Source of the DNA: Laccaria trichodermophora
Taxonomy: Eukaryota; Basidiomycota; Agaricomycetes; Agaricales; Hydnangiaceae
Reading direction: 5' to 3'
DNA: 64,000 bases
Assembly: GCA_018417955.1 (NCBI GenBank)
Contig: JACTVC010000008.1
Span: 682,001-746,000, forward strand
Shown: positions 1 through 64,000 of the stretch, piece after piece
Numbering within the stretch: the stretch's first letter is position 1
Layout of the letters: the number at the start of each line of letters is the position of its first letter
Translations under genes and position numbers: made by a program
The notes under the pieces: generated by a model
What the model was told of the DNA's origin: nothing
Databases searched by the model: none
Seen by the model: the letters and a program-made list of their open reading frames with translations, nothing else

Positions 1-2
1 CG

Positions 3-706
3 CAGGTCACTCTCCAGTGCCTTGGTGCTGCAGTAGTTATTGCAGCTCCTTCTATCCCAGCCTGGGAACAAGGATACGCAGGTGGAAACATTGGCAGCCT
101 CTTGGAGGCCATGGTCCACCCCACTGGAGGATTCGGAAAGTTCCTTGCAGTGCTACTGAGTCTTTCAGTGGCAGGCAACATTGCAGGAACATTTTACTCG
201 ATCTCCCTGAACATCCAGATCTTTATTCCTCCCCTAGTTGTAGTTCCCTGATATGTATTCTCGGTAGTTGCTACGGTGGTGTAAGTGCTCCCAATTGCCT
301 TCTTCACACAAACTTACATTCTCTTCTCAGAGTGATACCAATATCGATTGTAGGCACACACAGGTTCTATGACACGATCACCAACTTCCTTGGGCTGATC
401 GGGTACTGGGCCAGCGCCTTCATCGCTATTGTCATTCTGGAACATCTTGTGATCCGACACAACAACCCTGCGGAGTATGACCTCGATGACTGGGACGCAC
501 CAAGAAGGTTGCCTTCAGGCATCGCTGCTCTTGCTGCTGGCATAGCCTCGTTCACACTTGTTATCCCTTGTATGAGCCAGGTATGGTTCACGGGTCCAAT
601 CGCCAAAACGACAGGGGATATTGGCTTTGAGGTTGCGTTTGGGGTCAGTGCAGTACTATACCTTCCTTTTCGTCTGCTTGAGATTAGGATACAGGGGCAT
701 GTGTGA
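3..706 (+). pseudogene. NCS1 purine/cytosine permease (Fcy2-like), 3' part, in-frame stop
   Basis: C-terminal portion of a nucleobase:cation symporter-1 (Fcy2-like) plasma-membrane permease; the 5' part lies outside the window. Exon 3-280 encodes the Gly-rich AGGNIGSLL segment and hydrophobic helices, then IQIFIPPLVVVP. A 50-bp intron (281-330, GTAAGT..CTCAG) joins in frame to exon 331-706, which encodes RFYDTITNFLGLIGYW, the EHLVIR segment and two further hydrophobic stretches, and ends at TGA 704-706. Odd: codon 249-251 is TGA between Pro and Tyr-Val-Phe, where the family has Pro-Arg-aromatic, so a single C-to-T change (CGA to TGA) breaks the frame. Both splice junctions and all other codons stay open, so the lesion is recent, or a sequencing error. 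Family call is firm; whether the locus is dead is less sure. Confidence 0.78.
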
Positions 707-1149
707 TATTATGAGCAAGATATGCTTGCATCAATTCCAAGGGTTTTTAGCAAGATTTCACAATTGCACATGGACGTCACATTGTCAAAGTGCTCCAAGT
801 TGTCGCAGACGAAAACATTTATCCTTTTAGTTTTACATGCTACAGTGCAACATCACCCAAAAAGGTCTCCACTGGGCCTAACGTCGAATGTGGTGTTAGC
901 TTCATTCCATCTCATATACAAAAGATAGATACACAGTTGAACCACTGAAAGAGCTGAGTTCTTGTGCACTGGCAGCGCAGGTCAGCTCATCTGGATTCCA
1001 AACAAGGTAAAGGGCAGGATTCACGGTGAATCATAGTGCCAGGGTGAAAAAAACTGTTTTGTGCTTGGCAACTCTTTCAATTCTTCGGAATGTGACCCCT
1101 GTACTGGTCATCCACACACGCTCCTACGTATTGTCCTCCCGACACCAAT
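707..1149. repeat. Partial copy of the 5' region of the gene at 40.6-41.7 kb
   Basis: From about 944 to 1115 the sequence matches, in the same orientation, the block around 41258-41690: CAGCTCATCTGGATTCCAA is shared, then the AATGCCAG...GATGAAAAAA stretch and the CGGAA(C/T)GTG...GGTCATCC stretch. Relative to 41.2-41.6 kb this copy lacks about 265 bp, most of exon 1 of that minus-strand gene. It is therefore a truncated duplicate and cannot encode the protein. 707-943 shows no gene. Confidence 0.6.
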
Positions 1150-2235
1150 GGGTTCCCAGCCTAATGGAGTGTTTGAGTTGCCGTCCGAACACTGTTTGTT
1201 CCTCATCAAAAAGTTGTCCTAGTAGTAATCAGGCCCTGTCATATGTTGACGATTACGGTGCAGGGCGGGTGGGCCATGGCTCCTACGGGGCTGGGGTCAG
1301 AGACGGGGGATCGACTTGAATGGGGAGGGGACACTCATGTCGTTTGCACTGGCGGATTTGGCTCCTTTCAGATTCAAGTGGTCTTGCACACAACCATGCA
1401 AGTCGATTGGGTCGAAGATTTGATGGACTCTACTGCGGATGGTAGTAAGGAAGAATGCTATGATCGTTTCTTGTCGGAGGGTACTGTGTTTTTGTAGTGG
1501 TTGGTGGGTTGTCGAGGAGGTTTGGTGATGATTCGTTGGCTTTTGCCCAGTTTGTGGTGTTTTAGAGGTAGGGGTAGAGAGTGGCGAGGACGAGAGGGAG
1601 GGAGAGGTTGAATACATGGCTGAGGCGCATGCAGGTTTCTTTTGGTGGGTGTTCTTTCAGAGTCAGAGGTCTGTCACGTTTATTGGCAGCCTAATGGCAT
1701 GTTTGAGTTGCTGTCCGAACACCGTTTGTTCCTCGTCAAAAGGTTGTCCTAGTAGTAATCGGGCCCTGTCATATTTTGATGATTATGGTGCAGGGCAGGT
1801 GGGCCATGGCTCATAGGGGGCTGGGGTCAGAGACAGGGGATTGACTTGAATGGGGAGGGGACGTTCATGTCGTTTGTAATGGCAAAATTGGCTCCTTTCA
1901 GCTTCAAGTGGTTTTGCACACGACCATGCAAGTCGATTGGGTCGAAGATTTGATGGACTGTGCTGTGGATGCTAGTAACGAAGGACGCTATGATTGTTTG
2001 GTACTATATTTTTTGTGGTGGTTGGTGGGTTGTCGAGGAGGTTTGGTGATGGTTCGTTGGCTTTTGCCCAGTTTGTGGCGTTTTAGAGGTAGGGGTAGAA
2101 GCAGCGAGGTCGAGAGGGAGGGAGAGGTTGAATACACGGCTGAGGCGCATGCAGGTTTCTTTTGGTGGGGGTTGAAAGGGTTCTTTCAGAGTCAGAGTCT
2201 GCATCCAGGTCTGTCGCATTTATTGGCATCCAATC
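1150..2235. repeat. Two-copy direct tandem duplication, period about 530 bp
   Basis: CTAATGG at 1161 recurs at 1691 with the following several hundred bases: GAGTTGC(C/T)GTCCGAACAC, the TGGGCCATGGCTC block, the GGTCGAAGATTTGATGGACT block and the GAGGCGCATGCAGG block. A third copy begins near 2190 and stops. Copies differ by scattered substitutions, many C/T. Short Ser/Thr/Pro-rich open frames on the minus strand occur in both copies (TPTSKTPQTGQKPTNHHQ is shared), so the unit may derive from a gene, but I recognise no domain. Confidence 0.75.
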
Positions 2236-2399
2236 TAGTCAAATATGGGTTCAACACATCCGGACCATGGCGCAGCTGCGATGTATGCTACCTCATGAGG
2301 GTCATGAGAAATGAACACAGTGTTTAGACTGGTTTGAGGGGACATGTGGAATGAGCACTTCGAGACAAGGTGTTTGATCACGTCTGTGGAGATTGAATG

Positions 2400-4250
2400 A
2401 GTGCTTTGAAGAAACAATTTTCCCCCAAGACATACCTTCCTTGGTAGGAGGTGTTTCGAAGTATGGATCAGGAGACACGCTCAGCGGTCCAATCCTCTCC
2501 TATAGGCCCCACAAACAACGACGATGCAAAAGTCGACTCGTGCCTGTCAAAGAAGGTGACTTCGGCTGTGAATGACGACGACAACGATGGGCTCACCAGT
2601 TCGGTAAGTTTGGCACCATCAACTCCGATATTAGCCTCTCAGCGTATTTCACAACGATGACGAGCCTCCAATATGCATTTTGAATGGCACATAAGCCGTG
2701 CAGAAATCTGTCAAAGGTGGATATCGACAACCACCTCTATAGATTCATTAGCTACCACCATGATGGGAACGAAGAGAGGCATCCTCAGGAAGTCTCCACA
2801 ATAAGATGTCAACTGATAAATCAAAAGCTGTCTGACCTCACATTGATAAGATTTGAAAACCACAACCCACCCTTTGCCTGTGAGCACTCTTTCGAGCATC
2901 GTTGTCACTTATGAGCATTGAAGGCCTCGACAAAACTCAACCTCCCAGCACAGTTCACTGGTAAGGTCTGAGCCCAATCAGAACCTTCAATGACAACCAG
3001 CTGTAAACGATCTGAGCTGCTACACGACAGATTGCGGCGTGAAAGACAGTTCAGAGGCGGGGTATGCACACCTTTCTGCAGCCATGGCTGCAGGTGGAAG
3101 ACGCTTCCTTGGGTTCTGAAAGGGCATACTTGGGGCATACAGACGTCAATTCCTGGATCACAGGGTATGTAGAGAGAGTCAAAGTTCTTGTGAGCGTGCC
3201 TCCGAGCATCTTTAAGAAAAACAGCTGACAGGATGTGGGTATTACCAACCGGAGACGATGGAAACGAGTCGACAATACGGTGATCAAGATTCAAGAAATG
3301 CGGTCAATTTGCGCTGATAGGGCATTGCGGATGAGACAGCTGAGTGGGAGGAGAAGGATAGATGGATTGGCTGGATTGTGATGCTCCGGAGAGACTTGAC
3401 AAGTAAGATCTGCTGAGTTTGAGGGTTGACATCCACCTGTGGGGACATAGATGTCTGCGGGACCGTCGAGATCGTCTTCTTGCATCTCCTGTGCCACTAA
3501 CAAACTCAATCTGCTCGCCAACGCCGCATTTGTTCATGTCCCCCATGAACTGTGGTGATAGTCGAGGAGCGCCAATTCAATTTCAACATCGAGGGAGCTT
3601 CTCCAGTCCGTTCGCACTGCAAATTCACTCCAGCTCGAAGAGATCTGCACAGTAGTATCCGCTACATGGTGGCGGCTCTCCATCCCATCCACATGATTTC
3701 CAACCAACGAGTCCGAGGCTCGTTGATGTTCCAATCCCGTGAAAAGACAGGTAACAAAGGGAAATGGCCGTCTATCTGAGAAACACAAACTGCGGAAATG
3801 CCAGAGTGCAGTGGGCGCCTGCCTGAGGATTCCAGGGTGGGTGATAGGCGAGATATATAGGACCGACGTTGAGTCAGGGAAGGGGGAGTTTTTGAGCCAT
3901 CGTTGGGGGTTGTGATGGAGGAAGAGCTGGAGGTTGAACGTTGACGAGCGGATGAGGGGATGGAGGGAAGCTTGGACAGTGCTTCGCCTTTTGCTCATAC
4001 GTTTCGCAGAAGAAAGATAGGTAATTTGAGGGAATGAAGTAGGCGGTTGTGAGATGGATGGAGCTGGATGGCTGCTAATGGGATGAGGGACGGATGTCGG
4101 TTGAATGAGACAGATAAGGAGACAGATATTGATCAGGCTTCCTGCCCATCGTTTCCGTTTGTTTCATATTTATGCCTTTGGTTGCTGAAGGCTCGACATC
4201 GAGGTACAGTTATTGTTATTTGTCGGAGAAATACACCACTATTCAAACCC
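2400..4250 (-). repeat. Decayed copy of a dispersed ~1.6-kb sequence, inverted relative to 34.85-36.44 kb
   Basis: The reverse complement of this interval aligns with 34850-36440 over most of its length. Shared translated pieces include SDRRP(F/V)PFVT, DWRSS, VSGTGD(A/V)RRRSRR, LDHR(I/T)VDSF and LFVPIM(V/A)VA. The pieces fall in different frames in both copies and are broken by stops, so neither is an intact gene. Sister-copy comparison shows this copy has lost CpG relative to the other. Product not recognised. A separate short plus-strand frame (2463-2657, MDQETRSAVQSSP...) could be a first exon, without further support. Confidence 0.6.
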
Positions 4251-5103
4251 AAGGGGGTGCCGGCATTGAAAAAAAAGACCCAGGGTCGATTTTTTTTTAA
4301 AGGTGACTTGAGGTTGAACTAACTAACGTAATCAGGCACGTGTCTAAAAATAGATACATGACATCATCTGCGTGAGTGCTTCCTCCCACGCCCTCTCCCA
4401 GAAGTCACACAAGCCACGCAGACCCAATTCCGGGGCACTTGCACAATTTCAACACATTTTAGATGGAACTAGGCAGATAACGTGAGTTGAAAATCAGTCA
4501 GTTCTCATTCCCGCTACGTTAGTAGTGGGTCTTGTGGTGGGCGAAAGGGTGGGAAAAAAAACACGTGGAACTGAGACATCACGTTTTTTCACACGGTCAC
4601 ACGCAATCTCACTCTGATTAAATCATGTCATGAGCAAGTGATTAGCATAGGCATCAATGCTACCAAGCCTGCCACTGCTCAGAAGGTGACTAAAAAAATC
4701 ACAGCACAAAAGGCGTCAACCTCTAATCAACGAGCAACCACTAAAGGGAAAGAGAAGGCCTCTATGACCCCCTTGTCAGCATGCATGTCTGGCACGGCCG
4801 ATACAGATGAGTTGGCCAATGAAGACTAAGTCATGGCAGATGTGGATGATGCCTGACTTTGAAGTACCTAACATCTTTATCAGACAACATTTGAATTCAG
4901 AATATATACTAAATAACTCAAGCAAAGGGACAATTTCATTACATACATAGGACACATAAACTGGTAGTAACTTCGCTGTATTGTGGACTCGAACTTTCAA
5001 CAATATAGACATCATTCAGCCCAAGCAATGACAAGAACACTTACACCAAGCATGAACAGATCATGTGCAATAGTGGTTGCATGATTAAAAGGCTTTGACA
5101 ACT
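4251..5103. other. AT-rich stretch without a supported gene
   Basis: Contains poly-A and poly-T runs and one short Lys/Thr-rich frame (4638-4829, QKVTKKITAQKAST) resembling the basic N-termini of transposon proteins, with no domain and no downstream continuation. CpG becomes scarce from about 4.6 kb, marking the left edge of the decayed repeat island. Confidence 0.4.
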
Positions 5104-5515
5104 CAGATATATTCTGAAACTGGAAATAATCATTTTTGGTGCTACAGTGTTACCCTATGCAAACTAATTTCATTCATTTATAAAATGAGAGCAGATAGCA
5201 TGTGAGTACTGAGTGATTGTTCTGATCACATGCAATTACAGATCAATCTCTGTCTGTGCAATTAAAAAGCCAGATATATATTCTGAAACTGGAAAATATT
5301 ATTTTGGGTGCTACAATTTGTACTAGTAGTACAATGTTACCATGTGCAAACCAATTCTATTCATTTATAAACCGAGAGCAGATAGAGCCCGAGTGCTGAG
5401 TGACTTGTTCCAATCACATGCAATTACAGATCAATATCTGTCTGTGCAATTAAAAAGCTGCAATAAGTCAGATATATATTCTGAAGCTGGGAAATATTAG
5501 TTTGGCTGCTACAGC
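5104..5515 (+). repeat. Tandem repeat, about 2.2 copies, period 167-198 bp
   Basis: Copies begin at 5104, 5271 and 5469, each with CAGATATAT(AT)TTCTGAA(A/G)CTGG. They share TGGTGCTACA-like, CATTTATAAA, GAGAGCAGATAG, CACATGCAATTACAGATCAAT and CTGTCTGTGCAATTAAAAAG blocks. The third copy stops after about 45 bp. The second copy has an insertion near TGTACTAGTAGTACA that explains its extra length. No coding potential. 5516-6159 is AT-rich with no gene seen. Confidence 0.8.
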
Positions 5516-6172
5516 CATCATGATACACCACCATCATTTGATACATTTTTGACCAACTAATATCTCACTCAATACCACATCAATTTTTGTGAAATAAATT
5601 GTAATGCGCACCAAAAGTTCACATCTACTGTAGCACAAAATTTGGGAACAATTGAAGTAGTATTGGTGCTGCTGTGAAGTTTTCAAAAGAGACTGTTTTT
5701 GGAAATTGCTGCAATATGGTCACACCACCCAACGATACACCCATAATTTTGATTTTTCTTCCTGATATGTGGTTCAAGCATTCTGAAATTTGGTAGGGCT
5801 ATAGAATGTAATTTATCTCAAATATCTATGTAGTTTTTATAGCTGAATGTTGTGCTTCAAATTATTGGATACAATTTCTCAGTTTCGGCGTATCATTAGC
5901 AGGTGGATGACTGTATAATTCGAACAATAACGAACAATAAATACTATAAACGTGATGATTAATTGTAATTTCGGCAAGCAAACTCAATTGATTTCCTAGA
6001 ATGACAAGAATATGTGGTGTAAAATTATCTACATAGTCTGTACAAAAAAATGTGAATGGTAAAGAGTCGGGGAATGCTTAGCCAATGAAATGACGGAGAT
6101 GGTTTTAAGTAATGTACGATGGGGTCCAAGATGAACCGTAGCGGGCCATGCGGCTTGCCGCGCTGCATTATA

Positions 6173-9100
6173 AGGTAGGTGTCAACCACAATCAACAAAC
6201 GTCACATGACCAAGCATGACAGTCTATGTTTGGAAAGAACATGCCCATTTAATATCAATATGCATGCAACTCACGTTGTGGGACATGATTCCAAAATCTG
6301 TCAAACAGGAATTTTAAAAGGGTATCTTGGGTGATTACATTCTGAAAAAGACATGACCTCATGATAAAATATCAAAGATGGTGATTGTGCACCGAGATTG
6401 CCTTGAGATTGCATATTTAGACATGGTTAAGCTTCATCTATGTGTCCACAGAACAATGGGCAGAAAGCAAAAGGCTACGTTAGCATGCGAAGCAAACACA
6501 CAAGCTGTGCTAGCAGCCAAACAACACCGTTTCTATCCAGAACTCCTGGATGTTGACTCATCAGATGAGGAGGATGATAAATCATTGGGAGATGAAAGTG
6601 TGAGTTATATGATGAACGATTTGCAAAATAAATTTTATTCTCAAGCCTCTAGATCAGCACTCAGCAAGACCCTGTTGAAGGAGAACCACAATCGTTGAAT
6701 GTAGAATGAATGGAAATAAATCCTGATCCTGATGCAATGTTGATGTCCAACCCCAGACAACTCAGGTTCAGAGTTCCAATTGCAAAAGGATCATTAGCAC
6801 CTACTCCCCAACAAGGTGTTTTTCTCAAATGGTGCATGGTGACGGATCCTGCAGAGATTGACGGAGATGAAGAAGAGGGGACAACAACCACAGAGATCAT
6901 TCCTGACATCCTTATCGATGGTGTGGCCAAAGCTGAGGAGGATCATGGAGGCGATGACAAACTCAATGCTGATAATATATTGCAGCATGGAGAAAATATG
7001 GATCAGGAGGAAACAGCACCTCAACGTTCATCTCCACCATCCACACAACCTCAGCCACAGCTTCTAAAGGGATATGAATATACAACATTCGATCCCAAAC
7101 CATTAAATTATAGTTCACCTGGAGAAGGCTGCATGACACCTACTCAGTCATCATGTCTCAACGCATTGGTGGATTTGAAAAAAATTCTTCATCCTCCTCA
7201 AGACACAGGGCATGGTTACAAAGACCCACAGTTGGACTTGTGGTGTCATGCATGGCTAGAGGGGATGATATCAATGCTGAATATGTTTATGAGATGAGAA
7301 TCATGGACTTACAATCATTGGGGTGCCTCTGCATGTCAAGCTGCTGTTGGGATGGGGTGAGGCAAACATTGTGCACGACGCCTGTGTGAGCTGAACCAGC
7401 AATTCTTGGCAGATCGGACAATTCTCCCTGTAAATCCTTATGGTGACTGGAATGAGTCCCTCCTCATTGACAAGACAATTGTCAATGAAATCAACATTTA
7501 CCTCCTGTCTCTGGGAAATGAAATCACAGCCAAAAAATTGATGGATTTCCTTCATTGTGCTGATATCAAGGAAAAATACAGGATTGAGTGAGATATCAGC
7601 CACAAAACCGCTTGCAGATACCTTCACGCACTGGGTTATCAGTTCCAGTACACCCCTAAAGGGCAGTATGTTGATGGCCATGAAAGAGAGGATGTTGTGG
7701 CTTACTGGCAAAAGGTCTTCCTTCTGAAATGGCAAAAGATTTTGGACCAGTTAGCATCCTGGGATAAGGACATGAAAGAACACTTACCTCCCACTAGCCA
7801 ATGATGTGTGATCATCTGGTTTCATGATGAATCCATCTTCTATGCACATGATCGCCATAAGAAAGGCTGGTATCACAAAGACACGAGTGCTAAACCTTAT
7901 ACAAAAGGGGAAGGCGCTTCACTCATGATTGCCGATTTTGTCTCTGCAGATTTTGGGTGGCTCCTCTCACCTGACAGAAAGCTATCAGCATGACAAGTCT
8001 TCAGGCTGGGGAAAAACCGAGATGGCTACTTCACAAATCCTGATATTCTTGACCAAGCAAAGGAAGCAATTGATATCCTAGAAAAGTATTACCCTGATTA
8101 TGACCATGTCCTGATTTATGACAACACGACCACTCACTTGAAGCGTGCTGAGGACAGCCTTTCTGCTAGAAATATGCCAAAAAATGTGCCAAAACCAGGT
8201 TCAAACTGGGGAATTGAGGTGTCTGAGCATGATCCTGCTACTGGCAAACTTGTCTATCACCTGGATGGGACTGTCAGAAAAATCAAGATCAGAATGAGAG
8301 ACACACAATTTGAGGACAGCAGACCTCAATCTCTCTATTATCCAATGGATGACCCTAATCCAGATTTACGAGGAGTTTTTAAAGGCATGGAGGCTATCCT
8401 CCAGGAGCGAGGCTTTACAGACTCTGACCTGCACGACTCGAAGGGGAAAAAGTTGTTGGCGCAATGCAACAAGTTTAAATGCACACCTGGGGAAACAAAA
8501 TGTTGCATGTGTCACGTTTTATATAACCAGCCAGATTTCACCCAAGCAGAATCATTGCTTGAAACGTTGTGCCAAGCCTGAGGAGTTGAAGTAATATTCC
8601 TGCCCAAGTTCCACTGTGAGCTTAACTTCATTGAGCAGTGTTGGGGCCATGCGAAAAGTGTCTACTGGACTTACCCACCGTCCTCACATGAAGAGGATCT
8701 CAAGACAAACACCCTCAAGGCACTTGCTGAAGTTCCTTTACAGATGATGAGGAAATTTGCCATTCGGTCTTGATGATTCATGGATGCATATGACAAAGGA
8801 CTGAACGGAAAGCAAGCCACATGGGCATCGCAGAAATATTGTGGCCATTGCGTGCTTCCAGACCTAGATAAGCTTTTGAAAGAACTTGATGAGAATAAAG
8901 TAACTTAATGGTGCTCCAGAATACTTCTGATTCCCATTGCTGACATGGTGTGAGCATATTTTGACGATCTGATGTTCAGAGGGAAATTACTTCTCATCAG
9001 CTGAACTGATAAAGGTGAAATTTTGGCACAATGTTTGTACTTGGGTAAAGAAGAGTTCTCATTTGGAAAATGTCTTGAATTTGACCTGGATCTAAGAATA

Positions 9101-9196
9101 TCAATGGATTCTTATCTACTTTCTAATTATGGTCCCCCCCTCCAGTCACAGAAGTCACTTCACATGATGTTTATCGTTTGTGGTTGACACCTACCT
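6173..9196 (+). mobile_element. Mariner/IS630-like DNA transposon with TA target duplication
   Basis: Ends are terminal inverted repeats AGGTAGGTGTCAACCACAA (from 6173, and reverse-complemented ending at 9196), flanked by TA at 6171-6172 and 9197-9198, as expected for the IS630-Tc1-mariner group. Length 3,024 bp. It carries one degenerate transposase gene. The empty site is informative: joining the flanks gives TGCATTA-TA-ATGATGGGGG, which matches the inverted terminus of the next element near 14053-14075. The mariner-like element therefore inserted into the left end of that older element. Confidence 0.85.
6456..8908 (+). pseudogene. Mariner/IS630-like DDE transposase, degenerate
   Basis: Starts MGRKQKATLACEAN, then an acidic, Pro-rich region. 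A helix-turn-helix-like block follows (SLGNEITAKKLMDFL and ISHKTACRYLHALGYQFQ), then the catalytic part: WFHDESIFYAHD (near 7817), LIYDNTTTH (near 8111), and CELNFIEQCWGHAK (near 8610), whose N-x-IE-x-x-W matches the final acidic motif of IS630/Tc1 transposases. Spacing between second Asp and Glu is about 170 residues, much longer than in classical Tc1/mariner, so the family is atypical. Premature TGA codons occur at 6707, 7295, 7358, 7589, 7802, 7991, 8579, 8771 and 8774; all are TGA, and Arg (CGA) fits each context. The true stop is TAA 8906. A frame change between 6597 and 6670 suggests a small intron. Confidence 0.82.
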
Positions 9197-10158
9197 TAAT
9201 GATGGGGGTGGGCAATGCTCGGTAAGCATGATGTCTGTCACGTCATGCAAGACATGTTACCGTGACATCAATGGGTGACCCAGTGCTCTATTGGCTGCAC
9301 AATCACTTTAAATGGCTGGTAATAGCTGTAGAATTGAATAATAGTCTGATATGTACACCATACACCATATATATTTTAACTGAGCAGCTTGGGTATGCCC
9401 AACTCAGAAAAATCCCTGCCAAATGAAGCCCTATCCAAGCCTCCTCCCTTGCCACCAGAATTACTACTCAACAAATTGAAACTGGCAAAACTTTTCTTGC
9501 CAAAATAATTTTGAAATAAAAAAAGCTTTTCAAACATGCCAAAATTATCAAAAAATATGACCCTACTGTTGAGATACTATCAGAAAAGTTGGATATTTCA
9601 GATTTATGGGCAAGAAAAAAAAATCTAACATGGTCATTTTATTCAGAATAAAAAATAAATGACTTTTTGTTATTGCAGCAAGACTTGAAAATCAGTTCTC
9701 ATGGAGGAGTTATCTCTGCACCATCTACTGCTTATTTTGGGTGGTGGTGGCAGATTCAGGTCAATGCTGGGACTAATACTGCTGATTAAAATTTTTCAAC
9801 ATGGACAATCTCTGCAGAATTAGCAATCAATCAGCTTTTGGTAACACTCAAATATCTAGAAATGAGTTCCTCTTGAGGAGTTAAGTGAATGGTGTTTCAG
9901 GCATGGGTTGTGGCTGTGCAAGCCATTGACAAACAATACACAACAACCTATAACATGCCTTTGCCTCATGTTTTCCACACTCCTACTTGCTCTGGTATAC
10001 TCCTCTCATATTCTGGCACTCAGATCTTTATCCAAAGGCTTAGGTTATAGGTAAGGCTCTCAAAACATAGTTATTTCTGGCCAGAAACAGTTATATTGAG
10101 CATGATCTTATCATTTTTACCAGATTTCTTGGTATTCTGGCTTTGAACCTTTTGGGAT

Positions 10159-13100
10159 ATGCCAAAATTGAAGGCTAGATCTGCTAAACAGAACCAACAA
10201 TTGTAGTGTTTGAAAGTCCGGTTCGGTCCGGTTTTTTGATGCCCAGGGGCATGGACCGTAACCGTAACTGGTCTGCCTTTTCCCCAGAAGTCAAAAGACC
10301 AGACCAGACCACAGACCGCGGTTTTTTGCAGTCTATAGACCGGTTTCGGTCTGCATTGGTTTTAATCGGTTTATGACCGGTCTTTAGGCCAATGTTGAAT
10401 CGGTAAATTTATTAACATCTCTATTAGCTTCAAAACGAGCCCAAGAATGTTAAATTCCGTTAGGAATTAGTGCTTCTATAAAATAAGTCTGGTACATCTA
10501 TTATTCCCAAAAGTAATTTACCTTTTAATCCATATCTCTCTCGTTTTTTGACCAAATCGTACGTTCTTGGGTGCGTTTTAAAGGGTATTTAAGGGGCTAC
10601 AAAAGACCGGTCCAAACCGGTCAAGACCGGTTCATGTTAACCGGTTTTTTTGCGGTCTTTACATCTCAAAAATAAAAAGACCGAACCGCAGGTCCGGTCT
10701 TTTGCGGTCTTGGTCCAGTCTGGTTACAGTCTTTTTCCAGTCACGAGACCGGACTTCCAAACACTAAACAATTGGCTAATGCTCAAGGAAACTCTCCTGT
10801 TATTGTTTCACAGCAGAGTGAAAACCAAGACTTGCTGGATGCTCTTGAAGGTCTTGGGGCTGATCTTGAGGATTCTAAAGCTGAATGTGCAGATCTTTTG
10901 GAAAAGCTTAGTAAATCTAGGGAGAAATCTGCTAATCTTCAGGCAAAGTTAAGAAAATCAGAGGAGAAAACTCTATTCTTGGCTGAGGAGCTAAAAGATC
11001 TAAAGCTGGCATCTAAAAAATCATATGAAATGCTCTGGGTTGAATGACAAGCTTGACAAAGGTGGCAGGCTAGAAAACTTGTTCTGGAGGATGAAATTAA
11101 ATCTCTTAAGTCAGCTAACAAGCAAAGCACTGAGATCTTAAAGAAAGTAACATCAGAGACTTGGAAATATCTGGATGATCTTGAGTAGCTGAGAAAGGAC
11201 AACTCTGGCCTCAGAGAGAAACTTTCATTTACCATGCAGCAGTTTAAACAGGAGATGAATTCCATCCAAAATAAGCTTAACTCTACTCTGCAAAACTTGA
11301 GAGTTACTAAAGCATGTGTCATAAAACTTAAAAAGTCTTGTAGAAGAGCTGCAGTGCAAAAACAAAGAGCTGTAAAGAAAGCTCAAGAGGATACTCTTAA
11401 AAAAAGATCAGTGCATCACCTTATGCACAAAGGTGTTTACACAGAGGAAACATGAAATTTAATTTGTGTTCTTGTCAAAGCTGGGTGCTCAAGAGATTCT
11501 GTCACTCATGTTATCTCTGCTGTTCTGAAAGCTGCTGGAATCTCAGTTATTGGAAAGATCAGTCAATGGACTGTCTCTCGAGTTATTCTGGAAGGTTATT
11601 TTGAAGCCTGTATTTAGTTGGGCTATGAAATGCAACAAGCTGAAAGTAAATTGTATTCATTCCTATTGTAAGAAAATCATTTTGACCATCTTCTCAGGTT
11701 TAACAATAAGTTCTGATGGCACAAGCCATCACAGCATAAATTACAACTCACATCATGTGAATCTCAGAGCTGAAACTTATTCCACAAATGGGATGATGGA
11801 AATCAAAGAACAAGTAACTCGCTTTTTAGGAATCCACTTATCTGTTGATGGAACAAGTGATCAAGTGATCAAGGACTGGGATGCAACATTTGCTAAGATC
11901 ATTGAAATATATAATGATAGCCCACTTGGCCAATGTTCTGGAACACTTATGCAGCTTGTAGATATATTTTTCAAGCTTCTGGGAATGCACTCAGACCATT
12001 GCTCAAAGGAGAAAAAGGACTTCAAACTGCTTCTAAAGAAAAAGAAAAGTGCAGTTGAACAGATACTTGGTGAAAACAAAGTTCTTGAACTCAGCAATGA
12101 GGAGCTATTGCCTTGGTTTTTTGAGGCAAATGATGAAATGATTAAAGCTGCTGGTGGCAAGGACAAATATGAAAGCCTTTGCCAAGGGGAAAAGGATGAT
12201 CTACTTTCAGCAATGATGCAGAAATTAATTATCAAACTTGGCCAGGATGCATATGAGGAGATGCCAGAGGATGAAAAGCATATTTTAACATTATTCATTT
12301 GGGCAGGCTGTAGTTGCCATAAAGATTTGAACACTGTTAAGGGAGGCTATGCTGCTATTCTTCAATGGTGGAAGAATAATCCACATATTTCTGGCCCTAT
12401 TCTTCTTCCAAATTGTGATAATGCTTCTATATTAAAAAATACCTCTGGCAAAAAAAATGTTGATACTGTGGATCAGCAGCATGCTTTTGACAAGACAGAG
12501 AGTGGGGGAATAAAGGCAACTCAACTGGCAGGAGCACTCTTTAACCATAAAGATGATAAGAAAGGTCATCATGATGTGTTTAGGTTCTGGTGGTCACAGA
12601 ATGTTGGGGGTGAGTTGACCTTTCCTGACACCTCAAATACAAGATTCCAGTCACACTGTGAAGCTGTAGCAATATTGTTAGTTTATCCAGAAAAGTTTAT
12701 TTCCTTCTTGGAATACATTAAAGGAAAGAAAGGAACACAAAAGTTCAATAATATGGAGAACAACTTATACAAGGCATTGCACTGTACTCCAACAAAAACA
12801 GAACTTGCAGTTTTAGCATTATATGGGCAATCTGTGTCTCATCCTTATATGAAAGCTCTACGTAAGGATCCAAAAGTAAACATGCTTGATCTGGCACCTC
12901 TTCACAGAAAAATTGGCACCTTTATCAAATGAATTCATGAAGATCCAGATTTTTTAATTGGTGAAAATGCCACATATGAAACAGGTACTTTTGATGGAAG
13001 CCCCTGGCATTCAGAAAAGGTCATAGATACTATCAAAGCACTCTCACCTACTCTTCCACTTTTAAAAACTCTGGTTTCTGCATTTTTTGGTGGTGCAGAA

Positions 13101-13829
13101 GGAACTTGGAAGAGATTTACATCAGAGTTTGCTCCAGGTGGCCTGATTGATGAGTCCACTGCACATGAAAAGTTTTTAGCCTGGATGCTAGCAACAAATG
13201 ATATTAATGAAGGTGCTCTGGGTGCATTTAGGGTTCTAATGAGGAAACAACCTCAATTAACACTGTTGCATTACAATGCCTTAGCAATGTTTTTCCACAA
13301 CAATACAGAAGCATTTGTAAAAAAAAAATTCCAGCATGAAGATTTCAAGTATCTTTATAAAATGGCTCGAAGTTCAAAAGGGGAAGAAAAGAAGAGAAAG
13401 GAGGAGATCATTAAATTTGCTGAAGCTCACATCAAACAAAAAGAGGAAAGGAAGAAGAAACGACAAGAAAATGCTCTTAAAAGAGCTTTAAGAGTTGCAT
13501 CTGTTCAGCTCATATTCAATAAGGATGAGATTGACAAACTGAAGTCACAGAAACTACAGGATCATGTTGAGGCATGCATCAATGCAGGTGCACCAGGCTT
13601 TGAAGGAATCAAGACAAAAACTAAAGTGGGCCTGAAAAGAGAGGCTCTGAAGAAGGCAATTGATGCAAAGGAAAAAGGCACCTGGATACCCAAAACTGTG
13701 CAAGATGATGACTTTGATTCTAATAGTGACTCAGGAGAATCATTTGTAAGTTTGGATGAGCTTCACAACAGCAGGGAGAGTGATTGGGGGTCCTCAGATG
13801 ATTCAGATGAATTATCAGATATAGACTGA
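10159..13829 (+). pseudogene. Putative transposase of an uncharacterised basidiomycete family (about 1,015 codons without insertion)
   Basis: Starts MPKLKARSAKQNQQL at 10159-10203; a MITE plus target duplication occupies 10204-10774, and the frame resumes at 10775 (ANAQGNSPVIVS). Residues 25-240 are a Lys/Glu-rich coiled coil (DLLEKLSKSREKSANLQAKL). A 52-bp intron (11646-11697) joins QQAE to SLTISSDGTSHHSINYNS. Later motifs: WDATFAKIIEIYNDSP, LTLFIWAGCSCHKDLN, FPDTSNTRFQSHCEA and FAPGGLIDESTA. The tail is acidic. Asp in SSDGTS, the C-x2-H of CSCH and Glu in QSHCEA could form a DDE-type core with the C/D(2)H motif of hAT-like families; that is inference. Premature stops: TGA 11045, 11054, 11453, 12930 and TAG 11186. 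Each becomes Arg (or Gln) by one T-to-C change. The family appears to be a multicopy basidiomycete group known only as hypothetical proteins (from memory). Confidence 0.72.
10204..10766. mobile_element. hAT-type MITE, 563 bp, 8-bp target duplication
   Basis: Ends TAGTGTTTGAAAGTCCGGT (10204) and ACCGGACTTCCAAACACTA (ending 10766) are inverted repeats with one mismatch. The flanking octamer AACAATTG is present at 10196-10203 and 10767-10774, the 8-bp duplication typical of hAT elements. No coding frame. The interior is full of GACCGGT/ACCGGTC motifs in both orientations. It is CpG-rich while its surroundings have almost none, so it is much younger than its host. It interrupts the host transposase gene after codon 15. 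Confidence 0.93.
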
Positions 13830-14065
13830 AGTTGTTGAAGGAGCTATGCAATTTTAAACCACATTTACACTTAATTTTTACCTGGTACATGTAGTAAATA
13901 TACTAAAGCTATTTGTAGTGTAAAAAAATTTCAAGTGGTTGCTGCAATTGTTGAGATAGAGGCCTGGAATGAGGTGGGTCAGCATTTTCTGGGTATTGTG
14001 ACATCAGGTGTGACATCACATGGCCAAGTAACTGTGTGACATTGCCCACCCCCAATTATCATAAT

Positions 14066-15014
14066 GCAATGCACTTACCCACTGGGTTTCACAACCAGCT
14101 TGTTTGCATTTGAGGACCTCATCCTCCAAGCTGTTGAGGACTATTCCACAAAGGCAACTGTCCAGTGCATCATGGTCTTCTCCTTTTTGAAGGACACCTC
14201 AAGATTAGGTAGGCCAATCATCCCACAATTTACATGGCTACCACAATCTGGGCAGATTGTGAAGCCCTCTGCATCAAGGGCAGGTGGCTCCCTCTTGATG
14301 GTAGTGTCAATTTCTGCTGTTATACATAGAATGTACAAGACATACAGTAGATTCTTGAATATTGTTCATGTCGTCGGTCTACTGTGAAGTAGTCTAGTAC
14401 TGTAATGAGTTGGTAATGATGATGCAGTGTAGATTTCAATGTAATTTGATATTGATATATGGCAGGAAATGAATGAATACCTTATATCACTTGTTTTTCT
14501 AGTCCTTTATGGCCTCTATTGAAGCTGTAGTCCTCCCAGTACATTCTGTATTCATTTCATTATGCTACTCGGTACTCAATTCAATGATTTAAGGCCATCT
14601 GCCTGAGGCATCCTTTTTTTTTTTTTCACAGCCTGTGGCTGGACTAACTAACCAGGTCCCGGTACAGATTCCTGGGCCAGCACCCCCTTGTTCAAACCAT
14701 TAAATGCGAGTCAGAGACTCATAGTGGTGATGAAATAGAAAGTCTTACGCAGGAATTGTGACCTTGTCTGGGCGAACTTGTCGTTCCCTGGAAATGTGAA
14801 CCCATGCTTCAATTGTCAAGGCCCTGCTAATGTTGGATTTTGCCCCAGAACGCTTGCATGCCCCAGTGGAGAAGTGGATTTTTAAGGCTGAGTACTTGAG
14901 GTGTGCTGGTGAGAAAGTGCAATCTCGCAGGGGCTGGTTGCAGGCATTGGCTCGGTAGTTGGAGTTGACATTGGTCTCCACAGTATTTGAGAGTGGGGAG
15001 CAGAAGATCATCAA
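14066..15014 (-). pseudogene. Minus-strand coding remnants with a zinc-ribbon-like CxxC
   Basis: Two blocks look like exons on the minus strand. At 14200-14340: REPPALDAEGFTICPDCGSH followed by VNCGMIGLPNLE. At 14760-14960: NSNYRANACNQPLRDC and KIHFSTGACKRSG. CPDCGSHVNCG suggests a small zinc-binding module; the second block is Cys/Asn-rich and unassigned. They lie downstream of, and on the same strand as, the gene at 15218-16986 and may be the tail of the same transposon or a second gene in it. 14340-14740 is AT-rich with a poly-T run and no gene. Confidence 0.35.
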
Positions 15015-15217
15015 TCAGCATTCAGTCTACTCGGTGCTTGTTGAGACTTAAGCTTGAAATACCACACCCTTATAGAAGGTTTCAATTTTTTCCATCATGG
15101 CGTTGGGAAAGTGTGTGGACAACAACGAACATTGTGATAAGATCAACAAGACATGCCTCACTTCGCTTTGGCGCATAAGGGAATATTTCAGATTGAAATT
15201 TGTCTATGTATCTAAGT

Positions 15218-16986
15218 CTAATCTGTATCATACTGATTGACCCCTTCATTCAGTTCTTTGATCACATCAGCAACATGGCATGTAGCATTCATAGCTAAGC
15301 CATAGGAAACAATACTGCCCTGTTCAGTAGTTGCATGCATCTTTTTTGGTTGAAAGGCTGTTAGCGTACCACTAGCACCTTGTACAATGACTTTCATTTC
15401 CATGTCAACAAAATTAGAACCTGCATTTGGTGGCAGTTTGTTGGATTTCAAAATTTCACAGGTGACAGTCCATGAGAGTGCAAAGTCTGTAGCGCAGCCA
15501 TCAGTATGTGAGGGCCTGACAGACCAAAAAAGAGGTTAGTAAAATATTCTAAGTTTCAAGAAGTACGATTATGCTTCATAGGCCATCATAATGACTCCTT
15601 CTGGAGGAGCATGGCTTGCTTTGTTGAAAGTATATTCAGTTTTATCTATAGTGACCGAAAATCCACAGCCTGATCTCCAGTTATCAGCATATGTTTGTCG
15701 AAGCCTTATTTGGTGGTATACATACCGACAGGTATGTGTGGGGTAGCCATCGTTGGACATGATTTATCAAGCAGAGACTGGATAGGATGTGTGATGTTGA
15801 GTGGAAAATAGGCTTTAGCTAAGGCCCATAGAAGACTCATCCCTCTGAGAAGGTTGGCATCTTGTCTAGTCTTTTCGTTAACAGTGAGTGTCTGAGTAAA
15901 AGACACTGCCCAGCCCAGAATCCAGGCATGCCAGGCTCCCATATTCATGCCAATCTGGACCATCTTTCCTGGATGATTCAGCTATTCATTAATAGTTGAA
16001 TACATAGGTTGTGTGATAATAAAGATAGAAACATACCCAGACATTCCTTCAATTTGTGCATGCCTCATGGATGACATCTTTGAGCCAATTTTTCAAAGGT
16101 ATAGTATAGCAGTCATCATAGGGAACTTTTTGTAAAACGACAAGTTCAATGGTATAGCCTGTAAGTATACAGTGGTCAATTATTTTGGTGAAAGGGATGA
16201 CATCTCAAGACAACCTGTAGGTGAGGCTTCTGAAACAAAAATCACACTTCTATCAGGCATGAGAATGTAGAAACCTTCTTCCTCTGTACATAGGATTGCA
16301 TTTTGGTGGGTGTCCTGTGTACAAACATCGACTGCTGGGAACCAGGAGCAATAGTCATGGGTAGGGGCTCCAGGATGAACTTTTGATTCAGCTTTGGAGA
16401 CTCCCCTGATTCACAAAATGAGATCAGCACCAAAATGTAAGGTGATGAGTTTCTTTGCATTGGAAAAAGCAGGAGTGCTGTCAATAAGATCCTTTACCCA
16501 TCCAGGTTTCTTTTTAAGCCTGAGTGCATTTACCTAGCTGATTTTGATTGGTTCAGCAGTCATAGACAATCATTTTGTACCAATCATCAATGGCCATGAT
16601 GGTCTGCAGACTCTCTCTTTCTGACGATCTCTCTCCGAAGTGCATTGAAGGTGGCATCCAGTTGGTAAAGCAACTCAGCGACATGGACAAATTGGATCCA
16701 CTTATAGTGGACAGATCTATATCAGTTGGCCATGGTCATTACGAAAAGAGAACAAAAGTAAGATACTTACATCATCTGTGTTTTTGAAATTTCCCATCAG
16801 AGGGGCATTCTTGAGAAGGGCAGCCTGCAGTTCAGGTGTCATGCCATCCATACATTTTGCAAGCAGTTCTTGTGTTGCTGGCAGGGAGATATACTGTCTG
16901 ACTAGATTTGGTGATAAGCCTGTGCCAGACCAGAACTTTGCAAAATTACATGCAGTATGCCCTGCTGTTCTGCATTTTTGTGTCAT
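15218..16986 (-). pseudogene. Seven-exon transposon-associated gene with HxD...H (2OG-Fe(II) dioxygenase-like) C-terminus
   Basis: Exon chain on the minus strand: 16986-16771 (MTQKCRTAGHTACNFAKFW...), 16700-16581 (WIQFVHVAELLYQLDATF), 16533-~16222 (VNALRLKKKPGWVKDL... EEEGFYILMPDRSVIFVS), then an exon with YTIELVVLQKVPYDDCY, an exon with KMVQIGMNMGAWHAWILGW, an exon with KTEYTFNKASHAPPEG, and a last exon from 15515 to the TAG at 15218. The last exon has SHTDG and, about 65 residues later, FQPKKMHATT. H-x-D plus a distal His is the iron-binding pattern of double-stranded beta-helix 2-oxoglutarate dioxygenases. TET/JBP-type members are known to travel with basidiomycete transposons, which fits the setting, but the assignment is inference. 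Premature stops are all TGA (two adjacent at the end of exon 2, one at 16413, one at 16051). The donor after exon 6 appears changed from GTAATC to ATAATC. Confidence 0.5.
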
Positions 16987-17036
16987 GGTGTGGAGATGGT
17001 GGTAGATAAAGAAGTAATGGTGCACATTTATAAATG

Positions 17037-17125
17037 CTGATTTAGTTTAGTGGTCTAACAGTGTGCTCTGTGTATAACATTCATGCCGATTCCATGATGC
17101 TAAGGATGTGTGTTCAATCCTGTGG
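17037..17125 (+). repeat. tRNA-like pol III sequence, SINE candidate
   Basis: TAGTTTAGTGG at 17043-17053 resembles an A box (D-arm) and GTTCAATCC at 17112-17120 a B box (T-arm), in the right order but somewhat far apart. No convincing acceptor stem, so not called a tRNA gene. It could be the head of a tRNA-derived SINE or a decayed tRNA with a long insert. Confidence 0.35.
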
Positions 17126-17338
17126 AAGTGCAAACTTTAAAACACTCGAGTTTAAACAAAGTGTTTAACTCAAGTCCAATAGAAGCTGACCAAAGGCTAG
17201 TTGCACGTGCACAACAGCAGTCGTGTGTCTGCCGACACACAACTCAGAGCTGCTGCTTGTTCTTCTCTTTCACCTCATGTGATCCACACTTGGATGTGCA
17301 CTACAAGGTCCCAATTTATTTTTAGATCTTACCCCTCA

Positions 17339-17406
17339 TGGTTGAGGAGTGAGCTTGAGACGCCCCTTTCCGATAGGCTCTTGTCTCAACATCTCACTCC
17401 TCAACC
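17339..17406. repeat. Long imperfect hairpin upstream of the gag-like frame
   Basis: TGGTTGAGGAGTGAG (17339-17353) is complementary to CTCACTCCTCAACCA (17392-17406), and TTGAGAC to GTCTCAA just inside. The loop is CpG-containing. It ends about 65 bp before the gag-like start codon, so it may be a terminal or leader structure of the retroelement. 17130-17338 has no gene. Confidence 0.55.
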
Positions 17407-17471
17407 AGTGTTAACATACATGTTTTTCATCACCACTAATACTATGTATTCATCGTTCCTCAATCTATCTC

Positions 17472-18929
17472 ATGAGTGCAGGACATGCAAACCTCTTCAC
17501 GAGTGCAATCCCAGAAAATGGATCATCCAACACTATGGGATTGAATCCAATTGGACAAAGTGATGAAGATCAGACCAACTTTACTAGACAGGATGGACCT
17601 GGAACTGGAGACCGAGCCAACTCTGTTGCGCAGGATGAAAACCTCTACAATGACATGGGGGAAATCCAAGCCCCAGCTCGAAACAATGAGAATACAAGCA
17701 ATGATGACCTCGACGAATTCACTCAAGGAGAGAAACCTCAACTTGAGGAAGAATCTGTCAGATATATGGATGACATGGTCAATAAATTCAGGAGAGGAGA
17801 AATTATGAAACTCAAAGTGTTATCAAACATTATCAGAGCACTCAACTTCAATCCATCCAAAACTAACAGAGCAAAAGACAGTGCCATCAAAGTCTACGCT
17901 AAAACCTTGGATGAATATGCAGCCCTCTCTTCTTCAGCAATTAAGTGAGGAAAGCATGCCGTGATTGGACTCGACCCTAAATCTGTTCAACTGGAGCAAC
18001 ATGAACCTTAGAACATTGATGCTAACAGAGCAATTGACAAGCTCATCTCTCAAATCAGCAGAGACAGTGACAGGTTGCAAAGGGGGAACTCCCCTTCAGG
18101 ATCAGACAATGACAACAATGGAGACAAACCCTCAAATAAGAAATGAAGAGTTTTCAAATCCAAGATGCCCTGGTATAATCAAGAGAAAGAAGCCAGATGT
18201 AGTGGAAACAGAGATTGTGAAGAATCTCGATGAATTCTCCAACTCTTCGCCCATGATTACAAAGTTGTCAGACAGTGGATCCAAAATTCCAGGACTGTGC
18301 CGCTCAGTTTCCCCACTTCAGAATGGGATAACATCATTAAGGGACAAGCCATCAACCTTGATGCAGTGTTCTCCTCACTGCACCATATTTCTGCTCCTAA
18401 GGAGAACATCGGACATGTGGGATCAACTGAAATATCCCTTGGGTGATCGGATCCATCAAAGAAAGTCCAAACAAGTGGCAAATGGACCAGCACCTGGAAT
18501 GCCACCGTCAAAGTGATTAAATTCACTTTCCCTCACAGGGAACAAGAACTCAGGGATTATGGAGAGTATATTGAAGGACACTTCTCTGCTAAAGTCACCT
18601 CTGCTCACAGGAAGGTCATTCTTTACAACATCGCCATCCAAAACAAAGTTGGGGGCACCCAAAATGCCCTTCTCACTGACACCCATCGCTTCATCAGATT
18701 CTACTCTGCCATTCTCATGCCAGACGGAGTTGAATCAGACCATGTCAGATTCAGAGCCAAATGATCTTCAGGCAAAGTCACTAAGTCTGAGATCTGTAAT
18801 CACTTCAATTCATCCAACAGGTGCAGGAACTCTGCTGACGACTGCAGATTCCATCACATCTGCAAGAAATGCAAGCAGCCAACCCATGGGGAGAGAAATT
18901 GTGATATCAAGGAGGGAACTAGCACATGA
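17472..18929 (+). pseudogene. gag-like ORF of a DIRS/tyrosine-recombinase-type retroelement
   Basis: Frame from ATG 17472 to TGA 18927 (486 codons). The N-terminal half is acidic and Asn/Gln-rich (GLNPIGQSDEDQTN). The middle has FTFPHREQELRDYGEYIEG and AHRKVILYNIAIQNK. The C-terminus has a CCCH-type pattern (CNHFNSSNRCRNSADDC then FHH) directly followed by a CKKCKQ...C knuckle, which suits nucleic-acid binding by a capsid protein. Premature stops: TGA 17946, 18144, 18231, 18444 and 18762, and TAG 18009. All TGAs fit Arg (CGA) in context. It overlaps the RT frame, which lies one frame over. Confidence 0.6.
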
Positions 18930-20510
18930 ATTGTGCCCGAAATATCTCAGGTACAACATTTGGGATGGCGCTAATATCTTTTCTTGCTCTTCTGCTGGCT
19001 GGACAGAGACCGCCTCACCTTTACCTGAAATCCCTGCCTCTGAATTGAGCAATCCCATCGTGACAAGAATGATTCATCAAAATCCACACTTATTCAACAT
19101 CGTCACCACCATCTTCATTGACTGTTTTGAGGAACTACTCAAAACTCATCCAAACAAACCCTTCATGAAGTCTGTGTGCAAGGGTCTCCAAGAAGGTTTC
19201 TGGTCCTGGGCTGATACCTGCTTTGGGGAGTACCCTGACACACTTGACACCTCACTGCCTGAGCCAAACAACATTGAAGAAGCACAGTTTCTAAGAAATC
19301 AATGAGACCATGAACTCTTCAAAGGTCATTTCTCTGATTCATTCAGAGACAAACCACTACCTGGCATGTATTACATACCAGTCTTTGCTGTCCCCAAACC
19401 TCATTCCACTGACTTGAGGATGGTCACTGACCAAAGTGCAGGGAAATTTTCACTCAACAGCATGATTCTGTGTGAACAAATCATAGGATACCTGCTAGAC
19501 AACTTGCAACATCTGGGGCAATTCCTGATCTCCCTGAATGAGCATTTCCCTGACTCACCTCATGTGTTATTCAAATCAGATGTCACTGAGGCTTATAGGC
19601 TTCTCCCAGTCCATCCCTACTGGCAAATCAAGCAAATCAATCACATTGGTGGCTCTTTGCATGTTGACAGAAACACGGCCTTTGGCAGGTGCGGTTCAGG
19701 ATGCAACTGGATCACATTCATGTTGCTTGTCTCATGGATAGCAAAGAAGAAATGGGGAATTGAACTCCTGGGTACATACTCAGATGATTCTTTTGGCCCA
19801 GAACTTGCAGGAAACATTGCCTACTATCCCCCATACTGCAAGCATATGCCTGCCAACTAAGTCAAATTACTCCAACTCTGGGATGAGATCAATCTACCCC
19901 ACAAAGAAAGCAAACAAATCTTTGGATTGCCACTCACCATCATCAGAATTGAAGTCGATGCCAATGCACTCTCCATGATGATGCCCCCTGACACACTACA
20001 AGAGTTGATAATCGCCATCCATGATTTCATCTCATCAAAGCACAAGTTCACTTTATGTGAATGGCAGAGGTTGGCAGGTTGGATCAACTGGAGCTTTAAT
20101 ATCTTTCCCTTACTCAGACCTGCACTTAACCACTTTTATGCAAAGATTAGTGGCAAATCAGGTCCAAACCAACTCATCAGGATCAATAATGCTGTCCACG
20201 CTGACCTCATCTGGGCCACCAATCATTTGGAGCATGATTGCAGCATCAGACTCATTCAGCAGATTTATTGGGACAAACACACTGTGGACTTCACAATTTT
20301 TTGTGATGCCTGCTTAGAAGGCATGGGTTTTTGGATACCTGACAACGGCACTGGTTTCTACTCACCTACCCCCAGTGGAACCAGCGAGGAGCACATCTTT
20401 TTCTTTGAGGCACTATGTGTTCTATCTGCCATACATCACCTCACTGATGTCCTCTGTGTTCCTTCCACAACCAAACTTCTCATCTACACCAACAACAAGG
20501 TCTTTATTGT
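18760..20510 (+). pseudogene. Reverse transcriptase / RNase H of a DIRS-like retroelement, 3'-truncated
   Basis: Read in one frame: VFAVPKPHSTDLRMVTDQSA (fingers), HVLFKSDVTEAYRLLPVHP (first catalytic Asp), GSGCNWITFMLLVSW, and GTYSDDSFGPELAG with YSDD as the RT active site (near 19776). An RNase H-like part follows: FTIFCDACLEGMGFW and FFFEALCVLSAIHH. The organisation resembles RTs of DIRS/tyrosine-recombinase elements rather than gypsy or copia; no integrase or recombinase remains. TGA 19303 and TAA 19858 interrupt it. The frame ends where a TIR element begins (20511), and I could not find the missing 3' part beyond 21904. Confidence 0.68.
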
Positions 20511-21904
20511 CCTCCACTGATTCCTGCCAGAATCCGGGGAATTCCTGGAATTCTGGAGGAATCAAATTTGGCAGAGGGCCCTGCCAAATTGATCAAAGAA
20601 TTCTGCGGAATGGTTCCAGTGATCACCCAGAAGGAATGCTCATGGAATAAGATGGAACAGAATTCCTGATGCCCAAATCAACAAACAAATCACTCTCTCC
20701 TCTCAACCACCACCTTCGTCCATGATGCCCACCCATCGCCATGTCACCACAATCACCCATGGTCAGCACCACCCACAACACTCATCAACCAGCAACCACG
20801 ACCATCATGAAGCAACAAGAATAATGTGAGGATGCCACTTCACTGATGCCACATCGCTATCAGCGATGTGGCAACCAAACAATGAATGATGATGATGTCG
20901 TCATTCATCGTTATTCAGGAGTGAGTGCCCCCCCCTCCTCCATCCCAACCCATCCCACTAATGGTTGCCAAAACGTGACACAACAGCGACCTGACAACAA
21001 CATGACACAACAGTGACACAACGACGACATGACACAACGGTGACACAATGACAATGCAATGCGATGAAAACAATGCAACGCAACAACAACAACACAACAA
21101 TGGCAACATGACACAATGACAACATGCATCCATGTCATCGGATGATGAAAACACAACAATGCAACATGATGGAGATGCAACATGACAACGACAACGCAAC
21201 ACGATGACGGTGACACAACATGATGACAATGCATGCCCACATTGTCGAGCACCCACATCATCAAGCACCCACATCATCAAGCCTTCCTTCCCTCCCTTTT
21301 CCCCCCTTCCCTGTCCCCCCTTTCTCTTCCCCTTCCTTGTCCATCTTCCCTCCCCTTTCTCTCCCCCTTCCTTGTCCATCCCCCCTTCCTTTTCCCTCCC
21401 CCTTCTCTATCCCTTCCTTATGTGTACCTTTCTGTACCCATCTTTCCCCCCTCCCTTCCCTTCCCCCTGCCTTCCATCCCTCCTCCCCCCTTCCCTATGT
21501 CTCCCTATTCCTCATACTTCTCTTTGTCCATCCCCCTTCCCTACTCTAATAAAATACATTAAAAATTTGTTCTATTGAGATCTTATGGCTTGAATAGGTG
21601 TGAATTTGTAGTAAAATAGATTTTAGGTCTGAATAAAATACATTAAAATTTGTCTGCTGAGGTCTATGACTTAACTAGGTGTGAACTGTATAAGAAATTT
21701 TGTCTGTTGAGGAATTGAATTAGTGCAGATTAAGCCTCTAGCTCAGTGCTGATCTATTCTGATTTATAACCTAAATAATGAGATTTTCTGCCTATTCCAG
21801 TTGGATTCCTGGAATCCTCTGGAATTCTGGAATTCTGGCTGGAATCCTGCGGAATTCCTGGATTCCAGCCAGAATCCATGGAATCCAGTAGGAATCAGTG
21901 GAGG
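20511..21904. mobile_element. Non-autonomous TIR element inserted in the reverse transcriptase
   Basis: CCTCCACTGATTCCT at 20511-20525 is perfectly inverted at 21890-21904, with weaker inverted similarity inward (GGAATTC/GAATCC-rich blocks) and slightly outward. The interior has three parts: subterminal GGAATTC-CTGG-like repeats, a GACACAAC(G/A)-rich simple repeat (about 20980-21230) and a long C/T-rich tract (about 21270-21540). Frames in the C/T tract are open in all plus frames and are not genes. No clear target duplication was found. 21905-22090 holds no gene. Confidence 0.6.
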
Positions 21905-22093
21905 AATGGAAAGTATTGTACATTTGCACTGATTATTTGTAGGGCCCTGTTTCAAGTGTAATTGAACATCAACTGCCTTGAGGGTGTTGTAGTCATGTGA
22001 TCACGACATAACAAAATATTGAAATGTCTTCTTGCAAGTACTTAGTATGTACCAAGAGTGCAACAGGATTATGGGTCTAGCTAGGTTCCCTTC

Positions 22094-23400
22094 CTACAGT
22101 TTCTTAACCACTCCTACTATTGAAGGCCAGTTTCTCTCCCAAAGCACAGATCTGTACAGTGCAACCCCCTGGCTGATGTGACCCAAATGTGACCACAGAA
22201 TTGCTGCTTGAACTAACACTCCCTTTTTGTTGTACCATTGTCCCCACTCACAGGGACTCGAGACTACCAATTTCAGTAGCCAAGCATGGCCTTCCACAGC
22301 ACTAGATGTATGGCCTATGGTGAAGCCAAACCACACTGCAGCATGTTGTCACTGAGAAGCCACAGTGCTCCACAATGCAGACGAAACCCAGTTGCACCCA
22401 CCTAGCAATCCCTGCCCCATGACAACATCCAACACCCACTGAAAGTTGGCCTCCTTGATGGTATGTCACCTGTACGATCATCCTCCATCCCCTCTCTCAG
22501 ATGCCAAGTGTCTGACAGTCCACTGTTCCACTGCTGACCCAAGCATCATCAGTCTGAGATGTTACAGATCACCCTGCAGGCTGTCTTATCAGAAGCGCAC
22601 TGCAGGTTCGAGGAACTGGTAGCTCTAGATCAGACTAGTGAGAGATAGAAAAGGAGCAGTACAGATGAAATCTCACTTACCAAACCAAATCAATTGGACG
22701 ACCACAGCCAGGCCCATATATGTGGTGTGCAAACGAGCAGAATGGAAGAGATGCCAAGTTGTCGAACAACCCCTGGTATGTTGAGATCATGTCCCTGCCG
22801 AACGGTACTGTTGAGCCAACCTGAATTCTGCTGACCTGAGCACACATCAACAACAGCTGAAACTTTAACATTAAATGAACCTACATCCTTCAAGTATCCG
22901 GCGATCCCTCCTGTCCATGGTTATCTGCCACATCAGTACACTGGGTTGTGAGGCTTACTGAGTGACGACCTTTGAATGGTGTCTCCTTTTCTTGATCTCA
23001 CAACCTAAAAAGCAGGGTTAGATGAAAGCAACGAAAAGCAGAGAGGATCCTTACCTGCATTTGGGTTACAGTAAAGAACCATTGAGGATAAATGGATGCC
23101 TGCAAGCAGCTTTCAATACACACAGTCCTTGGTACTAGATAATGTGTGTATGAGTGGAAGACGGATCTGAAATAGAGAATATACCTCACCATTGTTCATC
23201 AGTCCATCAAGATCATCCACACACCTGAGATACATGCACTTGATAGCATCCTGTAGGTTGCTGCTGGAAATTGTGGCCATTGCCTTCATTGATATTGAAC
23301 AACAATGAGGATGTGGCAAAAGGGGAGGAAGAGTGTTGGAAGGTGTGTGGCAGATGACCAACATCAGAAACCCCAGAATCACAGCGTGTTAGAGACAGTC
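22094..23400 (-). other. Unrecognised minus-strand exon-like remnants
   Basis: Several minus-strand pieces look protein-like: MATISSSNLQDAIKCMYL (near 23280) followed by a GTGAGG donor, PFGRDMISTYQGLFDNLASL (near 22800), and GHTSSAVEGHAWLLKLVVSS (near 22300). They lie in different frames, with introns possible between them, and are interrupted by stops. I recognise no family. The setting inside the CpG-poor repeat island suggests another decayed transposon gene. Confidence 0.3.
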
Positions 23401-23861
23401 AAAAGTCTACACAAAGATATTGTCCAGAAAAAGATGGGGATGTTGAAATAGTCACATCAGGTCAACTCTGTGGACTGACGAAATTATGATGAGAATGTTA
23501 GCAGATGAGAGCTGAGTACATACCCATGTCATTGAGGTGACTTGACAATGCCTTATCCTACCAGAAACAGTGTGAAGGGCCAGACGATGGGCCTCATGAT
23601 TACTCTTATATTAAGGAAATGCCCAGCTTTCGTGGGCACATGTTTGGCTAGCCCTTCGGTGCCTAGGCTCTCTCTGCTCTTTTGTTGTAATCCCCCACCT
23701 GAGACCAATGCGCCCTCTCCTCACGTCATATGGCCACTCAATAATCACTTTTGGCACCTACTCTCTCCACTTCAGTCACCCATTTTTGGGTACCTATGAG
23801 GTACATCAATTCCTTGATTTAGGGTACCTTGGGGGTACCCATTCTGGGGTGGTATATGAGC

Positions 23862-24010
23862 TCCATACCAATACCATGGTACCATGGAATGGAAAACACA
23901 TACCATACCCCACTCATACCAATACCATGTTACCATACCATACCAATACCATGTCACCATACCATACCATGTCCTGTTATACCATACCAGAGGTATGATG
24001 TCACTTCATA
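23862..24010. repeat. CCATAC/ATACCATG simple-repeat array, left
   Basis: Dense repeats of CCATACC with interspersed ATACCATG and the palindrome CCATGGTACCATGG (near 23874). A similar array lies 2.1 kb downstream. 23401-23861 shows no gene. Confidence 0.7.
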
Positions 24011-26040
24011 CCATCATACCAAAGCTAACATAGGGTGTCTGGGGTCCTTTTCCAATATATATAAATTATTTCTGCAGGCTGCAATACTGGTCCATTGGGT
24101 GCCATTTTTTGTGGGGTGGTTCTCCAGGTTTTTCCTGAGATATTAGGCTACAAATGGCCTGGTTACCATAGTTGTGGGAGTATAAAAAGAAAGAGAGAAA
24201 AATTCTCAAAAAGGAAAGAGAAAAAGAGAAAAAGGAGGGATTTCCTGACTTACTAGTAACCTTTCTCTTGGTAAAAATTCCACAAAATTACCACAAAATA
24301 CATTGATTGTTATACCACTTTTTCATAATACTTCTGATGGTGAAAAATTAAACTAAGTAGATTTGGTAGCATTCTCAACCCTCAAAAGAATATCACAAGG
24401 ATAAGAGGGGTGTCTGCTATCCTTTCCTTCACATTGTTTTGAACCACATGAACCACAGGAATTTGTGCACTGATCCTTGTTAATTCAATGTTCCCCATCC
24501 TTTTTTCACACTTCCAACATTTCCTTGCTGCATGTTCTAGACTATGGACTGTCACAGGGTACTCAGAGATAAATTTTGAAATTAGAATTTCTCAATAGGT
24601 TGACCTTCATCTGGTATAGGTTGGCCTTCATCTGGTTTGATTTCAAAGAACTTAAATGGATACAATTTATCCATGGACTGTAATAGTTTTAAATATGTGA
24701 CACTCTAGCTCAAATTTCCCACTCATTTTTAAAGATTATAGTACACTTACAACACATTACACTTTAGAAAAATGTAACATCTCTGGTACACCATAAAAAA
24801 AAAGATCACATCTGAAGGCACATGATTGCTTTTCCTTTCACAATTTTGATTTTGGCAAGTGGATCAGTGTATTTCAGTGTTATCCATCCTATGTAGACTT
24901 TTTATTTTTCTGTTGGGTATCCAATATGTGTGTCTGCCCTGATGTATTATTCTCACTAGGCAATACACTTCTGAGATATTTTTGGGTGGAAAAGGGATAT
25001 TATAGAGCATTACTTAGTTTTGATCAGTGTAATGACTGCTAATTAGTTGCTTTCCTGATAATGAGGGCTGGGCCACTGGTAGAGTTTATTGCAATATGTT
25101 TGTGAAGCTCAGGGTTTGAATTTGAGAGCTTCAACTCCTTTGCATTGAGATCTGATCTGGGATTGTCAAGACGTGCAACATTTCTCTGCCAGATTACATG
25201 TGTGCAGTTAGATGTTCCCCAAGCTGAAATTACAATTGATAAATGAAATTTTTTGATTATCATAGGAAATGATGCTGCACACAATGTTGTGGGAGGGGAA
25301 GATGTTAAAAATATTGAAAATTCAAATTATAAGGGCGTGGGAACTATCTACCATACATGGCATCGTCTGAGTACAGAAATCATAGCAGCTGCTAATGTTT
25401 CCATTCCTGGAATTATTTTGGTAGCAGCTGCTACTACCCACAGGTATGGGAACTCCACCCTACAAATTGAGGCCAGATAGTCCAAACCATCTATTGAAAA
25501 TGAGTTTAAATAGGCTTTATCCCAGCTTTCCCATGCATCCAAAGCCATTTAATGATACATATCTTTCCCAATCCTGTCTATTAGAACAATATTCATCCAA
25601 ATCAAACAAAACCATATCTATTGTGATGAAGTGGTCATAGAGGAGAAAAGAAAAGTGGAAAGGCTTTGAGGTTTTTGCTAAGATTTCCAATTCCAAGTGG
25701 AGGCCAGATAGTCAACTCCAACCTTTAAAAATCAGTTCAATTGAGGGTTTTTTCATTCCTGAAAAGCCATTAATAGGTATGCTTTCAATAATAGGTTAAA
25801 TATATTTTGCCCAGTAGGGCCAATCAGACAGTCCTGCCTACTTACATAGCATACAGATATAGTATGGCCAACAACACCATCATATAATCTCAATTTTCTT
25901 AAAAATTACATATGTTGGAATCAAGGATTGTTGTCCTGAGTGTTTGGCCAAAGTCTTCTTTGTCATAATATTTGGTCCAATTTATTGAAGCTGAGTGAAT
26001 CTGTCCAATCCAAAGTCTTGTCAGAGTCTTCATTATCAAA
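24011..26040. other. AT-rich interval between the two CCATAC arrays, no supported gene
   Basis: Only short frames with no recognisable domain. A two-copy 22-bp repeat (TAGGTTG(A/G)CCTTCATCTGG) lies near 24597-24640. CpG is rare. The two similar arrays at its edges could be subterminal repeats of one decayed element, but no inverted termini or target duplication were found. Confidence 0.4.
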
Positions 26041-26245
26041 ATATTATACCATGGTATTGTAATCCCATGTTGCACTCTCATACCATATCATACCATGGTA
26101 TTACACCCTCATACCATACCATGGTATTGTACTCCCATACCATACCATACCATTGTATCACACTCCCATACCATACCATACCATGGTATCACACTCCCAT
26201 ACCATGCCATACCATGCACCTTCATACCATACCATGGTATCAGGA
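26041..26245. repeat. CCATAC/ATACCATGG simple-repeat array, right
   Basis: About 200 bp of ATACCATGGTAT and CATACCATACCAT units separated by CACTCCCATA-type linkers. Related to the array at 23862-24010. Confidence 0.7.
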
Positions 26246-26386
26246 ACCATAATCTATTTTTATTTAGGCAGAGGAAGGCAGAAAACCCTCATTTTGAAGT
26301 TTGTTTACATTTATTTACCAATAGCTTTGACTGAAGTGAGGCTAAAATTTTGTAGTGTCTGCTTTGATGTGTGCACTATTTCTTAA

Positions 26387-26740
26387 TTGGGCAATTTCCT
26401 AATTAGGAAAATTGTTACACTTTTTTCTGCCACACCTAATGTCAGGCACAGTGTGCAGTTAGGTTGGGAACTGTTTCCCATGCTCTTTGGGCCACTGGAG
26501 TTAGTGGCTAGCTCAGTGTTGTCATTGTTCATGACAATGTTTGCACTATTTCCAAATTGGGCCATTTCCTAATTAGGAAAAGCATTACACTATTTTCTGC
26601 CACACCTAATGTCAGGCACAGTGCACATTTAGGTTGGGAACTGTTTCCCACACTCTTTGGGCCACTGGAGTTAGTGGCTAGCTTAGTGTTGTCATTGCTT
26701 ACAATGATGTTCGCATATTTCCCAATTTGGAAAGTCATTC
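26387..26740. repeat. Two-copy tandem repeat, period about 170 bp
   Basis: ATTGGGC(A/C)ATTTCCTAATTAGG starts each copy (26387 and 26557), followed by TTTTCTGCCACACCTAATG, CAGGCACAGTG and TTTGGGCCACTGGAGTTAG blocks. The two copies are nearly identical. Open frames appear on both strands but mirror each other and have no domain. Confidence 0.8.
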
Positions 26741-26759
26741 CATAATATCAGTTTGGCTT

Positions 26760-27110
26760 GTACTGTCCACTTTTTCACTACAACAATTACTAGTGTGCGC
26801 TTTTTTCATTACTAAAGTGTGTAGTGTCCACTTTTTAGACTACAAATGCATGTAGTGTCCACTTTTTAGACTACAAATATTTGTAGTCTTTGCCATTTTC
26901 ATTACAAAGGCTTGTAGTGTGTGCTCTTTTCATTACAAATGTTTGTAGTGTCCGCTTTTTCAACTACAAATGTTTGTAGTGTCTGCTTTTTCAACTACAA
27001 ATGTCTGTAGTCTTTGCTTTTTACATTACAAAGGCTTGTAGAGTGCACTTTTTTCATTACAAATGTTTGTAGTGTCCGCTTTTTGGACTACAAATGTCTG
27101 TAGTCTTTGC
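26760..27110. repeat. Minisatellite of TGTAGT(G/C)T...TTTTT...ACTACAAATG units, left part
   Basis: Units of roughly 30 and 60 bp alternate TGTAGTGTCC(G/A)CTTTTT and ATTACAAATG/ACTACAAATG. The array continues at 30387-30515 on the other side of the hAT element, which therefore inserted within it. Confidence 0.85.
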
Positions 27111-30100
27111 CAGTGGTGTCATGGCTGTCTTGACCTCAGCCATAAAGGTCAGGCTGAAATGTGGGTCAGGCCAATTTGACCGGTCATGTCCGCGGTCAAA
27201 GGGGGTCAAACGTCACATGCATGCCAAATCACAGGTTACCCGCGACATTGATTAGACAGTGAAGCAAGTAATCAAGTAGTGTCGAAGCCGTCTGTATAGT
27301 ACTGGTAGAGTAGAAAAGTATGGAATTATATACACATTACCCTCTGATCCCTTGAGTTCTACAATGCCTCCACCCTCGCCGCTCTGGGGATATTTTCATC
27401 ATGATAAAAGCCATTACAAGAACGACAAGACTCACCTGAATGCATGGTGCAAGGCATGTATTTTGTCCCAAAAGCACGTCTTGCTAGAATTGGATTCATC
27501 GAGAACCAGTAGAGGTGAAATCACGGCAGTGCGGAGTCCCTTGGAGTTGGAGCTGGCCGGTATGTTAGATATCCAATTGATTTCCCTTGATCAACCTAAA
27601 AAAAATACAGCCATTGCAAGGGTCACACCGGTCTGTGGAAAAGTTAATCGCATAAAAACACACATCAAGAATTGCAAATCACTCACCAACGATGAACGCA
27701 CCCTCGCTATATTGACTATACCCCATGCCCCAACGCGCCAGCAAGCTACAGCCCTCCGTGAACACCCCACCCTTGTCCTTTCCTCCCTGACTACATCTTT
27801 TCATCACCCTACCTCTGAACCGCCTATTCCGTCAAATACTGCAACAAGGACTCTCAATCAGTCCGCTGTTCGTCCATCATCGACACCACTATGCATACCT
27901 GCTCTTAAAAGGCCGAAGTCCCTACATGACGGACGTGGTGGTGTACAGACACTTGCCAAAGTTCTTTTGCCGCAAGAACTGCAGGACGACTTTTCCAGGG
28001 ATCTATGCAAGCTGCTCATCTCGTTAAACACAGCATGGGCAGCGGCAGATAATCCCACACTCCATACCTTTGTTCACAAGTGGATTGGGCCTGAGGTCGT
28101 CGTACAGGATCGTCGAATCGTGTCAGGCCAGGTGCTTGACAACAAGGTCAGAAAGGTGGAGAATAAGGTGCGACAAAAGGTTCGGGGAAAGCTGGCAACT
28201 GGCTTGTGTGACGGGTGGAAGAACATTGCCAAGACATCCGTTGTAACCTCGTTGATGACCGTCGACGCAATCGTGAGCCAGTAAAGCTTATTACTCGAAA
28301 TGATACTCACTTCACTGTTCTAGCCATATCTTGTCCAAACCCACGACGTAACGTGTGATGCAAAGACAGGCGACCACCTGTTGAAGTTGGTACTGGAAGA
28401 CATCGTCTTGATGGAAACAAAATACGGCGTTATTCTCATTGCTTGGTGTACAGACGACGGCCCTGATGGGAAGAAAATGCGACGGTTATTGCTTGCTGCT
28501 TTTCCACACCTCATTGTGATTCTGTGTTGGGCTCACCAGGTTAATTTGATTGTTGGAGATTGCCTCGCCATCCGACAGAGTGTGATGGACGACATCAACC
28601 ATGCCCTCGATGTTGTGAAGTGGTTTAACAACCATGGGACTGCCCTGGAACTGCTTCGTCAGGAACAAGTTCTCACGTTCGAGGGACTCAGCTGGACGTT
28701 GATACTTCCCGCTATTACACGGTGGACCGCGCATTACCTTGCTTTGAGCTGAGTTTTGAAGGTGAAGCAGCCGCTTCAAATTTGTTGGACGAGAAACGAA
28801 GACAGGCTCATCACATGTGCTGGGACAAAAGAGGAGTTGCAGGAGAAGGCACGTCAAATTAGAGACATAGTGCGGGATGAGGCCTTTTGGTATCGAATTG
28901 GAAGGTATTTCGTCTGTCCAATCGGTCAGCATTTAGACTTTAACATGGTGATAGGGTCCGAAAAGTTCTCGAACCACTTGCTATTGCAGCCAATGTTGCC
29001 CAGTCATCCCATACCCGCCTCGACCAAGTTCTACTCACCCTCGGAAATCTGATTTGCATTTTCTCCCAACCCACTGAAGCTTTCGATGACGATCTGCAGA
29101 ATGGAATCCTCAAGAGCATTGAAAAGAGATGGAAGAAAGCTGACCAGGATATTTTTATAGTCGCGGTATTCCTTAATCCGTATATTCGAGACACGCTTTT
29201 CAACAAGGAGTTCCTCATGGAGGCACAGCTTTACAACATCGTGGAGAGGACGTATGAGCGCATTCTGCGGTGTGATTCGGACCTCGACTTCTTAGATGCT
29301 TTTGAGGATTACAAGTGGTCGCGTGGGGAGTTTTCTGATGATGAGATGTCGCTCTCACTTATGAAGGAGAAGTTCGCACGTGAGGTATGTTATTCATCTT
29401 CAGATGGCTAAAACCTGACACCAACGCTACTATAGGACGCTCCGCTGGACCTTCGGAAGATCTGGGCTCGGATCGACAAAGGAGTCAATTGTGGGCGAAA
29501 CGGGCTCGTCAAGCTTGCCATACATGTTTTCTCTGTGATTGCAAACTCAGCCAGCTGTGAACGAGTGTTTAGCAAATTCGGAACCACGCACACGAAGCTG
29601 CGTAACAAGCTCAATCCAGAAAGGGTTCACAAGTCGGCCGTCATTGGAATGGAAATCAATCAAGTGCTGGAGGATCACGGTCTTGCTAGAAATCGAAAAA
29701 AGTGCAAGTTCGGTGAGGACAAGTCGACCAATGACGTGGATTTGGAGGTGGAGGTGGAATTTCGAGATTATGCGGAAGATTTAGTTCGGCAGGCTCAAGT
29801 CTCACAGCAAGAAGAGGAACATGACACTGACCACATCCCCTCCTCGATACTACCAATTCAGTCTCAGCCTACCGCCACCACAGTCGTTCCTCCACCCCGA
29901 ACGTTGAGAGCTCGCAAAACTCAAATTACACTTCAAAATCTGTTTAATTACGACATTGACAGTGCTACAGGCGAAGGACTTGGGTTTTATTGGCCGGGGA
30001 GTGTCAAGAATCTTGAGGAGGACTTGCTAGCGCACGAGCGCACAGCTGCTGAAGGCCAGCCTGCTTCCCATCCCCCAACATTGTAACATGATTATGGATT

Positions 30101-30386
30101 GTCGTAGTGTAATCACTTCTTTTGTAATCAAAGCTGGTCCTTTTCTTCTTCTGTGATTTGAACTTATTGGGAAACTCAAACGTGTATAGAAAATCAAACA
30201 GGGTACGTAGCTAATACTTATAATCTCCAGAAATCGGGCTTGTCGACGTCAACCAGATGTCGGGTTATACAAGGCCGCATTCGCACGACCCTCTCTGGAC
30301 CGGTCAGGCCGATATTTGACCACTTTATGGCCATTTTGGTTGACCACCGGCCTGACCGGTCATGACCCGGGTCATTGACACCACTG
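27111..30386 (+). mobile_element. hAT transposon, 3,276 bp, 8-bp target duplication
   Basis: Ends are CAGTGGTGTCA (27111) and TGACACCACTG (ending 30386), flanked by GTCTTTGC at 27103-27110 and 30387-30394. Subterminal TGACCGGTCA-type palindromes occur at both ends (near 27178, 30298 and 30352). It contains one four-exon hAT transposase gene with a single nonsense codon. CpG content is high compared with its flanks, so it is a young insertion. Confidence 0.95.
27364..30086 (+). pseudogene. hAT transposase (BED finger, RNase H-like core, Dimer_Tnp_hAT), one nonsense codon
   Basis: Four exons: 27364-28272, 28324-28904, 28955-29384 and 29436-30086, with introns of 50-51 bp and consistent phases (0, 2, 0), giving 856 residues. 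The N-terminus has a BED-type zinc finger: NAWCKAC, then RIKTHIKNC. The catalytic part has CDGWKN (first Asp), WCTDDGPDGKKM (second Asp) and CWAHQVNL, the C-x2-H of hAT proteins. ITRWTAHYL follows. The C-terminal dimerisation region contains NSASCERVFSKFGTTHTKLR with the catalytic Glu. The tail is Pro/Ser-rich. TGA at 28750-28752 is the only premature stop; CGA (Arg) fits. One reversion from intact, or functional if the stop is read through or is a sequencing error. Confidence 0.9.
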
Positions 30387-30600
30387 GTCTTTGCTTTGCC
30401 TTTTTCATTACAAATGTTTGTAGTGTCCGCTTTTTTCAACCACAAATGTCTGTAGTCTTTGCTTTTTACATCACAAAGGCTTGTAGTGTGCACTTTGTTC
30501 ATTACAGGGTGGTAGTCTCAGCAATGAATATGTCATATACAAACACCACAAGAGACTGAAACTGAAACTGAAACTGAAACTGAGTACATAGAATTTTTGC
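30387..30600. repeat. Right part of the split minisatellite and a short CTGAAA repeat
   Basis: Continues the TGTAGT/ACAAATG minisatellite to about 30515. Four tandem ACTGAA units follow near 30556-30582, then sequence leading into the end of the micro-exon array. Confidence 0.7.
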
Positions 30601-30649
30601 TTCTCCTTAGTATCTACATAACTCAATGATAGACATGTAAAAGAAACTA

Positions 30650-32767
30650 TTAGTATAGGAGATGTAGCAACCACTAAGAGGAATAGAGATGGTGAACAAG
30701 AAGAAATAAAATAGATAAATACACATACCAAACTTGACAGTTTGCAAAGAAATAGGCTCATTGTAATCTGGATAGCTGTGTCTCTCTCTATATATTTTGA
30801 ACATGAATATCAAGTAAGTGGTAACAGATAAAAAAAAAGCATACCCTCTAAAAATGGGAGAGTTGTATGACACCAAAGATTCTAATATGGTAGAAAATGG
30901 AGTTGACTTGCCCACTATATATTGGAAATAAGTGACCTGGTTAAATAATGTGAAGAAGTACATACTTTCTAACAAAAAGAATGGTTGAAAGAGGAGCTGA
31001 AATTGGAAATGGATCAAAGACATACAAGCTACAAAACATGAGCATTCTTCTATAATAAGAAATAAAAACATACAATCTGATTTAGAATAATCATATATCA
31101 GAGTGATGGAAATGAGAGTGAATGGACAACCTACAGTCTAAAAAAATGAAGTGAAGAGATGTTATAAAATTGGTCTATGGAATGCTTAAACTTGACTAAC
31201 CTTCTTAAAAGATATTGATTGAAGATTGATTACCTGATAAAGAATAATGACTGAATAGATACAGATTGAAAAACAAAATGTACAAAATAAAACTTACAAG
31301 ATATGCAGGAGAGACCACATACTTTCTTAAGAAAAGTAAGGAGTGATAGTGTGATAAGAGTAATTCATGGCGAAAAGCAAAGAAACTCACCTGCTAAAAA
31401 GAAGCACCAAAATATGTGTTACCAGAAGGGTGTACATTGAAAACCAGGCCAACTTACCCACTGAAACAAGACAGGCCACAGTCAGTGTCACCAGAAGAGT
31501 GCACATTAAAAACCAGGCCAACTCACAAACTGAAACAAGACAGGCCACAGTCAGTATCACCAGAAGCATGCACATTAAAAACCAGGCCAACTCACCCCCT
31601 GAAACAAGACCAGCCACAGTCAGTCTCACCAGAAGAGTGCACATTAAAAACCAGGCCAACCCACATACTGAAACAAGACAGGCCACAGTCAGTCTCACCA
31701 GAAGAGTGCACATTAAAAACCAGGCCAACTCACTGTCTGAAACAAGCCAGGCCACACTCAGTCTCACTAGAAGAGTGCACATCAAAAACAGGCCAACTCA
31801 CCTCCTGAAACAAGACAGGCAACAGTCAGTCTCACCAGAAGAGTGCATATCAAAAACCAGACCAACTTACCTTCTGTAAAAGAATGGCCAGAGCATATGT
31901 TTTAGAAGGGTGCAAAATCAAATGCAGGAAAGCATACTTTCTGAAATAGAGAAAATCACATCATAATCACCAGAACAGTGCACAAGAAAGGGAAAGGCCA
32001 GAGGATGTGTCAGCATATGAGTTAATAGTTAATAGGGGAACAACTCACAATCTAGCAAATGGTAGGTGTAGAAGAGAATTGAGTCAGAACATAGTTATTT
32101 CAGAAACTTAATAATAACTTACCCACTAAAGAAATCCCTTATGTTCATACAGAGACAATGTAAATAGACCATATATCACCTTCTAAATTCATAAACAAGA
32201 ACATTAGCTGTATAAGTAGCAAGGTCAACAGTTAATACTTACTTTCTGAAAGAAACAGACAGCTGCTGATAAGATGTGACATGTTATGCAAAATATTGGC
32301 CCACAAACTAATGACAACCATGAGAATAGATAAAAACTTGAACAATTTGTAGACATACATTCTGCAAGAAAAAACAACAATCAGAATAAATCTATTCTTC
32401 TCTTGATGATTGTTTTGTTCTTACTTTCTGTGCTTTATCAATAGCAATAAAATTGTGTCATAACTTGGCTTACATTCTGTAAAACAAATCAATATGCTAT
32501 TTTGATACATCTTAATCACTGTATAGAACCACATACCTCCTATTAACCTTACAGATTAACTTGTGAGCAGAATTACACTCCTGTTACTTACTGTCTGTTG
32601 GAAGATCTCAATAAATAACTGGAGACATCTCCATTATAAACTCTTACTTCATAGAAATCAATGACTTGTTGAAATACCTTGATCAAATTGTTTTTAATAA
32701 TTGACCCTTGCAATGTCTTATACATGTTATGAGATGATAACCATATGAGAAAATTGCAATAACTGAC
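30650..32767 (-). other. Array of 27 single-codon (3-nt) micro-exon candidates, 3' tail of the NACHT gene
   Basis: On the minus strand each unit reads polypyrimidine-AG | NNN | GT. Lowest plus coordinate and minus-strand triplet: 32592 ACA; 32537 GAG; 32474 AAT; 32425 AAA; 32359 AAT; 32305 TTT; 32243 AAA; 32180 AAG; 32123 TGG; 32049 ATT; 31938 AAA; 31871 AAG; 31802 GAG; 31734 ACA; 31665 TAT; 31596 GGG; 31527 TTT; 31458 TGG; 31391 CAG; 31323 AAA; 31201 AAG; 31135 ACT; 31074 ATT; 31026 CTT; 30966 AAA; 30912 TGG; 30845 AGG. Donors are GTNNG in 25 of 27; 32180 has GTGAT and 30912 has GC. Spacing is 48-74 bp except three gaps of 111-122; the 31323/31201 gap holds an eroded unit (31263, acceptor CAA). 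A 59-nt exon (32648-32706) precedes the array; a 4-nt unit (30729-30732) and a terminal exon from 30673 to TAA 30650 follow. 59+4 is divisible by three, so the frame closes. No stop arises among the triplets in this phase. Transcription is unproven. Confidence 0.68.
31391..31873 (-). repeat. 69-bp tandem units, each one intron plus one variable triplet
   Basis: Successive triplets at 31458, 31527, 31596, 31665, 31734, 31802 and 31871 are spaced 69, 69, 69, 69, 68 and 69 bp. The 66-bp remainder is nearly constant. On the minus strand it begins GTGAGTTGGCCTGG, has ACTCTTCTGGTGAGACTGAC (branch-like CTGAC) and ends CTTGTTTCAG. Neighbouring remainders differ at only about 3-6 of 66 positions, while neighbouring triplets differ at 2-3 of 3 positions. 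The long open frames seen on both strands here are consequences of the repeat and are not called as genes. Confidence 0.9.
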
Positions 32768-34427
32768 CTGAAACAAAATCTTTCCATCCTTCACACAGCT
32801 TAAGATCCCTTTCCTTTGATAAGACATGAAATTCAGCAGAGTATTATTCCATGTTTTCCCCTGGAAAATCAGTAAGTTTTCAATGAGAGTTACCAAAGAG
32901 GTCATAATTGATTCATCCAGATTTGATCCTTGCTCCTGGAATCCAAAAAGAATATGGTGTGGCCAATTAAGGGAAGCATACTCAGCCAGATCACCCTCAA
33001 AAAAGTTTTTGACAGGATATTTTTCCAGATGCTGCAAAGACAGTATGGCTAGATGAATGTGTTGCAGAGGAGGATTGATAAAATACTGCCTTGATCGTGA
33101 TTAGATGGTCAAAAAATCCCGGAGAGATGTGTGATAGAGCATAATTGGCTTATCATCATCTCCAGGAATTTTGATAATAGACTGCACTTGCAATAGCCCA
33201 CAAATGACCTCCTCACACTGAAGAGAGAGGAGAGAGCTGAGAAAGGAAATGGATTTGTTCTCTGTCAGAACCATGATTGTTCCAAGAATCTGACAGAAGT
33301 CTTCTGTCCAAGAAGCAGAAGCGAGAACTTGTTCATAGAGTGAATCTAAGCCATTAGCTTCTGATGCCAGAAGTTTTTGCAAGGCCCTGTGTGGTATGAG
33401 ATCTCCACCAACACATTGGATCAATGTAGTAGCAAATGTGAATGAACTGCCAGCCTTGTCAAGAAGTGTAATGAGATCTCAAGCTGATGGCCAGGGCTTT
33501 TGTATTTTCTGCATGACTCGCTGATTTTGGTTATAGATAGAATCAAATGCCTTCTGAAAATGTACTTTGATGTCTGGATGAGCATCAAAATCCTGTAGCT
33601 CCAGACGGTGTAAAAAATGAGCTTCAGAACTATCAAACTTTTTTCGAATATGTTCCTCCACCCTGCTGGTGAGGAGAATCTGGAAAGGAAAATGTGCCCT
33701 CTCAGAAGATGCCCTGAGCAGGACATCAATGAAGTCAGCCATCTCGGCTTTGTCATCACATTCATCAAGAGCATCAATAACAACAACAGAGCTATATGAG
33801 ATTTGTGAAGTGTTGAGATGGATTGGGTCTACGATGAGCCTTTGAAGTCGATGAGCCATAGAGACAGTCAACTCAAGCAGGGCTGGCTCATTCTCAAGAG
33901 CACGTTCAATAGATAGCTTTGCACCAGGAACAGTGAGAGAGATCTGATGGGCAAGAGTAGGAATCAGGCGAGATATATGGCTGCGTTCACCTGCCCCTCG
34001 CAAAAAGAAAAAGCTTCCTAGAAGGCGGCCCTCTGCAGCATAGTGCTCCGCGATGGTTTGCGCCAATGCTGATTTGCCATAGCCAGCTGGTCCGTTGAGC
34101 CAACAGACAACAGCTCGCTTCACATTGTCATGGCCATCGAGCTGCCGTCGGATCTTGGCAATCACCTTCAAACGAGTGCCAGGATCACATCGAGCGACGT
34201 GACCTGCGCGAGTATGTGTAGCATTGCTGACGGGCCTAAGCAAGCTGGCTAGACCTACATGTCATCAATTATATGAGCAGTATTAATGGATTGTAAAACT
34301 TTGACGTACTTGGAACTGGCGGAGGGCCATGAAAAACAACATCGCGGCCGGCGTTTATGAGCTGTGCTCTTCCGGATATGGTGGTTCCGGTAGTGTTTTG
34401 CAGCTGTGCGGCTCTTGACGAATCCAT
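32768..34427 (-). pseudogene. NACHT-domain STAND (NLR-like) protein, two nonsense codons
   Basis: Exon 1 34427-34310 encodes MDSSRAAQLQNTTGTTISGR; a 55-bp intron (34255-34309) follows; exon 2 runs 34254-32768. P-loop WLNGPAGYGKSALAQT (Walker A), SFFFLRGAGERSH, SSVVVIDALDECDD (Walker B) and ILLTSRVEEHIR (sensor-1-like Arg) define a NACHT NTPase typical of basidiomycete STAND proteins. The winged-helix/linker region includes SIIKIPGDDDKPIMLYHTSL and NWPHHILFGFQEQ. Such proteins oligomerise on sensing a ligand through C-terminal repeats and act in non-self recognition; here no WD40 or ankyrin repeat is visible, and the micro-exon array follows instead. TGA 33479-33481 (Arg expected) and TAA 33101-33103 (Gln expected) interrupt an otherwise open frame. 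CpG is frequent in the first 700 bp and rare further 3'. Confidence 0.85.
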
Positions 34428-34849
34428 GAGTGAAATGACGTGTTGTAATATGGAGACTAGGAAAGTCGGAAGGCTAAAGACGTTGGATAGGTCTCGTGGT
34501 CGTCGTAGTCGATCAAGAAGAGGTGATCAGTCGGAGATCAGTTGTGAATTCGCTGTCGGGAATCTAATCGGGCGACGAAACCCCTTCACACAGAGTTCTG
34601 CTTCCAAAAATGCCACCAACGTCAACTCGCGCTACTGAGCGAACTCTTGTGGGTCACTGGGTCTCAGAAATGCACCTCTCGCTGAGGCCTGTGGCGAGCG
34701 TTCTGGGGCGAAATCCAAAATCAGCTGGCCTTGGCGATTGAAGCATGGGCTCATAGAACGTTCAAACAGGCTACAACCTCCAAAAACCTTCCCCGTAAGA
34801 CCTTCCTCACCACTATGACGCTCTGACTCGCATCTAACAGTTTGAATAG
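34428..34849. other. Upstream region of the NACHT gene
   Basis: Minus-strand promoter and leader region, CpG-rich again. No gene was recognised on either strand; one short plus-strand frame (34357-34638) is antisense to the NACHT first exon. Confidence 0.4.
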
Positions 34850-36440
34850 CAATCCACTTCTCTGACGGAAAACAATAACTATACCTGAACTATACCTCGA
34901 CGTCGACCCTTCAGCAAACAACAGCGAATCTTGCTGCCCTCATCCCAGTAGCAGCCGTCCAGCTCCATCCACCTCACAACCGCCTCCTCCACTCCCCCAA
35001 TTTACCTATCTCTCTTGCGCGAAACATACGAGCAAAAGGCGAAGCACTGTCCAGAACTACCCTCCACCCCCAGCTCCACCCTCATTCGCTCCTCAATGTT
35101 CAACCTCCAGCTCTTCTTCCATCACCCATCCCTCCCAGCGATGGCTCAAAAACTCCCCCTTCCCTAAACCCAACCTCGGTCCTATCTCGCCTGTCATCCA
35201 CCTCGGAATCCTCATACAGACGGCCACCACGCTCTAGCATTTCCACCGTTTGCGTTTATCAGATAGACGGCCAGTTCCCTTTGTTACCCGTCTTTTCAGG
35301 GGATTGAAACGTCGACGAGCTTCAGACTCGTCGGTTAGAAATGACGTGGATGGGATAGAGAGTCGCCATCGCCATCCTGTAGCGGATACTACCCCGCAGA
35401 TCTCTTCGAGCTGCAGTGGATTCGCACTGCAAACGGACTGGAGAAGCTCTTATCCACGCACTTCGAGACGACTTTCCTCCTCACGTCCAAGCTCGATTTC
35501 GATGTTGAATTGGAGCCCCTCAACGACCACCACAATTCGTGAGGAACGTGAACGAAGACAGCGTTGGCGAGGGTTGAGTTTTTTTGTTAGCGGCACAGGA
35601 GACGTAAGAAGACGATCTCGACGGTTCCGCGGACATCTATGTCCCCACCGATAGATGTCGACCCTCAACCTCAACAGATCTTACTTGTCAAGTCTCTCCT
35701 GAGTATCACAATCCACGCCAACCCATCTGTCCTGAGTCTTCTCCCACTCGTGCCGTCCCATCCGCAAGGCCCTATGAGCGCAATCTGACCGCATTTCCTG
35801 GATCTTGATCACCGTACCGTCGACTCGTTTACATCGTCTCCGGGTACCTCTGCCCTGGTCATACCCACATCCTGTCGGCCGTTTTTCTCAAAGACTCTGG
35901 GAGGCACGCTCACAAGAACTTCGACTCTCTTTCCCTACATACCCTGTGATCCAGGAGTTGACGTCCGTATGCTCCCTCGAAACCCAAGGAAGCTTCTCCG
36001 ACCTACAGGCCCGCGGAAAGATGACCACTTTTCGCTACTCCACCTCTGAATTGCCTTTCACGACACAATCTACGGCGTAGCAGCTCACCTTGTTTATAGC
36101 TGGTCGTGCTTGAAGGTTCTGATTGTTCAGACCCTACGAGTTTTGTCGAGGCCTTCGATGTTCATAAGTGACGACGATGCTCGAAAGAGCGCTCACAGGC
36201 AAAAGAGGGTCGTGGTCTTCAAATTTTGTCCACGTGAGGTCAAACGGCTTTTGATTCATTGGTTGACATTCTATTGGTGGAGACTTCCCGAGTATGGTTC
36301 TCTTTGTTCCCATCATGGCGGTGGCTCACGAATTTATAGACGTGGGTCTTCGAATGAAGACGGTATCGACTATCAGAGTCCTACCGGCTTCCTCTGTCAC
36401 AAGATCAAGCACAAGGTGGCTCCCCTCAAGTGAATAACGA
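34850..36440 (+). repeat. Second copy of the dispersed ~1.6-kb sequence (inverted partner of 2.4-4.25 kb)
   Basis: Begins near TTCTCTGACGGAAAACAATA and aligns with the reverse complement of 4250-2400. Translated fragments (LSDRRPVPFVTRLFRG, VSGTGDVRRRSRRF, VIQELTSVCSLE) lie in several frames, so it is a broken gene or an intron-rich gene I cannot assemble. It keeps more CpG than the left copy. No domain recognised. Confidence 0.6.
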
Positions 36441-39400
36441 CGGACGACAGCAATTTAACCTCTGTAATTCTTTCATACAGTACCCCGCTACAGTCTCACC
36501 TCTCATGCCGTGGTCTGTTTTACTGCCACGACACAGGGACACAAGCCAGCCCCGAACGCCTTATGCTGGACTCGTTGGGACATTTCACGTACTACCTATG
36601 CGCAGCTTCGAGGTCTCGTAGCTGACTTGAATGTTGTTGGGTTGCCGCTCGAGCTATTGAAGGACGGACTTGACAAGGAGATTGTTGTTCCACAAGCAGT
36701 GATCAATGACGTTTTGGACTCTTGTCATTCGGATACGATGTACAACCCCAAGTTGGTCGTAGAATTTTCAGTCAATTTTTGCCAATTGTAGCGCACCGTG
36801 GCCACTGGGTACTCACATGAGAAATGGTGTCAATTTTTGCAACTGTGTGGTCTCCATTGGGTATCCATCTAACACCCGTCATGGCAAGCAAACATAAAGA
36901 CCAGTGTTTCTTCGAAAACTCACAAAACCTGTCACCAGTCGAAAAGCTACTTACGAAGCCCTTCAAAGAACTATCAGTCGACAAACTCACAATAAAACAT
37001 GTCAATACTACGGGGAGAACAATTTCAACAACCTCGGATCAGAGGACATCTAGCGGTATAGTGCGAGGCGCCTGTCCAGAAACTCGCCAAAACTCTCAGA
37101 TTCGGTGGTAGCTGAAGAGAGGACGGTGCATCTTGGTTCCATTCGGGAGCCGGTGAGTAGTACTTACTCGGGTTTGGTGCATGTCATTGTATGTCCTGAT
37201 TCTGTCTAGTTGTTCATCCCCCTGGCCATACCAACCGTCATGAGGCCAAATTCTGAAAACGACACGTACGATCTTAGACCCCCCTCCGTCTCTGACCTCA
37301 GCCCCCTGGAAGTCAACCCTCCCCCGCCGTACAACTTTCAAACGAGCAACAAACAGTGTTCAGACGGCAACTCAAACACGCCGTTAGGCTAGGGAGCTCA
37401 TCATAAGGCAAAGGGACGATACATGGCGGATTTCGAGGGGAGGTGCCGAAAGAGTTTAAGGTTCGTTCCAGTTCCCTTTGCTATCCTTTTCCCAGTTTTT
37501 ACAAATCCAGACCACTACTACAGATTCACGTACCCTTATCCTCCGATACGCCAGAGTTCGCAGCGTGTCTCGTGGCCCAGTTGCCCAACCTTTACATCTT
37601 CCCCGCGTTGTGGTGGGGTGTCAGGCATATTGCTTGTTCCTCTCCTTTTCTCATATCCAGGCGACACGTTGGCCAATTATTCTTTACATAGAAAGGTTAC
37701 GAAAGTCATCAAGTGGCTGCTCCTCAGCATCAACGACGAAGAACTCGAAAACGAGCATCGCCATTCTTCCTCCCTTTTCCCCTTCACAGGACAGCTCAAC
37801 GACATCACCAACACCATCATCCATCCATCATCCTCTAACAATTCTCCTCCAGGCCACTTTGAGTTCTCTTCGCAACAGACGCACCCTTCATGACTAGAGG
37901 CACCCATTCAACACCCTCCTGGTTCTTGAGAGGAGGAAGCTGCCGATATGCCATACATCGCTGATACCGCGGGTACGGCTGCGTGGATGGAGGGGGATGT
38001 GGATAGGATTAAGATGGAGGGGAGGAATAATGCGTGGAGTGTCTATGGGGTATGGAGGTGTTCGTCATCACCAAACACAGCCTCCCTTTCTGTCCCACTT
38101 TCCCCTTCTTTTCCGCCTGGAAAGTTGTGCTACGAACCCAAAGATGGCGAGGGCGAATTGGACACAGAGCCACAGTCTGGCTCTCTTCCCTTCCAACGTT
38201 CACCACAAATCCTTCTAGCTTGAAACCGTTCCCTTCCACTCACTTACCGTATGACAATTTCACACGACGACCATAGAGCTTCTTTGGCAACCTCACGCAA
38301 GGCCTCTTTGCACTGGCGCCTCTTCTCTCTGTTGTGTTTCACCGCTACAGCCTGGGGCAGGATTTAGCTAGCCTAGACTAGGCTAGCCAGGCAACGTAGG
38401 CTGGAAACCGTTCGTGATACATACAGGACGATATTGAGCGGATATTGAAGGAGGCGTTGCAGGATTTCAAGGTTCGTTTTGTTCCCTCTTTTGTCACCAT
38501 CACCTTATGGACGTCACTACCGCAGATCCACATGCACTGCGTCTTCGACACACCCAATTTCGCAGCCCGCTTGTTAACCTAGTTCCCAACTTTACACCGG
38601 ATCCCAGGTATGGAACCCAATCCTTTCTCTCCTTCCCATCTTACCCCGTCTCTCCGCTGGCCTAGCAACCTACAGCACAACGTATCTTCTGATGCCAAAT
38701 GTTCCCTACCGCTTCCTCATGTTGCATGCTAATGGCATCCTTGGAGACGAAGCTGGCGTTCGCGACGAGCATGGTGAGGGGTGGAATGCTAAGGGTTTTG
38801 ATACCTGGAGGAGAGTGCGATGGTTTGCAGCAGTGGTTTTGGAAGGAGTGCCCTGCGCTGGACCAGGAAATGGTATCCAAGGGTATCCATGACGACGATG
38901 TTTTCAACGTTCTCTCTGCATCTCGACTTGCCACCCATCCGCCCAGCGCCTACAACCCCTAACCTGTTCAATTCATCTAGCGTTCACAAACGTCACTTTC
39001 CTCCGCCTCTCCGCCCTCTTCATCAGACTCGAGGATGAGTCCACAATCCGGCCGATTTCAAGAAGAAACTGCATCTCTTTGTGGGCTTCAACAACTATGT
39101 CTTCAGTCACCTACGTCTTGGACGTCAGATCTCGAGTCCGCTCTTCCCTTGCACGATTCGATATTCGATTCCCGCAGAGCAACCATCATCTTGAAATGCC
39201 ATGGCTTCTCGTTGACGTCCCCGGTCAATGGCGGCTCTACACGAACTTCACGCCATTTAAACTCGCTCCTTTACCGCTCACTGCTCCGTTGTGAAAAGAG
39301 AAGAAGCACCTGCCAAACTTGCCCAGCACTACCCATTCCTAGGCTCACCCTCGCGGCTCAACCTCCTCCCCTGTCACGACTTGCTCCTCTTCACCGCACC

Positions 39401-40607
39401 ATCTCTTCTCTCTCCTCCTCCTCACCTTCCCCTCTTTCACTCCCATATTCCATATGCTATCATGCACATAGGCTCCCCTCCAAGGTCTTGTGTTACAAAA
39501 GAATTCGAGACCCCAGACTTCTGTGTCCCTCCTGTTTTGGACGAGGAAGATTTTAAAGTCTACCAACGTGTACTTGCAGGGCGCGGATTTGAAGACAGAC
39601 ATCGCGAATGGAGTTAAGGAATTCTGATCCTGTCCTTCCAGTATGCTCCTCATAGACGACTTCTCTCACAATACTTAATCCAAATACAGCTCTTCCATTA
39701 TTGACTTGATATGAGAGGAGGGGCGCTTCCGCCATGTCACGGCTGTACTTCACAAGTCGTGGGAAGCAAGATAGCAATGTGGTCGTTATGCTCCTGGGAA
39801 TAAATTTGTTCAAGCTGTTCATCTTTTGGCTGAACATCTCCTGGCAAACCGTCTTCTTCTGGTAAGATCTCAATTCGTCTTATTTCTTTTGGTGAGAATT
39901 AAATAACCGTTTTGTTAGATATGGGATATGATACTAGGGATACAATTCCTCCGTCAAAATCAAGTGTTACAAGGGAATCTCAAAGGCGGAAGACCTTTTT
40001 CATAGTAGTCGTTCTACATTTACTGATGATTCTTGGATCTATACCTTCCTCAGTCACCCACTTCTACCCCAACGATCTCACAGCGGTATCACGATCCTAA
40101 TGAAGACCGCTTTCCTTGTAGCCATACCCCTACGGCGTGAATCCCTCTAGATGAGTTGGCTTCTTCTTCAACCATGTACCACGGCACGCGCACGGGGAGA
40201 TGGTGTTGAACTGTTGGCGTCATGGAGGGTCTGGAGTGGCAGACGTACACTCTCAACCCAAGCTGCGTAGCTTGAATGATGTTCTTTGGGCACCAGGGGT
40301 GACACTTTGGGAGTGGGCAGACCATCGCCATGTGAGAGACACTTGTCATGCTCGATCCGCTCGCGAACGACCGTCTCCAATCTTTCATAGATGTTTCCAG
40401 GGATGCGGCCTTTTCTCTCCTTTTTCATTTCAGACAGCGAAGGAGAATGCAAAGTACTCGTACTTTCCCACTGCTGCTGTTGACTGTCCTCGGGCCCTTC
40501 CCCATCCCGTTTGACCCCGGATCTGTGCCGCCTCGGGGTGGGTATGGTGTCACTTCGCCTTTGTAGCTTGTGTTGGTGCCTCTGTCGCAACTTTTCCAAC
40601 TTCTTCC
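36441..40607 (+). other. CpG-rich stretch of plus-strand gene fragments, product unknown
   Basis: Exon-like plus-strand pieces occur in changing frames: LVADLNVVGLPLELLKDGLD (near 36630), IHVPLSSDTPEFAACLVAQL (near 37525), IERILKEALQDFK (near 38432) with IHMHCVFDTPNFAARLL (near 38525), and KEFETPDFCVPPVLDEEDFK (near 39500). The pairs PLSSDTPEFAACL and HCVFDTPNFAARL look like repeats of one motif, suggesting a duplicated ancestral gene. On the minus strand 40168-40620 has a basic frame (GKKLEKLRQRHQHKLQRR) that may be a frame-shifted continuation of the next gene. Stops and frame changes prevent an intact model. Confidence 0.3.
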
Positions 40608-41542
40608 CTACCTCTTCCATTCGTCACGGCTCTTTTCACAGTAGCTTTTGACGGAAATGATGAGCTCTCTGTCACGTCTTTTGTCCTGGAGCTCTGTAAG
40701 CCAACGCTCGGTAAGCTTATGCATAACATGTGCTGTCTCGCGATGACAATCCATCAGCCGCCGATCTGCTGACTTTCTGGCGAATTTGGCGAGTTTGGGG
40801 GATATTGCTTCGAAAAAATCGAAAGCCTCTTTCTCCAAGAACGGCTCAATGAGTATGATAGGGAAAACGTCGGGCCCGCTGATAATCCTGATGATTGGCT
40901 CGTCGTTCTTCTCATCCCCCTCTTCATCGGCATCCCCGCTCACGTCATCTTCGTCATCGCTCTCCCCCTTGTTGGCATCACCTTCCTCCTCTTCGTCACC
41001 TTCCATGTCTGTATATTTTTTTTCAGACTCTTCGTCATTATCGACATCTGTTGTTCTTTCGAAACTACGTTGTGCATCCGCCAGAGGGAAAAGCATATTT
41101 TGGAAGTGTGGAGGCTGAGCATACTTGGGTTGTGGTTGTGCAATTGGCCAAGCTTGCCTTACAAAAAATTCTTCGTTGCGCCTGACGTCGTCGGCCTGCA
41201 GGTTCTGGAATGTGTTAGCTCCATTCAAGCTCATATACGAAAGATAAATACACCAATCACTGAGTTCTCGTGCGCAGCGCGAGCCAGCTCATCTGGATTC
41301 CAACCAAGGAGTGCGAACACTTGAGCTATGTCCTTGTCCGTCATCATCCACTCCCCAGGATCCCACTCATTCTCACTGAGTACCCTCAGCCACTCCTTTT
41401 GCGCTCGAGGGGTCAGACTCTCCGGGTCGTTATCATCTCGGGTCTTGTAGATTTCTTTGCTGAAAACCTTCCATGCCGCTCGGATAGTGTCACTCATCCC
41501 CTCTCTTTGCCAGTCTTGCTGTTGAAGGTAAAGGTAAGTCAT
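40608..41542 (-). CDS. Hypothetical acidic protein, two exons, 295 residues
   Basis: Exon 1 41542-41252 (MTYLYLQQQDWQREGMSDTI...), a 47-bp intron (41205-41251, GTATTT..TTCCAG, phase 0) and exon 2 41204-40608. The middle is a run of Asp/Glu with Ser/Thr (EEEEGDANKGESDDEDD). After it comes an ordered-looking segment, FPIILIEPFLEKEAFDFFEA, then a basic, helical tail ending SRDEWKR. No known domain recognised. A truncated duplicate of its 5' region lies near 0.94-1.12 kb, so it belongs to a dispersed family, perhaps mobile. The stop could reflect a frameshift, because another frame continues for 150 codons downstream. Confidence 0.55.
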
Positions 41543-41679
41543 GGTAGGAGATGGTGGTTAGAAGTCAGGAGTAATCGGGACTCACTGGCATGACGAGTTA
41601 TAATGCCAGGCGATGAAAAAAGCTGTTGCGCGCTTAGCGTGTACTGACTCATTCAATTCTCCGGAACGTGCTGCCGGCA

Positions 41680-42189
41680 CAGGTCATCCCCCACTTTTGC
41701 AGACAGGTTCCAGCACCGCTCAGAGGCTGTCTATGTGGCCCACTTGCATTCCTGTGTTTGTTGGGTGTGGAAGGTAGTGGTTGAAATCATATCACGAAGA
41801 TCTGCTGCACCAGTTACCAATAATGCAGCGGTTCTGGCGGGCGTCTACCGGGGATGTTTGAACGGGAGTGGGCCCGCAGTGGTTGTTTGTTGTTCGCACG
41901 TGGCGGTCCGTCGTTGTGGTGCCTAGGCAAGTATGAGCGCTGCGTCGTCGCTTTCAATCCATCCGAGTTTTTGGAGGATAATAATAAAAATCTCTTCACG
42001 AGAATTTTTTATGTCTCAAATGATTTACCGAACATGAATTTTCTACATAAAAATCAGACAAACAAACTTTGCAAACGGGAGGTACAGCCATGTAATTGTC
42101 AATCTTTTGGATAAACCGTACATGAAAGCAACCAGCGAGCAGCACTATGTATTTTGGCATCAAATAGAATCAAAGTACTGAGATTTAGA
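41680..42189. other. Intergenic, no supported gene
   Basis: CpG-containing sequence becoming AT-rich after 41980. Short frames only, no domain. Confidence 0.4.
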
Positions 42190-42825
42190 AGATGCGCAAA
42201 TCAGAGCACGCTTACAATGAGTGGATGGAAGGCTACCCGCGAATCATGATGCATTGGGGCCGCGCTCTGGGGTGGCTGACACAAACTTAAGAACGAGGAG
42301 TGAGGATCGCGAAAGGCAGTGTCAATGAAAACACACAAATCGATGGTTGCTGGCAGAAAAGAAAGCAACCGTAAGAACTTCAAGGCCAACTGGTGGAATA
42401 ACAAGATTTCACGATGAAAGGATGCGCTCCAACTGCAAACACCACGCTCGGAACAAAACGCTGCCGCCTCAATAAGTGGATGTAACTGGGAGTGTATACT
42501 CAATAAATGACGAGCGAGAGACAAGATATTGGCGACGTACCGAGTTGTGAACGCACTGTACTTCAGCGAGTCCAAAGCCGCCGCGAGACAAGCCAAAGCC
42601 GCTTATGCACCATGTTAGAACAAAGCCAACCTTCATCCAGTTGCAGTCCTGGCAGATGGTGTGTCACTCCGGCCCCACAGGATATAATCCAGTGTGGTTC
42701 CAACACCAGCACCTCAATACCTGGGTCGATTACACACCCAGGCAAGAGATGCGGCTACTTTCAACGCTTAGCCACATGGGCTCCACGCATTAGGAGATGT
42801 GACCGCGGCAATAGCTGACTCGGAG

Positions 42826-43628
42826 ACGAAGTGGATTGCTCGCCTAGGCTGAAACGAATGAGGGCGTGAGCAATGGTGATGCTTGACATTGGTGTTGGTA
42901 AACGGCGAGGAGGGTGGCTTACATGGGTGAAATAAATCGCCAGTGTACTTGGCAATATCGTCGAAATTGCAGGTGGCTGGTGGCTTTCCATAGCGTTGGG
43001 TGTGAGTTGGGCGTGAGTGGCGTAGACTTGGTGGCGATGACAGTAACTCGAGTCGAAGAACGTCCTCGTGGAGATCAAGAACGCTTTTGTAAGAAGTAAT
43101 AGATATGATCAAGCCCGATGTAGGGTGCGAACAAAGTGTGCGCGATGTTGCCTTTATACAAACACGACTTGTTGTGTGTGTTTGACGCCCAAACATGGTA
43201 CGCGCTCAACCAAATTTAAATACACACGGGTATACTTAAATTGCTGTTCAGCTCCTTGCTTGATTCAAAATATGGCTCTTACTCAAAACACGACAACACT
43301 CTCAATTATTACTGTCCCCGCCCTGCTTGAATCACCGCATAGACCCTTCCTCTTCTTCTTTTCTACATCTCAGGTCTTTCCATCGTGCTTAGAATCCCTC
43401 CGCACATCGCTTGAGTCGGCCCACCAACGCCACGCTATCTCGCCATCCTCCTCGCCTCCTATCTCTCAGTGTCAGCCACACTCGCTTAACGGTACTCATC
43501 TCCAACTCCGAGACGCCTCCTCGCCGTTTAACCAATATCGCCTAACAGCATACGAATGTCAAGCATCACCCACTCACGCCCTCACAGGTTTCAGCCTAGG
43601 CGAGCAACCCATTCCCGTCCCCGAGTCT
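42826..43628. mobile_element. TIR element inserted in the left arm of the foldback
   Basis: Inverted ends of about 100 bp include GCTCGCCTAGGCTGAAAC (42839) and GTTTCAGCCTAGGCGAGC (ending 43600), ATTGGTGATGCTTGACATT-like and CATACGAATGTCAAGCATCA blocks, and CGGCGAGGAGG/CCTCCTCGCCG. The right arm joins GACTCGG directly to TATGCTGTTC, defining the unoccupied site. Target duplication is unclear. No transposase seen. Confidence 0.72.
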
Positions 43629-44516
43629 ATGCTGTTCAAATTGCACAAAAAATAAAGTGCGTGTATTATAAGTTGACCTGCGTGTATAACTTGCCCCGCG
43701 TGTATAAGTTGACCTACGTGTATTATAAATTGATGCGCGTTTATAAGAAAATTGTGAACTCGCGTGTATATCACCTTTATGTAATTTACAAATGACGTCT
43801 TTAGAGGGCACGTGACCTATCTGTTGACAGAAATTTCCTCCTCCACAGACCGGGGCATCATTCACTAAGATAGAACAGGGTTAAATACCATGAGTGTAGA
43901 TAGAAATAAGTGTACTGACCAAATTTTAGAGGCACAGGACATGCTGTTGTCACTGCATCTGGCGTCGGTGCTCTTGCAGCGTGGTGGAGTGACGACGCCC
44001 AGTAAACAAAGCCAAACTTCGGGACCTACGCCAATATGTGGCTTCACCAAGCTTCACAGCCTGGGGCATCACTCATGAAGTTTTTGAAACCTTATATATA
44101 TATGTAAATATGCAAATGCAGAGTTCTCTAGGTGCGCCACGCACCTGGAGAACCCGCTAGGATGTCCATTTAAGGTACCAATGTCCTATGTAATACATGT
44201 GGCAGCTAAAAGTAAAGGGAGCAGGAGGGTGGGTAAGTGCAAACAAGAGTGACATGACAGAAAGTATCTTGAGTGAGGAAAGAGGGAGGAAGGAAGAGAC
44301 AAGCGGCCACAAGCCTTGCTATGCATCTAAATACCCCTCGCAGATTGGATCGCTGGTCTCCGAGGTGAGACCAGGCCATCTCGGGGAGAGAGAAGATGTT
44401 GTTTTGTCCCCAGGCGCCGTGCACCTCATCATCTCAGGGAGAGGAGATGCGGTTTCATCCCCAAGCACCCATGTGCCTCGATTAGACAATAGTAAAAATA
44501 ATTTTTAACTTGAATA

Positions 44517-44871
44517 CTGTGCCATTTCGATCAATTCGGCAGTAATGCGTAACGGCCCCTCCCAAATTGCCAAAATGTAATGGAGGTAACAGTAGTTTTG
44601 GCCAAGTGCCGAAACCATTAAAAAAATGTAAAAATAGCTTTGAAAATCACCAAAAAAACATTAAAAAAATCTCCTGGTCTCTAATTATTGCGTAGTGCTT
44701 TGAGTTAAAAAAATCGTAAACCTTGTGATTTGGATCAGGTTACCTATAAAATTCTCCTCTATCTGCCGAAAAAAATCTATGTAACAGTCGTCTCCCCCAT
44801 CTGCCGAAATCAAAATTTCGGCAGGCATGTAACGCGTAACATGGCCTGCCGAATTGATCGGGATGGCACAG
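44517..44871. mobile_element. 355-bp MITE with TA target duplication
   Basis: CTGTGCCATTTCGATCAATT starts at 44517; its complement CGATCAATT...GGCACAG ends at 44871, with two mismatches over about 24 bp. Flanked by TA at 44515-44516 and 44872-44873, consistent with the Tc1/mariner group. It sits in the loop of the foldback structure. Non-coding. Confidence 0.8.
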
Positions 44872-46030
44872 TAAACGAAGTGTGTGACGAATGGTCACAG
44901 GTTAGGTGCCTGCATCACATCATGCAGCCTGAAGTACTTATTACTTAGAATTGGATATTGGACTGGGAACAGCCTGTGCCTCCAATTCTTCTAATAGACA
45001 CTCAAAAATAGATAATATTACAATACCTGGTGACCTTGTACCTTAGTGAGTGATGCCCCAGACTGTGAAGCCACATATTGACATAGGTCCTGAAGTTTGG
45101 CTTTGTTTACTGGCGTCGTCACTCCACCACACTGCAAGGACACCGACACCAGATGCAGTGACAACGGCGTGTCCTGTGCCTCTAAAATTTGGTCAGTACA
45201 CTTATTTCTATCTACACTCATGGTATTTAACTTTGTTCTATCTTAGTGAATGATGCCCCGGTCTGTGGAGGAGGAAATTTCTGTCAGCAGATAGGTCACG
45301 TGACATCTAAAGACGTCATTTGTAAATTACATAAAGGTGATATACACGCGAGTTCACAATTTTCTTATAAACGCGCATCAATTTATAATACACGCAGGTC
45401 AACTTATACATGCGGGGCAGGTTATACACGCAGGTCAACTTATAATACACGCATTTTATTTTTTGTGCAATTTGAACAGCATACCGAGTCAGCTAAGTAT
45501 TGCCGCGGTCACATCTCCTAATGCGTGGAGCCCATGAGGCTAAGCGTTGAAAGTCGCCGCATCGTCTTGCCTGGGTGTGTAATCGACCCAGGTATCGAGG
45601 TGCTGGCGTGGAACCACACTGGATTAAGTCCTGTGGGGCCGGAGTGACACACCATCTGCCAGGACTGCAACTGGATGAAGGTTGGCTTCGTTCCAACATG
45701 GTCCATAAGTGGCTTTAGCTTGTCTCGCTGTAGGTCTGGACTTGCTGAAGTAGGGTGTGTCCATAACTCGGTATGTCCCCAATCTTTTGTCTCTCTCGAG
45801 TCGTCATCTTATTGATTATAAACTCCCAGTCACATTTATCTATCGAGGCGATGCCGGCACCCTTTCGTTCCGAGCGCATCTTGTTATTCCGCCATTTGGC
45901 GTTCCTTCTTCCGGTTGCTTTCTTTTCTGTGCAACGATCAAATTTGTGCGTTTTTATTGACATCATCGTTCGCAATCCTCACTCCTCTTTTTTGTCAGCC
46001 ATTCATTGATTATTCGAACACGACCCCAAC

Positions 46031-47056
46031 ATACCACCATCGCTTGGCACCCTTTTCAATTGCAGAACAACCAACCGCTGCGCCACATAAGCCTTAAAGC
46101 ATCCTGGGTACTGGTGTATCCGGGTGTGGAAAGTTGCTCCTTCACGGGGGCGTGGGCAGGCAGATGCGTGGTTGCACACCTGGATGATTGTTGGGGGCCT
46201 TCTTGAAGGTCTCGGGCATCGTCTCACCGGGCGTGGCACCGCCGACATCGTCGCGCAGGTGAAGTGGTGTTTGGTTGTTTTTGCTTTTGGATTGGGTGCC
46301 CTACATGTGGACACCTCTAGTCGAGTGAGCACACCCCCGATCTACGCGTCTTCTAAATCTCAGCACTTTATTTCAATCAGACCCATGGCCCGTCGACTTC
46401 ATCTGCAGTTCACGCAAGAGTTTACACCCACGTTACTAATTTGGACCAGCTATGTGCGTATTAACCGAGCCAGCCATTGTCATTGCGCTAATTTGAAATT
46501 TTAGTTGCGTGGCACTGATTGTTAGTTTTTTTAATCTGGCTTGATCATACCTACTACATACTTTTTAGAAAAAGCGTCTTTGATCTCCACGTTTATGATC
46601 ACTTTGACTCGGATACTTACTACACATTTGCTTCTATACATAAGGCTCCTTCAAAGAAAGAAAGTTTTGCGCCTTCACGGCATCTCGTGTACCATCCTTC
46701 AATATGATTCCATTAGTATGATTCATTCAATACCCTGCGTATACGCGTTGCATCTGGAGGCTCATAAGACACGTCAAAAGAAAAAATAGACGTGAAGTGA
46801 TATCCCTCGACGTAAATTGGATCGCGGGTACATAGAACTGAATCCGGGCCGATAGTTCTTTCTTTTCGTTTCTTCCTACTCCTCCAGTGTTCAGAAATCC
46901 GGAGGACCACCTCTTGACGCCTTTGAAGCAGGAAAGCAGTCACGTTCGACGCGCCCACGTGATCGCGTTACCGTTGTTGATGGTTAAATTTGAAATTCAC
47001 TTCCTCTTTACTACCTTGCACGACGAGCAGCGACCTCGAACGTTGGACCCCCTCTT
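46031..47056. other. Intergenic region upstream of the 47-kb gene
   Basis: No gene supported. The last about 60 bases before the ATG are C/T-rich, as expected for a basidiomycete promoter/leader. Confidence 0.4.
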
Positions 47057-48768
47057 ATGCTAAAGCGACCTCGCGGTGCCGACTCCTCCCCAGTCGAGCA
47101 ACGCTCAAAACGCCGTCATGTCTCTTTCCCCCAAACACCAGTGGCGTCAGCGTCATCATACTCAACACCCAGCAGAACTCCCTACACACCGTACCCTCTC
47201 CGTGCCTCCGACTCGCCTTCAAACCCGTTCGGAAGGAAACGCACCCAACGACTCATTCACACCCTGCCAGCGGAGACCTCATTCAGTAAACACCTCGCAT
47301 TGCGCTTCCAGTTCGTACGACGTGGCGTGGGCCCCAAGCATGGTGGTGTGTATCGCGTCGTGCAGGTCCCACAGAGCTATACGTTCACCCACCTTCGCTG
47401 CTTGATTGCCTTTTTGTTTGGGGTACGCTCGCGTGGCGGTGGGCTGGAGGAGGACGAGCACTTGTTTGAGATCAAGAAAAAAGTGGCTCTTTATAGTGCG
47501 CGGCATAAACCTGGGCAAATCAAGGTGGGGAAGACGTGGGCGAAGCTTTCGAGTGTGCAGGATCCTTGTCGGTGGCGGTCAATGTATGGACGCGATGCGC
47601 TTGAGGATGACGAGGACGAGGAAGAGTTGGATGAAAATGAGGAAGCGGAAGTTGAGCTTGAGGAAGATGAAGGAGGCGACTGGAAGTGGGAGGATGAAGA
47701 GGTTCTTACCATCGCCCATGCGTGGCCGGAGGGGGTGGACACTGAGAGGGGAATCGTATACGTTCGTTATAATCCAACCCTACTTCTTTCGTTGTTTCTG
47801 ACCTTAGTGTCTAGCATCACTCCCGGACTACGCAAGTCCACATAACCATCAATACGACCACCATTCCGCGGAGGAAAGGAATATCAAACTTGCCATTCGT
47901 TTTCACCGCTCGAGGACGAGTTCACCTTTCGCCGATCCCTCTCCCTCCGCCTAACTTTGCTCCACTGCTAAAGTCGAGGCAAACTAAGACGAAGTCGAAG
48001 AAAGCTCCGGTCAAATCCGTTCCCCGACGCGTCTCATCCTCTAAATTGTCGAGAGAGTCACGAAGAACTCTCGCCGAGTTAGACGCAGATGGGGATTCAG
48101 ATTCAGAGTTTGAGTCAAGCCGCCCCTTTGACAAGAAACACCCCTTCGTCACGTCAACTTACGATGACGAGATAGCCAGCGAGACTGAAGAAGAGGAAGA
48201 TGACAGTGACGGCGAAGAAGACATTGATGCTATGCTTAACCCTAAGAAGTGGAACGACCCCGAAGACGCCTTCGAGCAATACTTGGCCTGGTTCATGGGC
48301 CCTCCCCCTGCCACGGACGAAGACTCCGCAGAAGAGGACGACAAAGAGAACGCTAACATCAGCCTAATGTCTACTCCCGGACTCAGCCTCTCCTCCTCCC
48401 CAGGCATCCCCTCCTCCACCTTCTCATCCCCCTTCCGCTCCTCATCCCCGTCCTCCTCCGCCTTCTCCCTATACTCCCCCTCCTCCTTCCCACTCTCCGA
48501 CCACTACCCCAACACGAAGTACAAGTATACACCTGCACCGCCGAAAGCTAAAGTGGCGAGGATGCGTATTGAGCGCGTGCAGAAGAGGATGGAGAAGGCG
48601 AAGAGGGATAAGTGGTTGTGTGCTAGGGATGAGAGTCCTGAGGTGAAGGGGGCTGAGGTTGATGAGCTTCTGGATGAGGAGGAGGAGGAGGATGATGGGA
48701 AGTGGGTGAAGCCTGTGTTGAAGCCTGGAGAGGTTTGGGATCCTTTTGGTGATGAGCCTGAGATTTGA
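47057..48768 (+). CDS. Hypothetical protein, two exons, 552 residues, acidic C-terminal half
   Basis: ATG 47057 (MLKRPRGADSSPVEQRSKRR) and a 53-bp intron (47762-47814) joining GIVY to HHSRTTQVHI. An alternative donor six bases earlier is also possible. The N-terminus is basic with an NLS-like KRPR...RSKRR. Residues about 75-150 (FQFVRRGVGPKHGGVYRVVQ, then TFTHLRCLIAFLFG, then EHLFEIKKKVALYS) faintly resemble the pRiA4b ORF-3-like fold; low certainty. Long Asp/Glu runs, Ser-rich tracts and a Lys/Arg stretch (ARMRIERVQKRMEKAKRDKW) follow; the end is KPGEVWDPFGDEPEI. The clean frame, CpG-rich codons and intron mark it as a real host gene. Nuclear location is suggested only by composition. Confidence 0.75.
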
Positions 48769-50378
48769 GGGGTTGAAAGGACGATGCAAGTTGAATGAAT
48801 TTATTCTGTAATATATTGATTTGTCCCTTTGGTAGGTAGTTTTGTGTATCCTTTCTCGAATTTATGATGGTGTTAGTTTACACAACGCGTACTTTTGGCG
48901 CGTTTTGATCATGTGATGTTGCTGGCATGGTCACACTACGCGTCAACAATTTTGACAAGTACCAACTGCACATCCTATCGCATCCTGGCTTATTTCTCTC
49001 AGCAAACGTAGGCGCCCGCGTAGTGATTGCCATGGTGTACATTCGGACCGTACCTCCAAGCAACTTGCGTGCCTTTGTCTCTCATAGCCATGTGATAACC
49101 TACAGTCGAGGCCACTTCAATGCCACTTCAACTTGATCTTTTCAATCCATGGGACTAAAGCTTATCTCGACAGTGGTTAGCAGTAGGTCCTTCCGTCTAC
49201 ACTTGCACTGCACGCTGATAGATATCCATGCTGATTCCTCCGCACAGTTTGGTACTGCTTGCGACGCTGCGGAAGTCAAATGGAAGACTTCTGAGGCTTT
49301 GGCAAATTTTTCTGTTGGTCGATGACCAGGATGGTTCTCTTTCTCAAGTAACAACCTTGACAACATCTGCGTAATATTAAGTTTCAAGTATAAATGGGAC
49401 TCGAATACAGCAAAACTGGAGCCGAGCGCTAAAGTTGATCAAGAGCTCTACCCTCAGCATTCTCGGACCGCGGCGCCTAAGGCTACATCCAGATATTCAT
49501 CATGACACAGTATGGTTAGCAATAGGTCCTTCCTTCTACAACTTCACTGCACGCTGATAAATATTTTTAACGGCACCACTCCGTGCTAATTCATCGGTGC
49601 TGCTCGCCCGTCGATGCTACGCTGCAGAAGCCAAATGGACGACGTCTGAGGCTTTTTTGCTGGCAAGAAATCCCTCTTGGTCAACGACCAACATGGTCGG
49701 TACGACATCTGTATAAAATTACGTTCCAAGTATGGTTGAAGTATGGATGGGAACACTAGCAGATTTCATTCATCCAAAACTGAAGCTGAGCACTGAGCTC
49801 TATCCTCGGACCTCAAAAGCGCGGCGCCCAAGGCTACATGCACCACGCGAGACGGAACGCACGACGCCCCATCTTCGGAGGTGTACATACAAAATGGTGT
49901 AAAGGCAGCTCAGTGCACTGAGTACTGATCATGACGACTTTAGATTTCCTGTAATGCCCGTATCACCGTGCCGATTTCACGGGGGCCTTTGACGAATTTA
50001 GACGCTGACGCTGCAAGACGGTGGGATTTGCATGCCCGAGGATACCCATTTGGCAAGAAAGTTCTTCCCCTTGAATTCCTTATCTTATCGAAAGGGTTGG
50101 GATTTTCAAATACCATTGACAACCCTCGAAAATGTATGTCCATTGCGAGTCGTCAAAAAACATCTCCATCCTGCGAAATGATAAACTGAAGTTACTGAAC
50201 ATCGAGGCTTTCTTTTTTCGGTGAGCTCTCGAATTTAAATAATTTCAAATGTTGGTTAAGGGACGTAGCAGGTACATTTGATCTTCTCCAGCCCACTTCA
50301 ATGATCAATCTCAAGGTCCAACGTTCGACATTCGATACTGAGCAGAGTTTCTTCTCATTCTCAATTTAAGACGCAGTC

Positions 50379-50762
50379 TGTAAGATTAGCTATACGAAGA
50401 TAACGTAGACTCAGTGTTTGCGCAGGTAAGCCAAACGACTGTTGGATTCACCTATACGAAGATAACGTAGACTACAGGTGAATCAGTAAAGTGAATAGAA
50501 AGTAAGTAAAAGATATTCACCTCAGTGTTTGCGCAGGTAAGCCAAACGACTGAGGTGTAAGTATGTAGACTAGAGTATTTAACTGCTACGGAGAAATAAA
50601 AAGGCACGCAGTAGATTTGGACGCGTGCAAGGAACGTATCACGAGTAATACAGAATATGAAATACGGAGGAACATGTGAGTAAGGGGAACTAAATGTAAG
50701 TAAAAGAATTTCTCCGAAGATATGGAGATGGCGAGGACGTCGTCACCTTGATTATTCCAACA
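50379..50762 (-). repeat. 3' LTR of the copia element (384 bp)
   Basis: On the plus strand it runs TGTAAG...CCAACA. It is identical to the other LTR except at two positions (50532 and 50729). The target duplication CAGTC precedes it (50374-50378). It contains internal duplications, including TATACGAAGATAACGTAGAC twice and CAGTGTTTGCGCAGGTAAGC twice. Confidence 0.95.
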
Positions 50763-50775
50763 CTCCCCCTCAAGG
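50763..50775 (-). other. Polypurine tract
   Basis: Minus strand TTGAGGGGGAG directly abuts the 3' LTR, as needed for plus-strand priming. The ORF stop codon (50770-50772) lies within it. Confidence 0.8.
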
Positions 50776-53700
50776 GACGGAAAGTCCGAGCTGAGACGCG
50801 AAATGTTTGACTTTCGCAGACGGAAGGGCTTTGGTGAGCGTATCGGCAACCATGTCGTCGGTAGGGCAATAGATAAGTCGAATAGCGCCATTTTCGATGA
50901 CGTAGCGAATGAAATGGAAGCGGATGTCGATATGCTTGGTGCGAGCGTGGTACTGGTGGTCTTTGGCGAGTGCGATGGCGGACTGATTGTCTGAGAAAAG
51001 ACTGGTGGGGTCGAGTTTGCCGGGGAAAAGTTGTGAGAGGAGGGACCGAATCCAGAGGCCCTCCTTTGCAGCGTGGGTGATGGCAACGTATTCGCTCTCC
51101 GTGGTGGAGAGGGAAACGATCTCCTGCCGTTTAGCACTCCAAGAAACAGCTCCCCCGTGAAGCATGAATGCATACCCAGAGATAGCGTGCCTATCCTCTG
51201 CCATACTCCCATCCGCATCCGCATACCCGACTAAATTCTCCTTAGCCGCGCCATATGACAACCACAAATCCGCCGTCCCCTTCAAATAGCGAAAAATTCG
51301 CTTGACGGCGTCCCAATGTGCGAGACCGGGATTCTTCGAGAACCGAGAAACTGTTTGAACAGCAAACGAGATATCAGGACGAGTACCAAGAGAGGCGTAC
51401 ATGAGGGAGCCGACTGCTTCCAAATAAGGCACGTCGCGCATCTTGGCGATTTCGAGCGTGGTGGCTGGAGCTTGTGAGGTGGAAAGACGTGTGCTGGTCT
51501 CCATGGGCGTCGATACCGGCTTCAAATCCTGGAAGTTGTATCGAGCGATGATTGAGTCGATGTAGGAGCGTTGGGACAGGTGGATGGTCCGGCGTTCGCG
51601 GTCGCGTTTGATCTCGATGCCAAGGAGCCAGTGAAGCTCCCCAAGGTCGGTTATCTCCACATATTCGGCAATCTGACGCTTGAAGGCAACGATGAGGGTA
51701 AGCGTGGACGCAGCGATGGTGCAGTCATCGACATGAACGACAACGATTATGGTAGCGTGACCATCGTGACCACTGTGACGATAGAACACAGCCTGATCAA
51801 CGTCGCTTCTGACAAACGCCAAACGCTTCACCAGAATCTCCACGAGCTTCTGGTACCAACGACGACCCGACTGCTTCAAGCCGTACAATGTCTTCAAGAG
51901 ATGGCACACCTTCCCGGAGGAGTTGGGTGCAGGGTATCCAGGGGGCTGTCTCATGTAGATGGTTTCATTCTCGGTAAGTTCACCATTCAAGTACGCGCTC
52001 TTGATATCGATCTGATGAAGTTCGAAATCCAGCTTGGCAGCCATTGCGAGTACAGTCCGGATTGACGCGAGTTTCGCAACTGGCGCAAACGTGTCGAAAT
52101 AATCGACACCCGGCACTTGCGAGAAACCCTGGGCAACCAAACGCGCTTTGAAGCGTACGACGTGCCCACCAGCATCCTTTTTCACGCAAAACACCCATTT
52201 CGACCCGACTAGGTTTGCACCAGCAGGAAGGTCCACGAGCTCCCAAGTACCAGCCTCCTCGAGCGTCTGCAACTCCTCGCGAATCGCCTTCTCCCAGAAC
52301 AACCAATCCGGACCGCGTTTCGCTTCTGCAAGGCTGCGGGGTTCCAATCCCTCAGCCTCACTCATTTCAGTCACCATAACATACTCATCAAGATCGGCGG
52401 CTGTCAACATGTCAGGGGTTTCCTCAACAACAACAGTCGGTACTTGAACACCAGGTGCGACAAGGGGGTCAGATGGGCGAGAGGAGTTCACAGCGCGCCC
52501 AGCAAGGATGTCAAGCACCCGCTGGCTGGGTTTGCGAGCACGTTTCTTGCGGGGTTCCTCCTCCTCCTCATGTTCACTTTCAGCAGGAGTTTCGGGTTCG
52601 TGGGATGGTTTGGGTTGACTAGGTGGTGTCACAACGGCGGGGGAAGGGGATAGTGATGTAGAGGTGAGTCTGTCAGTTGTCGTTTCGACAAACTGCCAGT
52701 CCTCCCCCTCGAGACGATCAACTGACGCGCTAGTAGGGTCAAAATAGACATTGCGCTCAACTGTCACCGTCTTTGTATCCAGCCAATAAACCCGGCAACC
52801 CTTGCTCTCGTCGTCTACGCCAACCCAACGACCTTCACGGACACGGCCGCCCAGCTTATTGCCCTTTTCCACGCGGATCCAACACTTATCACCCCATTCA
52901 CGCACACCGCTCAGATCCGGCTTCACGCCAAGGGCCGCTTCGTAAGGTGTTTTGCCATCGACAGCCTTCGTCAACGTTCGATTCATCAACCAAACAACGT
53001 GACGTGCCGCTTCTCCCCACAAATACTTGGGAAGGCCACTAGCGTGCAAGAGGGCTCGAATGCGTTCGACGATAGTGCGGTTACGCCGTTCTGCAACACC
53101 ATTGTGTTGAGGGGTATGATGGACAGTAAGTTTTTGCTTCGTGCCCTTTGACTTCAAATGAACCGTGAATTCTTTCCCCAGGTATTCTCCCCCTCGATCT
53201 GAGTGAAGAACACGAACTGGCGCTTCGAGCTGGTTTGTGGACCAAGCCTCGAACTCCTTGTAGGCCTCAAAAGCCTCATCCTTCGAGCGAAGAAGATAAA
53301 GGTGGGTAAGCCGAGTGTAGTCGTCAACGAATGTAATGTAGTAACGTCGACCGCCTTTCGTCTGAACAGGAGCAGGTCCCCAGAGGTCTGAATGGACCTC
53401 TTCGCCAAATTTCTTGGCGCGCTCGCCCTCGCGAGCCTTGGAAACAGGCTTCCTCGTAGCTTTAGCGTAGATACACGACTCGCAAAAAATTTCTGCGTCA
53501 GCCGTAGAGACCAGACGAACACCTGTCACGAAGCCCTGGGTAACAAGTTTCTTTGCGATGCCTGGGGAGATGTGGCCCATTCGACGATGGAGCTGCTCCA
53601 AGGTAATAGCTTCCTCCGCTGCGTTTGCAGATTCCCCCTCATGTACAACTTTATACAGGCCTCGGCTCGACTTGGGGATGGAACCTAGTTCCTCCCCATC

Positions 53701-55281
53701 AGGATCTCGAACAACGCACTTGCCACCTCCAAAAGTGGCCGTAAAACCATTGTCGTCGAGTCGTCCAACAGACACGAGGGTGTATCCAACCTCAGGGGAA
53801 TAGAGAACTTCCGTAAGGCGCAGCTGCGAGATGTCGGCACCATTAGGTATGTCAATCACCATCTCGCCCTTGCCAACAGCCTGAAAATCTTGCTTGTTGG
53901 CAGCTCGGAAAGACTTCGGCGGAATCTCAACAAAATTTTTGAGATCATCTCGGTATGGCGAAATGTGAGACGTGCAACCGGAGTCATAAACCTCAGTGCG
54001 TGAAGCATTGGCGACGTTGCTATCAGCACTGACAAATGCTGCAACATGTTCAGGGGTGCCAGAGTCCTCCAGCGCAAACGGCGCATCAGCGGCTGGCGCG
54101 GGATCTTCAAATAAATCGTCAAAATCCCAGTTACTCCCTTCAGAACACCCTTCAACGCTTGCCCCTTCATCCGCCGCCTCAGAGAACCAGTCGCTATTAG
54201 TAACGGCGCCACTCTCAGGCTCGTCATCCGAATCGGAGTCCGACACAGCCTGGAGGTCAGGCATACCGTCATCTGAATCAGAGTCCGACACAGCCTGAAG
54301 GTCAGGCATGCTATCATCTGACTCATAGTCAGTGACGGCCACGGCAGCAAAAGCCCCCTCGCAATCGGAGTCTGAATTCACGCCAACAGCGGCGTTGGCA
54401 GAGCTGCTTTTTGGTGAGTCCTTCGATTTCTTTCCGTCCTTCGCTTTGTTGGGACATTTATCCCTAAAATGCCCTTCCCCTCCACAGCCCCAGCAGGAAC
54501 CACAAGGATACTTGTGGTTGCGGCCCCCAGCTTTCCCGCCCTTTGACGAAGACGCAGACGCAGTCATAGCTTCATCGCGATCATCGTCCTTGGGAGACTT
54601 CCCATTGGAACGACGTGACCGCTGAACTTTCTGCCGCTCGTACTCCTCAGAGATGAGGGAGATGAGCACGTCGGGATCGATGGTCTTCGTTGTGTGGTAG
54701 AGCTTAGCGGCGGCAAGCTGATTGGAGGCGAAGTTGGACAGGGACATAGGAAGGGATGAAATGATGGTGGAAAGGTAATCCTTGGTGTCGATCTCGACGC
54801 CAACCGTTGCTAACTCCTCGCGCTTCACACGTAGGGAATCCAGGAACTCTCGGACATTGCCCTTCTCAGGGCACTTCATGTCCAAGAAGCGCGCGCGAAG
54901 CTCTGTTTGCGCGAACGCGCCTTTCTGGGTAAATTCCATTGTGATTGCTTCCCAGCGCTCCTTAACAGTTGACTTGTTTCGAATGCGCATCAGGGCGGAA
55001 TCCGGCAATTTTTGGGTGAGCAAGGACCTGGCTGACCGCTCGTCCTTGTCCCATTTCTCGATGGCGGCGAGTTCCTCGGTAGTGGGTGCAGAGGGGTTTG
55101 CGGCAGTGGGGCGTGGGGTGGTACCAGAGAAGTGACCCCAGAACCCTTTAGCCTGGATGGCGTCTTCGAAACGGAGGGAAAATACGGCCCAGTTGAGGCC
55201 AGTAGTATCGAGCTTGGGAACAGTTGACAGGAGGATATCGTTGGTGGTGACGGACATAGTAGCAGCGTGCAAGGGGTACAC
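50770..55281 (-). CDS. Ty1/copia Gag-Pol polyprotein, intact, 1,503 residues
   Basis: Single uninterrupted frame; ATG 55281 or the ninth-codon ATG 55257. Order N to C: Gag (KWDKDERSARSLLTQ, EFLDSLRVKREELATVG), zinc knuckle CWGCGGEGHFRDKC, acidic spacer, aspartic protease YDSGCTSHI, integrase HHCC (HRRMGHISPG...CESCIYAK) and DDE core (SDLWGPAPV, HSDRGGEYLGKEF, PQHNGVAERRNRT). Reverse transcriptase follows (WVFCVKKDAGGHVVRFKARL, DIKSAYLNGEL, VVHVDDCTIAAS), then RNase H (GYADADGSMAEDR, STTESEYVA, KHIDIRFHFIR). Integrase before RT defines copia/Pseudoviridae. All catalytic residues are present, so it is probably competent for transposition. Transcribed from the right-hand LTR. Confidence 0.97.
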   Translation of the reverse strand: MYPLHAATMSVTTNDILLSTVPKLDTTGLNWAVFSLRFEDAIQAKGFWGHFSGTTPRPTAANPSAPTTEELAAIEKWDKDERSARSLLTQKLPDSALMRIRNKSTVKERWEAITMEFTQKGAFAQTELRARFLDMKCPEKGNVREFLDSLRVKREELATVGVEIDTKDYLSTIISSLPMSLSNFASNQLAAAKLYHTTKTIDPDVLISLISEEYERQKVQRSRRSNGKSPKDDDRDEAMTASASSSKGGKAGGRNHKYPCGSCWGCGGEGHFRDKCPNKAKDGKKSKDSPKSSSANAAVGVNSDSDCEGAFAAVAVTDYESDDSMPDLQAVSDSDSDDGMPDLQAVSDSDSDDEPESGAVTNSDWFSEAADEGASVEGCSEGSNWDFDDLFEDPAPAADAPFALEDSGTPEHVAAFVSADSNVANASRTEVYDSGCTSHISPYRDDLKNFVEIPPKSFRAANKQDFQAVGKGEMVIDIPNGADISQLRLTEVLYSPEVGYTLVSVGRLDDNGFTATFGGGKCVVRDPDGEELGSIPKSSRGLYKVVHEGESANAAEEAITLEQLHRRMGHISPGIAKKLVTQGFVTGVRLVSTADAEIFCESCIYAKATRKPVSKAREGERAKKFGEEVHSDLWGPAPVQTKGGRRYYITFVDDYTRLTHLYLLRSKDEAFEAYKEFEAWSTNQLEAPVRVLHSDRGGEYLGKEFTVHLKSKGTKQKLTVHHTPQHNGVAERRNRTIVERIRALLHASGLPKYLWGEAARHVVWLMNRTLTKAVDGKTPYEAALGVKPDLSGVREWGDKCWIRVEKGNKLGGRVREGRWVGVDDESKGCRVYWLDTKTVTVERNVYFDPTSASVDRLEGEDWQFVETTTDRLTSTSLSPSPAVVTPPSQPKPSHEPETPAESEHEEEEEPRKKRARKPSQRVLDILAGRAVNSSRPSDPLVAPGVQVPTVVVEETPDMLTAADLDEYVMVTEMSEAEGLEPRSLAEAKRGPDWLFWEKAIREELQTLEEAGTWELVDLPAGANLVGSKWVFCVKKDAGGHVVRFKARLVAQGFSQVPGVDYFDTFAPVAKLASIRTVLAMAAKLDFELHQIDIKSAYLNGELTENETIYMRQPPGYPAPNSSGKVCHLLKTLYGLKQSGRRWYQKLVEILVKRLAFVRSDVDQAVFYRHSGHDGHATIIVVVHVDDCTIAASTLTLIVAFKRQIAEYVEITDLGELHWLLGIEIKRDRERRTIHLSQRSYIDSIIARYNFQDLKPVSTPMETSTRLSTSQAPATTLEIAKMRDVPYLEAVGSLMYASLGTRPDISFAVQTVSRFSKNPGLAHWDAVKRIFRYLKGTADLWLSYGAAKENLVGYADADGSMAEDRHAISGYAFMLHGGAVSWSAKRQEIVSLSTTESEYVAITHAAKEGLWIRSLLSQLFPGKLDPTSLFSDNQSAIALAKDHQYHARTKHIDIRFHFIRYVIENGAIRLIYCPTDDMVADTLTKALPSAKVKHFASQLGLSVP

Positions 55282-55303
55282 AGTAAAAATAGGCAGGGTG
55301 CGC

Positions 55304-55316
55304 GGGGCCCATAACC
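55304..55316 (-). other. Primer binding site, internal initiator-tRNA type
   Basis: Immediately inside the 5' LTR the minus strand reads GGTTATGGGCCCC. This is complementary to an anticodon-stem region of initiator tRNA-Met (CAT anticodon followed by AACC), the half-tRNA priming used by Drosophila copia, rather than the tRNA 3' end. Confidence 0.65.
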
Positions 55317-55700
55317 TGTAAGATTAGCTATACGAAGATAACGTAGACTCAGTGTTTGCGCAGGTAAGCCAAACGACTGTTGGATTCACCTATACGAAGA
55401 TAACGTAGACTACAGGTGAATCAGTAAAGTGAATAGAAAGTAAGTAAAAGATATTCACCTCAGTGTTTGTGCAGGTAAGCCAAACGACTGAGGTGTAAGT
55501 ATGTAGACTAGAGTATTTAACTGCTACGGAGAAATAAAAAGGCACGCAGTAGATTTGGACGCGTGCAAGGAACGTATCACGAGTAATACAGAATATGAAA
55601 TACGGAGGAACATGTGAGTAAGGGGAACTAAATGTAAGTAAAAGAATTTCTCCGAAGATATGGAGACGGCGAGGACGTCGTCACCTTGATTATTCCAACA
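55317..55700 (-). promoter_or_regulatory. 5' LTR of the copia element (promoter end)
   Basis: 384 bp, TGTAAG...CCAACA on the plus strand, followed by target duplication CAGTC (55701-55705). It differs from its partner at 55470 (T versus C) and 55667 (C versus T), both CG/TG differences. Confidence 0.93.
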
Positions 55701-57053
55701 CAGTCCGTAACCGCGTGTCCGCCCTCTTCCCAACCTTTTCCTCCACGCTTTTGTCTTCCTCTTTCCAAGTACATACACATTAGCGAAGGCGGCCGCGACT
55801 CACACGTCAACCCCAATGTCAAGCTATGTCAATCAATTCCCAAGCTCACTCTATTTTTTTTTTTGGTTCGACGAAATCGGGTCCGCGAAAGGGCTTGAAG
55901 ACCCGAAAGTGCCATGTGGATCCAGAATGGCGTATTCTTTCGTGGATGATAGATCGTGTGATTGCTTTTTTCGACTTGTGTGTGCCTGCCGATTTGGTTT
56001 GAAAGAGTTCTGAGGTGTCTTCTTGCTCTCGGGTTTGCGTTTGGGGATTTAACCTCTCGAGGCGGGTATCCGAATCGTCTTTGCTTTTTGCGTATCTCTG
56101 TCAAGTACACTGTCCTTGAACTTTTGGATTTACTGCCAAGAATAAGGAGTCTCCCAAGGTCGTCCGAGTCTGCGCCAGGTGAACAACGTTCGCAAAATAC
56201 ATTATATACAACTAGTTGGAGGGACACACGCTAATTTACTTTGAGTATAGTACAGCGAGGGGCGATTGAATGTATAGAGTGTACGACGTCCGTTGCACGT
56301 TTACGAATACCTAGGGCCCCGAAGGGCAGGGCTGCCTGCCTTGAGGTTCACTAAAGCCGCTGCAAGTGAATATTGAAGATCGACGGGCAGGGTAATATCT
56401 GGTAATATTAGTTGACACTAATTGGGCCACGGGATTTTGGAAAATCTAACTCTGGTTGTGTGTGCCCTTGAGCCTGAGCCTCCGTTCACTGGCTACATAC
56501 CGTTTGGGTTATATGTGATACCACTGGCATGCTTTGAAAACGCAATTTTCTTCGTCTCGCACGTTTGCAACTTTCGACTCCCGCACTAGTGGTGACAAAT
56601 AAGTTTGATCTCCCGCGACGATGATATACGAGGTTGATATATGTACCTCAAGCTTGTACTTCGATTAGATGGGGGAATGGACGAATGGGTACGTAGGCTG
56701 GATCTGTGCCAGTGTGTGGCATGCCGACGTCGTGCCTTTGAACTCAAGTTGCTGCTCCGCGGAAGTCCTTCAGATATTCAGATCTGCTCTGCGACACTTC
56801 TTGATGTTCCTGGATATCGATATTTTAGTTCAACCTGGGAATCACACCGTTTTTCAAGTTTTGCGACCCTCGATTTGGAGTTCAAAGTAAAAAAATTGGC
56901 AGCGGTGGACGGGCCGTCATTTCGAAATTTCATTGTCTGAGGAACTCCAGAATATATTGGACTCGGAATATATATTCCTGGGAGCAGCAAGGTTCGACCT
57001 GAGATGGGGGAGGTCGAGAGCCCAATCTGAATAGACGATAGATCGACATGTAC

Positions 57054-57318
57054 TATGCCCTACCAGGACCTCGGCACCCCCGCACAGTCGGCAGTCACAA
57101 AACGTCACATTTTTTGGCGGAAGAACGTGACAGATTGTGACTGCCGAAATAACAGAACTTCGTCAATTCATCGTTTTTCTGGACGGAGAAAAGCGGAATT
57201 AGGTTGGATTAGGTCCAGGAGGCCCTCTCTAAAATTTTGTGGCAAGAGGTTTGGTGGAAGGGTTCGAATTCAAAAATGTGCCGACTGAGAGGGGGTGCCG
57301 AGGTCCTGGTAGGGCATA
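57054..57318. mobile_element. 265-bp MITE with GTAC target duplication
   Basis: TATGCCCTACCAGGACCTCG starts at 57054 and is perfectly inverted to end at 57318 (27-bp arms reaching GGCACCCC). GTAC flanks both sides (57050-57053, 57319-57322). The duplicated copy lacks the element and shows the empty site GTGTACGTAAT (60161 region). A second inner inverted pair, CGGCAGTCACAA/TTGTGACTGCCG, extends the hairpin. Non-coding; superfamily unknown. Confidence 0.92.
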
Positions 57319-57417
57319 GTACGTAATTTTAACATGGCATCAGGATCAGCCTATCAGGTACGCCACATGGCGGTGTTTGGTTCAAGTTGGGACTTTTGCT
57401 TGGTGATCGCGTGAACG

Positions 57418-60199
57418 ACGCGTATATTTTTGGCGCGTTTTAATCATGTGATGTTGCTGGCATGGTCACGCTACTATGCGTCACGACGATTTTGACAAAG
57501 TACCCACTGCACTGTCACATCTCGGCCTATTTCCCCCCTGCAAACGCCCGTCATGGTGTACATCCCTATTTCCCTGCCTAAGCAATTCGCGTGCTCTTGC
57601 TTCCCATAGCCATGTGGTGACAAGTTTAACTGAGGCCATCTCGCTTCAACTCCATCTTTGCAACCCATAGGACTAAAGCTTATCTCGCAGGATGATTAGC
57701 AGTAGGTCCTTCCGTCTACAACTTGCACTGCACGCCGATAGATATGGATATCCTTCAACGGCACTACTGAGCCCCACCGTGCTGATTTCTAAGGATAACC
57801 TCTTGGTACTGCTTGCTCCGAACCGACGCTGCGGAAGTTAAACGGACGACTTCTGAGGCTTTGATGCTGGAGAGATCTCTCTTGCTCCAATGATGACCAA
57901 CACGGTTCTATCTTTCAAGTAACAACCTTGACAACATCTGCGTAATATGAAGTTTCAGGTATAGGTGGAGCCACTCAGTTGCAAAACTGAGGCCGAGCAC
58001 TCTTCAAAGTTGATCAAAAGCTCTATTCTTCGTATTCCAAGGCCCGTGGCGCTTAACGCTACATCTGACACAGGATGGCTAACAATAGGTTCTTCCTTCT
58101 ACAACTTCACTGTACGCTGATAGATATAGATATCCTCCAACGGCACCACAGCGTGCTGATTCTTCGGTACTGTTAATTCAAATGGACGACTTCTGAGGCT
58201 TTATCGCTGGCAAGAAATCTTTCTTGGTCAATGACCAACATGATCGGGACAACATTTGCATGACATCACGCTCCAAGAATCGATGGGACCACTCAGATTT
58301 CATTCATCCAAAACTGAAGCTGAGCACTGAGCTCGGATCCTCGGACCTCAAAGGCCCGCGGCGCCTAAGACTACACATCAATAGATCCTTGGTGCCCTCC
58401 ACGCGAGACGGAACGCACGACGCACCGTCCTTCCTCCGAGATGCACAAATTGGCGTAAAGGCGGGCCAGTGCATGACGACTTTAGATTTCCCGTTATGCC
58501 CGAATCACCGTGCCGGTTCCTCCGGGGGGACCTTTGACAAGTTTGGACGTTGCAAAGACGGTGGGACTTGCATGCCCGAGGATACCCGTTTGGCAAGGAA
58601 TTTCTTCCTTATCTTATCGAGAAAGGGTTGGGATTTTCAAATACCATTGACAACCCCATTGCGAGTACGTCAAAAAACATTCTCCATCCTGCGAAAATGG
58701 TAAACTGAACATCGAGCTTTTTCTTTTTCGGTGAGCTCTCAATTGGATTTAACTGTCGTTCAAGGGACGTAGCAGGTACATTTGATCCACTTCAAAGTTC
58801 AATATCAAGGTCCAACGTTCGACGCTCAACCACTGAACAGAGTTTCTTCTCATTCTCAATTCAAGACGCATTCTGGCTCTCTGGTAATCGCAGGTACGCC
58901 TTTTTTCTCCACGCCTTTGTCCTCTTCTCAGGTACATACACATTAGCGAAGGCGGCCGCGACTCACACGTCAATCCCCAATGTCAGTCTCAATCAATTCC
59001 CAAGCTCACTCTAATTTTATGTTCGACGAAATCGGGTCCGCGAAAGGACATGAAGACCCGGACAGTGCCATGTGGATCCAGGATGGCGTTTGTGGATGAT
59101 AGATCGTGTGATTGCTTTTTTACGCTGTGTGTGTGCCTGCCGATTTGGTTTAGCTACAGAAAGACGTTCCGACGTGTCTTCTTGCTGCGTTTGGGGATTT
59201 TACATACGGAGGTGGATGTTCGAATTGTCTTTGCTTTGCTTTCAGCGTATCTCTGTTAAGTACACTGTCCTTGAACCTTTGGATTTACCGCCAAGAATGG
59301 GGATCCGGAGTTCTCCCAAGGCCGTCTGCAGAGGTGAACAACGTTCGCAAAATACGTTACAAATAATTGGAGGGACACATGCTAATTTACTCTGAGCATA
59401 GTATGGCGAGTGGCAATTGAATGTATAGAGTGTATGACGTACCGTTGCACGTTTACGAATCACTAGGGCCCCGAAGGGCAGGGCTGCTGCCTGCCTTGAG
59501 GTTCACTAAAACCGCTACATTCAATTGAGCGAAGATCGACGGGCGGGGTAAATGTCACTAATGGACCAGGGGATTTTGGACGATCCAACTCCGGTTGTGT
59601 GTGCCCTTGAACCTGCAGGCTTACCGTTCGGGTTATATGTGATACCACTGACATGAAAACGCAATGTCCTTCGCATCGCACGTTTGCTACTTTCGACCGG
59701 CGCAAAATCAAGTTTTGATCTCCCGCGACGATGATTTACGAGGGTTGATATCGTACCTCGAGTTGTAAGGGACTTGATTATGGGATGCATGGGGGAATGG
59801 ACGAATGGGTAGGATCTGTACCAGTGTGCGGCATGTCGGGCGTCGTGCCTTTGACAAGATCCAAGTTGCTGCTCCGCGGAAGTCCTTCAGATCTGCTCCG
59901 CGACATTTATTGTTGTTCCTAGATATTTCAGTTAAACCTGGAGATATGTAGATCACACCGTTTTTCAAGTTTTGCCACCCTCGATTTTCGAAATTAGAAG
60001 TAGAGGAAAAGAATTGGCAGCGGCGGACAGGCCGACGTATTCGAAATTCTAATGTCTGAGAAACTCCAGAATATGTACTGTATAATATATTCCAGGGAGC
60101 ACCTGAGATGGAGGAGGTCGAGGCTTGAGCCCAATTCAAATAGACGATAGATTGACGGCGTGTACGTAATGTTAACTTGGGCATCAAGGTACGCCACAA
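57418..60199. repeat. Tandem duplication, second copy
   Basis: About 2.8-kb copy of 48886-57368 without the copia element and the MITE. Small indels and substitutions are spread throughout. No gene recognised. Confidence 0.85.
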
Positions 60200-60944
60200 A
60201 GCCCCGTTGTAAGTATGTATATATACATAGTCGACATATGGTAAACGAAAAACGTGTTGGGACCTAACTAAAAAACTTACGGGGGGTGCACACTGACAGT
60301 AGTGACTGTCGTTACACGAGAGAGAGTGAAGTTTGCTGATGGGTGTTTTTCTGTTTCTGTTGATCGATGCGATCAACTTGCAATTGGACTCTGGGAGTTG
60401 GTGACGAAGCAGGTGAGCAGATGACAACGATGACATGGGTAGTGGAGACGACGGAGACAACACATATGATATTATTGAGAGAGGACAAGGTCAACTGAGC
60501 AATTGAAATAACGTTAACAAAAGCGGCATGTCAAGAAGCGGAAGCAAATCGAGTGGCGCACGTGCGTTATAGTTAGTTAGCGAGCTGTCTCTTTGCTTGT
60601 CCTAGAGGTACGTTCCTCGCCATCGAGGCACGGTAGGGGAGGGATGGGGAACAAGACAACAACACAGATCCCTCAGCCCATCCACCCATCACTTACTTCG
60701 GGGTAAGCGAAAAAAAGACATAGGTTGCCAAACAACGAACGAACGCACGTTCGAATGTCTTACCGTTTAGGTTTTTACCCAAGCGGATGCCAGAACCTGA
60801 CTGACTTTTACGCGCTTACCCATACGGAGATATCTCATGGACCCTTCTTCCTCTACACAACTTACTTTATCATTCCGGCCCCTTCGCCGATTACCCTCTT
60901 ACTTAACCACACCCTTATGCGAAGACCACCTCCGTTGACTCCCT
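60200..60944. other. Intergenic region upstream of the membrane-protein gene
   Basis: No gene supported. A short plus-strand frame (60725-60955) overlaps the start of the next gene and has no domain. C/T-rich sequence lies directly upstream of ATG 60945. Confidence 0.4.
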
Positions 60945-62484
60945 ATGTCCACTAATTTATCGGTTCCTCACGATGCTGCGACGCTGTGAGTTCGCTCTTT
61001 CTCTTTTGATTTCGAGTCTGGGCTGAAGGTAGTTGAATACCTGTGTAGAGGCGGTTCTATGGTAAGCCCACACGATCCCCTCTCCTCTCCTCTCATGCTA
61101 AATTCATCTTTGTTCTTCAGCTAGTTTCCGCGTTCTTAAGCTGGGGTCTTCTCGGTGTTCTCGCTCTTCAAACTTGTACGTCCTCTCCCTCCCCCCCTCC
61201 TCTCTCTCACACGGAATTGGAATCAAAAGACACATACTACATCGCCTTCCCAAACGACCGCTTCCTCGCCAAGCTCCTCGTATACGGCATCTTCATCTGC
61301 GAGGCCGTACAAACGCTCATTATTTCACATGACACATTTCAAGTTTTCGTTGTCAATTTTGGGGATTTACATTCTATGGATTCGATGCATACGAATTGGT
61401 TCTCTATTCCTATTGCTGGGGGGATCAGTGAGTCTTTCTTCTTCCCCCTCTCCCTCTTTCGCTCTTCTTCTGAGTGCGTTGGCTGATGGTTTTTTTGTTT
61501 TTGTTTTTGAAGCTGGGTGCATTGGTCAACTATTCTTTGCCTATCGGATAAATATGATTTCGGAGACGAGGACAGTGCCGGTACTTATCATCATTGTGCG
61601 TTCCCCCTTATAATCAACAACCCTCGGATGACTCACTATACATAGCTCTCCGCGGCTTCGGGAGTGTCAGCGCTCATAGCTGGAGCGCAGTTCTATTCAG
61701 CAGAGAGCTTTAGCGCGTTAAGAAGCAACACACTAACTTCTGTCGGGGTGAGTTTTGTTGATTGGGTTTTCGTGTGATCCCTTCTTCTGACTGACTCCGT
61801 GCTTGTCGTAGATCTGGAACGGGACGGGTGCGATGTGCGATATTATTATCGCTCTTTCTATGCCATACTATGTACGTCTTCTTGCTGTTAAGGGGGATGA
61901 GAACTGATGATATTGGGTTGTAGATTCTGAAGAAAGGAACAGGGCTCCCCGCCACACACGCCATCATCATCAAAATCATGAGTCTCCTCATTGAAACAGG
62001 CGTCGTCACAGCCGTCATAGCCATGGTGCACCTAGTCCTCTACTTTGCATTCACAGACGCCTTCCTCGTTCCAGGCGTAACCATCTCAAAAGTATACGCC
62101 AACACCATGCTCATGATCCTCAACAACCGTTTGAGGATTATTGGAGGCAGGATTGAAGAGCGGCAGGAGAGTATGGATGATAAAGCGACGGATGTGTCGT
62201 TTAGGAATCCGACGAATTCAGGGAGGACGCAGATACATGTTTCGAGGGATCGGTTGACGTTTAGGTTGAATGATATTTCGATACGGACGGATGTGGAGAG
62301 GCGGGTTGATTTTGATTTGCCTGTTTCTTCGAGTTCGGTGCGTTCTTCCCCTCTTGTCTTTTTTTTTCTTTTTGACTAAGATGGTTGTTTGGTGTAGGCG
62401 AAGGAGAAGGGAGATTCGTCGTCTGAATCTGAGCATGACCTTATTCAGATACCGCCTCTTGGGATGACTGCGCATGCGGTGTAA
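60945..62484 (+). CDS. DUF6534-type multi-pass membrane protein, nine exons, 350 residues
   Basis: Exons 60945-60985, 61049-61061 (only 13 nt), 61121-61175, 61230-61427, 61513-61595, 61646-61747, 61812-61871, 61924-62337 and 62398-62484; all introns GT..AG and phases consistent. Starts MSTNLSVPHDAATLGGSM. Hydrophobic helices: FLSWGLLGVLALQTYTYY, LVYGIFICEAVQTLI, CIGQLFFAYRI, VLIIILSAASGVSALIAG, MCDIIIALSMPYY, and VVTAVIAMVHLVLYFAF. The family signature near the end is SKVYANTMLMILNNR. The C-terminal tail is cytosolic, Ser/Asp-rich. Seven-helix proteins of this kind are expanded in mushroom fungi and their function is unknown. The gene is CpG-rich and intact. Confidence 0.85.
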
Positions 62485-62810
62485 CAGTGCTTGCTACCTT
62501 GGACTTTGTGTGTGAAATGTAGAAGTATCTTCTCGGTTGTATATCTTAGCTTAGTATCATTGCTTTGTGTAAGCGTATTTTTGGGGTGATAAAATTAGGT
62601 TGAAAAGCCCTTTTGACTCGGATGCGTTGTTGAAGAGAGATATCTTTGAGCGCGTCTTGAACAAATTGCTTGAAGCCTCGGAAACCGAAGGGTGGTTCTG
62701 GAGTCATTTGATTAGAAGTATATTCCTTGTACGTTTCTGCGAGTTGATTGAGTGCAGTGCATACAACGGTTCTAGGATCCGAGCAGATAGGCAAGCTTCC
62801 CCTCCGACGA

Positions 62811-63508
62811 CTACGCCTTGAACTTTGCCACCTTGCCCCTCTGCAACCACGCCATCCCATTCTCCTTTTCCCAATTCACCTTCATCTTCAACACCTCCCT
62901 AGACACCTTCCCCACCCTCGCCGCCTGCCTCCGTTTACTCAAATGCGAGGTATCAAGCCCGACGCCAACTTCCCTACCCACCACCAATTTCGTCTTTATC
63001 TTTGTCTTCTTGCCTTCTTCGTAGATACGGCGTGGAAGGGCGTTTGGTGGTGAAGTGGAGAGACGCCAGGCGAATACGTCGACTAGGACGGGGCCTGTGG
63101 ATGTTTCTGCTTGTTGATGTTTCCCTTTTTGTTTCTTTGGGATGTGTGTCATTTCGCGCTGGGTGCGGAAGATTTGGACTTCGTTTGCGTCTTCGAGGGC
63201 GCGCATTACGTCTCGGACGAAGCTGTGTGGTTGTGAGTTTGGGACTTACTTTGAGAGAAGAGGTGGACGTACCCGAGAGAACGAATTGGATGTTCAGGGT
63301 GTGGTGGTGGGTGACCGAGGGGTGGTAAGCTTGGTCGTACAGTGAATGGTTTAAAGTCGGGTGGTGGCGGGATTTTATGAGCTAGTTTGAGGAGTTCTGC
63401 TTTTGTCCAGCCATTTTCAGATGGGTTCTCTTTGATGACCTGCCTGAGGATCTTTATACCCAGCGACAGAGGAGACGAAGCAGCGTTCACGTTCATCCAC
63501 GACGACAT
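62811..63508 (-). CDS. Hypothetical basic protein, two exons, 215 residues
   Basis: ATG 63508 (MSSWMNVNAASSPLSLGIKI), exon 1 to 63273, 50-bp intron (63223-63272) and exon 2 63222-62811. The middle has KENPSENGWTKAELLKLAHK and a Pro-rich stretch PPPPDFKPF. After the splice comes FVRDVMRALEDANEVQIFRT. The C-terminus is Lys/Arg-rich (LSKRRQAARVGKVSREVLKM). An organellar-ribosome or RNA-associated role would suit the basicity, but I recognise no family. It starts only 79 bp from the divergent DCP1 start. 62485-62810 has no gene. Confidence 0.62.
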
Positions 63509-63587
63509 GGTGGATGAAAATGTGACGGGGTCAGTACATAATACCAAATAACAAACAGTCTGCATTGTACCACCAACCAACCACCTC
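63509..63587. promoter_or_regulatory. 79-bp divergent intergenic region
   Basis: It lies between the start codons of the hypothetical protein (minus) and DCP1 (plus) and must hold both leaders or a bidirectional promoter. If the minus-strand gene starts further upstream, the two coding regions would touch. No TATA box seen. Confidence 0.45.
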
Positions 63588-64000
63588 ATGCGTCCACCCC
63601 GCCATCATCATCCAGACGACGAGCAACAACAACGGTGCCAGATTCAAATGGAGACATCACCGCCTAGTCTGGGCATGTCACCCGCTTCAAGATATAGGCA
63701 CAACCTCAAGGTTCTAAGGAGGCGTGACCCCTCGATTATATCCATCTTTGACCAGTTCAGCCATGTATGCGTCTATCACCACGATGGGAAGAAATGGGAA
63801 AAACATGGTTATGAGGGAAGCATGTTTTTATTCGAGAGGTGTGTCTCTGTGCCACTTGTCTTTTTTTCCTTCTGTTTTTCTTTCATTGCAATTGGCGATG
63901 GCTGATGAACTTGAAAACTCAAAGGGACGTTTACCCGCCATACGGATTCTACATCCTCAATCGAATGGGCATGGAAGACTACATCCAACACATCTACCCC
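63588..64000 (+). CDS. DCP1: mRNA-decapping protein Dcp1, N-terminal part
   Basis: ATG 63588, exon to 63838, 86-bp intron (63839-63924), exon continuing past the window end. Encodes the EVH1-like Dcp1 domain: RYRHNLKVLRRRDPSIISIF, DQFSHVCVYHHDGKKWEKHG, EGSMFLFER and, after the splice, DVYPPYGFYILNRMGMEDYI. Dcp1 activates the decapping enzyme Dcp2 in cytoplasmic P-bodies. Residues before SPASRYRH are low-complexity (HHHPDDEQQQ) and the true start could be internal. Frame and splice phases are intact. C-terminus outside the window. Confidence 0.93.

Follow-up and report, generated by a model that had tools for sequence, protein, structure and literature searches.

The stretch of Laccaria trichodermophora DNA analysed here (64,000 nt of contig JACTVC010000008.1; hereafter the window) carries on its minus strand a NACHT-type gene whose first exons are followed by 27 trinucleotides, each placed between a splice acceptor and a splice donor (Table 1). 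Taken together, exons 1 and 2 reach the donor at 32768 in phase 0, which exon 3 preserves. By eye, the N-terminus encoded by exon 1 resembles Laccaria amethystina protein P0002. The window copy is probably decaying, because its NACHT exon holds two in-frame stops, TGA and TAA (33481-33479 and 33103-33101); paralogue L010 is open at both.

Table 1. Features of the array gene in the window
Feature	Position	Strand	Basis or remark
Exon 1	34310..34427	-	ATG at 34427-34425; protein begins MDSSRAAQLQNTTGTTISGRAQLINAGRD
Exon 2, NACHT/NPHP3_N region and part beyond	32768..34254	-	Pfam on paralogue L010; two in-frame stops in window copy; donor CAG|GTCAGT, phase 0
Exon 3, 69 nt, phase 0	32648..32716	-	TLQGSIIKNNLIKVFQQVIDFYE; matching segment in L. 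amethystina gene model P0046
Micro-exon 1 ACA (T)	32592..32594	-	AG-NNN-GT scan
Micro-exon 2 GAG (E)	32537..32539	-	AG-NNN-GT scan
Micro-exon 3 AAT (N)	32474..32476	-	AG-NNN-GT scan
Micro-exon 4 AAA (K)	32425..32427	-	acceptor weak
Micro-exon 5 AAT (N)	32359..32361	-	AG-NNN-GT scan
Micro-exon 6 TTT (F)	32305..32307	-	AG-NNN-GT scan
Micro-exon 7 AAA (K)	32243..32245	-	AG-NNN-GT scan
Micro-exon 8 AAG (K)	32180..32182	-	donor weak, GTGATA
Micro-exon 9 TGG (W)	32123..32125	-	AG-NNN-GT scan
Micro-exon 10 ATT (I)	32049..32051	-	AG-NNN-GT scan
Micro-exon 11 AAA (K)	31938..31940	-	AG-NNN-GT scan
Micro-exon 12 AAG (K)	31871..31873	-	AG-NNN-GT scan
69-bp tandem block, 6.6 copies (variable zone of window copy)	31421..31871	-	
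Micro-exon 13 GAG (E), variable zone	31802..31804	-	AG-NNN-GT scan
Micro-exon 14 ACA (T), variable zone	31734..31736	-	AG-NNN-GT scan
Micro-exon 15 TAT (Y), variable zone	31665..31667	-	AG-NNN-GT scan
Micro-exon 16 GGG (G), variable zone	31596..31598	-	AG-NNN-GT scan
Micro-exon 17 TTT (F), variable zone	31527..31529	-	AG-NNN-GT scan
Micro-exon 18 TGG (W), variable zone	31458..31460	-	AG-NNN-GT scan
Micro-exon 19 CAG (Q)	31391..31393	-	AG-NNN-GT scan
Micro-exon 20 AAA (K)	31323..31325	-	AG-NNN-GT scan
Micro-exon 21 AAG (K)	31201..31203	-	AG-NNN-GT scan
Micro-exon 22 ACT (T)	31135..31137	-	AG-NNN-GT scan
Micro-exon 23 ATT (I)	31074..31076	-	AG-NNN-GT scan
Micro-exon 24 CTT (L)	31026..31028	-	AG-NNN-GT scan
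Micro-exon 25 AAA (K)	30966..30968	-	AG-NNN-GT scan
Micro-exon 26 TGG (W)	30912..30914	-	donor GC
Micro-exon 27 AGG (R)	30845..30847	-	AG-NNN-GT scan
Terminal coding exon RETQLSRLQ and stop TGA (30760-30758)	30758..30787	-	phase-0 reading, paralogue comparison

The original prediction of 27 triplets between acceptor and donor was borne out by an AG-NNN-GT scan of 30650-32767, which found all of them in order (32594-30845) on the minus strand, with 26 GT donors and the one expected GC (TGG at 30914). It had counted G at donor position +5 in 25 of 27; a recount gives 26, the exception being AAG|GTGATA at 32182. The spacing of 48-74 nt stands, with two longer gaps (111 and 122) in place of the three of 111-122 that had been claimed. 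The claimed frame holds upstream, from exon 2 into exon 3, and fails downstream, where the stop is at 30758 and not 30650.

Several alternative layouts were rejected. The stop at 30650, with the earlier set of 3′ exons, needed an acceptor shift that is missing in paralogues such as L019 and L024. A 59-nt exon 3 would break the phase; phase 0 is kept by a length of 69 nt, or of 60 nt if the exon starts after the CAG acceptor of some paralogues. Unspliced read-through past 32768 is open to the first triplet in several loci (e.g. L010-L013, L019), is closed before it in L016, L017, L018, L022, L024 and L025, and would leave the triplets out of phase 0. An intron-like stretch (GTATGT...CTTAG, 30674-30728) lies 3′ of the stop at 30758; many paralogues have a similar one, and it is possibly a 3′ UTR intron.

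A dynamic-programming chain on splice-site scores recovers 22, 23, 25 or 27 of the 27 triplets as settings are relaxed. At a spacing of up to 82 nt the array gives a chain of 10, and the longest chain in the rest of the window, on either strand, is 1; 500 first-order Markov resamplings of the array region gave a chain of 3 at most, so that the array greatly exceeds what chance would produce. Weaker units from these same arrays served to train the score model. Locus L028 is the cleaner chance test because it lies, like L027, outside the training set, and it yields a chain of 16 at the same spacing. When exon lengths of 1 to 12 were scanned over 16 array loci, length 3 gave 586 strong sites (three bases between the signals being fixed by construction in each decoded unit) and the other lengths at most 30 each, except length 7 (292), an excess attributed to a reading of the one GTGAGT donor with an offset of 4 nt; a length of 3 is thus specific to the arrays.

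When the organism's own genome (59 Mb, 77 contigs) was searched at the DNA level, 69 matches appeared on contigs C76, C23, C34, C12 and C13. Arrays are present in 16 of 18 regions taken from these matches; L026 has three starting units and L023 a chain of at most 2. By permissive decoding of the sequence, each of these 16 similar arrays holds 19-102 consecutive putative 3-nt exons; the longest, in L024 (G000:C12:1254000-1263900), spans about 7 kb and has 99 or 102 triplets. Next to it on C12, locus L025 is built of units of 63 bp, not 69. A NACHT protein search returned 148 matches, of which some are fragments of the same gene. Another three close NACHT genes (55-73% identity) were read: L027 has nine triplets with a period of about 66 bp, L028 has 29-30 triplets with mutually dissimilar introns, and L029 has no triplet array. 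The regions read thus yield about 18 NACHT-type genes with triplet arrays, 16 of similar DNA and two more diverged paralogues. In five stretches of 3.2-4 kb beside more distant NACHT matches (L030-L034) no chain exceeded 2, and a DNA search with part of L028 matched L028 only. Of the 26 regions read, 18 have arrays, all of them in genes of the close clade; over 100 of the 148 NACHT matches lie outside those regions.

The original prediction was to be given up if no intact paralogue had such an array beside it, but several have one. Of 15 array loci (including the window copy, without L021), eight have no stop in the 498 codons compared in the NACHT exon (L010, L011, L012, L013, L016, L019, L022 and L024); the window copy and six others have stops in this frame. 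Exon 2 of intact L010 (P0001) matches NPHP3_N at 84.9 bits (cut-off 24.8) and NACHT at 44.7 bits (cut-off 26.7), and so has the NTPase domain of a fungal NLR (NACHT STAND protein). None of the four Pfam matches of P0001, a query made of exon 2 without the predicted tail, is a WD40, ANK or TPR repeat domain. Past the gene end in L010-L015 (all on C76) there is an inverted copy, about 200 nt long and 74-80% identical, of the region of the exon 2 end, exon 3 and first triplet. It is present in six of 12 loci checked, with a 44-nt remnant in L016 and none downstream of the window copy, L019, L022, L024 (only 498 nt there) or L025.

Permissive decoding gives an array start of TENxNFxKW or a close variant in 15 of the 16 similar arrays (not L021), and an array end of ILKWR or a variant in 15 of 16 (not L017). 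In 12 of the 18 loci checked, the array is followed by a terminal exon that starts [RK][DE]T and reaches an in-frame stop in no more than 10 codons; in L015 and L020 the stretch read has no stop, L021 has a short, unrelated peptide, and no matching terminal-exon acceptor was found in L017, L027 or L028. Most paralogues have a conserved start, a variable middle and a conserved end of ILKWR and then RETQLS. In 36 pairs from nine loci (8 of the 18 loci, with incomplete decoded ends, being left out), end-zone codons show no clear excess conservation over introns (0.82 versus 0.84 on the N side, 0.87 versus 0.85 on the C side). L028 has the consensus residue of the nine loci at 6 of the 16 end positions (permutation P=0.0004); its codon identity to those ends is 0.63-0.70 and its intron identity 0.64-0.65, against a mismatched-intron baseline of 0.66.

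It had been proposed that introns diverge freely outside the 69-bp block while the AG-NNN-GT frame is kept. This is right only in part: the introns of the central block are very alike, and the codons vary instead. The 14 loci with units of exactly 69 bp provide 207 of them, in which the mean is 1.71 bits for codon columns and 0.34 for intron columns, although five intron columns are also variable (0.91-1.27 bits). Within loci the introns of these units are 83-99% identical and the codons differ at 61-89% of bases; in L013 differences fall at 67% of codon bases and 1.7% of intron bases. Seven consecutive units of L012, with introns identical on both sides, read GCA AGG TGG GCA AGG GCA TTT. Among 54 within-locus pairs with both flanking introns identical (three loci only, not independent), the codon is the same in 24, and 25 of the 30 differing pairs differ at all three bases, three at one and two at two; random codon reassortment within loci would give 7.2, 8.5, 14.6 and 23.7 pairs with 0, 1, 2 and 3 differences. 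It appears that a codon changes as a whole. Within a locus, introns differ on average by 0.013-0.019 in L012-L015 and by 0.049-0.173 in the other loci that have four or more units; between loci the mean is 0.059 among those on C76, 0.112 between C76 and other contigs, and 0.130 among other contigs. These values point clearly to within-locus homogenisation in L012-L015; in L010, L016 and L024 it is not clear.

Identical introns flanking different codons in a stop-free phase would also be expected had reverse splicing placed introner-like elements, copies of one mobile intron, between all the codons of a formerly uninterrupted exon, the codons being ancestral. Exact placement at every boundary is unlikely, and L011 repeats whole codon and intron blocks with the same intron SNPs, so that duplication of units is needed; we hold such an origin to be very unlikely.

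The reading phase of the triplets is fixed independently, by exon 2. That no stop arises among them in this phase was part of the original prediction and holds over the array family: none of 580 triplets is a stop, where positional composition, with the three positions taken as independent, gives an expectation of 40.6. The two other phases have 26 of 564 and 94 of 564. Likewise, the 309 triplets of the strong-site part (score of at least 24) include no stop; TAG alone was expected 17.0 times, and its absence is not due to avoidance of NAG because AAG, GAG and CAG are used. These 309 triplets comprise 29 codons for 19 amino acids, cysteine being absent. Such stop and codon-usage counts are not independent, the units being kin by descent; L028 is the main independent case. 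The permissive decode with L027 and L028 added has one stop in 684; it falls in the opening unit of L020, which precedes the conserved ACA by 52 nt and was judged a false extension.

Since 69 is a multiple of 3, the block could be an ordinary coding repeat of 23 residues translated without splicing, and in five of 15 variable zones (L009, L012, L013, L014 and L015) at least one of the six frames is indeed open. The remaining ten have stops in all six frames, 49 of 286 spacings are not multiples of 3 (207 of the 286 being near 69 nt), and the conserved GT...AG would go unexplained, which makes this reading extremely improbable.

The third base of each triplet lies directly before the donor. For E, K, R, G, V, Q and L, picked because their G-ending codon is CpG-free, this base is G in 137 of 150 triplets, compared with 626 of 1708 codons for these residues in the second exon of eight intact loci (P=2e-41). 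For A, S, T and P, whose G-ending codon has a CpG, a G-ending codon occurs a single time (TCG) and the third base is as a rule A or T. C is the third base of one in 309 triplets, against 781 of 3984 codons in exon 2 of the same eight loci (P=8e-27). The preference for G fits pairing of the last exon base, before the donor, with U1 snRNA. The branch-site motif CTRAY was not enriched, either in constant-zone introns (2 of 19; 3.0 expected) or in those of L028 (10 of 29; 4.7 expected, shuffles up to 13).

In L028, 28 introns of 48-104 nt separate 29 triplets, each running from GT or GC to AG, and no triplet is a stop. Their mean identity is 54%, versus 53% for shuffled interiors. The proposal that the single-codon micro-exons are under selection for splicing and translation draws support from the avoidance of stops in a single phase, the selection on the third base next to the donor and the non-homologous introns of L028. 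A non-coding reading is a tandem minisatellite whose splice signals were inherited by duplication, the whole array being untranslated and removed as a single long intron between exon 3 and the terminal exon. The central block is indeed a tandem repeat, and removal as one intron also retains phase 0. What this leaves unexplained is the lack of stops, the third-base bias, the hypervariability of codons inside conserved introns, and the 29 triplets of L028 without intron similarity, and we regard it as quite unlikely.

Taken together, the phase-0 linkage from NACHT exon to exon 3 to triplets and the evidence above make it highly probable that these are NACHT (NLR-like) receptor genes with a C-terminal tail encoded one residue per 3-nt exon. 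We read the array as a hypervariable fungal NLR repeat whose unit would be all intron but for one codon. The pre-mRNA would be spliced intron by intron, each 3-nt exon lengthening the exon before it, until a tail of some 20 to 100 residues is complete, which may be the recognition part of the receptor. Unit duplication and recombination between near-identical introns would add, delete and reshuffle codons, and diversifying selection would maintain the differences. The predicted tails show no consistent periodicity: over 15 loci and four angles, two of 60 tests had P<0.05 (L015, 100 degrees, P=0.023; L024, 160 degrees, P=0.001).

Splicing of such an array could also be mainly partial. The array would then be a device for splice variation, joining subsets of 3-nt exons into many tails per gene, which is compatible with a tail encoded one residue per exon. 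Every exon being 3 nt, skipping keeps the frame, and adjacent sites are nearly identical; against this, spacing is held near 69 nt in most units, and the conserved end residues suggest ordered inclusion. We think mainly partial splicing rather doubtful. A further reading, which we put forward tentatively, is a codon-cassette device that would generate receptor repertoires: because each exon is one codon and the introns are interchangeable, recombination in the DNA could reorder codons and the spliceosome could skip any subset without loss of frame, giving many related recognition tails per gene, across strains and possibly within one mycelium.

The closest known systems are fungal NLRs with high-internal-conservation (HIC) repeats (the WD40 repeats of het-d/het-e; ANK; TPR), which the accessible text of PMC4986451 and PMC12222747 describes as near-identical tandem units downstream of a NACHT domain, with few hypervariable codons and length variation; by the former, Laccaria bicolor is at the top of the range for HIC-type repeats (58%). 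The Laccaria arrays share the near-identical units and few hypervariable codons at the DNA level, and would function in a like manner. HIC repeats are translated and fold (propeller, ANK, TPR), whereas in the arrays translation would be limited to the variable codon, the other 66 nt of the unit being intron. We do not class the arrays with HIC repeats because the conserved repeat there is translated: HIC repeats are defined as translated repeats with over 85% identity across 100 residues or more, and in the arrays the 66 conserved nt have splice-like sites at both ends.

Microexon genes (schistosome MEGs and the aphid bicycle and megacycle genes), marked by series of symmetrical exons no longer than 30 nt, evolve fast and string together many tiny exons, as is predicted for the arrays; the megacycle gene has more than 100 microexons. 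As far as the accessible parts of PMC9168663 go, internal exons of bicycle genes are almost all in phase 2, unlike the phase 0 of the arrays, the products are putative secreted effectors and not NACHT proteins, and no array of consecutive 3-nt exons is described. Spliceosomes can use single exons of 1 nt and 3 nt, examples in the portions seen of PMC8831610 and PMC7392893 being plant APC11/VPS55, Drosophila homothorax and troponin T, and NCAM; those are isolated, whereas the arrays have tens in series. Ratchet points of recursive splicing likewise place a donor right after an acceptor, with stepwise removal (e.g. PMC8605326, PMC5126111, in excerpt), but have zero bases between the sites; the arrays would retain three, codon-like, and so differ from ratchet points. 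A functional microexon in Trichoderma Xlr2, said in the available part of PMC11121469 to be the first described in filamentous fungi, is a single one acting as a switch in a transcription factor. Searches of an open-access library, which lacks most subscription papers, gave no description of an array of consecutive single-codon exons.

Among 120 of 404 protein relatives listed, the named ones were all from L. amethystina LaAM-08-1, at up to 79% identity. The gene model P0046 ends ...NLFQ TSQGSIVTRNFIMLLEQIIDFCE T VSNRRTMLLKS, which in our reading would be exon 2 joined to exon 3, the first triplet ACA (T) and then eleven residues running into the first intron; in the other seven L. amethystina models displayed, exon 3 is not spliced in. 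If the predicted tail is real, annotation misses the variable part of a receptor family, since P0046, the sole displayed model going past exon 3, enters the first intron and stops. A search of viral contigs for relatives gave three stretches that fitted a pattern, none of them confirmed. If transcripts confirm the arrays, they would be an extreme gene architecture, in which as many as about 100 residues in a row each have an exon of their own. They would also be a test of how the spliceosome handles dozens of serial 3-nt exons, and a case of immune-type hypervariability carried by codons within near-identical introns.

Directly 3′ of the array gene lies a probable hAT-like transposon (26758-27104, 27352-30086 and 30401-30506) with 31-nt repeats on either side; its match to Dimer_Tnp_hAT is weak, at 17.6 bits versus a cut-off of 21.4. 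The alignment of the window with L010 ends near 30500, and a 170-bp tandem repeat of 1.9 copies is found at 26367-26697.
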